Source: Marmoricola sp.
GTDB taxonomy: Bacteria; Actinomycetota; Actinomycetes; Propionibacteriales; Nocardioidaceae
Assembly (NCBI RefSeq): GCF_025965215.1
Contig: NZ_JAOPXI010000041.1
Location: forward strand, 1-62,117
DNA: 62,117 nt
Reading direction: 5' to 3'
Part shown: positions 1-62,117 of the stretch, piece by piece
Layout: every line of letters starts with the position of its first letter
Position numbering within the stretch: the stretch's first letter is position 1
Program-made: the position numbers and the translations under genes
The notes under the pieces: model-generated
Databases searched by the model: none
What the model saw: the letters and a program-made list of their open reading frames with translations, nothing else
What the model was told of the DNA's origin: nothing

Positions 1-1701
1 GAGAAGGCCGTCTTCGACATGGTCGTCGCCGGTCGGGTCACCGACACCGGTGACGTCGCGATCATGATGGTCGAGGCCGAGGCCACCGAGAACACCATCG
101 AGCTCATCGCCAACGGCGCCACGGCGCCGACCGAAGAGGTCGTCGCCAGCGGGCTCGAGGCGGCCAAGCCGTTCATCAAGCAGCTGTGCGAGGCGCAGGT
201 CGAGCTGGCCAAGCAGGCCGCGAAGCCCGTCCAGGAGTTCCCGATCTTCCTCGACTACTCCGACGACGTCTACGAGGCCGTCGCCGCGCACGCCACCGAG
301 GCCACCGCTGCCGCGCTGACGATCGCCGGCAAGGCCGAGCGCGAGGACACCCTCGACGACATCAAGGCCGACGTGCTGTCGGTCCTCGGGAGTGAGTTCG
401 AGGGTCGCGAGAAGGAGATCGGCGCGGCGTTCCGCTCGCTGAACAAGGCGCTGGTCCGCCAGCGCGTGCTCCGCGACAAGATCCGCATCGACGGTCGCGG
501 CCTCACCGACATCCGCTCGCTCTCGGCCGAGGTCGAGGTCATCCCTCGCGTGCACGGCTCGGCGCTGTTCGAGCGCGGCGAGACCCAGATCCTGGGCGTC
601 ACCACGCTGGACATGCTCAAGCTCGAGCAGCAGCTCGACGGTCTCTCCCCGGAGAAGTACCGCCGGTACATGCACAAGTACATCTTCCCGCCGTTCTCCA
701 CCGGTGAGACCGGCCGCGTCGGCTCGCCGAAGCGTCGCGAGGTCGGTCACGGTGCGCTCGCTCGTCGCGCGCTCCTGCCGGTGCTTCCGACGCGCGAGGA
801 GTTCCCGTACGCGATCCGTCAGCTCTCCGAGGCGATGGGCTCCAACGGGTCCACCTCGATGGGCTCGGTCTGCGCCTCGACCCTGTCGCTGCTGCAGGCG
901 GGCGTGCCGCTGAAGGCACCGGTCGCCGGCATCGCGATGGGCCTGATCTCCGACACCGTCGACGGCAAGACCGAGTACGTCGCGCTGACCGACATCCTCG
1001 GCGCCGAGGACGCGTTCGGTGACATGGACTTCAAGGTCGCCGGCACCAAGCAGTTCGTCACCGCCCTGCAGCTCGACACCAAGCTCGACGGCATCCCCGC
1101 CGACGTGCTGGCCGGCGCGCTCACCCAGGCGCGCGACGCCCGCCTGGCGATCCTCGAGGTGATGGCCGAGGCCATCGACGGCCCCGAGGAGATGTCGATC
1201 CACGCCCCGCGGATCATCACCGTGAGGATCCCGGTCGACAAGATCGGCGAGGTGATCGGGCCGAAGGGCAAGATCATCAACCAGATCCAGGACGACACCG
1301 GCGCCACCATCTCGATCGAGGACGACGGCACCATCTACATCGGCGCGACGAACGGCGAAGCGGCTGAGGCTGCCCGTCAGGCCGTCAACGCGATCGCCAA
1401 CCCGACGATGCCCGAGGTCGGCGAGCGCTACCTCGGCACCGTCGTCAAGACGACCAACTTCGGTGCGTTCGTCTCGCTGATGCCGGGCAAGGACGGGCTG
1501 CTGCACATCAGCAAGCTGCGCGCCCTCGCCGGCGGCAAGCGGGTCGACAACGTCGAGGACGTCGTCTCGGTCGGCCAGAAGATCCAGGTCGAGATCGGCG
1601 AGATCGACGACCGCGGCAAGCTGTCGCTGGTTCCGTACATCGAGGGTGGCGAGGACTCGGCTACGGACGACTCGGACGCAGGGGACTCAAGCGAAGCGTG
1701 A
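1..1701 (+). CDS. pnp: Polynucleotide phosphorylase, 3' part (5' end outside window)
   Basis: This is a phosphorolytic 3'-5' exoribonuclease of the RNA degradation machinery. The frame is open from base 1, so the N-terminus lies upstream; 566 residues are visible, against about 740 for the family. Visible parts are the all-helical linker, the second RNase PH domain (roughly residues 160-370, beginning near [11 protein letters not shown]), a KH domain ([19 protein letters not shown]) and an S1 domain ([13 protein letters not shown]), followed by an acidic Asp/Ser/Glu tail. The methionine at 19 is internal, not a start. The stop overlaps the start of the M16 peptidase gene, a pairing common in actinobacteria. 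Confidence 0.97.
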
Positions 1702-2990
1702 TGCTCGCAGCTGAGCAGAAGCCCGGCACGACCCGCACCCTCATCGAAGGTGTCCACAGGACTGTCCTTCCGGGAGGGCTGCGGGTCGTGACCGAGCACG
1801 TCCCCGGTGTCCGCTCGGCGGCCATCGGGGTCTTCGTCGGTGTCGGGTCCCGTGACGAGACCCCGGCGCTGAACGGCGCCTCGCACTTCCTCGAGCACCT
1901 GCTGTTCAAGGGCACGCCGAGCCGCTCTGCGATGGACATCTCGTCGTCGCTCGACGCGGTCGGCGGGGAGTTCAACGCCTACACCGCACGCGAGTACACG
2001 TGTTACCACGCACGTGTCCTCGACGAGGACCTGCCGATGGCCATCGACGTCCTCGGCGACATGCTGACGTCCTCGTTGATCACCGCTGAGGACGTCGAGG
2101 CCGAGCGCGAGGTCATCCTCGACGAGATCGCCATGCACGACGACGATCCCGACGACGTGGTGCACAATCTCTTCGCCGCGACGGCCTGGTCCGGCACGTC
2201 GCTGGCCCGGCCGATCGCCGGGACCGCCGAGTCGATCCGGGCGTTGACCCGCTCGCAGATCAACCGGTACTACAAGACCCGTTACACAGCGCCCGCGATG
2301 ACGGTTGCCGTGGCCGGCAACCTGGTGCACAAGGACGTCGTACGGCTCGTGCGCACTGCCTTCTCGCGCAACCACTTCCTGGCTGATCACGAGGCGCGCC
2401 CGATGCCGCCGCGGGTCGCCGAGCGTCCGAGGGTGACCAAGCCCGGCGAGGTCACCACGGCGCGCCCGTTCGAACAGGTCAACCTGGTCCTCGGCATGCG
2501 TGGCATGACCCGCTCGGACCCGCGTCGCTACGCCCTGGGCGTCCTGAACGCGGCGTTCGGCGGCGGATCGTCCTCCCGACTGTTCCAGGAGGTGCGCGAG
2601 AAGCGCGGTCTGGCGTACTCGGTGTACTCGTTCGCCACCAGTTACTCCGATGCCGGCATGGTCGGCGTCGCGGTCGGATCGCTGCCGAGCAAGTCCGGCG
2701 AGGTGCTCGACGTGGTGCGCGCGGAGCTGGCGCGGATGGTCGAGTCCGGCCTCACCGCCGACGAGCTCGACCGAGGTCGTGGCCAGATGCGTGGCGGCCT
2801 GGTGCTCAGCCTCGAGGACACCGGCTCGCGGATGACCCGCCTCGGTGAGGTGGAGCTCTTCCAGGAGCGGTTGCTCTCCCTCGACGAGGTGCTGGCCCGG
2901 TTGGACGAGGTCACCCTCGAAGACGTGCACACGCTGGCCGCCGAGCTCTTCGGCCGCCCTGAGACCCTGGCGGTCGTCGGCCCGTCCTAG
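1698..2990 (+). CDS. M16 family zinc metallopeptidase (processing-protease type)
   Basis: The 430-residue product matches the insulinase/mitochondrial-processing-peptidase-like M16 family. The inverted zinc motif is intact: H63, E66 and H67 in HFLEH, with the third ligand E143 in the [14 protein letters not shown] segment, 76 residues on as expected. The N-terminal M16 domain covers about residues 20-170 and the C-terminal M16C domain about 180-360. The gene starts with GTG at 1698 (next codon ATG), overlapping the pnp stop and suggesting translational coupling. The physiological substrate cannot be read from the sequence. Confidence 0.95.
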
Positions 2991-3499
2991 GTGAGCAGGC
3001 TCCACAGGACGCCGGCCCAGGCGATGGCCCAGAGCACGCTGACGAACGAGCCGATGATGAAGCGTTCGGCGGCACCGGGCTGCTTGAGCTCGGGGTAGCG
3101 ACCCAGGCCCTTCATGGCCAGTACCGCGAGCAGGCCCTCCGGCCAGCCGGCGACCAGGGTCGAGAAGATCGCGACCCGCTCCATGGCGCCGATCCAGGCG
3201 CCGCCGCGCAGGACGTCACCGGCACGTTCGATCGGGCCACCGTGGTCCACCCGGTGCAGGATCGCGGCGGTGACCGGGCCGCCGCCGAAACCGGCCAGGA
3301 TAGCGACCAGGACGATCAGGCTGCCGCGCAGCGTGTCGCCCTCGGCGAGGTACCTCGGGTCGAAGAGCAACCAGCCGCCGAGGCCGGCCAGGACGAGGAC
3401 GCCCACGACAGAGCCCACCAGGTGCGCTCGCAGGCGGTCGCTCAGTAGCCAGCCGGGAAGCGTCCCGGCCAGGCCGAGCAGCAGTGCGGCGATGATCAT
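2987..3499 (-). CDS. Small integral membrane protein paired with SatD-like regulator
   Basis: The 170-residue product has about four hydrophobic membrane segments (residues 2-20, 28-46, 60-80 and near the C-terminus), with a conserved-looking loop GGPVTAAILHRVD and an amphipathic GAMERVAIFSTLVAGWPEG stretch. Its start overlaps the stop of the SatD-like gene by four bases (ATGA), so the two are translated as one operon. No catalytic motif is visible. It is probably the membrane partner of the SatD-like protein, but function is unknown. Its 3' end overlaps that of the M16 peptidase gene by 4 bases (convergent). Confidence 0.85.
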   Translation of the reverse strand: MIIAALLLGLAGTLPGWLLSDRLRAHLVGSVVGVLVLAGLGGWLLFDPRYLAEGDTLRGSLIVLVAILAGFGGGPVTAAILHRVDHGGPIERAGDVLRGGAWIGAMERVAIFSTLVAGWPEGLLAVLAMKGLGRYPELKQPGAAERFIIGSFVSVLWAIAWAGVLWSLLT

Positions 3500-4101
3500 C
3501 GTTCCTCCATCAGGGCCTCGTCGAGCAGTTCGGTCAGCAGCCGCGCGGCGCGGTCGCCCTCGACCAGTCCGGCAACCTGTGCGCGTTGCGAGACCGCCGA
3601 CTGGCTGATCCCGAGCCGGTGCGCTGCATCGGCGTGCGAGAGGCCCTCGCCGAGCAGGTCGGCGACCTCCCAGCCACGGGTGCTGCGCCGGTTCAGGACG
3701 CCCGCCCAGAGCCAGGCAACGGTCTCGATCCGTTCTGCACGGTACTCGGGCACGCCGACAACGCTGAGGCGGCTGGGGTGCTGCTTGGCGCGCATGACCG
3801 CCTGCCGGGCCAGGACGAAGGCCTCGCCGCGACCGGCTCGGGTGCTGCCGGGCAACGGCTCCTCAACGGCGCCGATGCCCAGTCCGATGTTCCAGGTGCC
3901 GGCGCGCAGCAGCAGTCCGATCCGCGCCACGATGGCGGCTCCGTCGACCAGGACGCCCTGGACCTCGTCGCCGGCAGTCCGTTCGAAGGCGCGCAGCGGG
4001 TCCGCCAGGGCGGCGTCGTTGAGCGAGTCGAGCACCTCGGGGACCAGATCCGGCCCGGAGCGGCTACCGCGCTGGTCGACGGTGAGAATGGCCACGGTCA
4101 T
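3496..4101 (-). CDS. SatD-like regulatory protein with C-terminal helix-turn-helix
   Basis: The 201-residue protein resembles the SatD family. The N-terminal domain opens MTVAILTVDQRGSRSG and contains TAGDEVQGVL, a pattern reminiscent of nucleotidyl-cyclase-like folds. The C-terminus (about residues 135-185) carries a helix-turn-helix with GLSHADAAHRLGISQSAVSQR. ATAAGGACG lies about 8 bases before the ATG and can serve as ribosome binding site. It forms an operon with the downstream membrane protein. A triple TATAAGG-type inverted repeat in its promoter region suggests autoregulation. The inducing signal is unknown. Confidence 0.8.
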   Translation of the reverse strand: MTVAILTVDQRGSRSGPDLVPEVLDSLNDAALADPLRAFERTAGDEVQGVLVDGAAIVARIGLLLRAGTWNIGLGIGAVEEPLPGSTRAGRGEAFVLARQAVMRAKQHPSRLSVVGVPEYRAERIETVAWLWAGVLNRRSTRGWEVADLLGEGLSHADAAHRLGISQSAVSQRAQVAGLVEGDRAARLLTELLDEALMEER

Positions 4102-4111
4102 CAGTCTTCGT

Positions 4112-4145
4112 CCTTATCTTGAGACGTATAAGGACTATACCTTAT
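4112..4145. promoter_or_regulatory. Inverted-repeat operator upstream of the SatD-like gene
   Basis: Three half-sites are visible: CCTTAT at 4112-4117, ATAAGG at 4128-4133 and CCTTAT at 4140-4145. The last two form an inverted repeat with a 6-base spacer (ACTATA), and the first two form one with a 10-base spacer. The AT-rich block stands out in this GC-rich sequence and holds a TATAGT-like -10 on the minus strand. It lies just upstream of a gene whose product has an HTH domain and between it and dapB. Autorepression is inference. Confidence 0.5.
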
Positions 4146-4180
4146 GAAAGGCCGATGAAGGGCAGAACCTGTTCGGGTAG

Positions 4181-4942
<762 letters not shown>

Positions 4943-4949
4943 GGTCTCC

Positions 4950-5198
4950 TCAGCCGAGGTAGCCCTCGACCTCGTTCACCGGCCGCACGCTTGCCGCATC
5001 GGGGTCGTCACCGGCGTCGCGCAGCGCCTGGCGCTGGCGCAGCAGGTCCCAGCACTGGTCGAGCTGCGCCTCCAGGTCCCGCAGCCGGGCGTGCTCCTCG
5101 GCCGGCTCGATCTCGTGAGCCTGCAGACGAGCCCGCAGGTCGTGCTCGCGGGCGACAAGTTCGGAGATCTGCTCGTGGATACCGCGATCAGTCGTCAT
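4950..5198 (-). CDS. DUF2630 family small protein
   Basis: This short (82-residue), charged, mostly helical protein matches the actinobacterial DUF2630 family: IHEQISELVAREHDLR at the start, LRDLEAQLDQCWDLLRQRQALR in the middle and VRPVNEVEGYLG at the end. The frame stays open up to 5234, but the family's usual N-terminus fits the ATG at 5196-5198. It probably forms a helical hairpin or coiled coil. No function is known for the family. It is convergent with dapB, 7 bases away. Confidence 0.85.
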   Translation of the reverse strand: MTTDRGIHEQISELVAREHDLRARLQAHEIEPAEEHARLRDLEAQLDQCWDLLRQRQALRDAGDDPDAASVRPVNEVEGYLG

Positions 5199-5238
5199 GG
5201 GCCCAGTATCAACCCGACCGGTCTCGCTGGACATCCCG

Positions 5239-5547
5239 CTAGGCCAACCGGATCAGCGCTGCCGTCACCGCCGCGGTGATCACGACCATCAGGAACGGTG
5301 CCCGCAGCACCAGTGCGACCGCGGCGGCTCCCAGTCCCGCGACCCGGGCGTCGACGGTGAGGCCAGGCTGTGATCCACCGGACGAGAAGACCTGGACCGC
5401 GATCAGTGCGGCGAGCAGCGCGATCGGGAGAAGGTCGGCGATCCGCTGGACCAGCGGCCGCTCGAGCACGCCGGGCGGGATCGAGACGCCGGCGAGCTTG
5501 AGCAGGTAGCAGCCCAGCGCACACACACCGATGGCTACCCAGATCAC
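5239..5547 (-). CDS. azlD: AzlD family branched-chain amino acid exporter subunit
   Basis: The 102-residue product has four hydrophobic segments and the family features GCYLLKLAGV near the N-terminus and PIALLAALI in the middle. AzlD is the small partner of AzlC in branched-chain amino acid and azaleucine efflux (LIV-E). The start is a GTG at 5545-5547 that overlaps the azlC stop by four bases (GTGA), so translation is probably coupled. The substrate is inferred from the family. Confidence 0.88.
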   Translation of the reverse strand: MIWVAIGVCALGCYLLKLAGVSIPPGVLERPLVQRIADLLPIALLAALIAVQVFSSGGSQPGLTVDARVAGLGAAAVALVLRAPFLMVVITAAVTAALIRLA

Positions 5548-6233
5548 GGTGTGACCTCGCGGCCTCGAAGCGCCAGGCCGAGCGCCACGACGCCCGCGGC
5601 GAGGACCGGGATTCCGGCCGGTGTCACCGGGATCAGGCCCAGCGCAAGCATCGCGGCCAGTACCGCGGTCAGACGGCTGCGCGTGGTCCTCAGCCGAGGC
5701 CACAGCAGCGCCAGGAACGCGCCACCCACGGCCGAGTCGAGGCCGTAGTCCCGCGGATCGCCGATGGAGTCGCCGGCGATGGCGCCGATCAGGGTGGACA
5801 GGTTCCACAGCACGAACACACCGACGCCGGTGCTGAGGAAACCAATCCGGGCGGCAGCCGTCGACTCACGGGTGACGCTCATCGCGGTGGACTCGTCGAT
5901 CACCAGGTGCGCGGCAGCTGCCCGGCGTACGCCGTGCCAGTCCAGCAGCGGTGCCAGTTTCAGGCCGTACAGGGTGTTCCGTACGCCGAGCAGCAGTCCG
6001 GACGCGGCACCGACGAGCGGTGCGCCGCCCGCGGCGATCACTCCGACGAACGCGAACTGTGACGCCCCGGTGAACACCAGCAGCGAGAGTGCACAGGTCT
6101 GGGCGACGCCGAGCCCGCTGCTCACGGCGATCGCGCCGAAGGAGATCCCGTACGCGCCGGTGGCCACCGCGACGGCCAGGCCGTCGGAGATGATCTGGCG
6201 CCGCTGGGCCGGATCCAGGTCGGACGTGGTCAC
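5544..6233 (-). CDS. azlC: AzlC family branched-chain amino acid permease
   Basis: The 229-residue polytopic membrane protein matches AzlC: YGISFGAIAVSSGLG in the first membrane segment, CALSLLVFTGASQFAFVG in the second, and ESTAMSVTRE in the following loop. With AzlD it forms an exporter for branched-chain amino acids. Four bases separate its start from the upstream GNAT gene, so the three genes probably share a transcript reading leftwards from about 6.79 kb. Confidence 0.92.
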   Translation of the reverse strand: MTTSDLDPAQRRQIISDGLAVAVATGAYGISFGAIAVSSGLGVAQTCALSLLVFTGASQFAFVGVIAAGGAPLVGAASGLLLGVRNTLYGLKLAPLLDWHGVRRAAAAHLVIDESTAMSVTRESTAAARIGFLSTGVGVFVLWNLSTLIGAIAGDSIGDPRDYGLDSAVGGAFLALLWPRLRTTRSRLTAVLAAMLALGLIPVTPAGIPVLAAGVVALGLALRGREVTP

Positions 6234-6237
6234 GGGC

Positions 6238-6789
6238 TCAGCCCAGGCCCGTGTGCAGCCGGACCTGTTTGAGGGTGACGCTCCCGTCGCCGGTGAGGTC
6301 GAGCGTGCGGTGGGCGCCGTCGGGCCCCCAGCCCGCCGCGGTCAGGAACGTGCGGGTGTCGTCGTCGTTCGCGGCCAGCCAGGTGATCGCGCGCGTGAAG
6401 CGGTCTGCCTTGAGGGTGTCGACACAGGCCTGCATCAGCCTCGAGCCGTGGCCCGCGCGCCGCTTGTGCGGGTCGACGGTCAGGTCGGTCACCTCGCCGT
6501 CGGAGACCGGATCGCAGTCCGGGTCGCCTGCGGGCCCGGTGAGCGCGAAGCCCGTGACCAGGTTGCGTTCCAGGGCGATCAGAACGCGGTTGCGCGCGTC
6601 CGGGGGAGCGGCGAGCGAGGTGCGCCAGCCGGCGGCGAGCGCCTCGGTGTCCATCGAGGCGAGCAGGTCGGCAGGAAGCAGGTCGGCGTACGAGGTCCGC
6701 CAGGCACGGACCTGCACGGCAGCGATCGCCGGGGCGTCGTCGGCCCAGGCAACCCGGCAGGACACGTCGGAACTCACCGGCCCATCCAA
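6238..6789 (-). CDS. GNAT family N-acetyltransferase
   Basis: The 183-residue cytosolic protein has a GNAT fold. Acetyl-CoA-binding motif A is visible as LTVDPHKRRAGHGSRLMQA, matching the R/Q-x-x-G-x-G/A signature, after a beta strand ending in VTDLTVD. The substrate cannot be predicted. It is the first gene of a probable operon with azlC and azlD and diverges from the paa operon; the 74-base gap holds both promoters. Confidence 0.88.
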   Translation of the reverse strand: MDGPVSSDVSCRVAWADDAPAIAAVQVRAWRTSYADLLPADLLASMDTEALAAGWRTSLAAPPDARNRVLIALERNLVTGFALTGPAGDPDCDPVSDGEVTDLTVDPHKRRAGHGSRLMQACVDTLKADRFTRAITWLAANDDDTRTFLTAAGWGPDGAHRTLDLTGDGSVTLKQVRLHTGLG

Positions 6790-6863
6790 GCAGGTGCGGT
6801 GTGTAACAGTCAGTCGGGCGTACGACGGTTAAGATGTAACACCGCTTGGGTTATCCTCGGAGC

Positions 6864-7784
6864 ATGACGTCCTTCGAGTCGGCGATCGCCGAGGGTGCCC
6901 GCATCGAGCCGCGGGATGCGATGCCCGAGGACTACCGCGCGACCCTGATCCGTCAGATCGCCCAGCACGCGCACTCCGAGATCATCGGGATGCAGCCCGA
7001 AGGGGCCTGGATCACGCGGGCGCCCAGCCTGCGGCGCAAGGCGATCCTCCTGGCCAAGGTGCAGGACGAAGCCGGCCACGGCCTCTATCTGTACGCCGCT
7101 GCCGAGACCCTGGGCGTCGCCCGCTCCGAGCTGTACGACGCTCTGCTGACCGGCCGCCAGAAGTACTCCTCGATCTTCAACTACCCGACGCTGACCTGGG
7201 CCGACGTCGGCACCATCGGCTGGTTGGTCGACGGCGCCGCGATCGTCAACCAGGTGCCGCTGTGCCGGTGCTCCTACGGTCCCTATGCCCGTGGCATGGT
7301 CCGGATCTGCAAGGAGGAGTCGTTCCACCAGCGCCAGGGCTTCGAGTCGCTGCTCGCGCTGAGCCGTGGCACGCCGGGGCAGCACGCGATGGCCCAGGAC
7401 GCGGTGAACCGCTGGTGGTGGCCCTCGCTGATGATGTTCGGTCCGCCCGACGCCGACTCCCCGCACTCCGCACGGTCGACGGCGTGGGGGATCAAGCGGT
7501 TCTCCAACGACACCCTGAGGCAGCGGTTCGTGGACATGGTGGTGCCCCAGGCCGAGGTGCTCGGCCTGACGCTGCCCGATCCCGACCTCCGGTTCGACGC
7601 CGAGCGCGGCTCCTGGGACTTCGGGCCGGTCGACTTCACCGAGCTGCGCGAGGTGGTCGCCGGCAACGGGCCCTGCAACGCCGAGAGGCTGGCGCACCGC
7701 AGGGCTGCCGAGGACGACGGAGCCTGGGTCCGGGAGGCCGCGAGGGTGCATGCTGCCAAGCACGCGCAACGAGGTGCGGCATGA
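6864..7784 (+). CDS. paaA: Phenylacetyl-CoA 1,2-epoxidase catalytic subunit PaaA
   Basis: This is the diiron subunit of the ring-epoxidizing monooxygenase of aerobic phenylacetate degradation. The 306-residue product shows carboxylate/histidine metal-ligand segments QDEAGHG and [12 protein letters not shown], and the typical [19 protein letters not shown] opening. The ATG at 6864 is chosen over an upstream TTG at 6846 because it matches the family N-terminus. Its stop overlaps the paaB start (ATGA). A TAAGAT -10-like element lies at 6830-6835. Confidence 0.97.
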
Positions 7785-8053
7785 GTGACCTCTGGGAGGT
7801 CTTCGTCCGGCCGAAGCGAGGTCTGTCCCACGTCCACGTCGGCTCGCTGCACGCCGCCGACGCCGAGCTGGCACTGCGCCACGCGCGCGACGTCTACACC
7901 CGTCGCGGCGAGGGCGTCTCGATCTGGGTCGTGCCGTCGGTGCAGGTCACGGCCAGCAGTCCTGACGAGCGGGACTCGTTCTTCGATCCGGCCGCGGACA
8001 AGGTCTACCGGCACCCGTCGTTCTACGAGGTGCCCGATGAGCTCCAGATTTGA
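7781..8053 (+). CDS. paaB: Phenylacetyl-CoA epoxidase subunit PaaB
   Basis: This 90-residue accessory subunit bridges the PaaAC heterodimers in the epoxidase complex. The opening [24 protein letters not shown] and the ending [14 protein letters not shown] are characteristic. It overlaps paaA by four bases and paaC by 17, in the order A-B-C-D-E seen in phenylacetate clusters. Confidence 0.95.
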
Positions 8054-8810
8054 TGCCCGGTCGCGCTCGGTGCTGGGCCTCGCCGACGACGCGTTGATCG
8101 CGTCGCACCGCCTCTCCGAGTGGGTGGCGCGGGCACCCCAGCTCGAGGAGGACATCGCGCTCGCGAACGTGGCGCTCGACCTGCTCGGCCAGGCCCGGTT
8201 GCTGCTCGCCCACGCCGGCCAGATGCAGGTCCCGGCGCTCAACGAGGACCAGCTCGCCTACGAGCGGCCCATCGAGGAGTTCCGGAACGCGGTCATGCTC
8301 GAACGTCCGAACGGGGACTTCGCGGCCACGATGGCGCGGATGCTGCTCTTCTCGGCGTACCAGTACCAGCTGTACTCCGCGCTGTCCGGCTGCGCTGACC
8401 CCGAGCTCGCAGCGATCGCCGGCAAGGCGGTCAAGGAGGTCGAGTACCACCGCGACCACGCGGCCGGCTGGGTGGTGCGGCTCGGTGACGGTACCGAGGA
8501 GTCGCACCAGCGGATGCAGTCCGGCCTGGACGCGGAGTGGCCCGGGTTCACCCGGCTGTTCGTCGACTGGATCCGCGATGACGTGATCGCCGCAGGCCAG
8601 GCGATCTTCCCGCCGTGGCTGCGCGAGCCGGTGGTGCACTGGCTGGAGCCGGTGCTCGAACGAGCGACCCTGGTGCGCCCCGAGATCACCCAGGTCCGGG
8701 AGCCGGGGATCCGGGAGCCGGGGCGCAACGGCGCCCACACCGATGACCTGATCGACATCCTTGCCCAGATGCGCGAGGTCCGTGCAGCGCATCCGGGGGC
8801 GTCGTGGTGA
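8037..8810 (+). CDS. paaC: Phenylacetyl-CoA epoxidase structural subunit PaaC
   Basis: The 257-residue ferritin-like subunit pairs with PaaA but is considered non-catalytic in the family. Recognisable segments are LEEDIALANVALDLLGQAR near the N-terminus and VKEVEYHRDHAAGWVVRLGDGTEESH in the middle. The ATG at 8037 lies inside the end of paaB (17-base overlap). The stop overlaps the paaD start codon (GTGA). Confidence 0.95.
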   Translation: MSSRFDARSRSVLGLADDALIASHRLSEWVARAPQLEEDIALANVALDLLGQARLLLAHAGQMQVPALNEDQLAYERPIEEFRNAVMLERPNGDFAATMARMLLFSAYQYQLYSALSGCADPELAAIAGKAVKEVEYHRDHAAGWVVRLGDGTEESHQRMQSGLDAEWPGFTRLFVDWIRDDVIAAGQAIFPPWLREPVVHWLEPVLERATLVRPEITQVREPGIREPGRNGAHTDDLIDILAQMREVRAAHPGASW

Positions 8811-9283
8811 GCCCCGGGGTGAGCGCCGGGCTGGCCGACGTGCGGCAGCGGATCGCCGCGGTGCCGGATCCCGAGCTGCCGATGCTCTCGATCGCCGACC
8901 TCGGGATCCTGCGGACGATCGAGGAGGTCGACGGCACGATCGAGGTCGTCATCACGCCCACCTACGCCGGTTGCCCGGCGATGGAGGCGATCCGCGCTGA
9001 CATCGAGGCGGCGGCCGAACCGGCTCGCGTCGTGGTGCGCACGGTGCTCGCGCCGCCGTGGTCGAGCGACGACATCACCGAGGCCGGACGCAGGGCGCTG
9101 GCAGCGCACGGGATCGCGCCACCCGGTCCTGCCGCCCCGGTGGGTCTGACCCTGGCCGTGCGGTGCCCGCAGTGCGGATCGGTCGAGACCCGCGAGCTGA
9201 GTCGGTTCGCCGCTGCCGCCTGCAGGTCGCTGCGCGTGTGCACGACGTGCGCGGAGCCCTTCGACGCGTTCAAGGCCCACTGA
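8807..9283 (+). CDS. paaD: Phenylacetate degradation protein PaaD (Fe-S maturation, MIP18/DUF59 type)
   Basis: The 158-residue protein carries the N-terminal MIP18/DUF59 domain (VPDPELPMLSIADLGILR, TPTYAGCPAM) plus the C-terminal cysteine region of PaaD (CPQCGS and CTTCAEPFDAFK). PaaD is thought to help mature or insert the iron or Fe-S centre of the epoxidase system. Two adjacent GTG codons (8804 and 8807) could start it; 8807 is chosen because it overlaps the paaC stop and is better spaced from the GGGGG at 8794-8798. The stop shares one base with the paaE start. Confidence 0.93.
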   Translation: MSPGVSAGLADVRQRIAAVPDPELPMLSIADLGILRTIEEVDGTIEVVITPTYAGCPAMEAIRADIEAAAEPARVVVRTVLAPPWSSDDITEAGRRALAAHGIAPPGPAAPVGLTLAVRCPQCGSVETRELSRFAAAACRSLRVCTTCAEPFDAFKAH

Positions 9284-10326
9284 TGGCAGGTACCTCGCCG
9301 ACCACGCACGCCCTGCGGGTCGCCTCGATCGAGGAGCTCGCGACCGACGCGGTCGCGATCGCCTTCGACGTGCCGGCCGAGCTCGCTGCGGCCTACGCGT
9401 TCGAGCCGGGTCAGCACGTCGCCGTACGGATCCCGGGAGAGGCGACACGTCGCTCGTACTCGGTCTGCTCGGCGCCGGGCGGTCCGCTGAGGATCGGGGT
9501 CAAGCGGCTGCCCGGTGGGGTCTTCTCGGGTGCCGTGCTCGACAGGTTGACGGTCGGGGACGACCTCGAGGTGATGACACCGACAGGCCGCTTCGGGGCT
9601 GCGCTGGCCCGGCTCCGCCGGCCCGCGTTCGTCGCGGCGGGCTCCGGGATCACGCCGGTCCTGGCCATGGTCGCTGCGGCGCTCGCGGATGCCGACGTCG
9701 ACCAGGTGGTGCTGGTGGACTGCAACCGCAGCCAGCGCGAGGTGATGTTCCTCGACGAGATCGCCGATCTCAAGGACCGTTGGCCCGGTCGGCTTCAGCT
9801 GGTACACGTGCTGAGCCGCGAAGCCCAGGAGAGCGAGCTGCTCTCGGCGAGGCTGGACGGAGGCCGGTTGCGGCGGATCCGGGCCGAGCTGCTCGGTGAG
9901 GTCGACGGGTGGTTCCTGTGTGGGCCGTTCGACCTCGTCGCCGACCTGCGCGCCTCGCTGCTCGCCGACGGGATCGGGGAGGGCGCGATCCACACCGAGC
10001 TGTTCCACGCGCAAGCACCGGTGCGCACGGTCGAGGTGCCACTGCGAGAAGGCGTCGAGGTGACCGCCCGGCTCGGCGGTCTGGAGTCCCGGTTCACCCT
10101 GGAGCCGGGGGAGGTCGTCCTGGACGGTCTGCTACGGGTGCGCAGCGACGCTCCGTACGCGTGCCAGGGCGGGGTCTGCGGCACCTGTCGGGCGCGGCTG
10201 GTCTCCGGGTCGGTGCAGATGGACGCGACCTGGGCCCTCGAACCCGACGAGATCGCCCGCGGCGACGTGCTGACCTGCCAGTCGCACCCGACCTCGGACC
10301 GGCTGGCGCTGGACTACGACGGCTGA
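9283..10326 (+). CDS. paaE: Phenylacetyl-CoA epoxidase reductase subunit PaaE
   Basis: This 347-residue FAD/[2Fe-2S] reductase passes NADPH electrons to the PaaABC oxygenase. It has an N-terminal ferredoxin-reductase module (FAD motif RRSYSVCSAPG, NAD motif GSGITPVLAM) and a C-terminal plant-type ferredoxin domain with cysteines in CQGGVCGTCRARL and a later LTCQ. It is last in the paaABCDE run; no paaK, paaF/G/Z or PaaR-type regulator gene is in the window. Its 3' end overlaps the convergent EamA gene by 13 bases. Confidence 0.96.
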   Translation: MAGTSPTTHALRVASIEELATDAVAIAFDVPAELAAAYAFEPGQHVAVRIPGEATRRSYSVCSAPGGPLRIGVKRLPGGVFSGAVLDRLTVGDDLEVMTPTGRFGAALARLRRPAFVAAGSGITPVLAMVAAALADADVDQVVLVDCNRSQREVMFLDEIADLKDRWPGRLQLVHVLSREAQESELLSARLDGGRLRRIRAELLGEVDGWFLCGPFDLVADLRASLLADGIGEGAIHTELFHAQAPVRTVEVPLREGVEVTARLGGLESRFTLEPGEVVLDGLLRVRSDAPYACQGGVCGTCRARLVSGSVQMDATWALEPDEIARGDVLTCQSHPTSDRLALDYDG

Positions 10327-11126
10327 TCGGTCGCAGCGAGCTCGTCGACGTCGACGATCTCCAGCCGGGCCTCGGCGCCGCACAGCACGATGCCGGCCGC
10401 CAGCGAGAGCACGAAGGCCGTGGCCGCGAACGGCCACCAGCCGTGGCGGACGTCGTCGTGGAACAGCGCCACGCCGACTGCGGCCGGGATCACCGTCTGG
10501 AGCAGCACCAGGGGAGCGGTCGCGGCCGTCACCGAAGTCCGGTTGAGGCCGATCGAGTACAGGACGAACCCGAGGGCGCCGAACAACCCGATGCTGGCGG
10601 CCGTCGCGAAGGTGTCGAGGGTCGAGGAGAAGTCGACCAGGGCTCTGGTGGCGATCGGCGATCCGCCGTACGCGACCCCGGCGAGGATGCCGAGGGCGAC
10701 ACCGCTGTGCGGATGGGTCCAGCGGACCGCCAGCCACCCCAGGGCGCCGGTGAGGACCAGCATCACGTAGAGGGCGATGGTGGTGCGGTTGGTGAAGGTG
10801 GCCTGCCCGACCGAGCCGGAGGCGAGGGACAGGACGCCCAGGCAGACGACCATGGTCGCGATCGCGACCCAGTGCTCGCGACGCAACGGCTCGCCCATCA
10901 CGAACGCGGCGATCAGGGCAGTGACCACCAGCGAGGCGCCGACTCCTACCTGCGCCAGGTAGAGCGGGAGCCGGGCGATCGCCACCAGGTGCAGCACCCA
11001 GCCGAGGAGATAGCCGGCGAGAACGCCGAGCATCATCGCCGAGCGCAGACCGTGCCTGCGGATGACGGAAGCCTGGACGGCGGCGATCGCGCCGAAGAGG
11101 GCGGCAGCGAGCAACGCTGCAGTCAT
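10314..11126 (-). CDS. EamA/DMT-superfamily permease
   Basis: The 270-residue membrane protein has about nine to ten hydrophobic segments and the internal two-fold repeat typical of drug/metabolite transporters. It opens MTAALLAAALFGAIAAVQAS, has FVMGEPLRREHWVAI at the end of the first half, and a second half starting at MLVLTGALGWLAV. Substrate and direction are unknown. The start is the ATG at 11126, but a GTG 12 bases upstream is an equal candidate because neither has a strong ribosome binding site. It is convergent with paaE. Confidence 0.88.
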   Translation of the reverse strand: MTAALLAAALFGAIAAVQASVIRRHGLRSAMMLGVLAGYLLGWVLHLVAIARLPLYLAQVGVGASLVVTALIAAFVMGEPLRREHWVAIATMVVCLGVLSLASGSVGQATFTNRTTIALYVMLVLTGALGWLAVRWTHPHSGVALGILAGVAYGGSPIATRALVDFSSTLDTFATAASIGLFGALGFVLYSIGLNRTSVTAATAPLVLLQTVIPAAVGVALFHDDVRHGWWPFAATAFVLSLAAGIVLCGAEARLEIVDVDELAATDQPS

Positions 11127-11288
11127 ACCGAGGAGCACTCTCGTACTGTCCCACGCGACACTGACGTGGACGGCCCGTGATCGGGGTGCGGTCGGCGGTA
11201 AGTTGGGCGCATGATCCTCGCTGCGCTCGTCAACGCGTTCTCGCCCACTCGGCCTCGAGCAAGCTCGGGCACTCGATAGGCTCGGCGC

Positions 11289-12083
11289 ATGCAGAGCTAC
11301 CTCGACCTCGTCCGCCGGATCCTGGACCACGGTGTCGAGAAGTCGGACCGCACCGGGACCGGCACCCTGTCGGTCTTCGGGCATCAGATGAGGTTCGACC
11401 TCGCCGAGGGCTTTCCGCTGGTGACCACCAAGAAGATCCACACCCGGTCGGTCTTCGCCGAGCTGCTCTGGTTCCTGCGCGGAGACACCAACGTGAAGTG
11501 GCTCCAGGACCGCGGCGTCACGATCTGGGACGAGTGGGCCGACGAGAACGGCGATCTCGGTCCCGTCTACGGCTACCAGTGGCGGTCCTGGCCGACCCCG
11601 GACGGCCACCACGTCGACCAGATCACGCAGATCGTCGAGCAGCTCATGAGTGATCCCGACTCCCGACGGCACATCGTGTCCGCCTGGAACGTCGCCGACA
11701 TCCCGCAGATGGCGCTGGCCCCGTGCCACACGATGTTCCAGTTCTACGTCGCCGACGGCAAGCTGTCCTGCCAGCTCTACCAACGCTCCGCCGACGTGTT
11801 CCTCGGCGTTCCGTTCAACATCGCGTCGTACGCGTTGTTGACCCAGATGGTGGCGCAGGTGACCGGCCTGGGCCTCGGTGACTTCGTGCACACCCTGGGC
11901 GACGCCCACCTCTACACCAACCACCTCGACCAGGCCCGGCTCCAGCTCACCCGCGAGCCGCGTCCGCTGCCCACCCTGCGGCTGGACCCGTCGGTGACTG
12001 CGCTGGACGCGTTCGACCTCGAACACATCACGATCGAGGGCTACGACCCGCACCCGGGGATCAAGGCCCCGATCGCTGTATGA
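11289..12083 (+). CDS. thyA: Thymidylate synthase (ThyA type)
   Basis: The enzyme methylates dUMP to dTMP using methylene-tetrahydrofolate. The 264-residue product has the catalytic Cys at residue 146 in [21 protein letters not shown], and [18 protein letters not shown]. Its length equals the E. coli enzyme. It overlaps folA by four bases (ATGA), pairing dTMP synthesis with regeneration of the dihydrofolate it produces. Confidence 0.98.
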
Positions 12084-12559
12084 CGCTGACCCTCCTCGCC
12101 GCCGTCGCCGACAACGGCGTGATCGGCGCCGACGGCGACATCCCATGGCGGATCCCCGCCGACTTCGCCCACTTCAAGGCACTGACGCTCGGGCATGTGC
12201 TGGTGATGGGTCGAGCGACCTACGAGTCCATCGGCCGCCCGCTTCCAGGTCGGAGCACGATCGTGCTGACCCGTGATCCCGGCTGGTCGGCCGACGGGGT
12301 CCTGGTCGCCGACGACCTCGACACCGCGCTGGCGCTGGCCGGGGACATCGACCACGAGGTCTTCGTCGTCGGCGGTGCCAGCGTGTACGGAGAGGCGCTG
12401 GACGTTGCCGACGCGCAGGTGATCACCGAGGTGCACCTCGCGCCCGAGGGCGACACCGTCTACCCGGCCTTCGACCGGGCGGACTGGGTCGAGACCCGCC
12501 GCGAGCCCCACCTGGACGGCGAGACGGGTTTCGAGTTCGTCTGGTACGAACGGGCGTAG
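12080..12559 (+). CDS. folA: Dihydrofolate reductase
   Basis: The 159-residue protein reduces dihydrofolate with NADPH. The N-terminus ([31 protein letters not shown]) holds the substrate loop and the Asp that protonates folate, followed by the NADPH motifs [18 protein letters not shown] and [14 protein letters not shown]. It is translationally coupled to thyA. Its stop is 15 bases from the convergent LLM oxidoreductase gene. Confidence 0.97.
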
Positions 12560-12574
12560 CCGACCGGCACGTGC

Positions 12575-13486
12575 CTAGGTGAGCTGGTCCAGTGCCTCGG
12601 TCGCGATCAGTTCGAAGGTCTGCTGGTCAGCTGCGAATTCGCTGTCGGCGATCGGCCAGTGGATCACGATCTCGTCGAACCCCATGGCGAGGTGCCGGCC
12701 GGCGAAGTCCACGAAGCGGTCGAGCGACCCGAGGATCTCGTTCTTCTCCGGCGTGAACCCGGTGAGCAGGACCCGCTGGACCTCGTCGGCGTCTCGGTCG
12801 ATCGCCGCGCAGGCGCTCTCGAGCCGGGCGAGCTGTGCGAGCAGGGCAGCGTCGGACCCGGCCACGTCCAGCGAATCCCAGAGCAACGGGTCGCCGGTGG
12901 TGACCCAGGCCTGACCGAACCGGGCGGTCAGGTCGAGCCCGCGTGGTCCTGCTGCTGCGATCGCGAACGGCAGCCGCGGCAGCTGGACGCAGCCCGGGAT
13001 CGTTCGCGCCTCGTGAGCCGAGTAGTACTGCCCGGACGCGGTGACGTCGGGCTCGGTCAACAACCGATCGAGCAGGCCGACGAACTCGGCGAAGCGGTCC
13101 GCGCGTTCCTTCGGTGACCATGCCTCCTGGCCGAGCGCCGTCGCGTCGAACCCCGAGGTGCCCGCCCCGATGCCCAGGGTGATCCGCCCGCCGGACACGT
13201 CGTCGAGGGAGATCAGGTCCTTCGCCAGCGTGACCGGGTGCCGGAAGTTCGGGTTCGTCACCAGCGTGCCGAGACGGATCCGGTCGGTGACTCCCGCCGC
13301 CGCCGTCAGGGTGGGGACCGCACCGAACCACGGGCCGTCGCGGAAGGTGCGCCAGGACAGGTGGTCATAGGTGTACGCCGCATGGAATCCGAGGTCGTCG
13401 GCAGCCCGCCAGGTCGCCTCGGCGACGCCCCAGCGCTGGTGCGGGAGGATCACCGTGCTCAGCACGGTCCCGGTGCGTGCGGCCAT
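12575..13486 (-). CDS. LLM class (probably F420-dependent) oxidoreductase
   Basis: The 303-residue product is a luciferase-like monooxygenase-family TIM barrel: GVAEATWRAADDLGFHAAYTYDHLSW at the N-terminus, RIRLGTLVTNPNFRHPVTLAKDLISLDDVSGGRITLGIGAG in the middle. In this order of bacteria such proteins generally use F420, but cofactor and substrate are not provable here. Start is the ATG at 13486, or a GTG three bases earlier; either overlaps the stop of the upstream lipoprotein gene, so the two are probably co-transcribed. Confidence 0.9.
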   Translation of the reverse strand: MAARTGTVLSTVILPHQRWGVAEATWRAADDLGFHAAYTYDHLSWRTFRDGPWFGAVPTLTAAAGVTDRIRLGTLVTNPNFRHPVTLAKDLISLDDVSGGRITLGIGAGTSGFDATALGQEAWSPKERADRFAEFVGLLDRLLTEPDVTASGQYYSAHEARTIPGCVQLPRLPFAIAAAGPRGLDLTARFGQAWVTTGDPLLWDSLDVAGSDAALLAQLARLESACAAIDRDADEVQRVLLTGFTPEKNEILGSLDRFVDFAGRHLAMGFDEIVIHWPIADSEFAADQQTFELIATEALDQLT

Positions 13487-14175
13487 CACGGCCTGCCTGC
13501 CTGGCCGGCGGCGAGCCTCAGCAGCGCCACGACCAGCGACCGCACCTGGGTCGCACCCAGCCCGGTGGACTGGTCGAGGGTGACGTTGATCAATCGGTCA
13601 CCGATCCGCACCGCTCCCGCGCCGTTGACGTACGGTCCGCCGAACGTGGTGCCGGTGACCACGAAGGCTGCATCACCGATCCCGGCCAGGTCCACCGGCG
13701 TGCCCTCCACCGAGGACGTCGCGTCGGTCTTGGCGCCGCTCATGCCACCGGTGGTCTTCGCGTACGACGTCTCGATGAAGGTCGCTGCCGGCGCTTTCGG
13801 GTTCGCCCGGACGAAGCTGCAGCCGGGACCGCCGGCGATCGCGGAGCCGGTGTAGGTCCCGCCGAGGACGTGCGCGACCTCGGCGTCGGTGATGTCGGAG
13901 CAGATACCGCCGCCGGCCGTTGCCGGCTTGTGCGGATCGGTGCTGTCGCCGTTCCCGCCGGACCGAGTCGGTGTCGGCGTCGGCGTGTGCGACACGGCGG
14001 GCACCGTGGGTGTCGGTGTCGCAGTGACCGACGGGGTCGTCACCGACGCGCCGGGCTTCGGGTCGGCCGCGGGCGCCGTACTGCCGCACCCGGTGATCCC
14101 CGTGCCGGCCAGTACCAGACCGGCGACCACGACGCTGGTTCGGACCGAGCGAGCAGGATTCGCGTAGTTCCTCAC
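13486..14175 (-). CDS. Secreted lipoprotein, DUF3558-like
   Basis: The 229-residue protein starts with a positively charged, hydrophobic signal peptide ending in a lipobox (GTGITGC, Cys near residue 29). A Thr/Pro-rich linker of about 45 residues follows, with repeated TPT units, then a globular domain opening ICSDITDAEVAHVLGG with GCSF. That pattern resembles DUF3558-type mycobacterial lipoproteins. The GTG at 14175 starts it, though AGGAG sits only one base away, which is unusually close. Function unknown; overlaps the LLM gene. Confidence 0.8.
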   Translation of the reverse strand: MRNYANPARSVRTSVVVAGLVLAGTGITGCGSTAPAADPKPGASVTTPSVTATPTPTVPAVSHTPTPTPTRSGGNGDSTDPHKPATAGGGICSDITDAEVAHVLGGTYTGSAIAGGPGCSFVRANPKAPAATFIETSYAKTTGGMSGAKTDATSSVEGTPVDLAGIGDAAFVVTGTTFGGPYVNGAGAVRIGDRLINVTLDQSTGLGATQVRSLVVALLRLAAGQAGRP

Positions 14176-14283
14176 TCTCCTGAACGTACCGGGGCACGGA
14201 TCGGAGGCGGGCGACAGCCGCGCGTGTCGCCCGCGCGGGCAATCGGGCGAGCCAGTCTCGACGGGGAGCACTAACCTGTCCCT

Positions 14284-15194
14284 ATGACTTTGCCTGCTGC
14301 TCCGTTCGGCCGCGTGCTCACGGCGATGGTGACGCCGTTCAAGGACGACGGGTCGGTCGATCTCGACGCGGTCGCCCGGGTCGCCGATCACCTGGTCACC
14401 AACGGCAACGACGGCATCGTGGTCAGCGGCACGACCGGTGAGGCGCCGACCACCTCGGTCGCCGAGGACGGCGAGATCCTGCGTGCGGTGGTCGACGCGG
14501 TGGGGGACCGGGCCACCATCATCGCCGGCGTCGGTACCAACCACACCGAGCACTCGATCGAGCTCAACGAGCAGGCCGCCAAGGCGGGTGCTGACGGCGT
14601 ACTGCTGGTCTCGCCGTACTACAACAAGCCCACCCAGGCCGGGATCGCGGCGCACTTCGAAGCCGTCGCGGCGGCCAGCGACGTGCCGATCATGCTCTAC
14701 GACATCCCCGGTCGCACCGGCGTCACGATCGCTCCGGAGACCTACGCCCGGCTGGCCGCCAACGAGAAGTTCGTCGCGGTCAAGGATGCCGTCGGCGACC
14801 TGTTCCGCGGAGCCTCGATCATGGCCGAGACCGGACTGGCCTTCTACTCCGGTGACGACGTCCTCAACCTGGGCTGGCTGACCCACGGAGGCGCCGGCGT
14901 GGTCTCGGTCGTCGGACACGTCGCCGGCAACCAGTACGCCGCGATGGTTGCGGCCGTGGACCGTGGTGACCTCGACGCTGCACTGTCGATCTACCTCGAC
15001 CTGATCCCGGTGGTCGACGCGATCATGAACCACGCCCCCGGGGTCATGACCGCCAAGGCCGCGCTGGAGCTGATCGGCGTGCACGGCAACAGGACGGTGC
15101 GACTGCCTCTGGTCCAGGCTGACGACGATCTCGTCGGTCTGGTGCACGAGGCGCTCGCGAACGCCGGCCTGCTGCCCGTGACGGACGCCAACTG

Positions 15195-15195
<1 letters not shown>
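14284..15195 (+). CDS. dapA: 4-hydroxy-tetrahydrodipicolinate synthase
   Basis: The enzyme condenses pyruvate with aspartate semialdehyde, the first committed step to diaminopimelate and lysine. The 303-residue TIM barrel shows VVSGTTGEAPTTS (substrate loop), the catalytic Tyr139 in MLYDIPGRTG and the Schiff-base Lys167 in FVAVKDAVGD. Its stop shares one base with the RNase J start (TGATG). This dapA-rnj order is common in actinobacteria. Confidence 0.97.
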
Positions 15196-16889
<1,694 letters not shown>

Positions 16890-16893
16890 GGTC

Positions 16894-17556
16894 GTGGTGA
16901 GTTCCGAGGACTTCGTCAGCTACCAGCAGTGGGGCCTGGACTTCTTCGCCGAAGCGGTCAGCGTCGACAGGATCCTCGGCGCGGTCAACAACATCGCCGG
17001 TCAGCCGATCGACTTCGGTCCGATGGGCGTCGGGCCGGGCAAGATCGCCAAGGTTCGCGCGTACGGGCAGATCGGCGAGGCGAGTGCGGTGCGGATCGAC
17101 GCGCCGGAGATCGCCTACCGCGTCGAGCTGCCGGTCACGCTGACCTTCGAGGTCAACCTTCAGGTGGAGACGCACGTCTTCCATGCCGAGCTGCTGGTGC
17201 CGCTGACGCTGACCGCCCGCGCACTGGACGGCGTCCGGATCTTCATCTCGATCGACCCGCCGCGCAGCTCCGAGGTCGAGGTCAGGGTCCAGGCCGAGGG
17301 CCTGCGCGCCTCGATCATGCAGCGGGTGGTCAACATCGAGGGCGAGCTGCGCCGGTTCGTGGCCACGTACGTCGCCCGGGAGACGTCCAAGCCGCACATC
17401 GAGGAGGCCCGGCTCATCGACGTCTCGGCGGCCATCGACCGGGCCTGGTCCTCGATCGCTCCGAAGTCCGCGGGCGACAAGCGCGTCACCGACGACTTCG
17501 CGCAGGCGCTCGAGGCCGAGATCCTCGAGAACGAGGACACGTTCTTGGAGCTGTGA
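16894..17556 (+). CDS. Conserved hypothetical protein downstream of RNase J
   Basis: This 220-residue soluble protein has no recognised family. The middle (residues 50-130) looks beta-rich with alternating hydrophobics (RVELPVTLTFEVNLQVETHVFHAELLVPLTLTARAL), followed by a helical C-terminus with acidic tail (EAEILENEDTFLEL). The arrangement recalls a lipid- or nucleotide-binding barrel, but this is a guess. It starts 5 bases after rnj with GTG (16894 or 16897) and is probably co-transcribed. No signal peptide or membrane segment. Confidence 0.8.
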   Translation: MVSSEDFVSYQQWGLDFFAEAVSVDRILGAVNNIAGQPIDFGPMGVGPGKIAKVRAYGQIGEASAVRIDAPEIAYRVELPVTLTFEVNLQVETHVFHAELLVPLTLTARALDGVRIFISIDPPRSSEVEVRVQAEGLRASIMQRVVNIEGELRRFVATYVARETSKPHIEEARLIDVSAAIDRAWSSIAPKSAGDKRVTDDFAQALEAEILENEDTFLEL

Positions 17557-17616
17557 CCGTGCGCACCGGTCGTCGCGGTAGGTATCAGGAGGCATCGCCG
17601 CCTCCTCTGGACAGGC

Positions 17617-18117
17617 ATGAGCACCCTGTCCCGCTGCGCCGTTGCCGCCGTGCGCCGCGACCTCGAGCGCGCCCGTACCGTCCTGAGCGACGAGCAACGA
17701 CTTGCCGGTGATCGGCGCCGTGCACTGACAGACCACCTGATCTGGCTGACCACGATGGTCGAGAGCACCCTGCCCGTGGTCAGCCCGGCAGCCCACGCGC
17801 TGGTCCGCGAGGCCACGGCCTACCGGGCCTGTGGGGACCGGGCCAGACGGCTCGACCTGGTCGCGTCCATCGAGGCGTTCCTGCGCGCCGTCCACCCGAT
17901 CGAGTCCTGGATCTCGCTGGGGGCGATGCGCGAGCTCGGCAACCACGTGCCCTGGCTAGTGGACGGACTCGCGATCCCGCCCGGGCCCGGGCTGCACGTC
18001 CCCGCTTCCGAGGAGCCGGAGCGTGCCCGGTTGACCGCGTCGGCCTACCGGCGGACGCGCTCGCTCCTGTGGGGCACCCTGCCGCTGCACGCCCCACGCC
18101 AGATGACCTCGGGCTGA
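17617..18117 (+). CDS. Hypothetical protein, mostly helical
   Basis: The 166-residue product is not recognised. It is Arg/Leu/Ala-rich and predicted helical, with HLIWLTTMVESTLPVV and FLRAVHPIESWISLGAMRELGNHVPWL as distinctive parts. No signal peptide or catalytic motif is visible. It lies 60 bases after the preceding gene, with AGGAGGC at 17588-17594 further upstream than ideal. Strand and position between two genes on the same strand support it, but the exact start is uncertain. Confidence 0.6.
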   Translation: MSTLSRCAVAAVRRDLERARTVLSDEQRLAGDRRRALTDHLIWLTTMVESTLPVVSPAAHALVREATAYRACGDRARRLDLVASIEAFLRAVHPIESWISLGAMRELGNHVPWLVDGLAIPPGPGLHVPASEEPERARLTASAYRRTRSLLWGTLPLHAPRQMTSG

Positions 18118-18163
18118 GGCGTCGGGCCTTTTCGCCCGGCTCGAGGTGGGGGAGAGTGGCGCC

Positions 18164-18679
18164 ATGGAGATCGACGGTGTGCTGGCCGACGCGATCGGCC
18201 GGGTGCGGGACGCGGTTCCCGAGGTGCTCGACGGGCTGGATGAGGACGACCTTGCCTGGCGTCCTGATCCGGAGGCGAACTCGATCGGCTGGCTGATCTG
18301 GCACCTGACCCGGGTCGCCGACGACCACGTGGCCGAGGTGGCTGGAGTCGAGCAGGTGTGGACCTCGGCGGGCTGGTTCGAGCGGTTCGGGCTCCCGTTC
18401 GCCCCGCAGGTGCACGGTTACGGTCACACGCCGGCGGACGTGGCCGAGGTCAGGGTCGCGGGCGGACTGCTCGCCGACTACCACCGGGAGACGATGGATC
18501 TCGTCCTGCGCTATGTCGCCACTCTGCAGCCTGCCGACCTCGACCGGGTCGTCGATGAGCGCTGGGACCCGCCGGTGACCCTCGGGGTGCGCCTGGTCAG
18601 CGTGGTCAACGACCTGACCCAGCACCTCGGACAGGCGGCGTACGTGCGTGGCCTGCGGCTGGTCCAGCTCGACCGCTGA
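18164..18679 (+). CDS. DinB-like (DUF664) metalloenzyme family protein
   Basis: The 171-residue four-helix-bundle protein matches the DinB/YfiT superfamily (unrelated to DNA polymerase IV). Likely metal ligands are His in LIWHLTRVADDH, His in LADYHRETMDL and His in LTQHLGQAAYVRGL. In mycothiol-producing actinobacteria some members are thiol-dependent transferases, so a mycothiol link is possible. The ATG at 18164 follows GGGGGAGAG; a GTG at 18146 is less likely. Confidence 0.87.
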   Translation: MEIDGVLADAIGRVRDAVPEVLDGLDEDDLAWRPDPEANSIGWLIWHLTRVADDHVAEVAGVEQVWTSAGWFERFGLPFAPQVHGYGHTPADVAEVRVAGGLLADYHRETMDLVLRYVATLQPADLDRVVDERWDPPVTLGVRLVSVVNDLTQHLGQAAYVRGLRLVQLDR

Positions 18680-18794
18680 GGCACCGAGGCGGTAACACCC
18701 GGGCGAATCGGGCAGAACGGCCGTGACAGCTGGTGCGTGCGACACGGCGTGTGACACATGGGGCGGATGGGGTCCTCAGAGTAGATTGCGGACC

Positions 18795-21338
18795 ATGGCG
18801 ACCCGTACGTCTTCCCCGCCGGCGTCGCGCAGCAGGAGCACCTCCAAGGGTGCTTCGACTTCGCGATCCCGACCGTCCGGTAGCCAGGGCAAGCGCAAGC
18901 CTGCTGCACGGAAGTCGACCGCTTCGAAATCGAAGCGACCGGCCCCGCGCGCAGTCCGCAACGGCCCTGGTCCCGTTTCGCGTACCTTCGGTGCGCTCGG
19001 CCACGGCGTCTCGGCCGTGTGGTTGGGTGTCGCCGGGGGCATCGGCTCGGGTGCCCGGCGCATCGGTCAGGGTGCCCGCGACCTCGAACCCGAGCACCGC
19101 CGCGACGGTGCCGGACTGTTCATGGTCGCGCTGGCCGTCGTCGTCGCGGCGTCGGTCTGGTGGCAGCTCCCGGGTTCCGTCTTCGCCGGTACGCGTGCCG
19201 CCGTGGCGGGTTCGGTCGGCCTGCTCGCGTGGTTCGTGCCGCTCATGCTCTGCTACATCGCCTGGCGCAACATGCGCGATCCCGAGGCCAACGGCCCGGC
19301 CGGTCGCCAGATCGTCGGCTGGGGCGCGCTGCTGTTCGGCGTCCTGGGGATCATCCACATCGCCAACGGCTCCCCGAAGCCGAAACTGGGCGACACCACC
19401 GACCTCCAGCAGGCCGGCGGCGCGCTCGGATTCGTGGTCGCCAAGCTGCTGACCGACCTGCTGCACAGCGGGTACGTCGTGGTCCCGCTGCTCATCCTGC
19501 TCTCGGTCTTCGGTGTCCTGGTCGTCACCGCGACGCCGGTCTACCAGGTTCCGGTCAAGCTCCGCGCGTTGCGGGACCGGATGCTCGGTCGCCAGAGGGT
19601 CGAGCCGCCGGAGGAGCCGTCGGTCACCCTCAAGCGTCGGCGCGGAGCTGCCGCCGACATCGACCCGGACATGGGCGATGCGCCGTACGACTCACCGCTG
19701 GTCGACCCGTTGGCGGACCGCGAGGTCCGCAAGCGCGGCCGCAAGAACGATGCCGGGGTCGACGTGTTCGACCCCACCGCCGAGGACCCGGCCGGTTCCC
19801 CGGTGGAGCTCGAGGCACCGCCGCACACGCCGCTGCCCGCGCGCGTCGAACAGCTCAGCCTGTCCGGCGACATCACCTACACGCTGCCCGAGAGCGACAT
19901 CCTCAAGCCGGGCAGCGCCCACAAGGCGCGCACTCCGGCCTCGGACGCGGTCGTGGAGCGTCTCATGGGCGTCTTCGAGGAGTTCGACATCGACGCGACC
20001 GTCACCGGGTACACCCGCGGACCCACGGTGACCCGGTACGTCGTCGAGCTCGGGCCAGCGGTCAAGGTCGAGAAGATCACCAACATCGCCAAGAACATCT
20101 CCTATGCGGTGGCCTCGGCCGACGTCCGGATCCTCTCGCCGATCCCCGGCAAGTCCGCCGTCGGCATCGAGATCCCGAACACCGACAAGGAGATCGTCTC
20201 GCTCGGTGACGTGCTCCGGTCCAACACCGCCCGAGGTGACCACCACCCGATGGTGTGCGGCCTGGGCAAGGACGTCGAGGGCGGTTTCGTGGTCGCCAAC
20301 CTGGCCAAGATGCCGCACCTGCTCGTCGCCGGCGCTACCGGCTCGGGTAAGTCGAGCTTCATCAACTCGATGATCACCTCGATCCTGATGCGCTCGACAC
20401 CGGACGAGGTCCGGATGATCATGGTCGACCCGAAGCGGGTCGAGCTGAACGCCTACGAGGGCGTGCCGCACCTGATCACCCCGATCATCACCAACCCGAA
20501 GAAGGCCTCCGAGGCGTTGCAGTGGGTCGTGCGCGAGATGGATCTGCGCTACGACGACCTGGCCAACTTCGGCTTCCGGCACATCGACGACTTCAACAAG
20601 GCCGTGCGCGCCGGCAAGGTGACGGTGCCGGCGGGCAGTGAGCGCAAGCTGACGCCGTACCCGTACCTGCTGGTGATCGTCGACGAGCTGGCCGACCTGA
20701 TGATGGTGGCCCCGCGCGACGTCGAGGACGCGATCGTCCGGATCACCCAGCTCGCCCGGGCCGCAGGCATCCACTTGGTCCTCGCCACCCAGCGCCCCTC
20801 GGTCGACGTCGTCACCGGGCTGATCAAGGCCAACGTGCCCTCGCGGCTCGCCTTCGCGACCTCCAGCCTCGCGGACAGCCGGGTCATCCTCGACCAGCCG
20901 GGTGCCGAGAAACTGGTCGGCCAGGGTGACGCGCTGTTCCTGCCGATGGGCGCCTCCAAGGCCGTCCGGGTCCAGGGCAGCTGGGTCACCGAGGCCGAGA
21001 TCGGTCAGATCGTCAAGAAGTGCAAGGACCAGCTCCAGCCGAGCTACCGCGAGGACGTGACTGTTCCCGCCGCGTCCAAGCGCGAGCTCGACGACGACAT
21101 CGGCGACGACCTGGATCTGGTGATCCAGGCCGTCGAGCTGGTCGTCTCCACGCAGTTCGGATCGACCTCGATGCTGCAGCGCAAGCTGCGGGTCGGTTTC
21201 GCCAAGGCAGGACGGCTGATGGACATCCTCGAGAGCCGCGGGATCGTCGGGCCCAGTGAGGGCTCGAAGGCGCGCGACGTGCTGATCAAACCCGATGACC
21301 TCGACTCGGTCATCATGACGCTGCAGGGGGAGTTGTGA
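18795..21338 (+). CDS. ftsK: DNA translocase FtsK
   Basis: This divisome-anchored motor pumps DNA and coordinates dimer resolution at the closing septum. The 847-residue protein has a basic Ser/Arg/Lys-rich N-terminus (residues 1-55), four membrane segments (about 110-240), an acidic linker, and a RecA-like motor with Walker A GATGSGKSS near residue 513 and Walker B LLVIVDELADL near 625. A winged-helix gamma domain (TSMLQRKLRVGFAKAGRLMDILE) closes the protein. The ATG at 18795 is preferred over an upstream in-frame start at 18723. Overlaps the RodZ-like gene by four bases. Confidence 0.96.
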   Translation: MATRTSSPPASRSRSTSKGASTSRSRPSGSQGKRKPAARKSTASKSKRPAPRAVRNGPGPVSRTFGALGHGVSAVWLGVAGGIGSGARRIGQGARDLEPEHRRDGAGLFMVALAVVVAASVWWQLPGSVFAGTRAAVAGSVGLLAWFVPLMLCYIAWRNMRDPEANGPAGRQIVGWGALLFGVLGIIHIANGSPKPKLGDTTDLQQAGGALGFVVAKLLTDLLHSGYVVVPLLILLSVFGVLVVTATPVYQVPVKLRALRDRMLGRQRVEPPEEPSVTLKRRRGAAADIDPDMGDAPYDSPLVDPLADREVRKRGRKNDAGVDVFDPTAEDPAGSPVELEAPPHTPLPARVEQLSLSGDITYTLPESDILKPGSAHKARTPASDAVVERLMGVFEEFDIDATVTGYTRGPTVTRYVVELGPAVKVEKITNIAKNISYAVASADVRILSPIPGKSAVGIEIPNTDKEIVSLGDVLRSNTARGDHHPMVCGLGKDVEGGFVVANLAKMPHLLVAGATGSGKSSFINSMITSILMRSTPDEVRMIMVDPKRVELNAYEGVPHLITPIITNPKKASEALQWVVREMDLRYDDLANFGFRHIDDFNKAVRAGKVTVPAGSERKLTPYPYLLVIVDELADLMMVAPRDVEDAIVRITQLARAAGIHLVLATQRPSVDVVTGLIKANVPSRLAFATSSLADSRVILDQPGAEKLVGQGDALFLPMGASKAVRVQGSWVTEAEIGQIVKKCKDQLQPSYREDVTVPAASKRELDDDIGDDLDLVIQAVELVVSTQFGSTSMLQRKLRVGFAKAGRLMDILESRGIVGPSEGSKARDVLIKPDDLDSVIMTLQGEL

Positions 21339-23110
21339 GCACTCACGTGAGCGACCGGACCGAGCACAGCGCCGGTCACCAGGACGAGGGCACCCTGGTC
21401 GCCCTGCGTCGCAATGTTCTGCTCAGCGGTGTCGTCGGCGGGCTTGCGCTGCTTCTCGGGGTGGCCTACCTGCTGCGGTCCTCCTCGGCCTTCGACACCC
21501 TGATCGGCCTGCTCATGCTGGGCATCGCCGCCCTGCATCTGCCGACCCTCATCGCGGCCCGTACCCCGATCCTGGTCGCCGACGACCACGGCCTGCGACT
21601 GCGCGTCGGGCTGGCGTGGCGAGGCCTGCCCTGGCGCTCGATCAGGCAGGTCGTCGTCGAGACGGCAGATTCGCCCCTGCGCGAGGGCCGCCTGATCGTG
21701 GTGCCACGCGATCCCGAGGCCCTGCTCGACCACCTCGGGACGATCGACCGGCTGCATCTGCGCTGGAACGAGTTCTGGTACGGGGCTGAGCTGAGCCTTC
21801 CGCTCGGGATGACCACCCTGGCCGACAGCCCGGACCTTGCCTCCGACCTGATCGCGCTGGCCCACGGGCGCACCGATGTCGTCGCCCTGCACGGGCGCCA
21901 GATCGCCCAGCTCGACGAGGTGCCCCCGCGGCGAGCCGACGTGGTGAGCGAGCCCGAGGCCGACGACGGCGTCGCCGCTGCCTCGAGCGATATCGATGAC
22001 CTGGCGATCGTGCACGCCGAGGACATCGAGGACGGTGACGACCGGACCGGAGACCCGTTCGACATCGACGACGGACTCGAGGAGGACGGCGAGCCGTCGG
22101 CGCGCTATGACGCCCTGGGCCGCATCGACCCGTTCGAGCCGGTGCCGATCGAAGAGCTCGACGACCAGTACAGCAAGCCGTTCGAGCCGGTGGTTCCGTT
22201 GCGCGACCTGAGCCGACCGGTGCGGGTCGACGTCCACATCGACCTCCCGCCTCGCGCTGGTGCGAGCGAGGACACTGTGGCGATCGTGCCCAGCCAGCGA
22301 CGCGGGGACGAGGAGCCGTCCGCACCGGCGTGGGAGCGGCTCGAGGTGGAGTACGTGATCGACGACACCGCGCCGACTCGTCCCGCGGTCGAACCGCTGA
22401 TCGGTCCGAAGATCACCCATGCGCGCGAGATGCTCGACATGAGCATCGACGAGCTCAGCCAGCGCACCCGGATCCGTCCGCACGTGCTCGAGGCGATGGA
22501 GGTCGACGACTTCGGTCCGTGCGGTGGCGACTTCGACGCACGGGGTCACCTCACGGCGATCGCCCGGACCCTGGGCCTGACCCTCGACCCGCTGATGAAG
22601 ACCTACGACGAGCGCTACGCGCAGGGCCCGATCAACGCGCGCCGCGTCTTCGAGGCCGAGCTCTCGACCGGCCTGTCGAGCGGGATGCGCGCCACCCTCG
22701 GCGGTCCGCGCTGGAGCCTGCTGATCGGCTCGGTGCTGTGCCTCACGATGGTCTGGGCACTGGCTCGGATGTTCGCCGGGGCGCCGGATCACCTCACCGC
22801 GGCTCCCGACCCGGGTACCCAGACGGCGGGACTGGCGGCCAACCATCAGCCGATCACCTCGCCGTTGATGAAGACCACCTCGATGAGCGTGACGGCGGCG
22901 CACGCCACGGCCCACGTCGTCGTACGGGACCGCACCGGCAAGGTGCTCTGGTCGGGCAACCTGCCGATCGGTGCCCACCGCCAGATCGTCGGGCTCGCTC
23001 CGTTCGGGGTCTCGGCCGACAACGCCGGGGCCGTCGAGGTCGCCGTGAAGGGCAAGGCGCTCGGCACGATCGGGATACCCGGAAAGGCTGCGAGCAAGAA
23101 GTTCGGCTGA
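21335..23110 (+). CDS. RodZ-like helix-turn-helix membrane protein with extra N-terminal membrane/PH-like module
   Basis: At 591 residues this is much longer than typical RodZ-type proteins. Visible order: two membrane helices (about 30-75), a compact beta-rich domain (80-190; LRLRVGLAWRGLPWRSIRQVVV) resembling bacterial PH-like domains, a long acidic linker (205-360, rich in Asp/Glu), a RodZ HTH_25 domain (about 370-440; LDMSIDELSQRTRIRPHVLEAME), a third membrane helix (about 460-480) and an external beta domain (VVVRDRTGKVLWSGNLPIG) like DUF4115. RodZ links MreB to wall synthesis. Location between ftsK and rimO matches other actinobacteria. The N-terminal module is the oddity. Confidence 0.85.
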   Translation: MSTHVSDRTEHSAGHQDEGTLVALRRNVLLSGVVGGLALLLGVAYLLRSSSAFDTLIGLLMLGIAALHLPTLIAARTPILVADDHGLRLRVGLAWRGLPWRSIRQVVVETADSPLREGRLIVVPRDPEALLDHLGTIDRLHLRWNEFWYGAELSLPLGMTTLADSPDLASDLIALAHGRTDVVALHGRQIAQLDEVPPRRADVVSEPEADDGVAAASSDIDDLAIVHAEDIEDGDDRTGDPFDIDDGLEEDGEPSARYDALGRIDPFEPVPIEELDDQYSKPFEPVVPLRDLSRPVRVDVHIDLPPRAGASEDTVAIVPSQRRGDEEPSAPAWERLEVEYVIDDTAPTRPAVEPLIGPKITHAREMLDMSIDELSQRTRIRPHVLEAMEVDDFGPCGGDFDARGHLTAIARTLGLTLDPLMKTYDERYAQGPINARRVFEAELSTGLSSGMRATLGGPRWSLLIGSVLCLTMVWALARMFAGAPDHLTAAPDPGTQTAGLAANHQPITSPLMKTTSMSVTAAHATAHVVVRDRTGKVLWSGNLPIGAHRQIVGLAPFGVSADNAGAVEVAVKGKALGTIGIPGKAASKKFG

Positions 23111-23178
23111 GAGCTGACGGTGTAGCGCGGGAATCCGGTTCGCCGTGACGTGCCCCGGGCGGTCATACTCGACCGGTC

Positions 23179-24651
23179 ATGACTGCCGCTCCCACTGCCC
23201 ACACCGTCGCCCTGGTCACACTGGGCTGCGCCCGCAACGAGGTGGACTCTGAGGAGCTCGCCGGCCAGCTGGAGGCGGGTGGCTTCCGGCTCGTCGACGA
23301 CCCGGCCGATGCCGAGACGGTGGTGGTCAACACCTGCGGCTTCGTCGAGGCGGCGAAGAAGGACTCGGTCGACACGCTGCTCGCGGCGGCCGACCTCAAG
23401 GAGGACGGCACCACGCGCTCGGTGGTGGCGGTGGGCTGCCTGGCCGAGCGCTACGGCAACGAGCTCGCCGAGTCACTGCCGGAAGCCGATGCGATCCTCG
23501 GCTTCGACGCCTACCCCGACATCGCTGACCGGCTGCGCTCCATCCTGGCCGGCGAGCAGCAGCACGCGCACACGCCCGCGGATCGGCGCAAGCTGCTGCC
23601 GATCTCGCCGACCGAGCGCGTCGCCATCGACGTCGTGGTCCCTGGTCACAGCTTCGAGGTGAGCGTCCCGCTGGCGGCCGACGTGGCCGAGATCGGCGTC
23701 GGCGCTCCAGCGACCGGTCCGCGCGCGGTTCGCCGCCGTCTCGACGGCGGCCCGATGGCACCGCTCAAGCTCGCCTCAGGATGTGACCGCCGGTGCGCGT
23801 TCTGCGCGATCCCGAGCTTCCGCGGCTCGTTCGTCTCGCGGCGCCCGGCCGACGTCCTGGCCGAGGCCCGTTGGCTGGGGGAGCAGGGCGTCAAGGAGCT
23901 GTTCCTGGTCTCGGAGAACTCGACGTCGTACGGCAAGGACCTCGGAGACATCCGGCTGCTCGAGACGATGCTGCCCGAGCTGGCCGCCGTCGACGGCATC
24001 GAGCGGGTCCGCGTCTCGTACCTGCAGCCCGCCGAGACGCGTCCCGGCCTGGTCGCCGCGATCGCCTCGACCCCGGGTGTCGCTGCCTACTTCGACCTCT
24101 CCTTCCAGCACGCCTCGCCGACGGTGCTGCGCTCGATGCGCCGCTTCGGGGACCCCGACTCCTTCCTGGCACTGCTGGCCGACGTACGCCGCCATGCGCC
24201 CGAGGCCGGGGTGCGGTCGAACTTCATCGTCGGGTTCCCCGGTGAGACCGAGGAGGACTTCGCCTCCCTCTGCGATTTCGTCACCGAAGCCCGGCTCGAC
24301 GCGATCGGGGTCTTCGGGTACTCCGACGAGGACGGCACCGAGGCCGAGTCCTACGACGGCAAGCTCGACGAGGACGCGATCGCCGAACGACTCGAGCACC
24401 TGCGTGCGCTGACCGACGAGCTGACCGCGCAGCGTGCCGAGGAGCGGGTCGGCGAACGGGTCGTGGTCCTCGTCGAGTCGGTCGGCGCGGACGACGGCGA
24501 CGCGGTCGAGGGCCGCGCTGCGTCGCAGGGACCGGAGGTCGACGGATCGACTGTCCTGACCGGGCAGGTCGAGGGCATCGGGGTGGGTGACATGATCGAG
24601 GCGACCGTCATCGGCACCGAGGGTGTCGATCTGGTCGCCCGACCCGTGTGA
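23179..24651 (+). CDS. rimO: Ribosomal protein S12 methylthiotransferase RimO
   Basis: This radical-SAM enzyme adds a methylthio group to the conserved Asp of ribosomal protein uS12. The 490-residue product has the N-terminal cluster cysteines (Cys17 in TLGCARN, one in NTCGF, one in GCLAERY), the radical-SAM CxxxCxxC at about residues 202-209 ([15 protein letters not shown]), and a C-terminal TRAM domain. Its stop overlaps an in-frame GTG of pgsA. Confidence 0.96.
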
Positions 24652-24665
24652 CGCGGAAGGACCCG

Positions 24666-25271
24666 ATGACCGACGAGCCGAGCATCTTCAACATCCCCAA
24701 CGCGCTGACCACGTTGCGGATCGTGATGGTGCCGTTCTTCGGTTTCGCCCTGTTGCACCACGGTGGGCACAGTGAGGGCTGGCGCTGGATCGCCTACGGG
24801 CTGTTCGTGGTCGCCATGGTCACCGACAAGATCGACGGCGACATCGCGCGCAAGCACAACCTGGTGACCGACTTCGGCAAGATCGCCGACCCGATTGCTG
24901 ACAAGGCGATCACCGGGATGGCGTTCGTCGGGCTGGCGATCATCTACCCGGTGATGTGGTGGGTCGCTGTACCGGTGCTGGTGCGGGAGTGGGGTGTGAC
25001 GCTGGCGCGGCTCTCGATCGCGAGGCAGGTCGTGATGCCGGCCAGCCAGAGCGGCAAGGTCAAGACGATGGCCCAGGCGCTCGCGCTCGGTGGGCTGGTT
25101 GCCCCGTTCCACCACCTGAGCGGTCCCTGGGACCTCCCCGGTGACATCGTGTGGTGGATTGCCGTGGCACTGATGGCGGTGGCTGTCGTCCTCACGATGA
25201 CCTCTGGGGCCGAGTTCATCCGCGACGTCATCCGGCACCGCCGTACCACCGACGTGCCAGCCGAGGCGTAG
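24666..25271 (+). CDS. pgsA: CDP-diacylglycerol-glycerol-3-phosphate 3-phosphatidyltransferase
   Basis: The enzyme makes phosphatidylglycerol phosphate, precursor of phosphatidylglycerol and cardiolipin. The CDP-alcohol phosphotransferase signature is complete: DGDIAR, eight residues, GKIADPIAD, giving the D-G-x2-A-R-x8-G-x3-D-x3-D pattern. Several membrane helices are visible in the 201 residues. The ATG at 24666 is chosen because GGAAGG ends five bases before it; a GTG at 24648 overlapping the rimO stop is the alternative. Confidence 0.93.
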   Translation: MTDEPSIFNIPNALTTLRIVMVPFFGFALLHHGGHSEGWRWIAYGLFVVAMVTDKIDGDIARKHNLVTDFGKIADPIADKAITGMAFVGLAIIYPVMWWVAVPVLVREWGVTLARLSIARQVVMPASQSGKVKTMAQALALGGLVAPFHHLSGPWDLPGDIVWWIAVALMAVAVVLTMTSGAEFIRDVIRHRRTTDVPAEA

Positions 25272-25274
25272 AGC

Positions 25275-25901
25275 TCAGCGGCGCAGCCGCTGCTCGTGCT
25301 CGCGGCGCTTGATCGCCGCGACCTCCCGGTAGGCCCGGACCACGTCGTGCAGGACCGCGGGGTCGACCTGGCTCGCCGAGAGCTCCACGACGTGCAGGTC
25401 CGGCGCCTCCAGGCGGAGCCGCCAGCCATCCTGGTCGGGAAGGCCCACGGTCTCGACCCGGCGGTTCGGGTCGCTCAGTGTGAAGACGTCGGTGCGTCCG
25501 TCGTGCCGCACGGTCAGCACCGAGCCCTCCAGCGTGACGGCGGTCGGCGTCTTGGTGATCAGGTCGGTGCGGCTCACGATCGCGAGCACGGCGCACACCA
25601 GGGCGGCGACCGCGGCCCTCGGCGACTGGGTCGTGACTGCGATCACCAGGCCGGCCACGGCGCCGGCCAGGCCGGCGACCAGCAGGATCCCGCGGACCCG
25701 CCGTCGCGGCAGCACCTCGGTCCACTCACCGGTCCTCGCTACCTCCGGGACGGGTGCCGCAGCGGGCGGCGGCACGACCAGCGGGGGAGCAGTCTCGTGC
25801 GCGGGGGTTGCCTGCTGCGGCACCCGGGGCCGGGTGCCGCGGCCCTCGGAGTCACGCTGTGCCCAGATCGGCACGTCGTAATGGATGTCCGTCTCGTCCA
25901 C
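25275..25901 (-). CDS. Two-helix membrane protein of unknown function
   Basis: The 208-residue protein has a Pro-rich, soluble N-terminus (about 1-65, with PPLVVPPPAAAPVPEV), two adjacent membrane helices (about 70-110; ILLVAGLAGAVAGLVIAV and AAVAALVCAVLAIV), then a beta-rich C-terminal domain (VTLEGSVLTVRHDGRTDVFTL) and a helical basic tail. The helix-pair plus small beta domain layout resembles PH-like membrane proteins and the N-terminus of the RodZ-like protein at 21335. It is convergent with pgsA, 3 bases apart. Confidence 0.75.
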   Translation of the reverse strand: MDETDIHYDVPIWAQRDSEGRGTRPRVPQQATPAHETAPPLVVPPPAAAPVPEVARTGEWTEVLPRRRVRGILLVAGLAGAVAGLVIAVTTQSPRAAVAALVCAVLAIVSRTDLITKTPTAVTLEGSVLTVRHDGRTDVFTLSDPNRRVETVGLPDQDGWRLRLEAPDLHVVELSASQVDPAVLHDVVRAYREVAAIKRREHEQRLRR

Positions 25902-25959
25902 GAATGCCCCCTCCTGGCCAGTTCGTGAACACTCAGTCTACGCCGCTTGGCGCCCGGAG

Positions 25960-27840
25960 TCACTTGTGCCGATCGATCCCGTTCCTACTGGTATGGACCG
26001 ATTCGCCCCCAGACTGGACCGGTGCGCGGCGTGCGAGCGTGCGAGCCGCCTGGACCAGTGCGAGGTGCGTGAAGGCCTGCGGAAAGTTGCCGACCATCCG
26101 GCGGGCGCCCACGTCGTACTCCTCGCTGAAGAGCCCGACATCGTTGCCCAGACCCACCAGGCGATCCATCAGTGCCGTGGCGTCGTCGTACCGGCCGGCG
26201 AGCGCGTACGCCGAGACGAGCCAGAACGAGCACGCCAGGAACGGGCTCTCGTCCCCGCCGAGTCCGTCCACCCCGGTCTCCGTCCGGTAGCGCAGGACGA
26301 GGCCGTCGCGCAGCAGGTCCGACTCGACCGCCTCGATCGTGCCGACCATCCGCGGATCATCGCCCTCCACGAACCCGACCAGCGGCAGCAACAGCAACGA
26401 GGCGTCGACCTCGCCCGTCGCATCGTGCTGCGTGAAGGTGTTCCGCCGTGCGTCGTAGCCATGGTCGAGGACCTCGGCGCGAATCCTGCTGCGCAGGTCG
26501 CGCCACAGGTCCACCGGGCCGTCGAAGCCGTGCTCCTCGACGCCGAGCACCATCCGGTCGAAGGCAGCCCAGGCCATCACCCGGCTGTGGGTGAAGTGCC
26601 GTTCGGGCCCGCGGATCTCCCAGATGCCGTGGTCGGGCAGGTGCCAGGTGCGGGCGAGCTCGCCGACGAGGGTTCGCTGCAGGCTCCAGCCGTCCTGGGT
26701 CTCGGCGAGTCCGAGGCCGCGCGCGGCGGCGAGTGCGGAGATCACCTCACCGACGACATCGCTCTGCCGCTGGTCGACCGCGCCGTTGCCGATGCGTACG
26801 GGCTTCGACGAGGCATAGCCGGCCAGGTGCTCCAGCTCGATCTCGGGTAGGTGACGTCCGCCGTCGACCGTGTACATCACCTGCATGTCCTCGGGGTCCC
26901 CGGCGATCGCGCGCAGCAACCAGTCCCGCCACGGCCTCGCCTGCTCGGGGAAAGGGTTCTCCTCGGACCCGATCATCGTCTGGACCGTCAGGGCGGCGTC
27001 GCGTAGCCAGGAGTAGCGGTAGTCCCAGTTGCGTTCGCCGCCGAGCTCCTCGGGCAGGGAGGTGGTGGGGGCGGCCACGATGCCGCCGGTCTCCTCGTGG
27101 GTCAGCGCACGCAGGGTCAGCAGGCTCCGGGCGACTGCCGCGGCGTACGGGCCGTCGACGCGCACCTGCGCCGACCAGTGCTGTTCTTCGGCGATCGTGC
27201 GATCAAGCTCGACCGTCGCGTCCAGCCCCGGGGGTACGTCGCGGTGCGAGGCGATCCAGGTCAGCGAGAAGTCGAGGCTCTCGCCCTCACCGACGTCGAA
27301 CTCGTCCTCATGGCGGCTGTCGACGGCTCGGGGCAGTCGCGGGCCGGCCAGGACGAGCTTGTCGGGTCCGGCGACGGCCACGATCACCTCGCTGCCGTCG
27401 TCACGGCAGACCCGGTGCACCCACGGCCGGATCCGCCCGTAGTCGAAACGGACGACGAAGGCGTGCCGCATCCGCACCGTCCCTCTGATTCCCTCGATGC
27501 GCCGCACGACGTCCGCGCGTTCGTCCCCGGTGGGCATGACGTCGGTGACCCGGACCTCCCCGGACGTCGTGGTGATCGTCGTCTCGAGCACGTTCGTACC
27601 GTCGATGTACCTGCGGGTGGCGGTGTGCTTGCCGGCAGCGCCGAGCAGCCAGCGCGACCGGTCCGCATCGACCAGCAAGGCGCTGAAACACGAGGCCGAG
27701 TCGAAGCGCGGGAGGCACAGCCAGTCGATCGACCCGTCGATGCCGACCAGGCCGACCGTGCGTTGGTCGCCGATGATCGCGTACTGCTCGATCCGGAGCG
27801 GTTCCGGAGCCGGCGAGGCGTCCGGGGTCGACGGCGTCAT
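25960..27840 (-). CDS. Glycoside hydrolase family 15 protein (trehalase-like)
   Basis: The 626-residue protein has the layout of bacterial GH15 trehalase/glucoamylase-like enzymes. The N-terminal beta-sandwich opens IEQYAIIGDQRTVGLVGIDGSIDWLCLPRFDS. An alpha/alpha barrel follows with GGERNWDYRYSWLRDAALTVQTMIG, and a C-terminal part ends in FSEEYDVGARRMVGNFPQAFTH, where a catalytic Glu of the family is expected. Mycobacterial homologues hydrolyse trehalose, so this is likely but unproven here. No signal peptide, so cytosolic. It diverges from the CinA-type gene with only 25 bases between starts. Confidence 0.92.
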   Translation of the reverse strand: MTPSTPDASPAPEPLRIEQYAIIGDQRTVGLVGIDGSIDWLCLPRFDSASCFSALLVDADRSRWLLGAAGKHTATRRYIDGTNVLETTITTTSGEVRVTDVMPTGDERADVVRRIEGIRGTVRMRHAFVVRFDYGRIRPWVHRVCRDDGSEVIVAVAGPDKLVLAGPRLPRAVDSRHEDEFDVGEGESLDFSLTWIASHRDVPPGLDATVELDRTIAEEQHWSAQVRVDGPYAAAVARSLLTLRALTHEETGGIVAAPTTSLPEELGGERNWDYRYSWLRDAALTVQTMIGSEENPFPEQARPWRDWLLRAIAGDPEDMQVMYTVDGGRHLPEIELEHLAGYASSKPVRIGNGAVDQRQSDVVGEVISALAAARGLGLAETQDGWSLQRTLVGELARTWHLPDHGIWEIRGPERHFTHSRVMAWAAFDRMVLGVEEHGFDGPVDLWRDLRSRIRAEVLDHGYDARRNTFTQHDATGEVDASLLLLPLVGFVEGDDPRMVGTIEAVESDLLRDGLVLRYRTETGVDGLGGDESPFLACSFWLVSAYALAGRYDDATALMDRLVGLGNDVGLFSEEYDVGARRMVGNFPQAFTHLALVQAARTLARRAPVQSGGESVHTSRNGIDRHK

Positions 27841-27865
27841 GTCCCCAGACAGTAGCGTTGCCCGC

Positions 27866-28324
27866 ATGACTGCCCAGGACGTCGCCGCGCGCGCCCACCA
27901 GATCCTGCTCGCCCGCGGCGAGACCGTGGGCTGCGCGGAGTCACTGACCGGCGGCGGACTCGCCGACCTGCTCAGCGGCACGCCGGGAGCCTCGGCCACC
28001 TTTGCCGGCGGCGTGGTCAGCTACCAGACCCGCATCAAGCGTGAGCTGCTCGGGGTGACGGCGTCCCAGGTCGTCTCGACGGACTGCGCCTCCCAGATGG
28101 CCCAGGGGGTCCAGCGGGTCCTGCAGGTCGACTGGGCAGTCTCGACCACCGGAGTCGCCGGGCCGGAGAAGCAGGACGACAGGCCCGTAGGCACCGTGTA
28201 CGTCGGTGTGGCCGGCCCCCGCGGGGTCCAGGTGCACCGACTGTCCCTGGCTGGCGACCGGGGCGCGATCCGGGCGGCCGCCTGCGCCGCGGCACTCCAG
28301 GCGCTGGTCGATGAGCTCGGCTGA
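27866..28324 (+). CDS. CinA C-terminal domain protein (nicotinamide-nucleotide amidase)
   Basis: The 152-residue product is the stand-alone CinA C-terminal (PncC) type. It has the hallmark GCAESLTGGGLADLLSGTPGASATFAGGVVSYQ and STTGVAGPEKQDDRPVGTVYVG. Family members deamidate nicotinamide mononucleotide in NAD recycling. Actinobacteria commonly carry it after pgsA; here a GH15 gene and a membrane protein gene on the other strand intervene. Its end overlaps the next gene by 14 bases. Confidence 0.93.
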   Translation: MTAQDVAARAHQILLARGETVGCAESLTGGGLADLLSGTPGASATFAGGVVSYQTRIKRELLGVTASQVVSTDCASQMAQGVQRVLQVDWAVSTTGVAGPEKQDDRPVGTVYVGVAGPRGVQVHRLSLAGDRGAIRAAACAAALQALVDELG

Positions 28325-29186
28325 CCTGATCGCCGTCGCCGACCGCTTGTACGCGGAACCGGCGGCGACATTCACGCCACGCCGCGACCAGGAGGCGAAG
28401 GCGTGCGCCGACAAGGATCTGGCCGCACGCATCAAGGCCTTGAAGAAGCCGTCGACCGCAGCGTGCGCGGTCAACCTGCTGGTACGCCGGGAGAGCGAGC
28501 AGATCGACCAGGTGCTCGCGATCGCGGAGTCCCTGCGCGCCGCTGCGGCCTCGATGGACGGTGAGGAGCTGCGGGCCCTGACCCGGCAGCGGCGCCAGCT
28601 GACGGCGGCGCTGACCTCCAGCGCACGGGACCTCGTCAGGCTCGAGGGCGTGCGGCTGACCACCGCGGTGGCAGACCAGGTCGAGGGGATGCTGACGGCC
28701 GCGATGCTCGATCCGCGGGCGGCCGAGGTCGTGCGCAGCGGACTTGTTGTCACCGCATTCACCTCGACTGGTCTCTCCGAGCTCGATGTCTCCGCGGTGT
28801 GCGCCGTTCCCGAGGTCGCCGGCCACGCGGCGACGCCCGTCGAGCCCGCCCCGCCGACCCTGCACGTCGTACCGGACGATGGGATCCGGCTGGAGGTCGC
28901 GCGAGATCGCGTCTCCGAGGCCGAGCTCGCCGCGGCCGGGGCGCGCGAAGAGCTGGAGCACCAGTTGGCCCGGGTCAGGAACCTGAACGCGCGACGGCTT
29001 CAGCTGCAGGGCGAGATCGAGGAGCTGCGCCGCACGCTGGCCGGGCTCGAGGACGACGTCGACTCCCTCGACGACGAGCTCGAGGAGGCGGACGAGAGCG
29101 CCGCGGTCGCCCAGGGCGACGTCGAGGAGGCCGAAGCCGACCTGGCTGGAGCTCGCAAGGAACTGGACCGGCTCGAGGGGATCTAG
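28311..29186 (+). CDS. Conserved coiled-coil protein of unknown function
   Basis: The 291-residue protein has a helical N-terminus (1-110) with basic segments (RDQEAKACADKDLAARIKALKK), a variable Pro-containing linker (165-190), and a long coiled coil from about 200 to 290 with a highly acidic stretch near LEDDVDSLDDELEEADE. No signal peptide or membrane segment. The ATG at 28311 lies within the CinA-type gene, so translation is likely coupled. It is convergent with glpK with a 4-base overlap. Function not recognised. Confidence 0.75.
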   Translation: MSSADLIAVADRLYAEPAATFTPRRDQEAKACADKDLAARIKALKKPSTAACAVNLLVRRESEQIDQVLAIAESLRAAAASMDGEELRALTRQRRQLTAALTSSARDLVRLEGVRLTTAVADQVEGMLTAAMLDPRAAEVVRSGLVVTAFTSTGLSELDVSAVCAVPEVAGHAATPVEPAPPTLHVVPDDGIRLEVARDRVSEAELAAAGAREELEHQLARVRNLNARRLQLQGEIEELRRTLAGLEDDVDSLDDELEEADESAAVAQGDVEEAEADLAGARKELDRLEGI

Positions 29187-30688
29187 GTCGCCCAACCCTT
29201 GCTGCGCTCCACGGCTCGTTGCCACAGCGCGTAGGCAGCCGCCGACCTCTCCGCTGCTGCCGGGTCGGGCTCGAAGCGCCGGTCGAGCTGCCAGGTCTCG
29301 CGCAGGTCGTCGGTCGAGTTCCAGACCCCGGTGCCGAGGCCGGCCATGAACGCGGCCCCGAGCGCCGTGGTCTCCACGATCCGCGGCCGCTCGACGGCGA
29401 CGCCGAGCAGGTCGGCCTGGAGCTGGCAGAGCAGGTCGTTGGCGGCCGCGCCGCCGTCGACGGCCACCGAGGTCAGCGCGGGCATGGTGTCGATGACGTC
29501 GCGGACCTCGAAGGTGATCGCTTCCAGGGTGGCCCGGACCAGGTGGGCCCGGGTGGTTCCGCGGGTCAGGCCGAGGATCGTGCCGCGCGCGTGCGGGTCC
29601 CAGTGCGGTGCGCCCAGACCGGTCAGCGCCGGGACGAAGACGACCCCCTCGGTGGAGGCGACCGTGGCCGCGATGGCTGCGGTCTCGGCGGCAGTACCCA
29701 CGATCTGCAGCCCGTCGCGCAGCCATTGGACGGCCGCTCCGGTCACGAAGATCGCACCCTCGAGCGCGTAGGTGATGGCCCCGGACGGATCCCGCCAGCC
29801 GGCGGTGGAGAGCAGGCCGGCCTCGGAGCGGGCCACCTCGTGACCGGTGTTGGTGAGGATGAAGGATCCCGTGCCGTAGGTGCACTTGGAGTCGCCCAGG
29901 TCGAAGCAGGTCTGCCCGAACAGGGCCGACTGCTGGTCGCCGGCGATTCCGGCGACCGGAAGGTCGAGATCCAGGAAGCTGCGCGGGTCGGTCCGGGCCA
30001 GGTCACCCCAGTTGTCGACGATCTCAGGGAGGGCGTCGATCGGGACCCCGAAGAGTGCGCACAGCTCGTCGGACCAGGCGCCCTGTTCGAGGTCGAAGAG
30101 CAGGGTGCGCGACGCGTTCGAGACGTCCGTGATGTGCCACGTGCCGCGTGTCATCCGGGCGATCAGGTACGAGTCGACGGTTCCGATCGCGTACCGGCCG
30201 GACTCGACGAGCGCCCAGGTGCTGGGCTCGTGCTCGGCGAGCCAGGACAGCTTCGTTCCGGAGAAGTACGGGTCCAGGCGCAGGCCGGTGAGCTCGGTGA
30301 CGCGCGGCTCGTGGCCCGCGGCCCGGAGCCGTTCGCAGATCTCCGCCGTACGACGGTCCTGCCAGACGATCGCGCGGCGTGGCGATCCGAGGGTCTCGCG
30401 GTCCCAGAGCAGGATCGTCTCGCGCTGGTTGGTGATGCCGATGCCGGCGAGCTCGGAGGTGCGACCGCCCCACGTCGTGAGGGCGGCGCGAGCTGCCTCG
30501 AGAGTGGCTTGCCAGATCTCCTCGCCCGAGTGCTCGACCCAGCCGGGCTGCGGGAAGTGCTGGCCGAACTCCTGATACCCCTTCGCAGCGATCGCACCGG
30601 CCTGGGTGACGACGAGTGCCGTCACCCCGGTGGTGCCTGCGTCGATGGCCAGGATGAACGTGTCAGACGCGGAGCTCATGTCCGCCAT
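29183..30688 (-). CDS. glpK: Glycerol kinase
   Basis: The enzyme phosphorylates glycerol to glycerol-3-phosphate. The 501-residue FGGY-family protein shows the phosphate-1 motif AIDAGTTGVTALV, GWVEHSGEEIWQ, the substrate/hinge region ITNQRETILLWDRETG-like (here ETLGSP), KCTYGTGSFILTNTG and VDGGAAANDLLCQLQADLLG. Two starts are possible (30688 or ATG at 30679). No glpF or glpD is next to it. Confidence 0.96.
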   Translation of the reverse strand: MADMSSASDTFILAIDAGTTGVTALVVTQAGAIAAKGYQEFGQHFPQPGWVEHSGEEIWQATLEAARAALTTWGGRTSELAGIGITNQRETILLWDRETLGSPRRAIVWQDRRTAEICERLRAAGHEPRVTELTGLRLDPYFSGTKLSWLAEHEPSTWALVESGRYAIGTVDSYLIARMTRGTWHITDVSNASRTLLFDLEQGAWSDELCALFGVPIDALPEIVDNWGDLARTDPRSFLDLDLPVAGIAGDQQSALFGQTCFDLGDSKCTYGTGSFILTNTGHEVARSEAGLLSTAGWRDPSGAITYALEGAIFVTGAAVQWLRDGLQIVGTAAETAAIAATVASTEGVVFVPALTGLGAPHWDPHARGTILGLTRGTTRAHLVRATLEAITFEVRDVIDTMPALTSVAVDGGAAANDLLCQLQADLLGVAVERPRIVETTALGAAFMAGLGTGVWNSTDDLRETWQLDRRFEPDPAAAERSAAAYALWQRAVERSKGWAT

Positions 30689-30725
30689 CCTGTCAGGAGC
30701 GCTCGGCCGTCAGCAGTGCACGACG

Positions 30726-31538
30726 TCATCCGCGCAGGATCGCCAGGACCTGCTCGTCGATCCAGCTGCCGTCGTCGGCGACGCGCATCTCGTAGTTCTC
30801 GGTGCCGACCCAGCTGGCCAGGTCGGCGTGGCCCGCAGCCCGGACGAGGCGGTCGATCTCGACCTCCAGCTCGGGAGTGACCGCGACCTTCTCGGCGTCG
30901 GTCGACGCGGTCAGGTACAGGTCGTTGAGGTCCAGCAGGCGGGCCAGCTCCGGGATCGGAGCCGCCGCATCGTCGACGCGGAGGTCCACCGCGACGTCGT
31001 CCAGGCCGCCGTACCCCGCCCCCTCGCTGACCACGAGCAGGGCCGCGGACTGGCGTCCGCGCTTGTCGCCGCCGGCGGCGTCGCCGGAAGTCAGGGCAGC
31101 GAGGAGACGGCGCGCGAGCGAGGGCTCGTCGATCGAGTCGTCCCAGGCCGCCTTCATGGCCTCGACCACCTCGGGGCCGGCCAGGATGTTGCCCTGGATC
31201 GCAAGACCCTCGGCAGTGAGGCCGCCCGCCCAGTCGTAGCAGGCCGAGCCGGTGTAGGTCACGGCCAGGCCGTCGACGTCGACGATCCCGATCTGCCGGT
31301 GGTCGCGCTTCTCGTCCTCCTCGAGCATCCGGTCCAGCGCGACCTGCGCTGTGGCGCCTTCGTCGAGGAGCGAGAGTCCGATGCCCTTCCAGGACAGGTT
31401 GGCCTCGGCCTGGGTGGCCAGCGCGCCGATCCCGGCCACCGCGGCGGGCACGGCGCTGCCGACGGCGAGGAACTTGGAGGCGACAGCCACGCCCCAGGAC
31501 TGGCCGTCGGCGGACCGGGCCACGATCGAGAACGTCAT
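30726..31538 (-). CDS. DUF1028 domain protein (Ntn-hydrolase-like)
   Basis: The 270-residue protein opens with the DUF1028 signature TFSIVARSADGQSWGVAVASKFLAVGSAVP, followed by TQAEANLSWKGIGLSLL and LAIQGNILAGPEVVEAM. The family is predicted to share the Ntn-hydrolase fold; its reaction is unknown. Its C-terminal 80 residues resemble the small extra domain often attached in this family. It lies 37 bases upstream of glpK on the same strand and may be co-transcribed. Confidence 0.88.
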   Translation of the reverse strand: MTFSIVARSADGQSWGVAVASKFLAVGSAVPAAVAGIGALATQAEANLSWKGIGLSLLDEGATAQVALDRMLEEDEKRDHRQIGIVDVDGLAVTYTGSACYDWAGGLTAEGLAIQGNILAGPEVVEAMKAAWDDSIDEPSLARRLLAALTSGDAAGGDKRGRQSAALLVVSEGAGYGGLDDVAVDLRVDDAAAPIPELARLLDLNDLYLTASTDAEKVAVTPELEVEIDRLVRAAGHADLASWVGTENYEMRVADDGSWIDEQVLAILRG

Positions 31539-31605
31539 GGCGCGACCCTACTCACACTGGCTACTGTGGGCGGGCTCACTTGAACGTTCCAATTGGAGGA
31601 GAAGC

Positions 31606-32643
31606 ATGCGCGTCGGAGTTCTCACCGGGGGTGGCGACTGCCCTGGACTCAACGCAGTGATCAGGGCCGTCGTACGCAAGGGGGTCAAGGAGTACGACTA
31701 CGAGTTCGTCGGATTCCGCGACGGGTGGCGCGGACCGCTCGAGGGGCTGACGATGCCTCTCGGGATCGACCAGGTCCGCGGGATCCTGCCCCGCGGCGGC
31801 ACGATCCTGGGGTCCTCGCGCACCAACCCCTTCAAGGTGGAGGACGGCGTCGAGCAGATCAAGGCCAACCTGGCGGCAGCCGGTGTCGACGCCCTGATCG
31901 CGATCGGGGGAGAGGACACGCTCGGGGTCGCGACGAAGCTGCACGATCTCGGCGTGAAGGTCGTCGGGGTGCCGAAGACGATCGACAACGACCTCTCCGG
32001 GACCGACTTCACCTTCGGCTTCGACACCGCGGTCAACATCGCGTCCGAGGCGATCGACCGGCTGCACACCACCGCAGAGTCGCACCACCGTGTCCTCGTC
32101 GTGGAGGTGATGGGTCGCCACGCCGGGTGGATCGCCCTGCATGCCGGCATCGCCGGTGGCGCGAACGTCGTCCTGATTCCCGAGCGGCCCTTCGACATCG
32201 ACGAGGTCTGCCGCTACGTCGAGGCCCGCTTCGAGACCAAGTACGCGGTGATCATGGTCGTGTCCGAGGGAGCGGTCCCGATCGCGGCCACGGATGACAG
32301 TGGCATGACTCTTCTGACCGGGGAGAAGGACGCCTTCGGGCACGTGCGGCTCGGCGGCATCGGCGAACGACTGGCCAGCGAGATCGAGGCACGCACCGGG
32401 AAGGAGGCACGAGCGGTCGTCCTGGGCCATGTCCAGCGCGGCGGCACGCCGACGGCCTTCGACCGGTGGCTGGCCACCAGGTTCGGTCTGCACGCGATCG
32501 CCGCGGTGCACGACGGGGAGTTCGGTGCCATGGTCGCGCTGCGCGGCACCGACATCGTCCGGGTGCCGCTCAGTGAAGGCACCGCGACGCTCAAGCTCGT
32601 CAGTCCCGAGGAATACGCGGAGGCCGAGGTCTTCTTCGGTTGA
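31606..32643 (+). CDS. pfkA: 6-phosphofructokinase, group III, pyrophosphate-type specificity residues
   Basis: The 345-residue enzyme phosphorylates fructose-6-phosphate in glycolysis. GGGDCPGLNAVIR (residues 8-20), the catalytic TIDND (125-129), MGRHAGWIA (169-177) and GHVQRGGTPTAFDR are intact. The phosphoryl-donor positions are D104 in GGEDT and K124 in PKTIDND; in ATP-dependent enzymes these are both Gly. The D104/K124 pair is the PPi-dependent signature, as in the Amycolatopsis enzyme. GGAGGAG ends 6 bases before the ATG. A single-gene transcript is likely. Confidence 0.95.
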   Translation: MRVGVLTGGGDCPGLNAVIRAVVRKGVKEYDYEFVGFRDGWRGPLEGLTMPLGIDQVRGILPRGGTILGSSRTNPFKVEDGVEQIKANLAAAGVDALIAIGGEDTLGVATKLHDLGVKVVGVPKTIDNDLSGTDFTFGFDTAVNIASEAIDRLHTTAESHHRVLVVEVMGRHAGWIALHAGIAGGANVVLIPERPFDIDEVCRYVEARFETKYAVIMVVSEGAVPIAATDDSGMTLLTGEKDAFGHVRLGGIGERLASEIEARTGKEARAVVLGHVQRGGTPTAFDRWLATRFGLHAIAAVHDGEFGAMVALRGTDIVRVPLSEGTATLKLVSPEEYAEAEVFFG

Positions 32644-32646
32644 GCA

Positions 32647-33593
32647 TCAGGGGAGCAGGACGACCTTGCCGTTCGCACCGCCCGCCGCGACCAGGCGGTG
32701 CGCCTGGGCGACCTCGGCCAGCGCGAAGGTAGCGCCTACCGAGACGACGAGCGTGCCCTCGCCGGCGAGTCGCGCGAGCTCGGGGCGTGCCGCGGCGCGG
32801 AGCTCGTCGCCGGGGTCCGCCCCCGGGCCGCCCCCGAGCACCTGATCCCGGCTGCCGGGCCGGTGCTGAAGTTCGCGATGCTCGCGATCCGGCTCCGATC
32901 TGCCACCAGCGCCAGCGAGGTCTCGAGCGCCTCCTGGGAACCGATCAGGTCCAGGGCGACGTCGATCCCGTCCGGCGCCACGACCTGGACGCGCTCGAGC
33001 AGACCGGCGCCGTAGGCGACCGGCTCGGCGCCGAGGAGGATCAGCGCCTCGTGGCGTCGCGGGCTGGCTGTCGCGATTACCCGGGCGCCGCGGAGCTTCG
33101 CGAGCTGGATCACCATCAGTCCGACGCCGCCGGAGGCGCCGTGCACCAGAAGGGTGTCCCCGGCGTCGACGGAGGTCGCCGTCAGCAGGTGGACAGCGGT
33201 GGCCCCGGTGACCATCAGGCCGCCGGCCTCGGGCCAGCCGAGCGCGGCAGGCTTAGGAATCACCGCTGCTGCCGGTACGACGACCTGGTCGGCGTACGCG
33301 CCGCCGATCGGGAACGCGATCACCTCGTCGCCGACCGCGATCGGGCCTTCGGGTCCGACGGCATCGGGGCCCACCGCGGTGACCACACCGGCCGCCTCAA
33401 GGCCGAGGCGTCTCGGTAGCGCTGCGGGATCGGCGCCCATCATCCCGCTGTACAGCTTGATGTCGATCGGGTTCACGCCGGCTGCGCGAACGTCGAGCGC
33501 TACCTCCCCCGGACCGGGGGCCGGCAGGTCGATCTGCGCCAGGGTCAGGGACTCGGGGCCGCCGTAGGACGCGGCCTGCACGATGGTGGTCAT
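32647..33593 (-). pseudogene. Zinc-type/quinone oxidoreductase (MDR superfamily) with frameshift near 32840
   Basis: The N-terminal part (from ATG at 33593) is a clear medium-chain dehydrogenase/reductase: GVNPIDIKLYSGMMG, the quinone-reductase segment LLVHGASGGVGLMVIQLAKLRGARVIATA, and DGIDVALDLIGSQEAL. After STGPAAGIR the frame runs into unrelated Arg/Ser-rich sequence, while the natural C-terminus (LGGGPGADPGDELRAAARPEL to ANGKVVLLP) continues in another frame at 32647-32841. Adding one base near 32840 would restore one protein of about 315 residues. It may be a recent pseudogene or a sequencing error. Confidence 0.85.
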
Positions 33594-33681
33594 GGCCGGT
33601 GAACCGCCTGGTTCTCCCGCGTATTCCGGTGCTCGACTGCCGGATTGTCGGCCGCCGATGCCCGGGACGTACGCTTGGCTG

Positions 33682-35037
33682 GTGTCAGATTCATCCACGC
33701 GCGGCCCGATCCCCGATCTCGCGAGCCTCCATGCCCTCGGCGCGGCTCAGCAGCCGACGTACCCGGACAGCGCCGCTGTCGACGCGGCCGTGGCACGCCT
33801 GCGCTCGTTCCCGCCGCTCGTGTTCGCAGGCGAGTGTGACGAGCTGACCGACAAGCTCGCGGCCGTCTCCCGTGGCGAGGCCTTCCTGCTCCAGGGCGGC
33901 GACTGTGCGGAGACGTTCGACGGCGTCACCGCCGACAACATCCGCAACAAGCTCCGGGTGCTGCTGCAGATGGCGGTCGTGCTCACCTACGCTGCGTCGG
34001 TCCCGGTCGTGAAGCTGGGTCGGTTCGCAGGCCAGTACGCCAAGCCGCGCTCCTCGGACCTGGAGACCCGCGACGGGGTCACGCTGCCGGCGTACCGGGG
34101 CGATGCGGTCAACGGCTTCGAGTTCACTGAAGCCTCCCGGATCCCCGACCCGCAGCGGCTCGTCGAGGTCTACCACTCCTCGGCGTCCACCCTGAACCTG
34201 GTGAGGGCCTTCACGACCGGGGGGTACGCCGACCTGCGTCAGGTGCACGCCTGGAACACCGACTTCGTGATGGGCTCGGCCGTCGGCAGCCGTTACGAGG
34301 CCGTGGCCAACGAGATCGACCGGGCGCTGACCTTCATGCAGGCGATCGGCGCCGACCCGGACGAGTTCCACCGGGTCGAGATGCACTCGAGCCACGAGGC
34401 GCTGGTGCTCGAGTACGAGCACGCGCTGACCCGGATCGACTCGCGCACCGAGCTTCCCTACGACGTCTCGGGCCACTTCGTGTGGATCGGCGAGCGCACC
34501 CGCCAGCTCGACGGTGCGCACGTCGAGCTGCTCAGCCGGATCCAGAACCCGATCGGCGTCAAGCTCGGCCCGACATCGAGCGCCGACGACGCGATCGCGC
34601 TGGCCGCGCGGCTGAACCCTGAGAACACGCCCGGTCGGCTGACCTTCATCACCCGGATGGGGGCAGGGAAGGTCCGCGACCTGCTGCCACCCCTGGTGGC
34701 GAAGGTCGAGGCGGCGGGAGTCCAGGTCGCCTGGGTTTCCGACCCGATGCATGGCAACACCTACGAGGCGTCGTCGGGATACAAGACCCGCCGCTTCGAC
34801 GACGTGATCGCCGAAGTGCAGGGCTTCTTCGACGTCCATCGGGCGCTCGGTACCTGGCCCGGCGGTATCCACGTCGAGCTGACCGGTGACGACGTCACCG
34901 AATGCGTCGGCGGTGGCGAGGAGCTGCTCGAGTCCGACCTGGCGGACCGCTACGAGTCGGTCTGCGACCCGCGTCTCAACAGGGTCCAGTCGCTCGAGCT
35001 CGCGTTCCTCGTTGCGGAGATGCTCCGCAAGGCCTGA
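33682..35037 (+). CDS. aroG: Class II 3-deoxy-7-phosphoheptulonate (DAHP) synthase
   Basis: This first enzyme of the shikimate pathway joins phosphoenolpyruvate and erythrose-4-phosphate. The 451-residue product has the class II features FLLQGGDCAETF, KLGRFAGQYAKPRSSDLE, HSSHEALVLEYEHALTR and WVSDPMHGNTYEASSGYKTR. The GTG at 33682 fits the family N-terminus; an upstream in-frame start at 33583 would add 33 atypical residues overlapping the divergent oxidoreductase. M. tuberculosis AroG (Rv2178c) is the same class and lies near pknL, as here. Confidence 0.95.
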   Translation: MSDSSTRGPIPDLASLHALGAAQQPTYPDSAAVDAAVARLRSFPPLVFAGECDELTDKLAAVSRGEAFLLQGGDCAETFDGVTADNIRNKLRVLLQMAVVLTYAASVPVVKLGRFAGQYAKPRSSDLETRDGVTLPAYRGDAVNGFEFTEASRIPDPQRLVEVYHSSASTLNLVRAFTTGGYADLRQVHAWNTDFVMGSAVGSRYEAVANEIDRALTFMQAIGADPDEFHRVEMHSSHEALVLEYEHALTRIDSRTELPYDVSGHFVWIGERTRQLDGAHVELLSRIQNPIGVKLGPTSSADDAIALAARLNPENTPGRLTFITRMGAGKVRDLLPPLVAKVEAAGVQVAWVSDPMHGNTYEASSGYKTRRFDDVIAEVQGFFDVHRALGTWPGGIHVELTGDDVTECVGGGEELLESDLADRYESVCDPRLNRVQSLELAFLVAEMLRKA

Positions 35038-35105
35038 GCAGCGCGCACTGGTCGTAGTACCAAGGTCTTATATCTCGACGCGGCGGATCGCGGTTGACTT
35101 GAGGC

Positions 35106-35717
35106 ATGCGCCTCCGTAGCCCTCGGGCAGTCGTCGCCTACGTCGTCCTGTCCCTCCTGGCTCTGCTCGCGGCCCTGGCCGGAGTCCTCCTGGTCAACGC
35201 GGCCGGCCCAGCCGATGCGGCCACGACCACCGTCGGAGTGGCGAACTACGCCTTCACGCCGTCCTCGGTGCAGGTCGCCATGGGCGGTACGGTCGCCTGG
35301 GAGTTCCACGGCGACCACACCACGACGTCCAACGAGGGTTTCTGGGACTCCGGCGAGCGGACCTCGGGCAGCTTCGTCCACGCGTTTCCCGATGCCGGGA
35401 ACTTCGGCTACCACTGCATGATGCACCCGTTCATGACCGGCATGGTCCGGGTACCGCTGAGGGCGGCCGGCCGGCCGCTGACGGGCTATCGGCTGACCTG
35501 GAGCGTCCGGTCGAGCACGCCGGCATCCCTCCGCTACGACGTCCAGTACAAGGTCTCCGGCGCTACAAGGTGGACCTCGTTCCGCTCTGCCACAGTCCAG
35601 CGATCGGCGCGGTTCAACCCTGCGCGCAGCGCCACCTACCTGGTGCGTGCCCGGACCCGGAGGGTGGGAGGCGGCACGTCGGGCTGGACAGCCGCGCTGC
35701 ACGTGGTGATCCGCTGA
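35106..35717 (+). CDS. Secreted cupredoxin-domain protein
   Basis: The 203-residue precursor has a signal peptide (about 1-38, ending near GPADAA) and a plastocyanin-like domain. Likely copper ligands are His in FHGDHTTT, then Cys, His and Met in GYHCMMHPFMTGMVRV, the expected H-C-H-M order of type 1 copper sites. A second domain (about 120-200; LTWSVRSSTPASLRYDVQYK) looks like a fibronectin type III fold. It is probably an extracytoplasmic electron carrier or copper binder. A TTGACT element lies at 35095-35100, too close to be this gene's -35. Confidence 0.85.
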   Translation: MRLRSPRAVVAYVVLSLLALLAALAGVLLVNAAGPADAATTTVGVANYAFTPSSVQVAMGGTVAWEFHGDHTTTSNEGFWDSGERTSGSFVHAFPDAGNFGYHCMMHPFMTGMVRVPLRAAGRPLTGYRLTWSVRSSTPASLRYDVQYKVSGATRWTSFRSATVQRSARFNPARSATYLVRARTRRVGGGTSGWTAALHVVIR

Positions 35718-35734
35718 TCGGTACGCTCGATCCC

Positions 35735-36736
35735 GTGATCGACCTCCGCTCCGACACCCTCACCCGACCTAGCGCTGGAATGCGGCGCGCGATGGCAGAA
35801 GCCGAGGTCGGCGACGACGTGTACGGCGAGGATCCGACGGTCATCGCGCTCGAGGAGCGGATCGCCGGGATGTTCGGCAAGGAGGCGGCCCTGTTCGCCC
35901 CGACCGGCTCGATGGCCAACGTGCTCGCGGTCGCGGCCCTGGTCGGCCCGGGCCAGGAGGTGCTGTGCGAGTCGCGTGCGCACATCCTGCGCGCGGAGCT
36001 CGGTGCCCACGGAGCCCTGACCGGCCTGACCAGTCGTACGTGGGCCCATCCCGATGGCCAGATCGACCTCGCCGCGATCGACTCGCTCTACGCGCCCGAC
36101 ATGGGGCCTTTCTTCGTCAGGACCGCAGCGGTGTCGGTGGAGAACACCCACAACTTCGCCGGTGGTTCGGTCCTCCCGCTCGACGACCTCCGGGCGCTGC
36201 GCACCTGGGCCGACACGATCGGGTGCGCTGTTCACATCGACGGCGCCCGGATCTGGAACGCCCACATCGCGACGGGGACCAGCTTCGAGGACTACGGTGC
36301 GATCGCCGATGTCCTGGCGGTCTGCCTGTCCAAGGGCCTCGGTGCCCCGATCGGCTCCCTGGTCGTCGGTTCCCGCGAGGTGATCGACGCCTCCCGGGTG
36401 CGGCGCAAGCGCATGGGTGGCGGGATGCGGCAGGTCGGTGTGCTGGCAGCCGCCGGCATGTACGCCCTGGACAACAACATCGACCGAATGGTCGAGGACC
36501 ACGAGAACGCCGGGCTGATCGCTGAGATCTGCGGGCTCGATCCGGCTTCGGTTCCGACCAACATCGTCGTCGTCGACGTGCCGTCGGCCGCGGACGTCGT
36601 CGCAGCAGCCGCGGAGCAGGGGATCCGGATCGGCGCCGTCGGGCCGCGCCGGGTCCGGCTGCTGACCCACCTCGACATCAGCCGCGCCGAGGCCGAGCAG
36701 GCAGGCAAGGTGCTGGCGTCCGTGATTGGCGCCTGA
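35735..36736 (+). CDS. Low-specificity L-threonine aldolase family protein
   Basis: The 333-residue PLP enzyme (fold type I) matches beta-eliminating lyase/threonine aldolases that split threonine or allo-threonine to glycine and acetaldehyde. It opens IDLRSDTLTRPSAGMRRAMAEAEVGDDVYGEDPTV. VENTHNFAGG, HIDGARIWNA (Asp binding the PLP nitrogen) and the Schiff-base Lys in CLSKGLGAPIGS follow. The start is GTG at 35735. It is 17 bases after the cupredoxin gene and may be co-transcribed. Confidence 0.93.
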   Translation: MIDLRSDTLTRPSAGMRRAMAEAEVGDDVYGEDPTVIALEERIAGMFGKEAALFAPTGSMANVLAVAALVGPGQEVLCESRAHILRAELGAHGALTGLTSRTWAHPDGQIDLAAIDSLYAPDMGPFFVRTAAVSVENTHNFAGGSVLPLDDLRALRTWADTIGCAVHIDGARIWNAHIATGTSFEDYGAIADVLAVCLSKGLGAPIGSLVVGSREVIDASRVRRKRMGGGMRQVGVLAAAGMYALDNNIDRMVEDHENAGLIAEICGLDPASVPTNIVVVDVPSAADVVAAAAEQGIRIGAVGPRRVRLLTHLDISRAEAEQAGKVLASVIGA

Positions 36737-36739
36737 CCC

Positions 36740-37990
36740 TCACCTCCTCCGACTGAACCGCACATCCCCGTTCGGCAGCTCCTCATGCAGATACCGGTCG
36801 TCGTGAGCCCGATGGTGATGCCAGGAGCACAGCAGGATGCCGTCGGCGAGATCTGTCCGGCCGCCTTGGCTCCACCGGGCCTTGTGGTGATGGGCTTCGC
36901 ACCAGGAGGCAGGCTTGCTGCATCCCTCGGCGCGACAATGCTTGTCGCGGATCGCCATCGCCTTGCGTTGAGCAGGGCTGAACAGTCGCGCTGAGCGGCC
37001 GAGGTCGAGGACCTCCGACTTCGCACCCAGAACCACGGGGATGATCTTCGCCGTACAGGCGAGACGTCGGGCCTCGTGGGCGCTGATCCGGTCGTCAGGT
37101 CCGAGATTCGCGCCGCCGACCCCGGACCGCAGCGTCTCCAGGCTGACCGTCACCATCACGGTCGTCGCGTCGCCACCGTGCAGGGGTGCTCTCCGAGGAT
37201 CGAGCGACTCGAGCAGGGCGCAGAACGCCTGCCCCTTCGCCTGGTAGGACGGAACCCGATCGGCGAGTCCGGCAGCGTCGCCCAAGCTGCGGCGTGGCGA
37301 CGTGAATGCCTCGAGATACGCGTGGAGCCGGGCAGCGCACGCGTCAGGTACCCGGATCGTGATCCGGGTTGTGCCATCGCCGAGCCGCTGGCTGAACAGG
37401 CTGGTCCCGCGAGCCGCGTGCTGCTCTTCGTGCTCCAGGGCCTGACGTTCCTGGTCCTCTGCGACGTCCGGCGCGACGACTTCGAGGATCCGTCGCCCGA
37501 GTCTCCTCAAGGCCGTGGGTCCGAAGTGCGACGCCTCGAGCACCAGGTGGGCCTCCGCCTGTCGAACCGTCTCGTCAGGCACGTCGTCAGGCAGCTCATC
37601 GAGGGCGCGGACGATCACCTCGGCCTGGGCCACGTTGACACGGGCCTCGATCAAGGCGCGGGCGACCTGGTGCCAACGTCGGTCCAGGGCCTCGGCGAGC
37701 TGCAGGGTGCGGTGGTTGGGTCCGTGGTCGGTCTGCGTCCGCGTCTCGAGCCAGCCCGCGACGGTGCGGGCGGCATCACGGTCCGCGACGTCCTGGCCGG
37801 CGGCGATCAGGGAAAGGCGGCACCCCTCCAGCTGGGAGGCCAGGGAGCTGAAGGCAAGCAGTGCTTCGGCCTTGTCGCGGGTTGGCATGAAGGTCGGGTC
37901 GACGCCCACGACGTCCTTGATCGCCGAGGCGATCTGGTCCGCGGCTCGCAGGTAGGGATGCCGGGAGGCGTCGATCGAGGAGGTGGACAT
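36740..37990 (-). CDS. DUF222 / HNH endonuclease domain protein (13E12 type)
   Basis: The 416-residue protein has an N-terminal DUF222 region (about 40-250; LDRRWHQVARALIEARVNVAQAEVIVRALDELP) and a C-terminal HNH domain (about 345-400; DKHCRAEGCSKPASWCEAHHHKARWSQGGRTDLADGILLCSWHH). The two Cys pairs for a structural zinc and the HH-N-H catalytic set are present. Such proteins form large paralogous families in actinobacteria and resemble the mycobacterial 13E12 repeat proteins. A near-perfect LexA box lies 32 bases upstream. Convergent with the threonine aldolase gene, 3 bases away. Confidence 0.92.
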   Translation of the reverse strand: MSTSSIDASRHPYLRAADQIASAIKDVVGVDPTFMPTRDKAEALLAFSSLASQLEGCRLSLIAAGQDVADRDAARTVAGWLETRTQTDHGPNHRTLQLAEALDRRWHQVARALIEARVNVAQAEVIVRALDELPDDVPDETVRQAEAHLVLEASHFGPTALRRLGRRILEVVAPDVAEDQERQALEHEEQHAARGTSLFSQRLGDGTTRITIRVPDACAARLHAYLEAFTSPRRSLGDAAGLADRVPSYQAKGQAFCALLESLDPRRAPLHGGDATTVMVTVSLETLRSGVGGANLGPDDRISAHEARRLACTAKIIPVVLGAKSEVLDLGRSARLFSPAQRKAMAIRDKHCRAEGCSKPASWCEAHHHKARWSQGGRTDLADGILLCSWHHHRAHDDRYLHEELPNGDVRFSRRR

Positions 37991-38021
37991 GCCGCAACGC
38001 TACGAGTCCCGTGACCGGCCC

Positions 38022-38037
38022 TCGAACGCACGTTCGC
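38022..38037 (-). promoter_or_regulatory. LexA-box-like site upstream of the DUF222-HNH gene
   Basis: The plus-strand sequence TCGAACGCACGTTCGC matches the actinobacterial LexA box TCGAAC-N4-GTTCGA at 11 of 12 defined bases (last base C instead of A). It lies 32-47 bases upstream of the ATG of the minus-strand HNH gene, a normal operator position. Mycobacterial 13E12 family genes are reported to carry LexA boxes, which supports the assignment. Confidence 0.65.
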
Positions 38038-38077
38038 CAGGTGTGGACAACCGGTCCAACACTCGCGTTGTGGAGAC

Positions 38078-39124
38078 TTAGCGCCGGATGCGCTCGCCCG
38101 CGTCCACCCGGCCGACGACCGGTGGGATCTGTCGTACCGCCTGGGCCAGTTCGCGCAGCTCGGTCCCCAGGAGGGCCTGGGGTCCGTCGCAGAGCGCGTT
38201 CTCCGGGTCGGGGTGCACGTCGACGATGACGCCGTCGGCACCGACCCCGATCGCTGCCTTGGAGAGCGGGACGACCAGATCCTTGCGACCGCCGGCGTGC
38301 GAGGGGTCGACGATGATCGGGAGGTGGCTGATCGACTGGACGACCGGGACGGCCGAGATGTCCAGGGTGTTGCGGGTCGAGGGTTCGAAGGTCCGGATGC
38401 CGCGTTCGCACAGGACCACGTCGAGATTGCCGCGCTGGGCGACGTACTCGGCAGCCATCAGCCATTCCTCGATGGTCGCCGTCATGCCGCGCTTGAGCAG
38501 CACCGGCTTCCCGGCCTCGCCGACAGCCTGCAGCAAACCGAAGTTGGCCATGTTGCGGGTGCCGATCTGGAGCATGTCGGCGTGCTCGGCGACGACTGCG
38601 ACGTCGCGCGCGTCGACGACTTCCGTGACAATCGGCAGGCCGGTGGTCTCGCGGACGTCGGCCAGGATCTCCAGGCCCTTGACGCCCAGGCCCTGGAACG
38701 CGTACGGCGAGGTGCGTGGCTTGAAGGCGCCGCCGCGAAGCAGTGAGGCGCCCGCGGCCTTGGCCATCTCGGCCGCTTCCAGCGTCTGCGACGCCGTCTC
38801 GACCGCGCACGGTCCGGCGATGAAGGTGAACGTGTCCGGGCCGATCGGAACCTGGTGGCCCACCCGGCCGACCCACACCGTCGAGCGATCTGCGTGGTGC
38901 TGGCGACTGACGAGCTTGAACGGATCGGAGATCCGGTGCACGTCGGCGACGCCGGGCATGCTGCGCAGGTTGAGGCCATGGAACGACTCGATGTCGCCGA
39001 CCAGGCCGATGATCGTCCGGACCACACCGCGGCTGACGAACGCCTGACCGCCGACGCCTTCGACGCGCTGCGTCACGTGCGCGATCTGTTCGTCGGTGGC
39101 CTCGGGGGCCATCACCACAACCAT
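38078..39124 (-). CDS. aroF: Class I-beta DAHP synthase (KDO8PS-like) with N-terminal regulatory domain
   Basis: The 348-residue enzyme catalyses the same reaction as the class II enzyme at 33682 but belongs to an unrelated-sequence class. Residues 1-75 form a ferredoxin-like/ACT-like regulatory domain (VVVMAPEATDEQIAHVTQRVEGVGGQAFV). The catalytic barrel follows, with IAGPCAVE, LLRGGAFKPRTSPYAFQGLG, LKRGMTATIEEWLMAAEYV and IVDPSHAGGRKDLV. The start may be 39124 or the ATG 12 bases inside. Confidence 0.95.
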   Translation of the reverse strand: MVVVMAPEATDEQIAHVTQRVEGVGGQAFVSRGVVRTIIGLVGDIESFHGLNLRSMPGVADVHRISDPFKLVSRQHHADRSTVWVGRVGHQVPIGPDTFTFIAGPCAVETASQTLEAAEMAKAAGASLLRGGAFKPRTSPYAFQGLGVKGLEILADVRETTGLPIVTEVVDARDVAVVAEHADMLQIGTRNMANFGLLQAVGEAGKPVLLKRGMTATIEEWLMAAEYVAQRGNLDVVLCERGIRTFEPSTRNTLDISAVPVVQSISHLPIIVDPSHAGGRKDLVVPLSKAAIGVGADGVIVDVHPDPENALCDGPQALLGTELRELAQAVRQIPPVVGRVDAGERIRR

Positions 39125-39183
39125 GCCGCGACCCTAGTGCGGGCGTCCATCCTGCGGACAGCGATATCGGCCCGCGAGACGTC

Positions 39184-39579
39184 TCAGCAGGTCCTTGTCA
39201 TGGAGCCGGTGCCGGGGTCGAAGGACTGGTCGCAGCGGGTCACATGCGAGGTGAAGGCCAGGGCGAGGACCAGGAAGACAGCGAGGACCAGGGCGCCGAG
39301 CCCCGCCAGGGCCGTCCCGACGATGCCCAGCACATAGCCCACGAACGCGAGGGTCCGGCCCCCCAACCGGCCCGCGGAGGCATCGATCTCGCGCATGGCC
39401 GAGCGGCCGACGATCCAGGCCGGGATCGACGCGACCCCCGGGCACAGCGAGAGGCCGGCGATGCCGAGGACCAGGGCAGCGATGGCCTGGCCTGTCGGGG
39501 GTGGTTCGGACTGGAACGGGGGATACCCGCCGTTGCCGTACGAGGGCGGTGGAGGCGCAGGAGGTTGCTGGTCGCTCAC
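39184..39579 (-). CDS. DUF4190 family membrane protein (downstream copy)
   Basis: The 131-residue protein has a Pro-rich N-terminus (about 1-32, PPAPPPPSYGNGGYPPFQ) followed by the DUF4190 two-helix core (AIAALVLGIAGLSLCPGVASIPAWIVGRSAMREIDASAGRLGG) and a second hydrophobic stretch, with a short Cys-containing tail outside. The GTG at 39579 is preferred over an in-frame ATG at 39633 because it starts directly with the Pro-rich segment, but upstream stop overlap does not decide it. It follows a paralogue 7 bases upstream. Function unknown. Confidence 0.78.
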   Translation of the reverse strand: MSDQQPPAPPPPSYGNGGYPPFQSEPPPTGQAIAALVLGIAGLSLCPGVASIPAWIVGRSAMREIDASAGRLGGRTLAFVGYVLGIVGTALAGLGALVLAVFLVLALAFTSHVTRCDQSFDPGTGSMTRTC

Positions 39580-39586
39580 CGGTGCC

Positions 39587-40132
39587 TCAGGCGCAGTTGA
39601 CGCTGTAGGAGTTGCCGGTGTTCGTCGAGACACAGTTCGTGCCGTTGGCGATCAGGACGGTGAGGAGAACGCCGACGGCGATGCTCACCACGATGCTGAT
39701 CGAGCCGAGCACGATGCCGGCGGTGGCCATCCCGCGTCCGCCGACACGTCCCTGGGCGGCGTCGATGTCCCTCTTCGCGCTGATGCCGAGGAAGATCGCC
39801 GGGATCCCGGTGAAGAGTCCGCAGAGGATCATGCCCGCGATGCCCAGCACGAGCGACGCGGTCGCCTTGCCGCTCGTGTCGGCCGGCTGCGGGTAGGGGT
39901 ACGCGTACCCGGGAGCCGGCTGGCCGTACTGGGGCTGCCCGTAGGCACCCGGCTGCCCGTATGCCGGCGGCGGCTGCCCGTACGCCGGTGGCGCCTGCCC
40001 GTACGCCGGTGGCGCCTGCCAGTACGCCGGCGGGGGAGGCGGAGGGGCCTGCCCGTAGTCGGGAGCAGCCGGCGCAGGGGGCGGGGGCGGGGGCTGGGCG
40101 TCCGGGTCCTGCGACGGTGGCTGCTCGGTCAT
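39587..40132 (-). CDS. DUF4190 family membrane protein with YGQ-rich tail (upstream copy)
   Basis: The 181-residue protein carries a long N-terminal low-complexity region (1-85) of PPAYGQ-type repeats, then the DUF4190 core (ATASLVLGIAGMILCGLFTGIPAIFLGISAKRDIDAAQGRVGGRGMATAGIVLGSISIVVSI) with two to three membrane helices and a short extracytoplasmic end with two Cys. GGAGGTG lies just before the ATG at 40132. The repeats at DNA level are CGTACGCCGG(T/C)GGCG units near 39960-40030. With the next gene it forms a tandem duplicate pair. Confidence 0.85.
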   Translation of the reverse strand: MTEQPPSQDPDAQPPPPPPAPAAPDYGQAPPPPPPAYWQAPPAYGQAPPAYGQPPPAYGQPGAYGQPQYGQPAPGYAYPYPQPADTSGKATASLVLGIAGMILCGLFTGIPAIFLGISAKRDIDAAQGRVGGRGMATAGIVLGSISIVVSIAVGVLLTVLIANGTNCVSTNTGNSYSVNCA

Positions 40133-40164
40133 CGGCACCTCCTGGAGATCGTGGGCCGAGTATG

Positions 40165-40662
40165 TCAGGCGGCGTCCGTGGCCGTCAGCCCACGTGGCTG
40201 CGCGGCGTACCGCAGTCGGGCGGGCAGGTACGCCGCTCCCGGCGCCGCGGAGGTCGTGGCCGCGATGTCGCCGGGGTTGGAGAACGCACAGCGCTGCAAC
40301 GAGAGGCAGCCGCAGCCGATGCAGGTCTCCAGACCGTCGCGCAGGCGTTCGAGGGCGCCGATCTGGTCGTCGATCCGGGTTCGCCAGTGTCGCGAGATCC
40401 GCTGCCAGTCCGCCTTCGTGGGGGTCCGGGAGTCGGGCAGCGAGCCGAGCTCCTCCCGGATCTCGGCCAGGGTCAGGCCGATGTTCACCGCCGCACGGAT
40501 GAACGCGAGCCGGCGCAGCACGTTGCGCTCGTAGCGTCGCCGGCCGCCGGTGCTGCGACTGGCGGTGATCAGGCCCTGGTCCTCGTAGAACCGCAACGCC
40601 GACGCGGCGAACCCGCTTCGCCTGGCGACCTCGCTGACGGTCAGGACGTCGTGTCGATCCAT
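40165..40662 (-). CDS. soxR: Redox-sensing MerR-family regulator SoxR
   Basis: The 165-residue protein has the MerR HTH (LTVSEVARRSGFAASALRFYEDQGLI), a dimerisation helix, and the SoxR [2Fe-2S] motif with Cys114, Cys117, Cys119 and Cys125 (CIGCGCLSLQRC). SoxR senses redox-cycling compounds by cluster oxidation. It diverges from an SDR gene; a SoxR box lies between them. In actinobacteria SoxR usually controls a few oxidoreductase and efflux genes rather than SoxS. The C-terminal 40 residues after the cluster are longer than in E. coli. Confidence 0.95.
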   Translation of the reverse strand: MDRHDVLTVSEVARRSGFAASALRFYEDQGLITASRSTGGRRRYERNVLRRLAFIRAAVNIGLTLAEIREELGSLPDSRTPTKADWQRISRHWRTRIDDQIGALERLRDGLETCIGCGCLSLQRCAFSNPGDIAATTSAAPGAAYLPARLRYAAQPRGLTATDAA

Positions 40663-40683
40663 GCCCGCTCCGAAAGGGTTGAC

Positions 40684-40699
40684 TTCAAGTTCACTTGAA
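40684..40699. promoter_or_regulatory. SoxR box between soxR and the SDR gene
   Basis: TTCAAGTTCACTTGAA is a 16-base inverted repeat (7-base arms) that fits the core of the SoxR box (CTCAAGTTAACTTGAG). An overlapping inverted repeat with 10-base arms extends to 40705. It lies 22 bases upstream of soxR and 45 bases upstream of the SDR start, so SoxR probably controls both directions. Confidence 0.8.
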
Positions 40700-40743
40700 C
40701 TTGAACCATGGCATGAACACGACCTCGAATCAAGGAGCACCAG

Positions 40744-41439
40744 ATGCCCGTCGCACTCGTCACCGGAGGGTCTGCCGGCCTCGGCCGTGCCCTCGCCCAT
40801 GCGCTCGCCGACGAAGGCTGGATCGTGATCGTCGACGGCCGTGATCCGGCGCGGCTCGCCGCTGCGGTCCGACCCGACATCGTCGCCATCGCCGGTGACG
40901 TCACCGACGCCGTCCACCGCGCCGACCTGGTCGCCGCGGTGCGGTCGCGCGGATCGCTGGACCTGCTGGTGCACAACGCGAGCACGTTGGGGCCCGTCGG
41001 CCTGGCGACCTGGTTGCCGAAGCTCGCCGACGTGACAGTGGACGACCTCCAGCATGTCTGGCGGACTAACCTCGGCGCCCCGTTGGTCCTGACGACCCAG
41101 CTGCTCGGTGACCTCGTGGCCAGCTCGGGCATCCTGATCGGGATCTCCTCGGATGCTGCTGTGGAGCACTACCCGGGCTGGGGGCTCTACGCCGCGTCCA
41201 AGGCCGGGCTCGACCACCTCGTGCTCACCTTCGGGGCTGAGAACGCCGCGATCACCGCCTATGCGTTCGATCCGGGTGACATGCGCACCCAGATGCACGC
41301 GGACGCCTTCCCGGGCGAGGACATCTCCGACCGTCCTGAGCCCGAGACCGTGGTCCCGCGCCTGTTGGCGTTGCTCGCAGCCCGGCCGGCGTCAGGCCGC
41401 TACCGGGCCGCAGACCTCGGTGCCGCGGTCGGGGTCTGA
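40744..41439 (+). CDS. Short-chain dehydrogenase/reductase, probable SoxR target
   Basis: The 231-residue Rossmann-fold enzyme has the cofactor motif VTGGSAGLGRAL near the N-terminus, HNAS in place of NNAG, and the catalytic Tyr-x3-Lys in LYAASKAGLDHL. Position opposite soxR across a SoxR box suggests a role in detoxifying quinones or other redox-active compounds; substrate unknown. One base separates its stop from the GTG of the queA-like gene, so the two are probably one transcript. Confidence 0.92.
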   Translation: MPVALVTGGSAGLGRALAHALADEGWIVIVDGRDPARLAAAVRPDIVAIAGDVTDAVHRADLVAAVRSRGSLDLLVHNASTLGPVGLATWLPKLADVTVDDLQHVWRTNLGAPLVLTTQLLGDLVASSGILIGISSDAAVEHYPGWGLYAASKAGLDHLVLTFGAENAAITAYAFDPGDMRTQMHADAFPGEDISDRPEPETVVPRLLALLAARPASGRYRAADLGAAVGV

Positions 41440-41440
41440 C

Positions 41441-42511
41441 GTGCGGATCCTCGATGAACGCCCTTCCATCGTCTTCCGCGCCCGCGGGGATGCCACCGCC
41501 CCCGCGCCGCCCGAGGCGCGAGGGCTCGAGCGAGACGCGGTGAGGCTCCTGGTCGCAGGCCAGGACGGGGTCACCCATGCGCACTTCGGTGACCTGGCGG
41601 ACCACCTCGCACCGGGAGACCTGGTCGTGGTCAACAACTCCGCCGTGGTCCCGGGCGAGCTCGACGCCGAGCTGGTCGCCGGGCGCTCGCGCCACGGCCC
41701 GGTCGTGCTTCACCTGGCGACGCCGCTCGACGACGGCACCTGGGTCGTCGAGGTCAGGACCGCACCGACCGGGGACAGGGCCGTGCTCGACGCCGACGGC
41801 GACGACAGGGTGGTGGCCGGCGCCGTGACGGTGACCCTCATGGCGCCGTACCCGTACGCCGGTTCGTCGCCGACCGGTCGCGGCAACCGGTTGTGGCGCG
41901 CCCGGGTCGAGGGTCCGCTCGAAGATCACCTGGCGGCGCACGGTCGGCCGATCGCATACGGCTACCTGCCTCGCCGCTACCCGCTCGCTGCCTACCAGAG
42001 CGTGTTCAGCACCAGAGCCGGAAGTGCCGAGATGCCGTCGGCGGGGAGGCCGTTCACGCCGCAGGTGGTCACCGACCTGGTGGCCCGGGGCATCGCGGTC
42101 GCACCGGTGACCCTGCACACCGGAGTCTCCTCCCAGGAGGCCGGCGAAGCCCCGCAGCCGGAGCGCTTCTCGGTGCCGGAGGGGACTGCCCGACTGGTCA
42201 ACGCGGTCCGCGACGGCGGCGGCCGGATCGTCGCGGTGGGCACGACGGTCACCCGGGCCCTGGAATCGGCGCTGGACCACGACGGTCGCGTGGTGGCCCG
42301 GTCCGGCTGGACCGAACGCGTGGTCTCCCCGGGTGACCCGCCGCGGGTGGTGACCGGCCTGGTCACCGGTTGGCACGACCCGCAGGCCTCGCACCTCCTG
42401 CTCGTGGAGGCAGTCGCGGGCCGGGACCTGAGCCAGCGCGCCTACGACGCAGCGGTGGCCGGCGGCTACCTGTGGCACGAGTTCGGGGACTCGGCGCTGC
42501 TCCTGCCCTGA
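41441..42511 (+). CDS. queA: QueA-like S-adenosylmethionine:tRNA ribosyltransferase-isomerase
   Basis: The 356-residue protein matches the QueA family: DLVVVNNSAVVPGELDAE, GRPIAYGYLPRRYPLAAYQSVFS, AGRPFTPQVV, PVTLHTGVSSQ, RIVAVGTTVTRALES, and the C-terminal HLLLVEAVAG and AYDAAVAGGYLWHEFGDS. True QueA transfers the ribosyl part of SAM to 7-aminomethyl-7-deazaguanine in tRNA during queuosine synthesis. No tgt, queG/queH or other pathway gene is in the window, so the biological role is open. Starts with GTG right after the SDR gene. Confidence 0.88.
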   Translation: MRILDERPSIVFRARGDATAPAPPEARGLERDAVRLLVAGQDGVTHAHFGDLADHLAPGDLVVVNNSAVVPGELDAELVAGRSRHGPVVLHLATPLDDGTWVVEVRTAPTGDRAVLDADGDDRVVAGAVTVTLMAPYPYAGSSPTGRGNRLWRARVEGPLEDHLAAHGRPIAYGYLPRRYPLAAYQSVFSTRAGSAEMPSAGRPFTPQVVTDLVARGIAVAPVTLHTGVSSQEAGEAPQPERFSVPEGTARLVNAVRDGGGRIVAVGTTVTRALESALDHDGRVVARSGWTERVVSPGDPPRVVTGLVTGWHDPQASHLLLVEAVAGRDLSQRAYDAAVAGGYLWHEFGDSALLLP

Positions 42512-42530
42512 GCCGAGGTTGGCAGCAGGC

Positions 42531-43436
42531 TCACACCGCGATGTGGGGGACCTCGACCTCGATCCGGCGTCGCGGTACCAGTTCGACGATCAGCATCGCC
42601 GCGAGCACCATCGCCCCGCCGCCGAGCATCCGTGCGGTGATCGATTCGCCGCCGAGCAGGACTGCGAAGAACGCTGCGAACACCGGCTCCATGCTCATGA
42701 TGATCGCGCTCCGGGTGGGTGGCAGATGAGCCTGGGCCCAGGTCTGTCCGAGCAGGGCGGCCGCGCCGGCGAACAAGGCCATGTAGATCACCGAGAGCCA
42801 GTCGCTGGTCCGGTGCGGGAGCGTGATCCCGTTCGGGACGGCTGCGACCAGGCAGATCGCCGCGATCATCAGGCACTGCAGGATCGACATGCCGATCGCG
42901 TCCGTCGGGCGCGACCAGGCTCCGAGGCCGACGATGTGCAGGGCGTAGAGGCCGGCGGCGATGAGGGTGAGCCCCTCGCCGTACCCGATGGACAGGCCGT
43001 TCAGGGTCAGCACGGCCAGGCCACCCATGGCCACGGTCACCGCGGCCCAGGTGAGCCGCGTGATCCGGGTCCGCAGGATCGCTGCGGCGAACAGCGGCGT
43101 CAGGACGACGTACATGCCGGTGATGAAGCCCGAGACGCTGGCCGGGGTGTGGGCAAGTCCGGTGGTCTGCAGGATCTGGGCAACGCCGTACAGGGCTCCC
43201 AGCACCAGGGCCCGCCGCCGTACCTCGGGAGCGAGCCGGCCGATGGCGCGCGGCGCGATCAGCAGCAGGGCTGCACCGGCAATGGTGAAGCGCAACGCGA
43301 GGAAGTCGACGACCGGTACCCGGGTGAGCAGGTCGTGGATCAGGTAGAACGTCGATCCCCAGCAGGCCGTCATCGCGAGCAGTGTCAACGTGGCCAGCAG
43401 TGCCACGCGGCGCTCAGGGTCCGCGGCGCTAGGCAT
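42531..43436 (-). CDS. EamA/DMT-superfamily transporter
   Basis: The 301-residue protein has ten hydrophobic segments in two EamA repeats. The first starts LAMTACWGSTFYLIHDLL with FLALRFTIAGAALLLIAP and ASVSGFITGMYVVLTPLFAA; the second ends with RSAIIMSMEPVFAAFFAVLLGGESIT, the classic EamA signature. It is probably an exporter of a small metabolite. It is convergent with the queA-like gene, 19 bases apart. Unlike the EamA protein at 10314 it has the standard repeat motifs. Confidence 0.92.
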   Translation of the reverse strand: MPSAADPERRVALLATLTLLAMTACWGSTFYLIHDLLTRVPVVDFLALRFTIAGAALLLIAPRAIGRLAPEVRRRALVLGALYGVAQILQTTGLAHTPASVSGFITGMYVVLTPLFAAAILRTRITRLTWAAVTVAMGGLAVLTLNGLSIGYGEGLTLIAAGLYALHIVGLGAWSRPTDAIGMSILQCLMIAAICLVAAVPNGITLPHRTSDWLSVIYMALFAGAAALLGQTWAQAHLPPTRSAIIMSMEPVFAAFFAVLLGGESITARMLGGGAMVLAAMLIVELVPRRRIEVEVPHIAV

Positions 43437-43478
43437 CGGCCCAGCCTACGGCCGGCCACCATCGGCCCAGGGATCGGC

Positions 43479-43549
43479 TCGGCTCAGCCGAGCTTCAGGC
43501 CGTTCATCACGATCGTGAGGATCCGGGCGGTCTGGTCGCGGTCGAAGTT
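43479..43549. repeat. Duplicate of the TetR gene 3' end (direct repeat, copy 1)
   Basis: This 71-base stretch repeats bases 43588-43658 with one mismatch. Read on the minus strand it encodes the last residues of the TetR protein and its stop codon (NFDRDQTARILTIVMNGLKLG then stop, Asn replacing Asp). It has no start or upstream TetR body, so it is a vestigial tail. The spacing between copies is 109 bases. Confidence 0.9.
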
Positions 43550-43587
43550 TGGCGGGCCATAGAGCCGGCCGCCGGCCGCCGGCCAGG

Positions 43588-43658
43588 TCGGCTCAGCCGA
43601 GCTTCAGGCCGTCCATCACGATCGTGAGGATCCGGGCGGTCTGGTCGCGGTCGAAGTT
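43588..43658. repeat. Direct repeat, copy 2 (inside TetR gene end)
   Basis: This is the functional copy, covering the last 22 codons and stop of the TetR gene. Between the copies lies a palindromic GC-rich run of GCCGGC units (43564-43583) that could stall replication and may have promoted the duplication. Confidence 0.9.
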
Positions 43659-44192
43659 GGGCATCATCGTGCACCCGCCGACGAGCCGGAGCACGTCGGG
43701 TGAGGTGACGTCGGAACGGATCTGACCCGCTGCCTGGGCGGCGGTGACGAGCTGCTCGGCAGTGTCGTAGATGACCGCGCGCGAGTGCGTCATCAGCTCG
43801 GACTCGCGTCCGACCGCCTCGACGAGCTCGGTGAAGATGTGGCGCTTGGTCGCCGCGTAGTCAACGAACGCGACCAGCCACAGCTCGAGGGCATCGATCG
43901 GGGTGTGGTTCGGGACGACCTTCTCGGCCGTCTCGCGCAGCACATCGACCTCGTCGCGGTAGACCGCTTCGAGCAGGTCGAGCCTCGTGGGGAAGTGCCG
44001 GTACAGGGTGCCGATGCCGACGCCGGCCGTCTTGGCGATCAGCTCCAGCGATGCCTCGCCCCCTTCGGCGGTGAAGACGTCGCGGGCCGTCGCGACCAGC
44101 TTGGCGCGGTTCCGGGCAGCGTCAGCACGCAGCCGCGGAGCCTCGTCGGGCTCTACGTCCGTCGTGGTGACCGGGGTCACATCTGCTGGCAT
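43593..44192 (-). CDS. TetR family transcriptional regulator of the divergent MFS exporter
   Basis: The 199-residue protein has an N-terminal HTH (about 28-70; NRAKLVATARDVFTAEGGEASLELIAKTAGVGIGTLYRHFPTRLDLLEAVY) and a helical ligand-binding domain of the type seen in many actinobacterial MFS-linked regulators. It diverges from the DHA2 exporter at 44303 across two strong inverted repeats, so local repression of the exporter and itself is expected. The inducer is unknown. GGGAATAG precedes the ATG. Confidence 0.93.
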   Translation of the reverse strand: MPADVTPVTTTDVEPDEAPRLRADAARNRAKLVATARDVFTAEGGEASLELIAKTAGVGIGTLYRHFPTRLDLLEAVYRDEVDVLRETAEKVVPNHTPIDALELWLVAFVDYAATKRHIFTELVEAVGRESELMTHSRAVIYDTAEQLVTAAQAAGQIRSDVTSPDVLRLVGGCTMMPNFDRDQTARILTIVMDGLKLG

Positions 44193-44204
44193 CTCACTAT
44201 TCCC

Positions 44205-44252
44205 TTGCTAAACGGAGGCACCCTCCGTATATTAAGTGGAGGCGCCCTCCAC
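44205..44252 (+). promoter_or_regulatory. Exporter promoter overlapped by two TetR operators
   Basis: A -35 TTGCTA (44205-44210) and -10 TATATT (44228-44233) are separated by 17 bases. The spacer contains the inverted repeat ACGGAGGCACCCTCCGT (44212-44228), and a second, GTGGAGGCGCCCTCCAC (44236-44252), covers the probable start of transcription. The two share the core GGAGGC-x-CCCTCC and have centres 24 bases apart. This is a classic repressor arrangement between the TetR gene and the MFS gene. Confidence 0.8.
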
Positions 44253-44302
44253 ATCATACGGCGCCTGCCACCGACACACCAGTCTTCCGAACGGAGCATC
44301 CC

Positions 44303-45823
44303 GTGTCCGACGTACTTATCGCCGACAACCCGGCCACAGCCGCACGTCCCAGTGCAGCAGAACCAACCCGACCCCGCGCTGAACGGCCCACGAGCCGCCC
44401 CCGCCTGATCCTCGCGGTCATCCTGATCGCCCAGCTCATGGTCGTGCTCGACATGAGCATCGTGAACGTCGCCCTGCCGCACATGCAGACTGCGCTCGGG
44501 TTCAGCCCGACCGGACTGTCCTGGGTGCTCAACGCCTACAGCCTCGCCTTCGGGGGCCTGCTGCTGCTCGGCGCGCGCGCCGGTGACCTGCTGGGACGCC
44601 GTCCGACCTTCCTGGCCGGCATCGCCGTCTTCACGCTGGCCTCCCTGGCAGGCGGCTTCGCCACCACCGGTACCGAACTCGTCGCCGCCCGGGTGATCCA
44701 GGGCATCGGAGCCGCACTCGCGGCGCCGGCGTCCCTCTCACTGCTGACCACCATGTTCCCCGAGGGTCGTGAGCGCACCCGCGCCCTGGGCCTCTACACC
44801 GCCGTCTCGGTGGGCGGGGTGTCCTTCGGCCTGGTGGTCGGCGGCATCCTCACCGAGGTCGCGTCCTGGCGCTGGGTGATGCTCGTCAACGTCCCGATCG
44901 GTGTCCTGGTTGCCGTGCTCGCCGCGATGGCGGTGCCGCACACCCCACGTCGCCACGGTCGGTTCGACCTCGCCGGGGCGATCACCTCGACCCTGGGTGT
45001 CTCCGGCATGGTCTACGGATTCGTGCACGCTGCGTCAGCCGGCTGGGGCAGCCCGGTCACGGTGGCGTCGGTGGTCGGCGGCATCGCGCTCCTGGTCGCG
45101 TTCGTCCTGGTCGAACGCCGCGCCGAGGAACCGATCACCCCGCTGAGCCTGTTCGCGAGCCGAACCCGCAGTGGCGCGCTGCTGGCCCGGATGTTCCTGA
45201 TCGCGGGTGCCATGGGTGCGTTCTTCTTCCTCACGCAGTACCTGCAGGACGTCCTCAGGTTCACCCCGATCCAGGCCGGTCTGGCGTTCCTGCCGATGAC
45301 CGCTGGCGTGTTCGTGGCTTCGCAGGCCAGCTCGCGGGTCCTCGTCGACCGGTTCGGCAACCGCGTCGTGATGATCACCGGCGCCGTGATCAGTCTGCTC
45401 TCGTTGATCTGGCTCACCCGGCTGGACAATGCGAGCGGGTACGCCGACGTGGTCGTCGCGCTGGTGCTGCTCGGTCTGGGCAACGGCCTGGCTTTCGTGC
45501 CGTTGACCAGCTCGGCGCTGCACGACGTCGCCGCGCACGAGGCCGGTGCGGCCTCCGGGCTGGTCAACGTCGCCCAGCAGATCGGGTCCGCCCTCGGCCT
45601 GGCCGGTCTCGTGACTGTCTCCGGCCACGCGACGCGCGCCGCCGTGCTCGCTCCCGGCCTGGACGCGATCACCCGTTCGCACGAGCTGTTCCTGTCCGGT
45701 GCGCACGCGGCCTTCGAGGCAGCCACCCTGATGCTGGTCGTCACGCTGTTCCTGGTCGCGTTCGTGATCCGACGCGAACGCCAGGACGCAGCTGTGGCGG
45801 TGCCGGTCGCGATCGAGCACTGA
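44303..45823 (+). CDS. MFS drug exporter, DHA2 (EmrB/QacA) family
   Basis: The 506-residue protein has 14 membrane segments expected of DHA2 drug:proton antiporters. Signature parts are LDMSIVNVALPHMQTALGFSPTGLSWVLNAYSLAFGGLLLLGARAGDLLGRR (motifs D1 and A) and GVSFGLVVGGILTEVASWRWVMLVNVPIG (motif C region). The start is GTG at 44303. It is probably repressed by the divergent TetR protein and relieved by a substrate of the pump. Confidence 0.95.
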   Translation: MSDVLIADNPATAARPSAAEPTRPRAERPTSRPRLILAVILIAQLMVVLDMSIVNVALPHMQTALGFSPTGLSWVLNAYSLAFGGLLLLGARAGDLLGRRPTFLAGIAVFTLASLAGGFATTGTELVAARVIQGIGAALAAPASLSLLTTMFPEGRERTRALGLYTAVSVGGVSFGLVVGGILTEVASWRWVMLVNVPIGVLVAVLAAMAVPHTPRRHGRFDLAGAITSTLGVSGMVYGFVHAASAGWGSPVTVASVVGGIALLVAFVLVERRAEEPITPLSLFASRTRSGALLARMFLIAGAMGAFFFLTQYLQDVLRFTPIQAGLAFLPMTAGVFVASQASSRVLVDRFGNRVVMITGAVISLLSLIWLTRLDNASGYADVVVALVLLGLGNGLAFVPLTSSALHDVAAHEAGAASGLVNVAQQIGSALGLAGLVTVSGHATRAAVLAPGLDAITRSHELFLSGAHAAFEAATLMLVVTLFLVAFVIRRERQDAAVAVPVAIEH

Positions 45824-45838
45824 TCCCGCTCGCGTCGG

Positions 45839-45868
45839 GGGCGGTGGCCGCACCATCGGCCACCGCCC
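45839..45868. terminator. Strong hairpin between convergent MFS and kinase genes
   Basis: A perfect 12-base-pair stem (GGGCGGTGGCCG pairing with CGGCCACCGCCC) with a 6-base loop (CACCAT) fills the gap between two convergent genes. Only a weak T-rich tail follows (TTCGTCGTT), so it may be a bidirectional terminator of the actinobacterial stem-without-U-tract kind. Confidence 0.7.
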
Positions 45869-45884
45869 TTCGTCGTTCGGAGGG

Positions 45885-47918
45885 TCAGACGATGCTCAGG
45901 GTGACGGTCGTGCCCTTCGGCACCATCGTGCCCGCCGACGGGTCGGACCCGACGACGACATCCGCGCCCACGTACAGCGGGTTGTGCTCGACGACGACCA
46001 CGAAGCCCTCGTTCTCGAGCAGCTGCTGCGCCTCGGTGACGTCCTTGCCCCGCACGTTCGGGACCGCGAACAGCTGCGGGCCCTGGGAGACGACGAGGGT
46101 GATGGTGTCGCCCTTGAATCCGGTGCCGGCGTTCGGCGTCTGGGAGACCACCTTGCCGGCGGCGACGGTGTCGTTGTAGGCCTGCGTCAGAGTGACCTTG
46201 AAGCCGAGGGCGGACAGCGCCGTGTCGGCACGGGTTGCCACCCTGCCGGTCCAGTCGGGGATGGTGATCGGGCGTGGACCCTTGCTGAGGATCACGTCGA
46301 CCGCCGTACCGCGCCGCAGTGGGGTGTTCGGCGCCGGGTCGGTGGTGATCACCAGGCCGTCGGCGACCGTGCTGCTGTACCGCTGCGAGACCGAACCGAC
46401 GGTGAGTGTCGCCTTCGTCAGCAGGCTCTGCATGCTGGCCAGCGTCTGGCCGCGCCCGTCAGGCACGTTGTGCCGTTCGGGGCCCAACGAGATCGTCGCG
46501 GTGACGGTCCCGCCGTTGGAGATGCGGTCGCCCTGGGCCGGTGTCGTGCTGATCACGGAGCCCTTCGCGATCGTCTCGGAGTATGCCGGCTTGCCGACCG
46601 CGAACTTCAGGCCGGCGTGCTGGATCTTGGCGCGCGCGGCCGACTCGGTCAGGTTGATCACCGAGGGCGTCGTCGTGTGACTGCCGAGGCTCCAGCCGAT
46701 GACGGCCACGATCACAGCCGTCAGGATCAGGCCGATGAGCAGGAAGAGCCCGCGCCGCGACCGGCGCCGGCCCTCGAAACGCGGTGGCTCGGCGGCCAGG
46801 TCCGGGTGGTCGCTGCGCGGCGGAACCGGGCGCTGCGGGGGAGCCGGCATGGTGACGACCGGGGTCGGCGGCAGCGAGCGGGCAGCCACCAACGAGTCGT
46901 GCTGGACCGGGGTCGTGTACTCGACGTCCTGGTCGTAGACGGCGTCGAGCAGAACCGCGCCGGTGAGCTCGCCGGTGTCCTGGCGCCGCGTGCCGGGGAG
47001 CAGGTCGGCGGTCAGCTCGGGATCGTCGCGGATACCGTGGTCCAGGGCTTGCCGCACCCGGCGTACCTGGTGCAGCAGGACCCGGGCGTCGGAGGGTCGC
47101 AGGTCACGGTCGCGCGCGGTCGCCCGGGCGACCAACGCATCGACGTACGGCGGCAGCCCGGGTGCGCGCAGCGAGGGTGCCGGGATGTCCTCGTGCACGT
47201 GCTTGTAGGCGATCTGGATGGGACTGTCCGCCTGGTGCGGCTTCGCGCCGGTCAGCATCTCGTACATCAGGACACCGGCGGCGTACACGTCCGACCGGGC
47301 GTCGGCCTTGCCGTCCACGACGAGCTCGGGGGACAGGTAGGACACGGTGCCGATCAGGACCCCGCCGGTGGCGGTGTGCTGGGTCTCGGCGTTCACCGCG
47401 CGGGCGAGGCCGAAGTCGGCCACCTTGACTCGGCCGTCGTCGGCGAGCAGCACGTTCTCGGGCTTCACGTCGCGGTGGATCATCCCGGCGTCGTGAGCGG
47501 CGGCCAGCGCCGCGAGGACGGGCTCGATCACCGCCAGCGCCCGGCCCGGATCCATCGGCGCCTCGGCGCGGATCAGGTCACGCAGGGTCCGGCCGGGCAC
47601 ATACTCCATGACCAGGAAGAGCGTGCCGTGGTCCTCGCCCTGGTCGAACACGGCGACGACGTTGTGGTGCGAGAGCCGGGCCGCGGAACGGGCCTCGCGC
47701 TCGAAACGGGCGACGAACTCGGGGTCCTCGCCGAGTCCCGAATGCATGACCTTGACCGCGACCGTCCGCTCCAGCCGCAGGTCGGTGGCCTGGTAGACGG
47801 TGGCCATCCCGCCGCGGGCCACCCGCTGGCCCACGCGGTACCGACCGTCGAGGACGCGGCCGATCAGCGGGTCGTCGCCGCGACCCGTGCCCTCGCCCGG
47901 GTGGCCGGTGCGCTCCAC
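45885..47918 (-). CDS. pknL: PASTA-domain serine/threonine protein kinase (PknL-like)
   Basis: The 677-residue membrane kinase has an N-terminal catalytic domain: Gly-rich ARGGMATVYQA, Lys56 in VAVKVM, HRDVKPEN with Asp150, and the DFG Asp168. A juxtamembrane linker (280-410) leads to one membrane helix (LFLLIGLILTAVIVAVIGW) and four extracellular PASTA repeats (starting near PSVINLTES, HNVPDGRGQ, ITIPDWTGR and FAVPNVRGK). PASTA repeats sense peptidoglycan fragments or lipid II. The GTG at 47918 is preceded by GGAGG at good spacing. It diverges from an Rv2175c-like gene, the known PknL substrate gene in M. tuberculosis. Confidence 0.94.
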   Translation of the reverse strand: MERTGHPGEGTGRGDDPLIGRVLDGRYRVGQRVARGGMATVYQATDLRLERTVAVKVMHSGLGEDPEFVARFEREARSAARLSHHNVVAVFDQGEDHGTLFLVMEYVPGRTLRDLIRAEAPMDPGRALAVIEPVLAALAAAHDAGMIHRDVKPENVLLADDGRVKVADFGLARAVNAETQHTATGGVLIGTVSYLSPELVVDGKADARSDVYAAGVLMYEMLTGAKPHQADSPIQIAYKHVHEDIPAPSLRAPGLPPYVDALVARATARDRDLRPSDARVLLHQVRRVRQALDHGIRDDPELTADLLPGTRRQDTGELTGAVLLDAVYDQDVEYTTPVQHDSLVAARSLPPTPVVTMPAPPQRPVPPRSDHPDLAAEPPRFEGRRRSRRGLFLLIGLILTAVIVAVIGWSLGSHTTTPSVINLTESAARAKIQHAGLKFAVGKPAYSETIAKGSVISTTPAQGDRISNGGTVTATISLGPERHNVPDGRGQTLASMQSLLTKATLTVGSVSQRYSSTVADGLVITTDPAPNTPLRRGTAVDVILSKGPRPITIPDWTGRVATRADTALSALGFKVTLTQAYNDTVAAGKVVSQTPNAGTGFKGDTITLVVSQGPQLFAVPNVRGKDVTEAQQLLENEGFVVVVEHNPLYVGADVVVGSDPSAGTMVPKGTTVTLSIV

Positions 47919-48024
47919 GACGTCCTCCAGATTCGACCGGTGGGGAAGGTCCCGATCATCGGGCGAGTTTAGTTGTACCTGAGGCGGAATCGCGGGAGGC
48001 AGGGGTTGGTGGGAGCATGGTGGC

Positions 48025-48402
48025 GTGACCGATCCCACTGCGCCAGACACCGTCGACCTCGGTGACCTCATCGCCGACTGGCTGGACTGGAAGTCCGCCG
48101 GCGTCGCCCTCGGTGTCGGCGTGAGCAAGGTCCGGCAGTACATCCGGGAGCACCAGCTGGCTGCCGCGGTGCCGTCGCCGGGCGCCGGCCAGCAGGTCCC
48201 CGCCGAGCTGATCATGGACGGCGAGATCGTCAAGGGCGTGCCGGGGTTGCTCACGATCCTGCACGACGGGAACTACGACGACCGCGAGATCCTGGCCTGG
48301 ATGTTCACGGTCGACGACACCCTGCCGGGCCGACCGATCGACGCTCTGCGCGAGAACCGCGGCTCGGAGGTCAAGCGCCGCGCCCAGGCGATGTCGCTCT
48401 GA
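48025..48402 (+). CDS. Rv2175c-family DNA-binding protein
   Basis: The 125-residue protein has a winged/MerR-like HTH (about 18-60; WLDWKSAGVALGVGVSKVRQYIREHQLAAAVP) and a C-terminal Rv2175c domain ending in DDTLPGRPIDALRENRGSEVKRRAQAMSL. In M. tuberculosis Rv2175c binds DNA and loses binding when phosphorylated by PknL on an N-terminal Thr. Here the N-terminus MTDPTAPDTVDLGD also offers Thr residues. The divergent placement beside the kinase supports a conserved signalling pair. Confidence 0.92.
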   Translation: MTDPTAPDTVDLGDLIADWLDWKSAGVALGVGVSKVRQYIREHQLAAAVPSPGAGQQVPAELIMDGEIVKGVPGLLTILHDGNYDDREILAWMFTVDDTLPGRPIDALRENRGSEVKRRAQAMSL

Positions 48403-48424
48403 GGCGAAGGGTCGGTTCGCTGGC

Positions 48425-48703
48425 TCACCGATCGGGGCGGTGATGGCGACGCGGCGCGTCCGGAAGCTCGAGCGGCTGCACGCCGGGAGCCTCCACGGTC
48501 CCGTCCTCGAGCCAGCCGTCGAACTGGTCGACGAGCAGTTCCAGCACGATCGCCGGAGCATCGCTGGTGACCGACCACGGCTGGTCCTCGTCGTCGTCCT
48601 CACCGGCGAACGGCTCGCGCGCCAGGATGACGTCGTAGCCTTGGGCGAGCAGCAGCCGTTCGACCTCGCGCACCGAGTCGTCGTCGAAGAAGATGCCGCG
48701 CAT
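48425..48703 (-). CDS. Small acidic hypothetical protein
   Basis: The 92-residue product is not recognised. It opens MRGIFFDDDSVREVERLLLAQGYDVILAREPFAGEDDDEDQPWSV, has an acidic patch in the middle and a His/Arg-rich tail (RRHHRPDR). It ends 22 bases from the convergent Rv2175c-like gene, and its start is 8 bases after the polyprenyl synthase stop, suggesting co-transcription with it. The alpha/beta opening may be a small nuclease- or regulator-like fold, but nothing is provable. Confidence 0.65.
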   Translation of the reverse strand: MRGIFFDDDSVREVERLLLAQGYDVILAREPFAGEDDDEDQPWSVTSDAPAIVLELLVDQFDGWLEDGTVEAPGVQPLELPDAPRRHHRPDR

Positions 48704-48711
48704 CGCCGTTC

Positions 48712-49809
48712 TCAGACGCTCCGCTGGGTCGCCGCAGCTGCCAGCTCGCGCAGGACACTCCGGGCCTCGTCGCGCAGGTCAGCGGCATCGAGGGCCTCCA
48801 GTGCCCGTTCGGTGAGTCCGGTGATCACGTCCTCGACCTGCTCGTGCGCGCCGCTGGCGTCGATGATCCGGCGCAGTTCGATGACCTCGTCGCCGGTCAG
48901 CGGGCGCCCGAGGCTGCTGTCGAGATGCTCACGCTCGGCCGGGCCGAGACCGTCGAGGGCGAGCGCGATCAGCACGGTGCGCTTGCCCTCGGTGAGGTCG
49001 TCGCCGGCCGGCTTGCCGGTCACCTCGGGGTCGCCGAACACACCAAGGAGGTCGTCGCGCAGCTGGAACGCCTCGCCGAGCGGCAGGCCGAAGCGCGAGA
49101 GCTGGTCGATGGCCGAAGGCTGGGCGCCGGCCAGCGCGGCGCCGATGTGCAGAGGACGTTCGATCGAGTACTTCGCCGACTTGTAGCGCACCACCCGCAT
49201 GGCCACCTCGACGTCGGTGGTGCCGCGCGCCTGCGCCGAGACGTCGAGGAACTGACCGGTCACGACCTCGGTCCGGGTCAGGTCGAAGTAGCCGAGGGCG
49301 TCGAGCACCCGGTCGGCCGGCAACCCGCAGGTGCGCAGGAGCTCGTCGGACCAGGACAGCAGCAGGTCGCCGAGGAGGATGGCGGCCGACGCGCCGTACT
49401 GCTGCGGGCTGGCGTTCCAGCGGCGCTCGCGGTGCAGCTCCTCGAAGGCGCGATGGGTGGCCGGTCGGCCCCGCCGTACGTCGGAGGCATCCATGTAGTC
49501 GTCGTGGACCAGCGCACTGGCGTGCAGGAGCTCGAGGGACGCGCAGGCGCGGAGCAGGGCCACGTGGTCGCTCGGTTCCGCGATCGCGAGGTGCCCCCAC
49601 CAGCAGAACGCGGCGCGGAACCGCTTCCCCCCCGAGACGCTGATCCGGGCATGCTCGACGAGTCGTTGGGCGTCCTCACCGAGCGCAGCGAGCCAGGACG
49701 CCTGGCCGTCGACGAACGACTGCACCGTCGACTCGATGCCGGCGCGGAAGTCGGCGGGATCCCATGCCCCGGTGCCCGCAGGGAGCACGACTTCGTGAGA
49801 CTCGGTCAC
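48712..49809 (-). CDS. idsA: Polyprenyl (geranylgeranyl/farnesyl-type) diphosphate synthase
   Basis: The 365-residue trans-prenyltransferase condenses isopentenyl diphosphate units. First Asp-rich motif is HDDYMDAS (D-D-x-x-D); the second is QLRDDLLGVFGDPEVTGKPAGDDLTEGKRTVL. SGGKRFRAAFCWWG and VKYKSA-like VVRYKSAKYSIERPLHIGAAL are also typical. The GTG at 49809 matches the family N-terminus. It corresponds in position to M. tuberculosis idsA2 (Rv2173). Product chain length is not predictable; a carotenoid-type oxidoreductase lies 3 kb away. Confidence 0.93.
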   Translation of the reverse strand: MTESHEVVLPAGTGAWDPADFRAGIESTVQSFVDGQASWLAALGEDAQRLVEHARISVSGGKRFRAAFCWWGHLAIAEPSDHVALLRACASLELLHASALVHDDYMDASDVRRGRPATHRAFEELHRERRWNASPQQYGASAAILLGDLLLSWSDELLRTCGLPADRVLDALGYFDLTRTEVVTGQFLDVSAQARGTTDVEVAMRVVRYKSAKYSIERPLHIGAALAGAQPSAIDQLSRFGLPLGEAFQLRDDLLGVFGDPEVTGKPAGDDLTEGKRTVLIALALDGLGPAEREHLDSSLGRPLTGDEVIELRRIIDASGAHEQVEDVITGLTERALEALDAADLRDEARSVLRELAAAATQRSV

Positions 49810-49841
49810 GCCGGGAGCGTATCCCTCGTATCCTCGGCGCC

Positions 49842-50732
49842 ATGGCGACGGGACGACCAACGAGCATCGCAACCCTGCTGGGATCTGGCGAACGCTCCTT
49901 CTCCTTCGAGTTCTTTCCCCCCAAGGACGAGGCGGGTGAGGACGTCCTCTGGCGGACCCTGCGCGAGCTGGAGGAGCTCGAGCCGACCTTCGTCTCGGTG
50001 ACCTACGGCGCTGGCGGCACCACCCGCGACCGCACGATCGAGATCACCGGCCGGATCGCCCGCGAGACCTCGATGACCCCGATGGCGCATCTCACCTGCG
50101 TCGGCCACACGGTCACGGAGCTGAGCGACATCCTCGACTCGCTCGCTGCTGCGGGGGTGACCAACGTGCTCGCCCTGCGCGGCGACCCCGCCGGTGGACC
50201 CGGTACGCCGTGGGTCTCCACCGATGGTGGCGTCGACTTCGCCGCTGATCTGGTCGACCTGGTCAAGCGCCGCGACCAGTTCGCGGTCGGCGTTGCCATG
50301 TTCCCCGAAGGCCATCGCGACGCAGCCAGCACCGAGGCCGACGTCGAGGTGATGCGTGCCAAGTACGACGCCGGTGCCGAGTTCGCGATCACCGAGATGG
50401 TGTTGCGCGCCTCGGACTACTTCGGTCTGGTCGAGCGCGCCGCAGCCGCCGGGGTCGACATCCCGATCATCCCCGGCATCATGCCGATCCTCGGCCTCGG
50501 CTCGATGAGGAAGATGGTCGAGCTGTCCGGGCGCGAGATGCCCGACGAGGTGCTGGCGCGCATCGAGCCGCTGGCCGACGACCCGGACGCCGTGCGCGCT
50601 GAGGGCATCCGAATCGCGACCGAGCTGTGCGACGACCTGCTCGCAGGCGGAGCGCCGGGGCTGCACTTCTACACCCTGAACCGGTCCAAGGCGACCCGCG
50701 AGATCTACTCGTCTCTCGCCGTCCACGCCTGA
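49842..50732 (+). CDS. metF: Methylenetetrahydrofolate reductase
   Basis: The 296-residue FAD enzyme reduces methylene-THF to methyl-THF for methionine synthesis. It shows FSFEFFPPKDEAGEDVLWRTL, the FAD-binding VTYGAGGTTRDRTIEI, NVLALRGDPAGG, VGVAMFPEGHRDA and IPIIPGIMPI motifs. It diverges from the polyprenyl synthase gene with 32 bases between starts. Placement beside idsA matches Rv2172c in mycobacteria. Confidence 0.96.
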   Translation: MATGRPTSIATLLGSGERSFSFEFFPPKDEAGEDVLWRTLRELEELEPTFVSVTYGAGGTTRDRTIEITGRIARETSMTPMAHLTCVGHTVTELSDILDSLAAAGVTNVLALRGDPAGGPGTPWVSTDGGVDFAADLVDLVKRRDQFAVGVAMFPEGHRDAASTEADVEVMRAKYDAGAEFAITEMVLRASDYFGLVERAAAAGVDIPIIPGIMPILGLGSMRKMVELSGREMPDEVLARIEPLADDPDAVRAEGIRIATELCDDLLAGGAPGLHFYTLNRSKATREIYSSLAVHA

Positions 50733-50812
50733 GGTTTCGAGCCGGTCGCTGCGCCTTGGGTGAGGAGGGCCGCTAGGCCGGTCTCGACGCGCGTTCCTCA
50801 ACTACCGGTGGT
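50733..50812. repeat. Intergenic element with a repeat-like motif
   Basis: The gap between convergent metF and the oxidoreductase holds GGTCTCGACGCGCGTTCCTC and the following AACTACCGGTGG (50780 on), resembling the intergenic motif CCGGTGGTTGAGGAGCGC seen repeatedly in genomes of this order (from memory). No second copy was noticed in this window. It may also act as terminator. Confidence 0.4.
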
Positions 50813-52117
50813 TCAGGCGGGGCCGACTACCTGGGCCACCAGCGCCGCCGAGAGTCCGACGCTGGGAAGCCCGGCGCCGGGTGTCGTGTGGGCACCGGCG
50901 AGGTAGACGCCGGCGATCGGGGATGTCGTACCCATCCGGTGGCGGACGGTGCCGCGTCCCTGCCACAGCACCCCGGAGGGAGAGCCGTTCCAGTCGGCGA
51001 CCAGCTCGCGCGGCGACCGGTCGATGCGCACCTCGACCTGGTCGCGGACCCGGATGCCGGAGCGCTGCAGCGCGGTGACGATGTCCTCGGCGAGCCGACC
51101 GCGACCCAGGACGGTCCACGCGTGGGCTCCGTCGGGCGCGGTGCCGTTGGTCCGCACGATCAGGCAGGGGTCGCCGTGGATGACCACCTCGTGCGGCAGG
51201 TCGGGTACCTCACCGACGATGCCCAGGTGGCACATCACCGGTGGGATCACCGGCATCGTGCGGGCGACCTGGTCGGCCAGCGCCGGCAGTCGTCGGGGGT
51301 CGATCGCGACCACGACCACGTCGGCCGCCAGGTCCCCGCCCGTGGTGGCCACCGCGACCGCCCGACCTGCCTCGACCACCAGGTCGGTGGCGGTGGTCGA
51401 GGTCGTCACCATGACACCGCGAGTCGCCAGCCGTTCGGCCAGGACACCGGTCAGCTGACCCATCCCGCCGGGCAGGGTCCAGGCACCGAAGTTCTGCTCG
51501 ACGTAGGACCAGACCCCCACCCAGGCGGGCACGTTGCGCGGGTCGTGACCCTCGAACCGGGTGGCATGCAGGGCCAGGTCGCGAAGCCGGGAGTCCTTGA
51601 ACTCTCCTGCGACGAGCTTCTGCAGCGTGAGCCGCGTCTCGAGCAGCGCCCGGGTCTGCTTCGGGGCGTGCTCGGGCGACCAGGGGCGTTCGAACCAGTC
51701 CTTGCGCAGGGCCTCCCAGACCTCCGCGAAGTCATCGACATAACTGACCCATCGTGCGCCGGCGCCTCGGCCGAGCGCGGACTCGATCGCTTCGAGCTGC
51801 GCGGCGCGACTGCCGCCGGGCAGGTCCAGCACGGTCTCGTCGGCGAACCTGTGCTGGGCGACGGGCTCGAGCGGGACCAGGTCGACCTCCTTCTCGGCCG
51901 CGCGCCCTGACTTGCGGAAGAGATCCCGGATCACGGCCGGGAGCAACGTGCTGGTCGGGCCGGCATCCCAGCGGAAGCCGTCCTTCTCGACCGATGTGAG
52001 CGCACCGCCGAGCGTGGGCTCCTGCTCGATCAGCGTCACCTCGTGCCCGAGCTTGGCGAGCCGGGCCGCACTCGCCAGACCGCCGAATCCGCCGCCGATC
52101 ACCACCACTCGCGCCAT
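50813..52117 (-). CDS. FAD-dependent phytoene-desaturase-like oxidoreductase
   Basis: The 434-residue protein has the N-terminal dinucleotide motif VVVIGGGFGGLASAARLAKLGHEVTLIEQEPTLGGALTS typical of CrtI-type desaturases and retinol-saturase-like proteins. It also has GFRWDAGPTSTLLP, LPGGMGQLTGVLAERLATRGV, and the C-terminal FAD motif GVYLAGAHTTPGAGLPSVGLSAALVA. It is shorter than CrtI (about 490-510). No phytoene synthase or cyclase gene is adjacent, so carotenoid desaturation is uncertain. The ATG at 52117 is clear. Confidence 0.88.
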   Translation of the reverse strand: MARVVVIGGGFGGLASAARLAKLGHEVTLIEQEPTLGGALTSVEKDGFRWDAGPTSTLLPAVIRDLFRKSGRAAEKEVDLVPLEPVAQHRFADETVLDLPGGSRAAQLEAIESALGRGAGARWVSYVDDFAEVWEALRKDWFERPWSPEHAPKQTRALLETRLTLQKLVAGEFKDSRLRDLALHATRFEGHDPRNVPAWVGVWSYVEQNFGAWTLPGGMGQLTGVLAERLATRGVMVTTSTTATDLVVEAGRAVAVATTGGDLAADVVVVAIDPRRLPALADQVARTMPVIPPVMCHLGIVGEVPDLPHEVVIHGDPCLIVRTNGTAPDGAHAWTVLGRGRLAEDIVTALQRSGIRVRDQVEVRIDRSPRELVADWNGSPSGVLWQGRGTVRHRMGTTSPIAGVYLAGAHTTPGAGLPSVGLSAALVAQVVGPA

Positions 52118-52216
52118 GGAGCACACCTTAGGGGTGCGGGTCACCGGAGCCGCGCGCTGTCGGGTCGTCGCGAAAACCGTTGGCCGCCTCGGCCGTTGGT
52201 GACTTACCGTCGACGG

Positions 52217-52852
52217 GTGGACGAAGGCTGGCTGGAGATCACCGACGTGGCCGCGCTGGTCGAGCTGCTCGGGGAGCCGATCCCCCGGGTCCGTGACAAG
52301 GTCCGCACCAGGTTGAACGAGCTGGACCGTGCCTGGCTCGCCTCCTCGCCTTTCTGCGTGATGGCGACGGCGTCGACCACCGGGCAGTGCGACGCCTCGC
52401 CGAAGGGAGACCCTGCCGGCGGGCTGGTGCACGTCCTGGACGACGTGACGATCGCGATGGCCGAGAGGCCGGGAAACCGTCGTGCCGACGGCTACCGCAA
52501 CATCCTGGAGAACCCGTACGTCGGGCTCAACTTCCTGATCCCGGGCCGCGGCGACACGCTGCGGGTCAACGGTCGGGCCCGGCTCGTCGCGCAGGCACCG
52601 TTCTTCGACGAGCTGGTGGTCGAGGGCCACCGGCCGGTCCTCGCCGTGGTCGTCGAGGTCGAGGAGGTGTTCAGCCACTGCTCGAAGGCGTTCCTGCGTT
52701 CGGGCCTGTGGGATCCGGGTACCTGGGACCCGGACGCCCGGGTGCCGCGCCGTGCGGTGATCGCGCACACCACCGAAGAGACCGGCATGAGTCTGGCTGA
52801 GCTCGACGAGTACTACGGCGAGCAGTACCGCAACGGCCTCTACGGCGCCTGA
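52217..52852 (+). CDS. Pyridoxamine 5'-phosphate oxidase-like flavoprotein (MSMEG_1061-like)
   Basis: The 211-residue split-barrel protein resembles FMN-dependent PPOX-type proteins. FCVMATASTTGQCDASPKGDPAG is the strand pair lining the flavin site, and RNILENPYVGLNFLIPGRGDTLRVNGRARLV follows. FSHCSKAFLRSGLWDP near the end is characteristic. Cofactor (FMN or F420) and substrate are not provable. GTG start at 52217; it diverges from the desaturase-like gene. Confidence 0.88.
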   Translation: MDEGWLEITDVAALVELLGEPIPRVRDKVRTRLNELDRAWLASSPFCVMATASTTGQCDASPKGDPAGGLVHVLDDVTIAMAERPGNRRADGYRNILENPYVGLNFLIPGRGDTLRVNGRARLVAQAPFFDELVVEGHRPVLAVVVEVEEVFSHCSKAFLRSGLWDPGTWDPDARVPRRAVIAHTTEETGMSLAELDEYYGEQYRNGLYGA

Positions 52853-52862
52853 TCAGCCACCC

Positions 52863-53372
52863 TCAGTTCACCTCGATCTCGATCGCGCCGGTGAGTCGGC
52901 TCAGTTCCTCGTAGGTCGTGGAGAAGACGGCTGCCGGGTGGCCGGCGGCGGCCCAGATCACCTCGTGGCGCCGCAGGGTCGGGTCGAGGTAGGTCGGGAT
53001 CGGGACGGGATGCGCGATCGGTGAGACGCCGCCGATGACCTGGCCGGTCTTCTCCTTGACGAACTCCGGCTTCGCGCGCCGCAGGCCGGCAACTCCGATC
53101 CGGGCGGCGGCCAACGACACGTCGACCCGGTGTGCGCCCGAGGTGAGGATCAGGATCGGCTGGTCGGTGCCATCGGCTCCGGGCGCAGCGAAGAGAAGGC
53201 TGTTGGCGATGGCCCCGACCTCGCAGCCCAGCGCTTCGGCCGCCAGTGCCGCCGTGTGCACCGAGTCGGGCAGGACCACGATCCGGCCCTGTCCGCCGAG
53301 CTCGCCCAAACGGGTCCGGAAGGACGCGATCGAGGGGTGTTCACCAGCCGTTGCGCCGGTCGTCTCAGCCAT
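52863..53372 (-). CDS. YbaK/EbsC-type aminoacyl-tRNA deacylase
   Basis: The 169-residue single-domain protein matches the YbaK/ProX editing fold: GRIVVLPDSVHTAALAAEALGCEVGAIANSLLF, PILILTSGAHRVDVSLAA and GQVIGGVSPIAHPVPIPTYLD. Family members hydrolyse mischarged tRNAs such as Cys- or Ala-tRNA(Pro). The conserved GGVSPIAH segment is intact. It is convergent with the PPOX gene and faces away from the LexA-controlled cluster. Confidence 0.9.
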   Translation of the reverse strand: MAETTGATAGEHPSIASFRTRLGELGGQGRIVVLPDSVHTAALAAEALGCEVGAIANSLLFAAPGADGTDQPILILTSGAHRVDVSLAAARIGVAGLRRAKPEFVKEKTGQVIGGVSPIAHPVPIPTYLDPTLRRHEVIWAAAGHPAAVFSTTYEELSRLTGAIEIEVN

Positions 53373-53407
53373 GGCCCGGAAGGTATCCCACCCGCCGGGG
53401 GAAGGGC

Positions 53408-53463
53408 TTGACGGGCTGTCGGTCCTGCGGTGTACCGTGGAGTTATTCGAACACCTGTTCGAA
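53408..53463 (+). promoter_or_regulatory. SOS promoter with perfect LexA box (53446-53463)
   Basis: TTCGAACACCTGTTCGAA is a perfect palindrome apart from its 4-base centre and matches the mycobacterial LexA consensus TCGAAC-N4-GTTCGA at every defined base. A -35 TTGACG (53408-53413) and a weak -10 TGTACC (53431-53436) with a 17-base spacer sit just upstream, placing the box over the transcription start. It drives the rightward DUF6504-HEPN-methyltransferase-dinB cluster; a 105-base leader follows before the first GTG. Confidence 0.85.
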
Positions 53464-53567
53464 GTCGGCCCCGGTGGAAGGTGACGTCGACCCCCACCTT
53501 CCGCCGGGGCACCGACAAGGGGTCCGTGCCGCGACATCGAGTACGACGAGATCGAGAGGAGCAGACA

Positions 53568-53957
53568 GTGCGACGGTATGACGACCTGGTGGAGGTGCGG
53601 AAAGGTCCGGTTCCCGGCTACGGCGCGGACGGACCGGACAGTTTCGGGGACCTGATGCTGGCGACACGTCCCGACGATCTCCCGGCCAGCGACGCTCCGC
53701 AGCAGTTCCTCTGGCGCGGCCGGCTCTGGCAGGTCCGCTCGATCGTGGCCCACTGGGTCGAGACCGGCGCCTGGTGGTTGCGACGTCCCGAGGAGCGGCC
53801 GGGCGCTTCCGAGCTGATCCGGGAACGCGAGGTCTGGCGGGTGACGGCTGCCCGTGGCCGCGCCGTGGCCACGAACGACGATCCCGGCTTCGGCGTCTTC
53901 GACCTGGCGTTCGACCCGGTCGAGGGCCTCTGGTGCCTCGCCGGTTCGCTGGACTGA
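53568..53957 (+). CDS. DUF6504 family protein
   Basis: The 129-residue protein opens VRRYDDLVEVRKG and has the family core APQQFLWRGRLWQVRSIVAHWVETGAWW and ERPGASELIREREVWRVTAARG. It is a small beta-rich protein of unknown role that, from memory, often sits next to translesion polymerase genes in actinobacteria. GAGGAG 8 bases before the GTG at 53568 is the ribosome binding site. First gene behind a perfect LexA box. Confidence 0.88.
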   Translation: MRRYDDLVEVRKGPVPGYGADGPDSFGDLMLATRPDDLPASDAPQQFLWRGRLWQVRSIVAHWVETGAWWLRRPEERPGASELIREREVWRVTAARGRAVATNDDPGFGVFDLAFDPVEGLWCLAGSLD

Positions 53958-53970
53958 GGGCGAGCGCGTG

Positions 53971-54384
53971 ATGACCCCCAACCTGCAGCTTCCCGCCGCG
54001 ACGCACTCCTACCTCGAACGGTCCGCGGAGTCCTTGCGCGAGGCGATCACCTGCTCCGACGTCCCGCAGCGCTATGCGCTGGCGCACGTCGCGGCACTGC
54101 GTGCCACCGCAGCCCTGCTGGCAGCCCGTGCACAACCGCTCCCGGTGGCCAGGCGACGCCAGAAGAACGCCTGGGTCTTGCTGACCGAGGTCGCGCCCGA
54201 GTTCGCCGAATGGGCGAGGTTCTTCTCCTCCGGCGCCCAGAAGCGGTCGGCGGCCGAGGCCGGGTCCCGGCGTGCCGTGACCGAACGCGAGGCCGACGAC
54301 CTGGTCCGGGATGCCGACCGGTTCCTCGCCCTGGTCGAGACCGCGCTCGGGCTGACCGGACACGCTCCCTTCAGGGTGGCGTGA
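53971..54384 (+). CDS. SAV_6107-family HEPN domain protein
   Basis: The 137-residue all-helical protein matches the SAV_6107 HEPN family. Helix two carries R34-YALA-H39, an Arg-x4-His set that fits the HEPN ribonuclease motif (R-x4-6-H). Later parts are NAWVLLTEVAPEFAEWARFFSSGA and TEREADDLVRDADRFLALVE. The ATG at 53971 (or a GTG three bases earlier) follows the DUF6504 stop by 13 bases, so they are one transcript. HEPN proteins include many toxin RNases; whether this one cuts RNA is unknown. Confidence 0.88.
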   Translation: MTPNLQLPAATHSYLERSAESLREAITCSDVPQRYALAHVAALRATAALLAARAQPLPVARRRQKNAWVLLTEVAPEFAEWARFFSSGAQKRSAAEAGSRRAVTEREADDLVRDADRFLALVETALGLTGHAPFRVA

Positions 54385-54422
54385 CCGGCGGTGCAACCGC
54401 TGCCTGATCTAGGGTTCGGGGC

Positions 54423-55136
54423 ATGGAGCGACCCTTGGAACGCCGTGCGTCGGTCCGTACTGCCGTGGTCTGGGACGCGTGCCGAGCCCACCTCGAGTCC
54501 CGCGCCGGACAGACGGTCGTCGACATCGGGGGCGGTACGGGGGGCCTGGCAGTCCGCGTCGCCGAGCTCGGCCATCAGGTCACCGTCATCGACCCGAGCC
54601 CGGACGCACTGGCGGCCCTGGCCCGACGGGCATCCGAGCACGGCGTCGCCGACCGGATCACCCCTCAGCAGGGCGAGCTCGCCTCGCTGCCAGACCTGGT
54701 CGAGGCCGGGTCGGCGGACCTGGTCCTGTGCCACGAGGTGCTGGGTCTCGTCGACGACCCGGCCGCCGCGTTGGCGACGATCGGCCGGGTGTTGCGACCC
54801 GGGGGAGTCCTCAGCCTGCTGGTCAGCCAGCGGCACGCGGCGGTCCTGGCCAGGGCCATGGCAGGCCACTTCGTCCAGGCGCGCGCGGTCCTCGACGGAG
54901 AGGCCGCCGGTGAGCGGCGGTTCGTCGCCGACGAGCTCGCCGACCTGCTGGCCGCCTCCGGCTTCTCGCTCACGGAGATGCACGCGGTCCGGGTCTTCAC
55001 CGACGTCGTCCCGTCTTCCTTGCTCGACCTCGAGCCGGGAGCGGTCGAGAGCCTGCTCGAGCTCGAACGCGCAGTCGCCCGGCGTCCGGAGTACCGCACG
55101 CTGGGCGCCCAGCTGCACACCCTCGCCACCCGCTGA
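54423..55136 (+). CDS. Class I SAM-dependent methyltransferase in the SOS cluster
   Basis: The 237-residue protein has motif I VVDIGGGTGGLAVRVAELG, the acidic ribose-binding end of strand two (VTVIDPSPDALAAL), and LVLCHEVLGLVDDPAAALATIGRVLRPGGVLSLLV, a UbiE/CmoA-like layout. The substrate is unknown. It lies 38 bases after the HEPN gene and 24 before dinB, all on one strand, so it is probably in the LexA-controlled operon. Confidence 0.88.
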   Translation: MERPLERRASVRTAVVWDACRAHLESRAGQTVVDIGGGTGGLAVRVAELGHQVTVIDPSPDALAALARRASEHGVADRITPQQGELASLPDLVEAGSADLVLCHEVLGLVDDPAAALATIGRVLRPGGVLSLLVSQRHAAVLARAMAGHFVQARAVLDGEAAGERRFVADELADLLAASGFSLTEMHAVRVFTDVVPSSLLDLEPGAVESLLELERAVARRPEYRTLGAQLHTLATR

Positions 55137-55160
55137 GGCAGCGCCGGACCGCGAGGCGCG

Positions 55161-56354
55161 ATGAACGACGGATCGCTGGCATGCCCGTTGCTGCACGTCG
55201 ACATGGACGCGTTCTACGCCTCGGTCGCGTTGCGGGAGCACCCCGAGCTCGTCGATGTGCCCGTCGTCGTCGGCGGTGGCCATCGGGGCGTGGTGCTGTC
55301 GGCGAACTATCCGGCGCGACGACTCGGCATCCGTTCCGGGATGTCGGGGACCGAGGCTGCTCGGCTCTGCCCGCAGGCCGTTCGGCTGGCGCCGGACTTC
55401 GAGGCGTTCGAGTCGGTGTCGCGCTCGGTGATGGAGACCTTCCGGCAGGTCACCCCGCTGGTCGAGGCGTACTCGCTGGACGAGGCGTTCCTCGACGTGT
55501 CCGGATCGAGGCGGGAGCGTGGTACCCCGCTGCAGATCGCCGAGTGGCTGCGAGCCCGGATCCACGACGAGCAGCAGATCACGTGCTCGGTGGGCCTGGC
55601 CGCCAGTGTCTCGGTCGCCAAGCTGGCGAGCAGACGCGCGAAGCCTGACGGCGTCCTGGTGATTCCGCCCGAGCGGGTGATCGAGTACCTGCATCCGCTC
55701 GACGTCGGTGAGCTGTTCGGCGTCGGCGCCAAGACCCGGGCACGCCTGCATCGGCTCGGCCTGGAAACGGTCGGCGACATCGCGAAGATCGGTTTGCCGA
55801 CGTTGCGGCAGATGCTGGGCCAGGCCTCCGGACTGCACCTGCACCAGCTCGCCTGGGGCACCGACCGCAGGACGCTGGTGCCGCGCCGCTCCGACGACGA
55901 CCCGGAACGCAGCATGGGCGCCGAGGAGACGTTCTCGCGCGACACCGCCGATCCGGCTGTGATCCGCCGCGAGCTGCTTCGTCTCGCGACCCGGGTCACC
56001 CGGCGGATGCGGCGAGCCGGGCTGTCGGGTCGGACGGTGGCCATCAGAGTCCGCTACAGCGACTTCACCACCCTGACGCGCTCGCACACGGTGCCCGATC
56101 CGACGGACCTCACCAGCGAGGTCCACGCCGAGGCAGTTCGGCTCTTCGAGGCGCTGCGCACCACGCGCAGGATCCGGCTGGTCGGTGTCCGAGTGGAGGG
56201 TCTCCGTCCCCGGGCCGGGACCCAGCGCCAGCTTGAGCTCGGCGCCCGGGAGCGGGGCTGGGCCGAGGCCGATCGCGCCGTCGATGCGGCGGCGGCCCGT
56301 TTCGGTGGAGGCGCCGTACGTCCGGCCACGCTGTTCGGCGGGAGTCGTCCCTGA
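55161..56354 (+). CDS. dinB: DNA polymerase IV (Y-family translesion polymerase)
   Basis: The 397-residue polymerase has the catalytic residues Asp14 and Asp16 in HVDMDAFYA and Asp107-Glu108 in YSLDEAFLDVSG, NYPARRLGIRSGM in the fingers, and helix-hairpin-helix GVGAKTRARLHRLGLETVGDIA. The position equal to the E. coli steric gate is Tyr19. The C-terminal RPATLFGG is a clamp-binding-like motif lacking the usual Gln. It is the last gene of the LexA-controlled cluster, so SOS induction of lesion bypass is expected. Confidence 0.95.
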   Translation: MNDGSLACPLLHVDMDAFYASVALREHPELVDVPVVVGGGHRGVVLSANYPARRLGIRSGMSGTEAARLCPQAVRLAPDFEAFESVSRSVMETFRQVTPLVEAYSLDEAFLDVSGSRRERGTPLQIAEWLRARIHDEQQITCSVGLAASVSVAKLASRRAKPDGVLVIPPERVIEYLHPLDVGELFGVGAKTRARLHRLGLETVGDIAKIGLPTLRQMLGQASGLHLHQLAWGTDRRTLVPRRSDDDPERSMGAEETFSRDTADPAVIRRELLRLATRVTRRMRRAGLSGRTVAIRVRYSDFTTLTRSHTVPDPTDLTSEVHAEAVRLFEALRTTRRIRLVGVRVEGLRPRAGTQRQLELGARERGWAEADRAVDAAAARFGGGAVRPATLFGGSRP

Positions 56355-56469
56355 ACGCCCGAGGAGAGAAGATCAATCTGTGAATTCGCGATCTCGGGTA
56401 CCGCGTTGACCGGAGGCTGCCTAGACTTGTGCTGTCACCCGAAGTGCCATCAGTGGTTGGGAGGAAGTC

Positions 56470-56940
56470 GTGCCGCTCTCGGAAGAGGAACTGCGCCTGC
56501 TCGAACAGATGGAGCGCGCCCTCGCAGCCGAGGACCCGAAGTTCGTCTCCGCGTTGCAGGGACGGACGCTGCGACGGGTCGCGCGGATGCGGTCAGCGGC
56601 TGCCGGCCTCGTCTTCCTCGGTGGGATCGCGATGCTGATGGGCGGCGCGGTCTCGGAGATGTTGTGGCTCGGCGTCCTGGGCTTCCTGGTGATGCTCTCC
56701 TCCGCGATGATCGGCCTGGCCGCGTGGCGTGGTCACCGCGCGCCGGACGAGCGACCGTCCTCGCCCGACGCACTGTTCGACTTCGACGACCACCCGCACC
56801 GTTTCGAGGTGCTCGACGGCGGCCGGGCCTCGAAGCCGAAGCGCCAGCGTCGTCCCCGTCGTCAGGCGGCGAACAAGAGCGGCACGTTCATGCAGCGCAT
56901 CGAGCAGCGCTGGCAGCACCGTCGGGACCAGGGCTTCTGA
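56470..56940 (+). CDS. DUF3040 membrane protein
   Basis: The 156-residue protein starts MPLSEEELRLLEQMERALAAEDPKFVSAL, the standard DUF3040 opening. Two membrane helices follow (about 45-85; GLVFLGGIAMLMGGAVSEM and LGVLGFLVMLSSAMIGLAAW), then a charged tail with many Arg/Lys. GGAGG lies just before the GTG at 56470. The family is actinobacteria-specific and is commonly found near mraZ. Function unknown. It is convergent with the transglutaminase gene. Confidence 0.92.
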   Translation: MPLSEEELRLLEQMERALAAEDPKFVSALQGRTLRRVARMRSAAAGLVFLGGIAMLMGGAVSEMLWLGVLGFLVMLSSAMIGLAAWRGHRAPDERPSSPDALFDFDDHPHRFEVLDGGRASKPKRQRRPRRQAANKSGTFMQRIEQRWQHRRDQGF

Positions 56941-56943
56941 ACC

Positions 56944-59280
56944 TCAGTTGACCTCGGTCAGGCTGCTGGATCGCTCGTCGAGCTCAGCGGCCATGGCCGC
57001 ACGTCGCTCGAACACCGATCGGGGCATCCAGCCCGCCCAACGGGCCGAGCTCGGGGCCAGCACCGAGGTGAGCAGGATCGACCACCGCTCCAGCGCGGCG
57101 CGCATCGCGGCCCTGGCGGCGTCGTCGAGCTCGAACGTCGCGGCGTACCGTGCTCGCTCGACGACCTCGACGAACTCCTCCAGCGCCAGCGCATCCTCGC
57201 CGTCGGCTCGCGTCTGCCGGATCAGGACGGCCGCGATCTCGCGCACCGACCGACCCTGGGGCCAGGTGACCCCGAGGTCCAGCACCGTCGCGCGCAGCTC
57301 CTTCCAGAGATCGGCGACCTCCGCCCGGGCATCCTCCCGCGGACGCAACCGGCGGCCGCGTTGCGCGTTCCGGACCAGCCGGGGCACCGCGGCGGCCAGG
57401 AGAAGCAGGACGAGCAGGCCGACCGAGATCGGCAGCCGGTGGCTGCTGCCAGCGCCGTGCTGGACCGTCGGGGAGGGCCGGTGGACGTTCTTCGGGAGCG
57501 GGCGCGGCTTCACGGTGTTCGGAACCGTCGTCGGCAGGACCGGCTGGGGCTGCCCGGTCACCCCGCGCGTCCAGGGCGGCGGCCGACCCGTGCGCACCGA
57601 CGGCGTCGGCTCGAACCGCACCCAGCCGGAGTCGCGGAAGTAGATCTCCGGCCACGCGTGCAGGTCGTCGCTGGTGTAGGTGTACACACCGGGCGAACGG
57701 GTCGACGTCGGAGCCAGGAAACCGACGGCCACCCTCGCAGGAATGCCGAGTGCCCGCGCCATGATCGCCATCGCGGCGGCGAATTGCTCGCAGTAGCCGA
57801 CCTTGTCGGTCGTGATGAACCGGGTCAGCTGTGCCATGCCGTTGCCCGATGCCGGTTGGAGCGAGTAGGTAAAGCCACCCTTGTCGCGGAACCAGTCCTG
57901 GAGCAGCACCGCCTTGGCGTACGGCGTCGTCCCGGCCGCGGTCACCTGGCGCGCTATCGTGCGGACCTCGGCAGGCACGCCGGTGGGCAGGCTCGTCATC
58001 GGCACCTGGACGGTCTCCGGCGCTGGATCTGCGGCATTGAGCGCTACCGGATCGATCGTCGGGGCGAAGGCAGTCAGGTGGTACTGCACCCCGACGGGTA
58101 CCACCGTGTCGGTGTCGGCGATGTCCAGCGTGTTCACGGCGTAGCGCCAGTCGCCCCGGTCGATGCTGATCGTGCGGGTCGAGTACGGGATCGGCAGCCA
58201 GGTCGTGGTGAAGTCCGGCGTGATCTGCAGGTCCCAGGCACTCGTGACGCCGGGGGTGCTCGAGTCGATCCCGGCGGGGTCGGGAAGCCTGCCCGCCGCG
58301 ACATTGGTCTCGGGCAGGTTGCGCGACGCCGGCAACCAGTCGGTGCCGTCGAACTCGTCGAGGACCGTGGTGCGCAGGTACGTCGGATCGGTTGAGTTGG
58401 TGTGCGCCCGGAGCAGCGCGACGTGATCCTGCGCGATGAGGTCGCGCCGAAGGTTGACCAACGGGTTGACCAGCGTCACGTGCTCGCTCACGCCGTGGCT
58501 GCCACCGTTCTTCGCACGATCGAGCAGCCCGTGGGCGACAGGGACGAAGATCGGCAGCACCAGTGCGCTGGCGGTGGTCAGTGCGCCGATCTGCAGGGCC
58601 CGCCCGCGTGCCGAGGCCCGGCCGAAGACCTTCTCGGGCTGGCCGGGCCGGGGCCGGTGACCGGTGACGGCCTGCCCCCAGGACAGCATCCGGTCGGTCT
58701 CGGCGACCGCCAGCAGCATCACGAAGGCCAGTGCCGTGCCGATGAAGACCGGCCATGGCAGGCCGCCGTCCAGGACGCTGATCGGGATCGTCACGGTGAT
58801 GATCACGGGCAGGCCCGACCAGGGCGGCTGCCGCAGGCCGCACGCGATCAGGTCCACCGCGAGCAGGACCAGGATGCCTGCCGCGAGGAGGTAGAGGACT
58901 GCGTCCGGGTGGTCGGCACTGATCGGGGAGCTGTACCGGTTCACGTCGGTCGCACCGGCATGGATCCTGTCGACCAGGCGGCCGATGCTTGCCGCCGTGG
59001 GCAGCCAGCCGTCGAGCTGCCCCCCGACGCGGGCGTGGTGGTGCAACCAGCCGAGCACCACCACCAACTGCGCCAGGACGGCGGCGTACCAGGGCAGCCG
59101 GACGCCGCGCACGAGGGCGCCGGTGACGGCGACGAGCACCGCGGCGAAGAGCGTGGACCCGATGAATGGCGGCGCCTGCTCGACCAGCCCACGCCAGGAC
59201 AACAGTGCGATCCAGCCCATCAGGCCGGCTGCGGCTGCTGTCCGCATCGCCACCGAGAGCCTGCCCGGGTCCCAGCTCAT
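56944..59280 (-). CDS. Transglutaminase-like membrane protein (DUF3488-TgpA type)
   Basis: The 778-residue protein has an N-terminal DUF3488 region with about six membrane helices, a large extracytoplasmic transglutaminase-like domain and a C-terminal helix followed by a cytoplasmic tail. Catalytic Cys497 is in VGYCEQFAAAMAIMARALGIPARVAVGF, His in SDDLHAWPEIYF, with Asp expected just after. A Pro/Thr-rich linker precedes the last helix. Its start overlaps the DUF58 stop (ATGA), completing a MoxR-DUF58-transglutaminase operon. Confidence 0.93.
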   Translation of the reverse strand: MSWDPGRLSVAMRTAAAAGLMGWIALLSWRGLVEQAPPFIGSTLFAAVLVAVTGALVRGVRLPWYAAVLAQLVVVLGWLHHHARVGGQLDGWLPTAASIGRLVDRIHAGATDVNRYSSPISADHPDAVLYLLAAGILVLLAVDLIACGLRQPPWSGLPVIITVTIPISVLDGGLPWPVFIGTALAFVMLLAVAETDRMLSWGQAVTGHRPRPGQPEKVFGRASARGRALQIGALTTASALVLPIFVPVAHGLLDRAKNGGSHGVSEHVTLVNPLVNLRRDLIAQDHVALLRAHTNSTDPTYLRTTVLDEFDGTDWLPASRNLPETNVAAGRLPDPAGIDSSTPGVTSAWDLQITPDFTTTWLPIPYSTRTISIDRGDWRYAVNTLDIADTDTVVPVGVQYHLTAFAPTIDPVALNAADPAPETVQVPMTSLPTGVPAEVRTIARQVTAAGTTPYAKAVLLQDWFRDKGGFTYSLQPASGNGMAQLTRFITTDKVGYCEQFAAAMAIMARALGIPARVAVGFLAPTSTRSPGVYTYTSDDLHAWPEIYFRDSGWVRFEPTPSVRTGRPPPWTRGVTGQPQPVLPTTVPNTVKPRPLPKNVHRPSPTVQHGAGSSHRLPISVGLLVLLLLAAAVPRLVRNAQRGRRLRPREDARAEVADLWKELRATVLDLGVTWPQGRSVREIAAVLIRQTRADGEDALALEEFVEVVERARYAATFELDDAARAAMRAALERWSILLTSVLAPSSARWAGWMPRSVFERRAAMAAELDERSSSLTEVN

Positions 59281-60596
59281 CGGCCGAGTTCCTGCCAGGC
59301 AACGGCCAGCGCGCCGTTGCGTTCGAGGTCCGCGGCCTTCCACCCGCGCCGCTGCAGCCACGAGGTCGTGCTGGACTCGTGTCGTTCGCCATCCGACGTC
59401 TGGGACGTGCGCGAGGACCATCCTTCGACGCCGAGCACCAGGGCGTAGGAGGCATTCGCCCGCGTGTGCAACCGGGCCAGGAAGGCTTTGTCGAGGTCGG
59501 TCAGCGCGCCCACGACCGCGATGAACATCCCGGATGTGACGGTCTCGTCGACCCAGTCGGTCGCGATCTCGGCGGTCCGGGTGATCGGGAGCGCAGCCAG
59601 GCGTTCGAGCAACGGCTGGGTCGCGGTACCCACATCTCCGTCGTGCCAGGAGTGCTCGCCACTGCCTTTCGCGGCGGTCTCGCCGAGCGCGCTCACCAGC
59701 CGCACCTGGAAGCCCTGCAGGGTCAGGTGCACCCCGATCGAGGCGGCCACGGTCACGGCTCGCTCGAGTGACGAGTCCGGACCGGTACCGCGGTGCGCAC
59801 GCTCACGGTTGTCGATGAACAGGGTGCAGCGCGACTGCCACGGCTGCTCCTCGCGCCGGACCATGAGCTCGCCGGTCCTCGCAGTGCTGCGCCAGTGCAC
59901 CCGGCGCAGGTCATCGCCGTGGACGTACTCGCGCACCGTGACGTCCGCGGTACTTCCTGTCGAGAACGGCCGCGGTCGGTTGTCGCCGCTCCCGGTCCAG
60001 GCACCGCGCAGCGGGATCGCCGGCAACGGCTCCGCGGACGGAACGACCACCAGCGTCGAGGTCCGCGTGAAAGCACGGTGCAGCTCGATCATGCCGAACG
60101 GGTCTGCGACCCGCACGGTCATCGGTCCGACCTCGTAGATGCCGCGGACCTCGGCCTGCACCGGGTACTCGAAGCGTCGGTGCCAGCCGGGATCCATGGC
60201 ATCGAGAACGAACCGCGGCCGGTGCCCCAGCGCCCACGGCACGTGCTCCTCCACCAGCAGGAGCCCGGTCCGCGCACCGAGGTTGGTCACGTCGAGCTGG
60301 ACTCCTGCGACCTGGCCGACCTCGACCTGGGTCGACGTCAGGGTCCGGGCCAGGCTGAGCCGGTTGTTCGAGCGGGTGACCAGCGCCAGCGTGACCAGAG
60401 GCAGCAGACCGATGAGGATGCCGATCCGGACCAGGTCCCGTTCGCCCAGGAGGATCCCGCACACGGCTGCTGTACTGCCGGCCGCGACGAACGCGCGGCC
60501 GCGCACCGTCAGCGTCCGCAGGGCCCGGCGCGCTGCGGTGCCGCCGGTCACGGGAGCGGGGGCACCGGCGACGGGGCCGGCAGCGGCGGTCGTCAC
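59277..60596 (-). CDS. DUF58 domain protein (MoxR-associated)
   Basis: The 439-residue protein has two N-terminal membrane helices (about 35-75) and a beta-sandwich (VGQVAGVQLDVTNLGARTG). The DUF58 signature is STADVTVREYVHGDDLRRVHWRSTARTGELMVRREEQPW, followed by a VWA-like region (CTLFIDNRERAH with ERAVTVAASI). DUF58 proteins are assembled or activated by MoxR ATPases. The GTG at 60596 is 3 bases past the moxR stop, so the genes are coupled. Exact role unknown. Confidence 0.92.
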   Translation of the reverse strand: MTTAAAGPVAGAPAPVTGGTAARRALRTLTVRGRAFVAAGSTAAVCGILLGERDLVRIGILIGLLPLVTLALVTRSNNRLSLARTLTSTQVEVGQVAGVQLDVTNLGARTGLLLVEEHVPWALGHRPRFVLDAMDPGWHRRFEYPVQAEVRGIYEVGPMTVRVADPFGMIELHRAFTRTSTLVVVPSAEPLPAIPLRGAWTGSGDNRPRPFSTGSTADVTVREYVHGDDLRRVHWRSTARTGELMVRREEQPWQSRCTLFIDNRERAHRGTGPDSSLERAVTVAASIGVHLTLQGFQVRLVSALGETAAKGSGEHSWHDGDVGTATQPLLERLAALPITRTAEIATDWVDETVTSGMFIAVVGALTDLDKAFLARLHTRANASYALVLGVEGWSSRTSQTSDGERHESSTTSWLQRRGWKAADLERNGALAVAWQELGR

Positions 60597-60598
60597 GA

Positions 60599-61585
60599 TC
60601 AGTCCGGGACAGGCACCGTGCGCAGGACGCCGACCAGGATCTCGGCCGGGCCGCGCCCACTCATCGAGGCTTCGACCGTGGGCAGCAACCGGTGGGCCAG
60701 CACGGTCGGGGCGAGCTCGCGCAGGTCGTCGGGAACCACGTAGTCGCGACCTGCGATCGCCGCGGACGCCTTCGCGGCCCGGACCAGGTGCAGGGTGGCG
60801 CGAGGCGATGCTCCTAGGCGCAGGTCCGGCGAGGACCGGGTTGCCGTGGTGACCGCGACGGCGTACCGCAGCACGGCCGAGGAGACGTGGATGCCACCGA
60901 CGACCCCGATCAGCTTGCGGATCTCGGCCGCGTCGGTCACCGGGTCGAGCTCGTCGATCGGGCTGCTGGTGTTGCGTGCCGAGAGCATCGCGATCTCCGC
61001 CGCCATCACCGGGTAGCCCATCGAGACCCGGGCCAGGAACCGGTCGCGCTGTGCTTCGGGCAAGGCATAGGTGCCTTCCATCTCCAGCGGGTTCTGCGTC
61101 GCGATCACCATGAACGGTGCGTCCAAAGCAAACGTCTGGGTGTCGACGGTGACCTGACTCTCCTCCATGCACTCGAGCATCGCCGACTGGGTCTTGGGGG
61201 AGGCCCGGTTGATCTCGTCGCCGATCACGATGTTGGCGAACACCCCACCGGGACGGAACTCGAACTGCCGGGTGTCCTGGTTGAAGATCGAGACCCCGGT
61301 GACGTCGGAGGGCAACAGGTCCGGGGTGAACTGGATCCGGCGCACCGTCAGGTCGATCGAGCGGGCGAGCGCCTTGCTGAGCATGGTCTTGCCGACCCCG
61401 GGCACGTCCTCGATGAGCAGATGTCCCTCGGCGAGCAGGACGACCAGAGCCGTCCTGGCGACCTCGGGCTTGCCCTCGATGACCTTCTCGATGTTGGCGC
61501 GCACCCGATCGGTGACCGCGCGCAACGCGTCCAGTCCGCTGCCCGGGCCAGCCCCTGATTCCTCCATGACCTCAGTCAACCCCAT
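60599..61585 (-). CDS. MoxR family AAA+ ATPase
   Basis: The 328-residue ATPase shows Walker A LIEDVPGVGKTMLSKALA, FTPDLLPSDVTGVSIFNQ, Walker B VIGDEINRASPKTQSAMLECMEE, sensor VIATQNPLEMEGTYALPEAQRDRF, and a C-terminal lid domain. MoxR proteins act as chaperones for partner VWA or DUF58 proteins. Two starts are possible, ATG at 61585 or at 61567; neither has an ideal ribosome binding site. It is the first gene of the MoxR-DUF58-transglutaminase operon. Confidence 0.94.
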   Translation of the reverse strand: MGLTEVMEESGAGPGSGLDALRAVTDRVRANIEKVIEGKPEVARTALVVLLAEGHLLIEDVPGVGKTMLSKALARSIDLTVRRIQFTPDLLPSDVTGVSIFNQDTRQFEFRPGGVFANIVIGDEINRASPKTQSAMLECMEESQVTVDTQTFALDAPFMVIATQNPLEMEGTYALPEAQRDRFLARVSMGYPVMAAEIAMLSARNTSSPIDELDPVTDAAEIRKLIGVVGGIHVSSAVLRYAVAVTTATRSSPDLRLGASPRATLHLVRAAKASAAIAGRDYVVPDDLRELAPTVLAHRLLPTVEASMSGRGPAEILVGVLRTVPVPD

Positions 61586-61725
61586 AGCCGGGAGCAGGCG
61601 ACGAGGAATTGTCCCGGAATTCGTCAGGTTCGGGCCGACAGCCTCTCGCGGACGGGCCGAGGGCAGACCGAAGCACCCGGGGAACGAAACCGTGGGAAAA
61701 GGGGTGAGAAAGGGCCTCGAAATGG

Positions 61726-61770
61726 TTGACGGTGGAGGGATGTGGAGTAAAGTGGGGGAAAGTGGTGGAC
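61726..61770 (+). promoter_or_regulatory. mraZ promoter with four phased MraZ boxes
   Basis: Four GTGGNG hexamers start at 61732, 61742, 61752 and 61762, exactly 10 bases apart (one helical turn). This matches the tandem GTGG-type boxes bound by MraZ. They overlap a promoter with -35 TTGACG (61726-61731) and -10 TAAAGT (61748-61753), 16-base spacer, so MraZ probably represses its own operon. Confidence 0.8.
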
Positions 61771-61790
61771 GAGAGGGACGGGGTGGCGAG

Positions 61791-62117
61791 ATGTTTTCCG
61801 GCACCTTCACTCCTCGGCTCGATGACAAGGGCCGGCTCGTCCTTCCGTCGAAATTCCGAGAGGCGATGGGGGACGGGCTGGTGATCACCCGAGGTCAGGA
61901 GCGCTCCATCGATATGCGCACCAAGGCCGACTTCGACGTGTTCGCCGAGAAGTTCCAGAACGCCTCGCAGACCGACGCCCGCCTCCGCGGCTACGGCCGG
62001 ATGTTGTTCGCCCTCGCCTCGGAGCAGGTGCCGGACAAGCAGGGTCGGTTCACGGTCACTCCCGAGCTGCGCCAGTACGCCGGGCTCGACCGGGAATGCG
62101 TCGTGATCGGTATCTAC
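61791..62117 (+). CDS. mraZ: Transcriptional regulator MraZ, 5' part (3' end outside window)
   Basis: The first 109 codons are present. The start FSGTFTPRLDDKGRLVLPSKFREAM is the first of two SpoVT/AbrB-like domains, and a second begins near LASEQVPDKQGRFTVTPELRQYAGL; the conserved DKGR and DKQGR turns are both visible. MraZ forms a ring and regulates the division and cell-wall (dcw) cluster that normally follows. The ATG at 61791 is 21 bases after the last MraZ box. Confidence 0.96.
   Translation, partial: MFSGTFTPRLDDKGRLVLPSKFREAMGDGLVITRGQERSIDMRTKADFDVFAEKFQNASQTDARLRGYGRMLFALASEQVPDKQGRFTVTPELRQYAGLDRECVVIGIY

Follow-up and report, generated by a model that had tools for sequence, protein, structure and literature searches.

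Within the window, by which we mean the whole 62,117-nt stretch of DNA that was analysed, lies a four-gene operon of a soil actinobacterium that appears, from its sequence, to be switched on after DNA damage. The first gene (positions 53568-53957, + strand, GTG start) encodes a standalone ImuB-C protein of 129 aa with the DUF6504 domain. It is followed by a HEPN_SAV_6107 gene (53971-54384, + strand; PF18726, 137 aa, HEPN fold), a gene for a CmoM-like class I SAM-dependent methyltransferase (54423-55136, + strand; 237 aa) and dinB (55161-56354, + strand), which encodes a Y-family DNA polymerase IV of 397 aa with conserved active-site residues. The intergenic gaps are 13, 38 and 24 bases. Ahead of the genes lies a LexA operator, or SOS box (53446-53463, no strand), an 18-mer with perfect palindrome arms, TTCGAACACCTGTTCGAA. 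It is preceded by a predicted promoter (53408-53438, + strand) composed of TTGACG (53408-53413), a 19-nt spacer and TACCGT (53433-53438), and a RecA-NDp (PafBC-type) motif, CTGTCGGTC-N8-TACCGT (53416-53438, + strand), overlaps this promoter. The preliminary description had placed a perfect LexA box ahead of four same-strand genes with these gaps, which is correct to the base, and its reading of a single LexA-boxed operon is supported, LexA control itself being predicted. The gene 3' of the operon belongs to the SCO2097 morphological-protein family.

The LexA box and the promoter

An exact match to TCGAACANNNGTTCGA occurs only once in the 62,117-nt window, inside 53446-53463, and the shorter core CGAACN4GTTCG matches twice, against 0.12 matches expected. 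Elsewhere in the same genome the identical LexA core is found at recA and ruvC, with further palindromes at uvrA, an imuB-dnaE locus and an AlkB-like gene. Among relatives, a perfect palindrome stands 5' of the HEPN gene in 77 of 80 Nocardioidaceae loci and in 59 of 66 class-wide loci; the latter comprise 6 HEPN loci and 60 hand-chosen among the matches listed, cover 30 families and are not a random sample. As background, these loci contain 5 palindromes over 765,135 bases, so that only 0.0085 would be expected per locus, indicating that the box is not there by chance. The loci were mostly picked by the HEPN gene, so that the constancy of HEPN, unlike that of the box, arises by construction, and loci within one family are not independent. 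Thus, as features of LexA-regulon membership, we found both an operator like that of recA and its conservation in relatives. The three Nocardioidaceae misses comprise one locus with a single mismatch (L090) and two near contig ends (L109 and L128). No perfect box was found in the large Streptomyces-like genomes of family f3 (0/8 genomes), which contribute only 2 of the 66 class-wide loci, or in families f4 and f7 (0/2 genomes each); most genomes of these three families carry a one-mismatch LexA site, and family f3 keeps the HEPN-methyltransferase pair without a perfect box.

The promoter that the preliminary description had judged plausible gains from comparison, as TTGAC (at most one mismatch)-N16..19-TAnnnT precedes the box in 70 of 78 Nocardioidaceae sequences, against 2% of shuffles. 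A generic sigma-70 scan, which covered spacings of 16-18 nt only, found nothing; the spacing here is 19 nt. Measured against the RecA-NDp consensus tTGTCRgtg-8-TAnnnT, as given in the accessible part of PMC5656591, the window motif has two mismatches. Matches at least as good were present in 57 of 78 Nocardioidaceae sequences (shuffles, 0.3%) and in only 22 of 59 loci class-wide, and the best match lay 31-32 nt 5' of the box in 67 of the 78 Nocardioidaceae sequences. Since a two-mismatch match is not unique within the window (8 matches, 1.15 expected), the evidence for RecA-NDp is its fixed place before the LexA box. PafBC is encoded in the genome by two tandem PafB/PafC-like WYL genes behind a Pup ligase gene end (contig C19). 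Because the PafBC-type motif overlaps the promoter, dual control is predicted, the operon probably being activated by PafBC as well as repressed by LexA.

DUF6504 as ImuB-C and the polymerases of related loci

The first protein of the operon, a predicted beta protein, matches DUF6504 (PF20114) above the cut-off. The same Pfam model also hits, above cut-off (E 1.2e-5), the C-terminal end of a genuine alphaproteobacterial ImuB, whose gene is flanked by one in the ImuA position and one for an error-prone polymerase, and this match decided the identification by sequence: DUF6504 is the ImuB-C domain. A Rhizobium ImuB fell just under the cut-off (1e-4), and neither the ImuB of the same genome nor a Burkholderia ImuB was matched. 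Against actinobacterial ImuB-C alone, the profile score was 16.5, compared with 16.1 for the best of five column shuffles, and hhalign gave a weak match (E 0.016, probability 2.9); neither is significant. A fold search with the DUF6504 model returned no convincing PDB match, in line with a published report that the PDB contains nothing closely related to ImuB-C. In a phylum sample of 29 DUF6504 loci, 27 carried a LexA palindrome and 22 an adjoining DnaE match. The identification revises the earlier view of dinB as the sole gene here with a known SOS role, since ImuB-C is a published mutasome module.

In combining a standalone ImuB-C with DinB in an SOS operon, the window resembles the ImuB-C/DinB/LexA operons of Aravind et al. 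2013 (PMC3765255), and a word search of the portion available found mention of neither HEPN nor methyltransferase. Another counterpart is DnaE2-[ImuB-C]-PolY-RecA, a mutasome predicted for Actinobacteria with Tessaracoccus lapidicaptus as example (PMC12926913, in the part accessible), with which the window shares a standalone ImuB-C and a Y-family polymerase with active-site residues. It differs from that system in that its operon lacks DnaE and carries HEPN and methyltransferase genes, words absent from the main text available for that source, and in that ImuB is encoded elsewhere in the genome, whereas DnaE2B genomes are stated there to be without ImuA/ImuB. The ImuA'-ImuB-DnaE2 mutasome of mycobacteria (PMC10421592 and PMC6511836, as far as accessible) is likewise an SOS-controlled error-prone module with an ImuB-C domain; there an inactive Y-family protein is fused to ImuB-C, whereas in the window ImuB-C is separate and the polymerase keeps its active-site residues. 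Thus, the likeness to actinobacterial mutasome loci noticed in the preliminary description is supported.

Of 47 aligned DinB sequences, 46, that of the window among them, retain the catalytic residues, and one shows a D-to-E replacement. The conserved DinB tail, W.EADRAVD.A..RFG..AV, resembles the RecA-NT motif by eye; when an ungapped profile of the tail was compared with the RecA of the same genome, 389 of 2000 shuffles reached the score, which is not significant. DnaE was found in 46 of the 80 Nocardioidaceae loci, in 40 of them between the HEPN and methyltransferase genes; the other 34 gave no DnaE match, which is weak evidence of absence for the 9 whose sequence stops within 2.5 kb of HEPN. 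On account of DUF6504 being ImuB-C and of DnaE in these 46 loci, we read the operon as a reduced form of the DnaE2-[ImuB-C]-PolY-RecA mutasome. DnaE2B, a name assigned from context and the published scheme, is absent from the window operon, and the rest of the genome, which is 94.8% complete, gave matches of 31-37% identity. This genome instead encodes ImuB in the separate imuB-dnaE locus. For 49 of the 80 Nocardioidaceae loci the genome was searched for ImuB, and operon DnaE and genomic ImuB proved largely mutually exclusive (17 with DnaE only, 24 with ImuB only, 7 with both, 1 with neither; Fisher p 8e-7), ImuB thus also occurring in 7 of the 24 searched genomes with an operon DnaE. Where the neighbours of HEPN were counted, each frame was given to its best family, so that DinB frames were not taken for ImuB.

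Class-wide, DUF6504, HEPN, a DnaE2B-like protein and DinB occurred together in 31 of 66 loci, 16 of which also had the methyltransferase. That the four genes of the window would be linked in close relatives was borne out in 8 close loci without DnaE (L074-L080 and L083, L076 being that of the culturable Nocardioides marmorisolisilvae KIS18-7); elsewhere, members join or leave the operon around the HEPN gene.

The HEPN protein and the methyltransferase

The second protein matches HEPN_SAV_6107 (PF18726) with an E value of 6e-34 (116.9 bits, cut-off 27.2). The HEPN fold is supported, the best PDB folds being HEPN proteins with TM up to 0.67 to the query and a Foldseek E of only 0.03. Alignments show that the canonical RX4-6H motif is absent. 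An R-x4-H string (R34-H39) lies in helix 2, which we take to be an atypical place for a HEPN catalytic motif, and 2 of 9 diverse sequences have Y or Q in place of its H. SAV_6107 (HEPN-M) is listed without a conserved catalytic motif in the available part of PMC3710099, in agreement with these alignments; the RNA cleavage proposed in the preliminary description is therefore unlikely. The table row for SAV_6107 in that source gives no gene association, whereas the window member is LexA-boxed and mutasome-linked.

The HEPN_SAV_6107 family was found in 197 of 296 class genomes. At the level of whole genomes it was not associated with DUF6504 (76 with both, 121 with HEPN only, 45 with DUF6504 only, 54 with neither; p 0.26). 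For 63 of the 76 genomes with both, the places of both were among the matches listed, and in 53 the two lay within 1 kb. In 7 of the 66 class-wide loci HEPN adjoins an ImuB-DnaE pair, and none of these 7 has DUF6504. Thirteen loci had no partner (DUF6504, DnaE, ImuB, methyltransferase or DinB) scoring above the limits, and 12 of them kept the perfect box 5' of HEPN; among the 13, L218 and L189 offer only 1 kb and 6 kb of downstream sequence, respectively, and L199 and L219 have a weaker DinB match 9-10 kb off on the opposite strand. The perfect box was also present in 8 Nocardioidaceae loci without dinB, where the methyltransferase and DUF3040 alone follow, and stood 49-205 bases 5' of HEPN in Nocardioidaceae loci without DUF6504. 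That HEPN adjoins both mutasome types and keeps its box without partners was not found in the literature searched.

The best solved relative of the methyltransferase is CmoM, the tRNA cmo5U34 methyltransferase (PMC10516636, in the part available), with a likeness over nearly the full length (residues 9-235 of 237, E 1e-22). As in CmoM, the SAM-site R26, GGG, D73 and the base-contacting R209 are kept in 68/68 sequences; unlike in CmoM, W124, Y247, R246 and K218 are replaced in 68/68, and the tRNA-backbone residues K176-R178 are not conserved. Of the residues that read carboxymethoxyuridine (R26, W124 and Y247), only R26 is thus retained. The NCBIfam CmoM equivalog score was 98 bits, below the cut-off of 366, and no CmoB scored above cut-off in 98 class genomes; in the control search, 1 of 14 control genomes did so, and E. 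coli headed the list. Identity with CmoM was rejected on the sub-cut-off score, the missing CmoB and the replaced substrate residues. The RNA modification also put forward in the preliminary description may apply in view of the likeness to a tRNA methyltransferase, but residues reading the modified uridine are among those replaced. In 36 of the 66 class-wide HEPN loci, some of them cut by contig ends, the methyltransferase was not found. The preliminary description knew of no system pairing HEPN with a methyltransferase upstream of dinB, and the literature searched likewise yielded no such combination.

Proposed role and alternatives

We consider it fairly likely that this LexA-repressed, probably PafBC-activated operon makes a reduced translesion-synthesis mutasome with a HEPN accessory and a methyltransferase. 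DinB would be its polymerase and DUF6504 its beta-structured ImuB-C subunit, which in related systems has been modelled as linking the Y-family protein with DnaE2 and ImuA. The same operon would, in many relatives, also make a DnaE of the DnaE2B type; the close group of the window lacks it and has the separate imuB-dnaE locus. At stalled forks the HEPN protein most likely binds to nucleic acid or to subunits of the polymerases, and would thereby load the error-prone enzymes, stabilise them or hold them back, and the methyltransferase would modify some substrate. The best reading of HEPN, we infer, is accordingly that of an accessory to SOS translesion synthesis without catalytic activity.

A different role for HEPN_SAV_6107, that of a general SOS checkpoint or damage-tolerance protein (acting, for example, in replication or division) that merely shares a LexA promoter with mutasome genes, is less probable, though it deserves some weight. 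The perfect box in 12 of the 13 partnerless loci is as compatible with a wider SOS role as with one in the mutasome, and the boxed loci with only the methyltransferase and DUF3040, the missing genome-level association with DUF6504 and the morphological-protein family gene next downstream fit it as well; the linkage of HEPN to DUF6504 within 1 kb in 53 of the 63 listed genomes and its place beside ImuB and DnaE in 7/66 loci argue against it. It is unlikely that HEPN and the methyltransferase are regional housekeeping genes brought under LexA only through insertion of the polymerase operon: two loci of family f3 (L164 and L207) do show HEPN-methyltransferase-DUF3040 without a polymerase match or perfect box, but the box persists in loci that gave no polymerase match and before HEPN where DUF6504 is missing.

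It is very unlikely, in our view, that damage induces HEPN as an RNase or toxin for which the methyltransferase serves as antidote or RNA-modifying partner. The HEPN superfamily contains many RNases, but SAV_6107 is listed without a conserved motif (both in the accessible part of PMC3710099), and the missing motif led us to reject this reading. The methyltransferase resembles a tRNA methyltransferase, but its absence from 36/66 class-wide HEPN loci, contig-cut ones included, is unlike an antidote. The placement of R34-H39, presumably atypical, and its replaceable H likewise speak against cleavage.

Returning to the mutasome reading, we tentatively extend it to the family, a step that we hold possible rather than probable: HEPN_SAV_6107 may belong to the core SOS proteins of the class Actinomycetes and be the first HEPN subunit of error-prone DNA synthesis to lack catalytic activity. 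Controlled jointly by LexA and PafBC, it would serve the DnaE2B/ImuB-C/PolY mutasome as well as the ImuA'/ImuB/DnaE2A one, with an optional methyltransferase derived from CmoM whose target would be a nucleic acid, nucleotide or protein connected with damage. In actinobacteria, adaptation is driven by the mutagenesis that DnaE2 and its partners carry out once SOS is induced. DUF6504 gains an identity from this survey, a widespread HEPN family, mostly LexA-boxed in the loci examined, is put forward as tied to both mutasome types, and the predicted promoters would join both actinobacterial damage responses, LexA and PafBC.

The LexA box and a predicted second damage element

A LexA box (TTCGAACACCTGTTCGAA, 53446-53463) had been placed by the preliminary description ahead of four co-directional genes separated by gaps of 13, 38 and 24 bases, and the box, the gene coordinates and the gaps were confirmed: a DUF6504 gene (53568-53957), a HEPN_SAV_6107 gene (53971-54384), a class I methyltransferase gene (54423-55136) and dinB (55161-56354). 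The next gene, 115 bases past dinB, encodes a DUF3040 protein of the SCO2097 family (56470-56940), and upstream of the operon, on the opposite strand, lies a gene whose product has a YbaK-like aminoacyl-tRNA editing domain. Of the named relatives, a Marmoricola metagenome genome (L074) is the closest, with a HEPN protein 98% identical to that of the window, which makes Nocardioidaceae the most likely origin of the window.

The exact 16-mer box pattern occurs once within the window, and the core CGAACN4GTTCG was found at 18 places in the window's own genome, compared with 0 for the reversed control. About half of these sites were assigned to genes, others lying inside frames; judged by neighbouring frames and Pfam, they include uvrA, recA and ruvC, the latter two carrying the window box's own core. 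Sites were also found at an AlkB-like gene and at an ImuB-DnaE locus with a frame called ImuA'-like by its place. At three DUF222 genes of this genome (window 38023-38036; loci L004 and L017), a CGAACN4GTTCG palindrome is found at the 5' end or close to it; DUF222-type genes are under SOS control in mycobacteria.

Using the HEPN protein as query, we retrieved 80 Nocardioidaceae loci; in 77, a perfect palindrome lies no more than 1 kb upstream of HEPN. Across 30 families of the class, 59 of 66 hand-picked HEPN loci carry one within 1.3 kb, against a background of 5 in 765,135 bases of the rest of the same loci (0.0085 per 1.3 kb). Of the seven misses, five (L162, L163, L164, L167, L206) have a site with a single mismatch; L171 and L207 have neither form upstream of HEPN. 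The perfect form was found in 0/8 genomes of the Streptomyces-like family f3, 0/2 of f4 and 0/2 of f7. At five of seven f3 loci (L020, L022-L025), an imperfect candidate site, CGAACN4GATCG, precedes the HEPN match by about 270-290 bases.

Directly before the box, TTGAC (at most one mismatch)-N16..19-TAnnnT is present in 70 of 78 Nocardioidaceae sequences (the window and 77 others) and in 2% of shuffles. The RecA-independent damage promoter of mycobacteria (RecA-NDp), linked to PafBC, is given in a section of PMC5656591 as tTGTCRgtg-8 nt-TAnnnT. With up to two mismatches, this consensus was matched in 57 of the 78 sequences, 0.3% of shuffles and 0/400 random 76-mers drawn from those loci. In 67 of the 78 the best match begins 31-32 bases ahead of the box; the window's copy has two mismatches. 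Class-wide, the match was good (at most two mismatches) in 22 of 59 sequences and poor in 37. The own genome encodes a tandem pair of WYL proteins behind the end of a Pup ligase gene, the place expected of PafBC, and mycobacterial genes with both LexA and PafBC elements are known, as a passage of PMC8223512 records. From the box, the RecA-NDp match, the WYL pair and this precedent, we predict that the operon is under dual LexA and PafBC control. For Streptomyces venezuelae, a passage of PMC9380542 reports a first search, the outcome of which suggested that this species does not conserve the PafBC motif of mycobacteria. At the own-genome uvrA locus (L001), a RecA-NDp motif with one mismatch begins 55 bases ahead of a LexA palindrome, possibly forming a second such dual promoter.

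The four proteins

By profile matching, DUF6504 is identified as the ImuB-C domain. Its Pfam model matches an ImuB encoded at an Asticcacaulis plasmid locus over residues 428-479 (E 1.2e-5, above cut-off); the locus codes for a damage-inducible protein, a Y-family protein and an error-prone polymerase. A Rhizobium ImuB scored just under the cut-off (1e-4), one Burkholderia ImuB and the own-genome ImuB gave no match, and the comparison with actinobacterial ImuB-C alone was weak. The window's DUF6504 protein is a predicted beta protein for which a PDB fold search gave no convincing relative, in agreement with the account of ImuB-C in part of PMC12926913. Of 29 DUF6504 loci in a phylum sample, 22 have an adjoining DnaE match and 27 a LexA palindrome; HEPN, within 1.5-kb flanks, occurs only in the three loci of the window's class. 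Among class-wide HEPN loci, those with a DnaE2B-like gene also carry DUF6504 in 34 of 36 cases, those with ImuB in 0 of 7.

The HEPN structure model (pLDDT 87.7) finds HEPN structures as its best matches (2hsb, TM 0.67; Foldseek E only 0.03). The SAV_6107 family is recorded without a catalytic motif, and its table row in PMC3710099 gives no association. Conserved stretches are RYxxAHxAALR, W-x-LL..APE..EWA..F and R.ADDL, and the protein most likely binds rather than cuts.

The closest solved relative of the methyltransferase is CmoM (residues 9-235 of 237, 1e-22). The SAM-site residues and R209 are retained in 68/68 sequences, W124 and Y247 are substituted in all 68, and the positions of K176-R178 are unconserved; in CmoM, according to a section of PMC10516636, W124 and Y247 touch the carboxymethoxy group. 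CmoB was above cut-off in 0 of 98 class genomes. The enzyme likely acts on a substrate other than that of CmoM, perhaps still a pyrimidine, because R209 is kept. DinB retains its catalytic residues in 46 of 47 sequences; its conserved tail resembles RecA-NT by eye, a likeness to which a computed test gave no support.

In the main text of open-licence papers, we found neither HEPN together with dnaE2, imuB or mutasome nor DUF6504 by name, and SAV_6107 in one paper; supplementary tables (e.g. of the S. venezuelae LexA study) may hold a mention. 'HEPN domain' with DNA damage, mitomycin, LexA or Corynebacterium gave none among the matches listed, and HEPN with LexA, SOS, polymerase IV or Actinobacteria gave, by the excerpts matched, only a toxin-antitoxin survey.

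The operon and its DnaE in relatives

A DnaE of the kind at Nocardioidaceae locus L085 (1248 residues) is present in 46 of the 80 loci, lying between HEPN and methyltransferase in 40, after HEPN with the methyltransferase absent from the available stretch in 4, and divergent in 2 (L096, L102). Scored against NCBIfam, the L085 protein passes the cut-off of the DNA polymerase III alpha superfamily and falls short of those set for the equivalog and for error-prone polymerase; the name DnaE2B is taken from context and the published scheme, not from a tree. At L096 and L102 the cluster stands in divergent halves: DUF6504-HEPN, preceded by two perfect LexA palindromes, and DnaE, methyltransferase and DinB. 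Some Nocardioides have a gene of the Endonuclease I family between HEPN and methyltransferase (L108 6483-7343 and L131 6260-7675, by Pfam; a frame at L150 6613-7887 appears similar). Eight Nocardioidaceae loci without dinB (L104, L105, L107, L117, L131, L136, L144, L146) have the methyltransferase followed by DUF3040, and keep the perfect box.

Class-wide, DUF6504, HEPN, DnaE2B-like and DinB genes occur together in 31 of 66 loci, of which 16 also have the methyltransferase; HEPN adjoins ImuB and DnaE in 7, HEPN-methyltransferase-DinB is found in 6, HEPN-methyltransferase in 2 and other partial sets in 7. The remaining 13 HEPN loci have no such partner above the score limits, two (L199, L219) having a weaker DinB match 9-10 kb off on the other strand and two (L218, L189) being shortened stretches; 12 of the 13 carry a perfect box. 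Among 296 class genomes, HEPN is present in 197 and DUF6504 in 121, with no association in presence (p 0.26); 76 have both, and where both places are listed the two lie less than 1 kb apart in 53 of 63.

According to a passage of PMC12926913, neither ImuA nor ImuB is encoded in DnaE2B genomes. In 49 genomes searched, 17 had the operon DnaE without ImuB, 24 ImuB without the operon DnaE, 7 both and 1 neither (p 8e-7). The seven exceptions to the published exclusion (L088, L092, L093, L097, L112, L124, L127) have ImuB matches of at least 62% identity across most of the query, elsewhere than in the HEPN operon. The L085-type DnaE is missing from the window's closest group (eight loci: L074-L080, L083), and ImuB was found in all seven searched genomes of that group. 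The window therefore represents an arrangement that retains ImuB-C, HEPN, methyltransferase and DinB without DnaE2B, with an ImuB-DnaE locus elsewhere in the genome.
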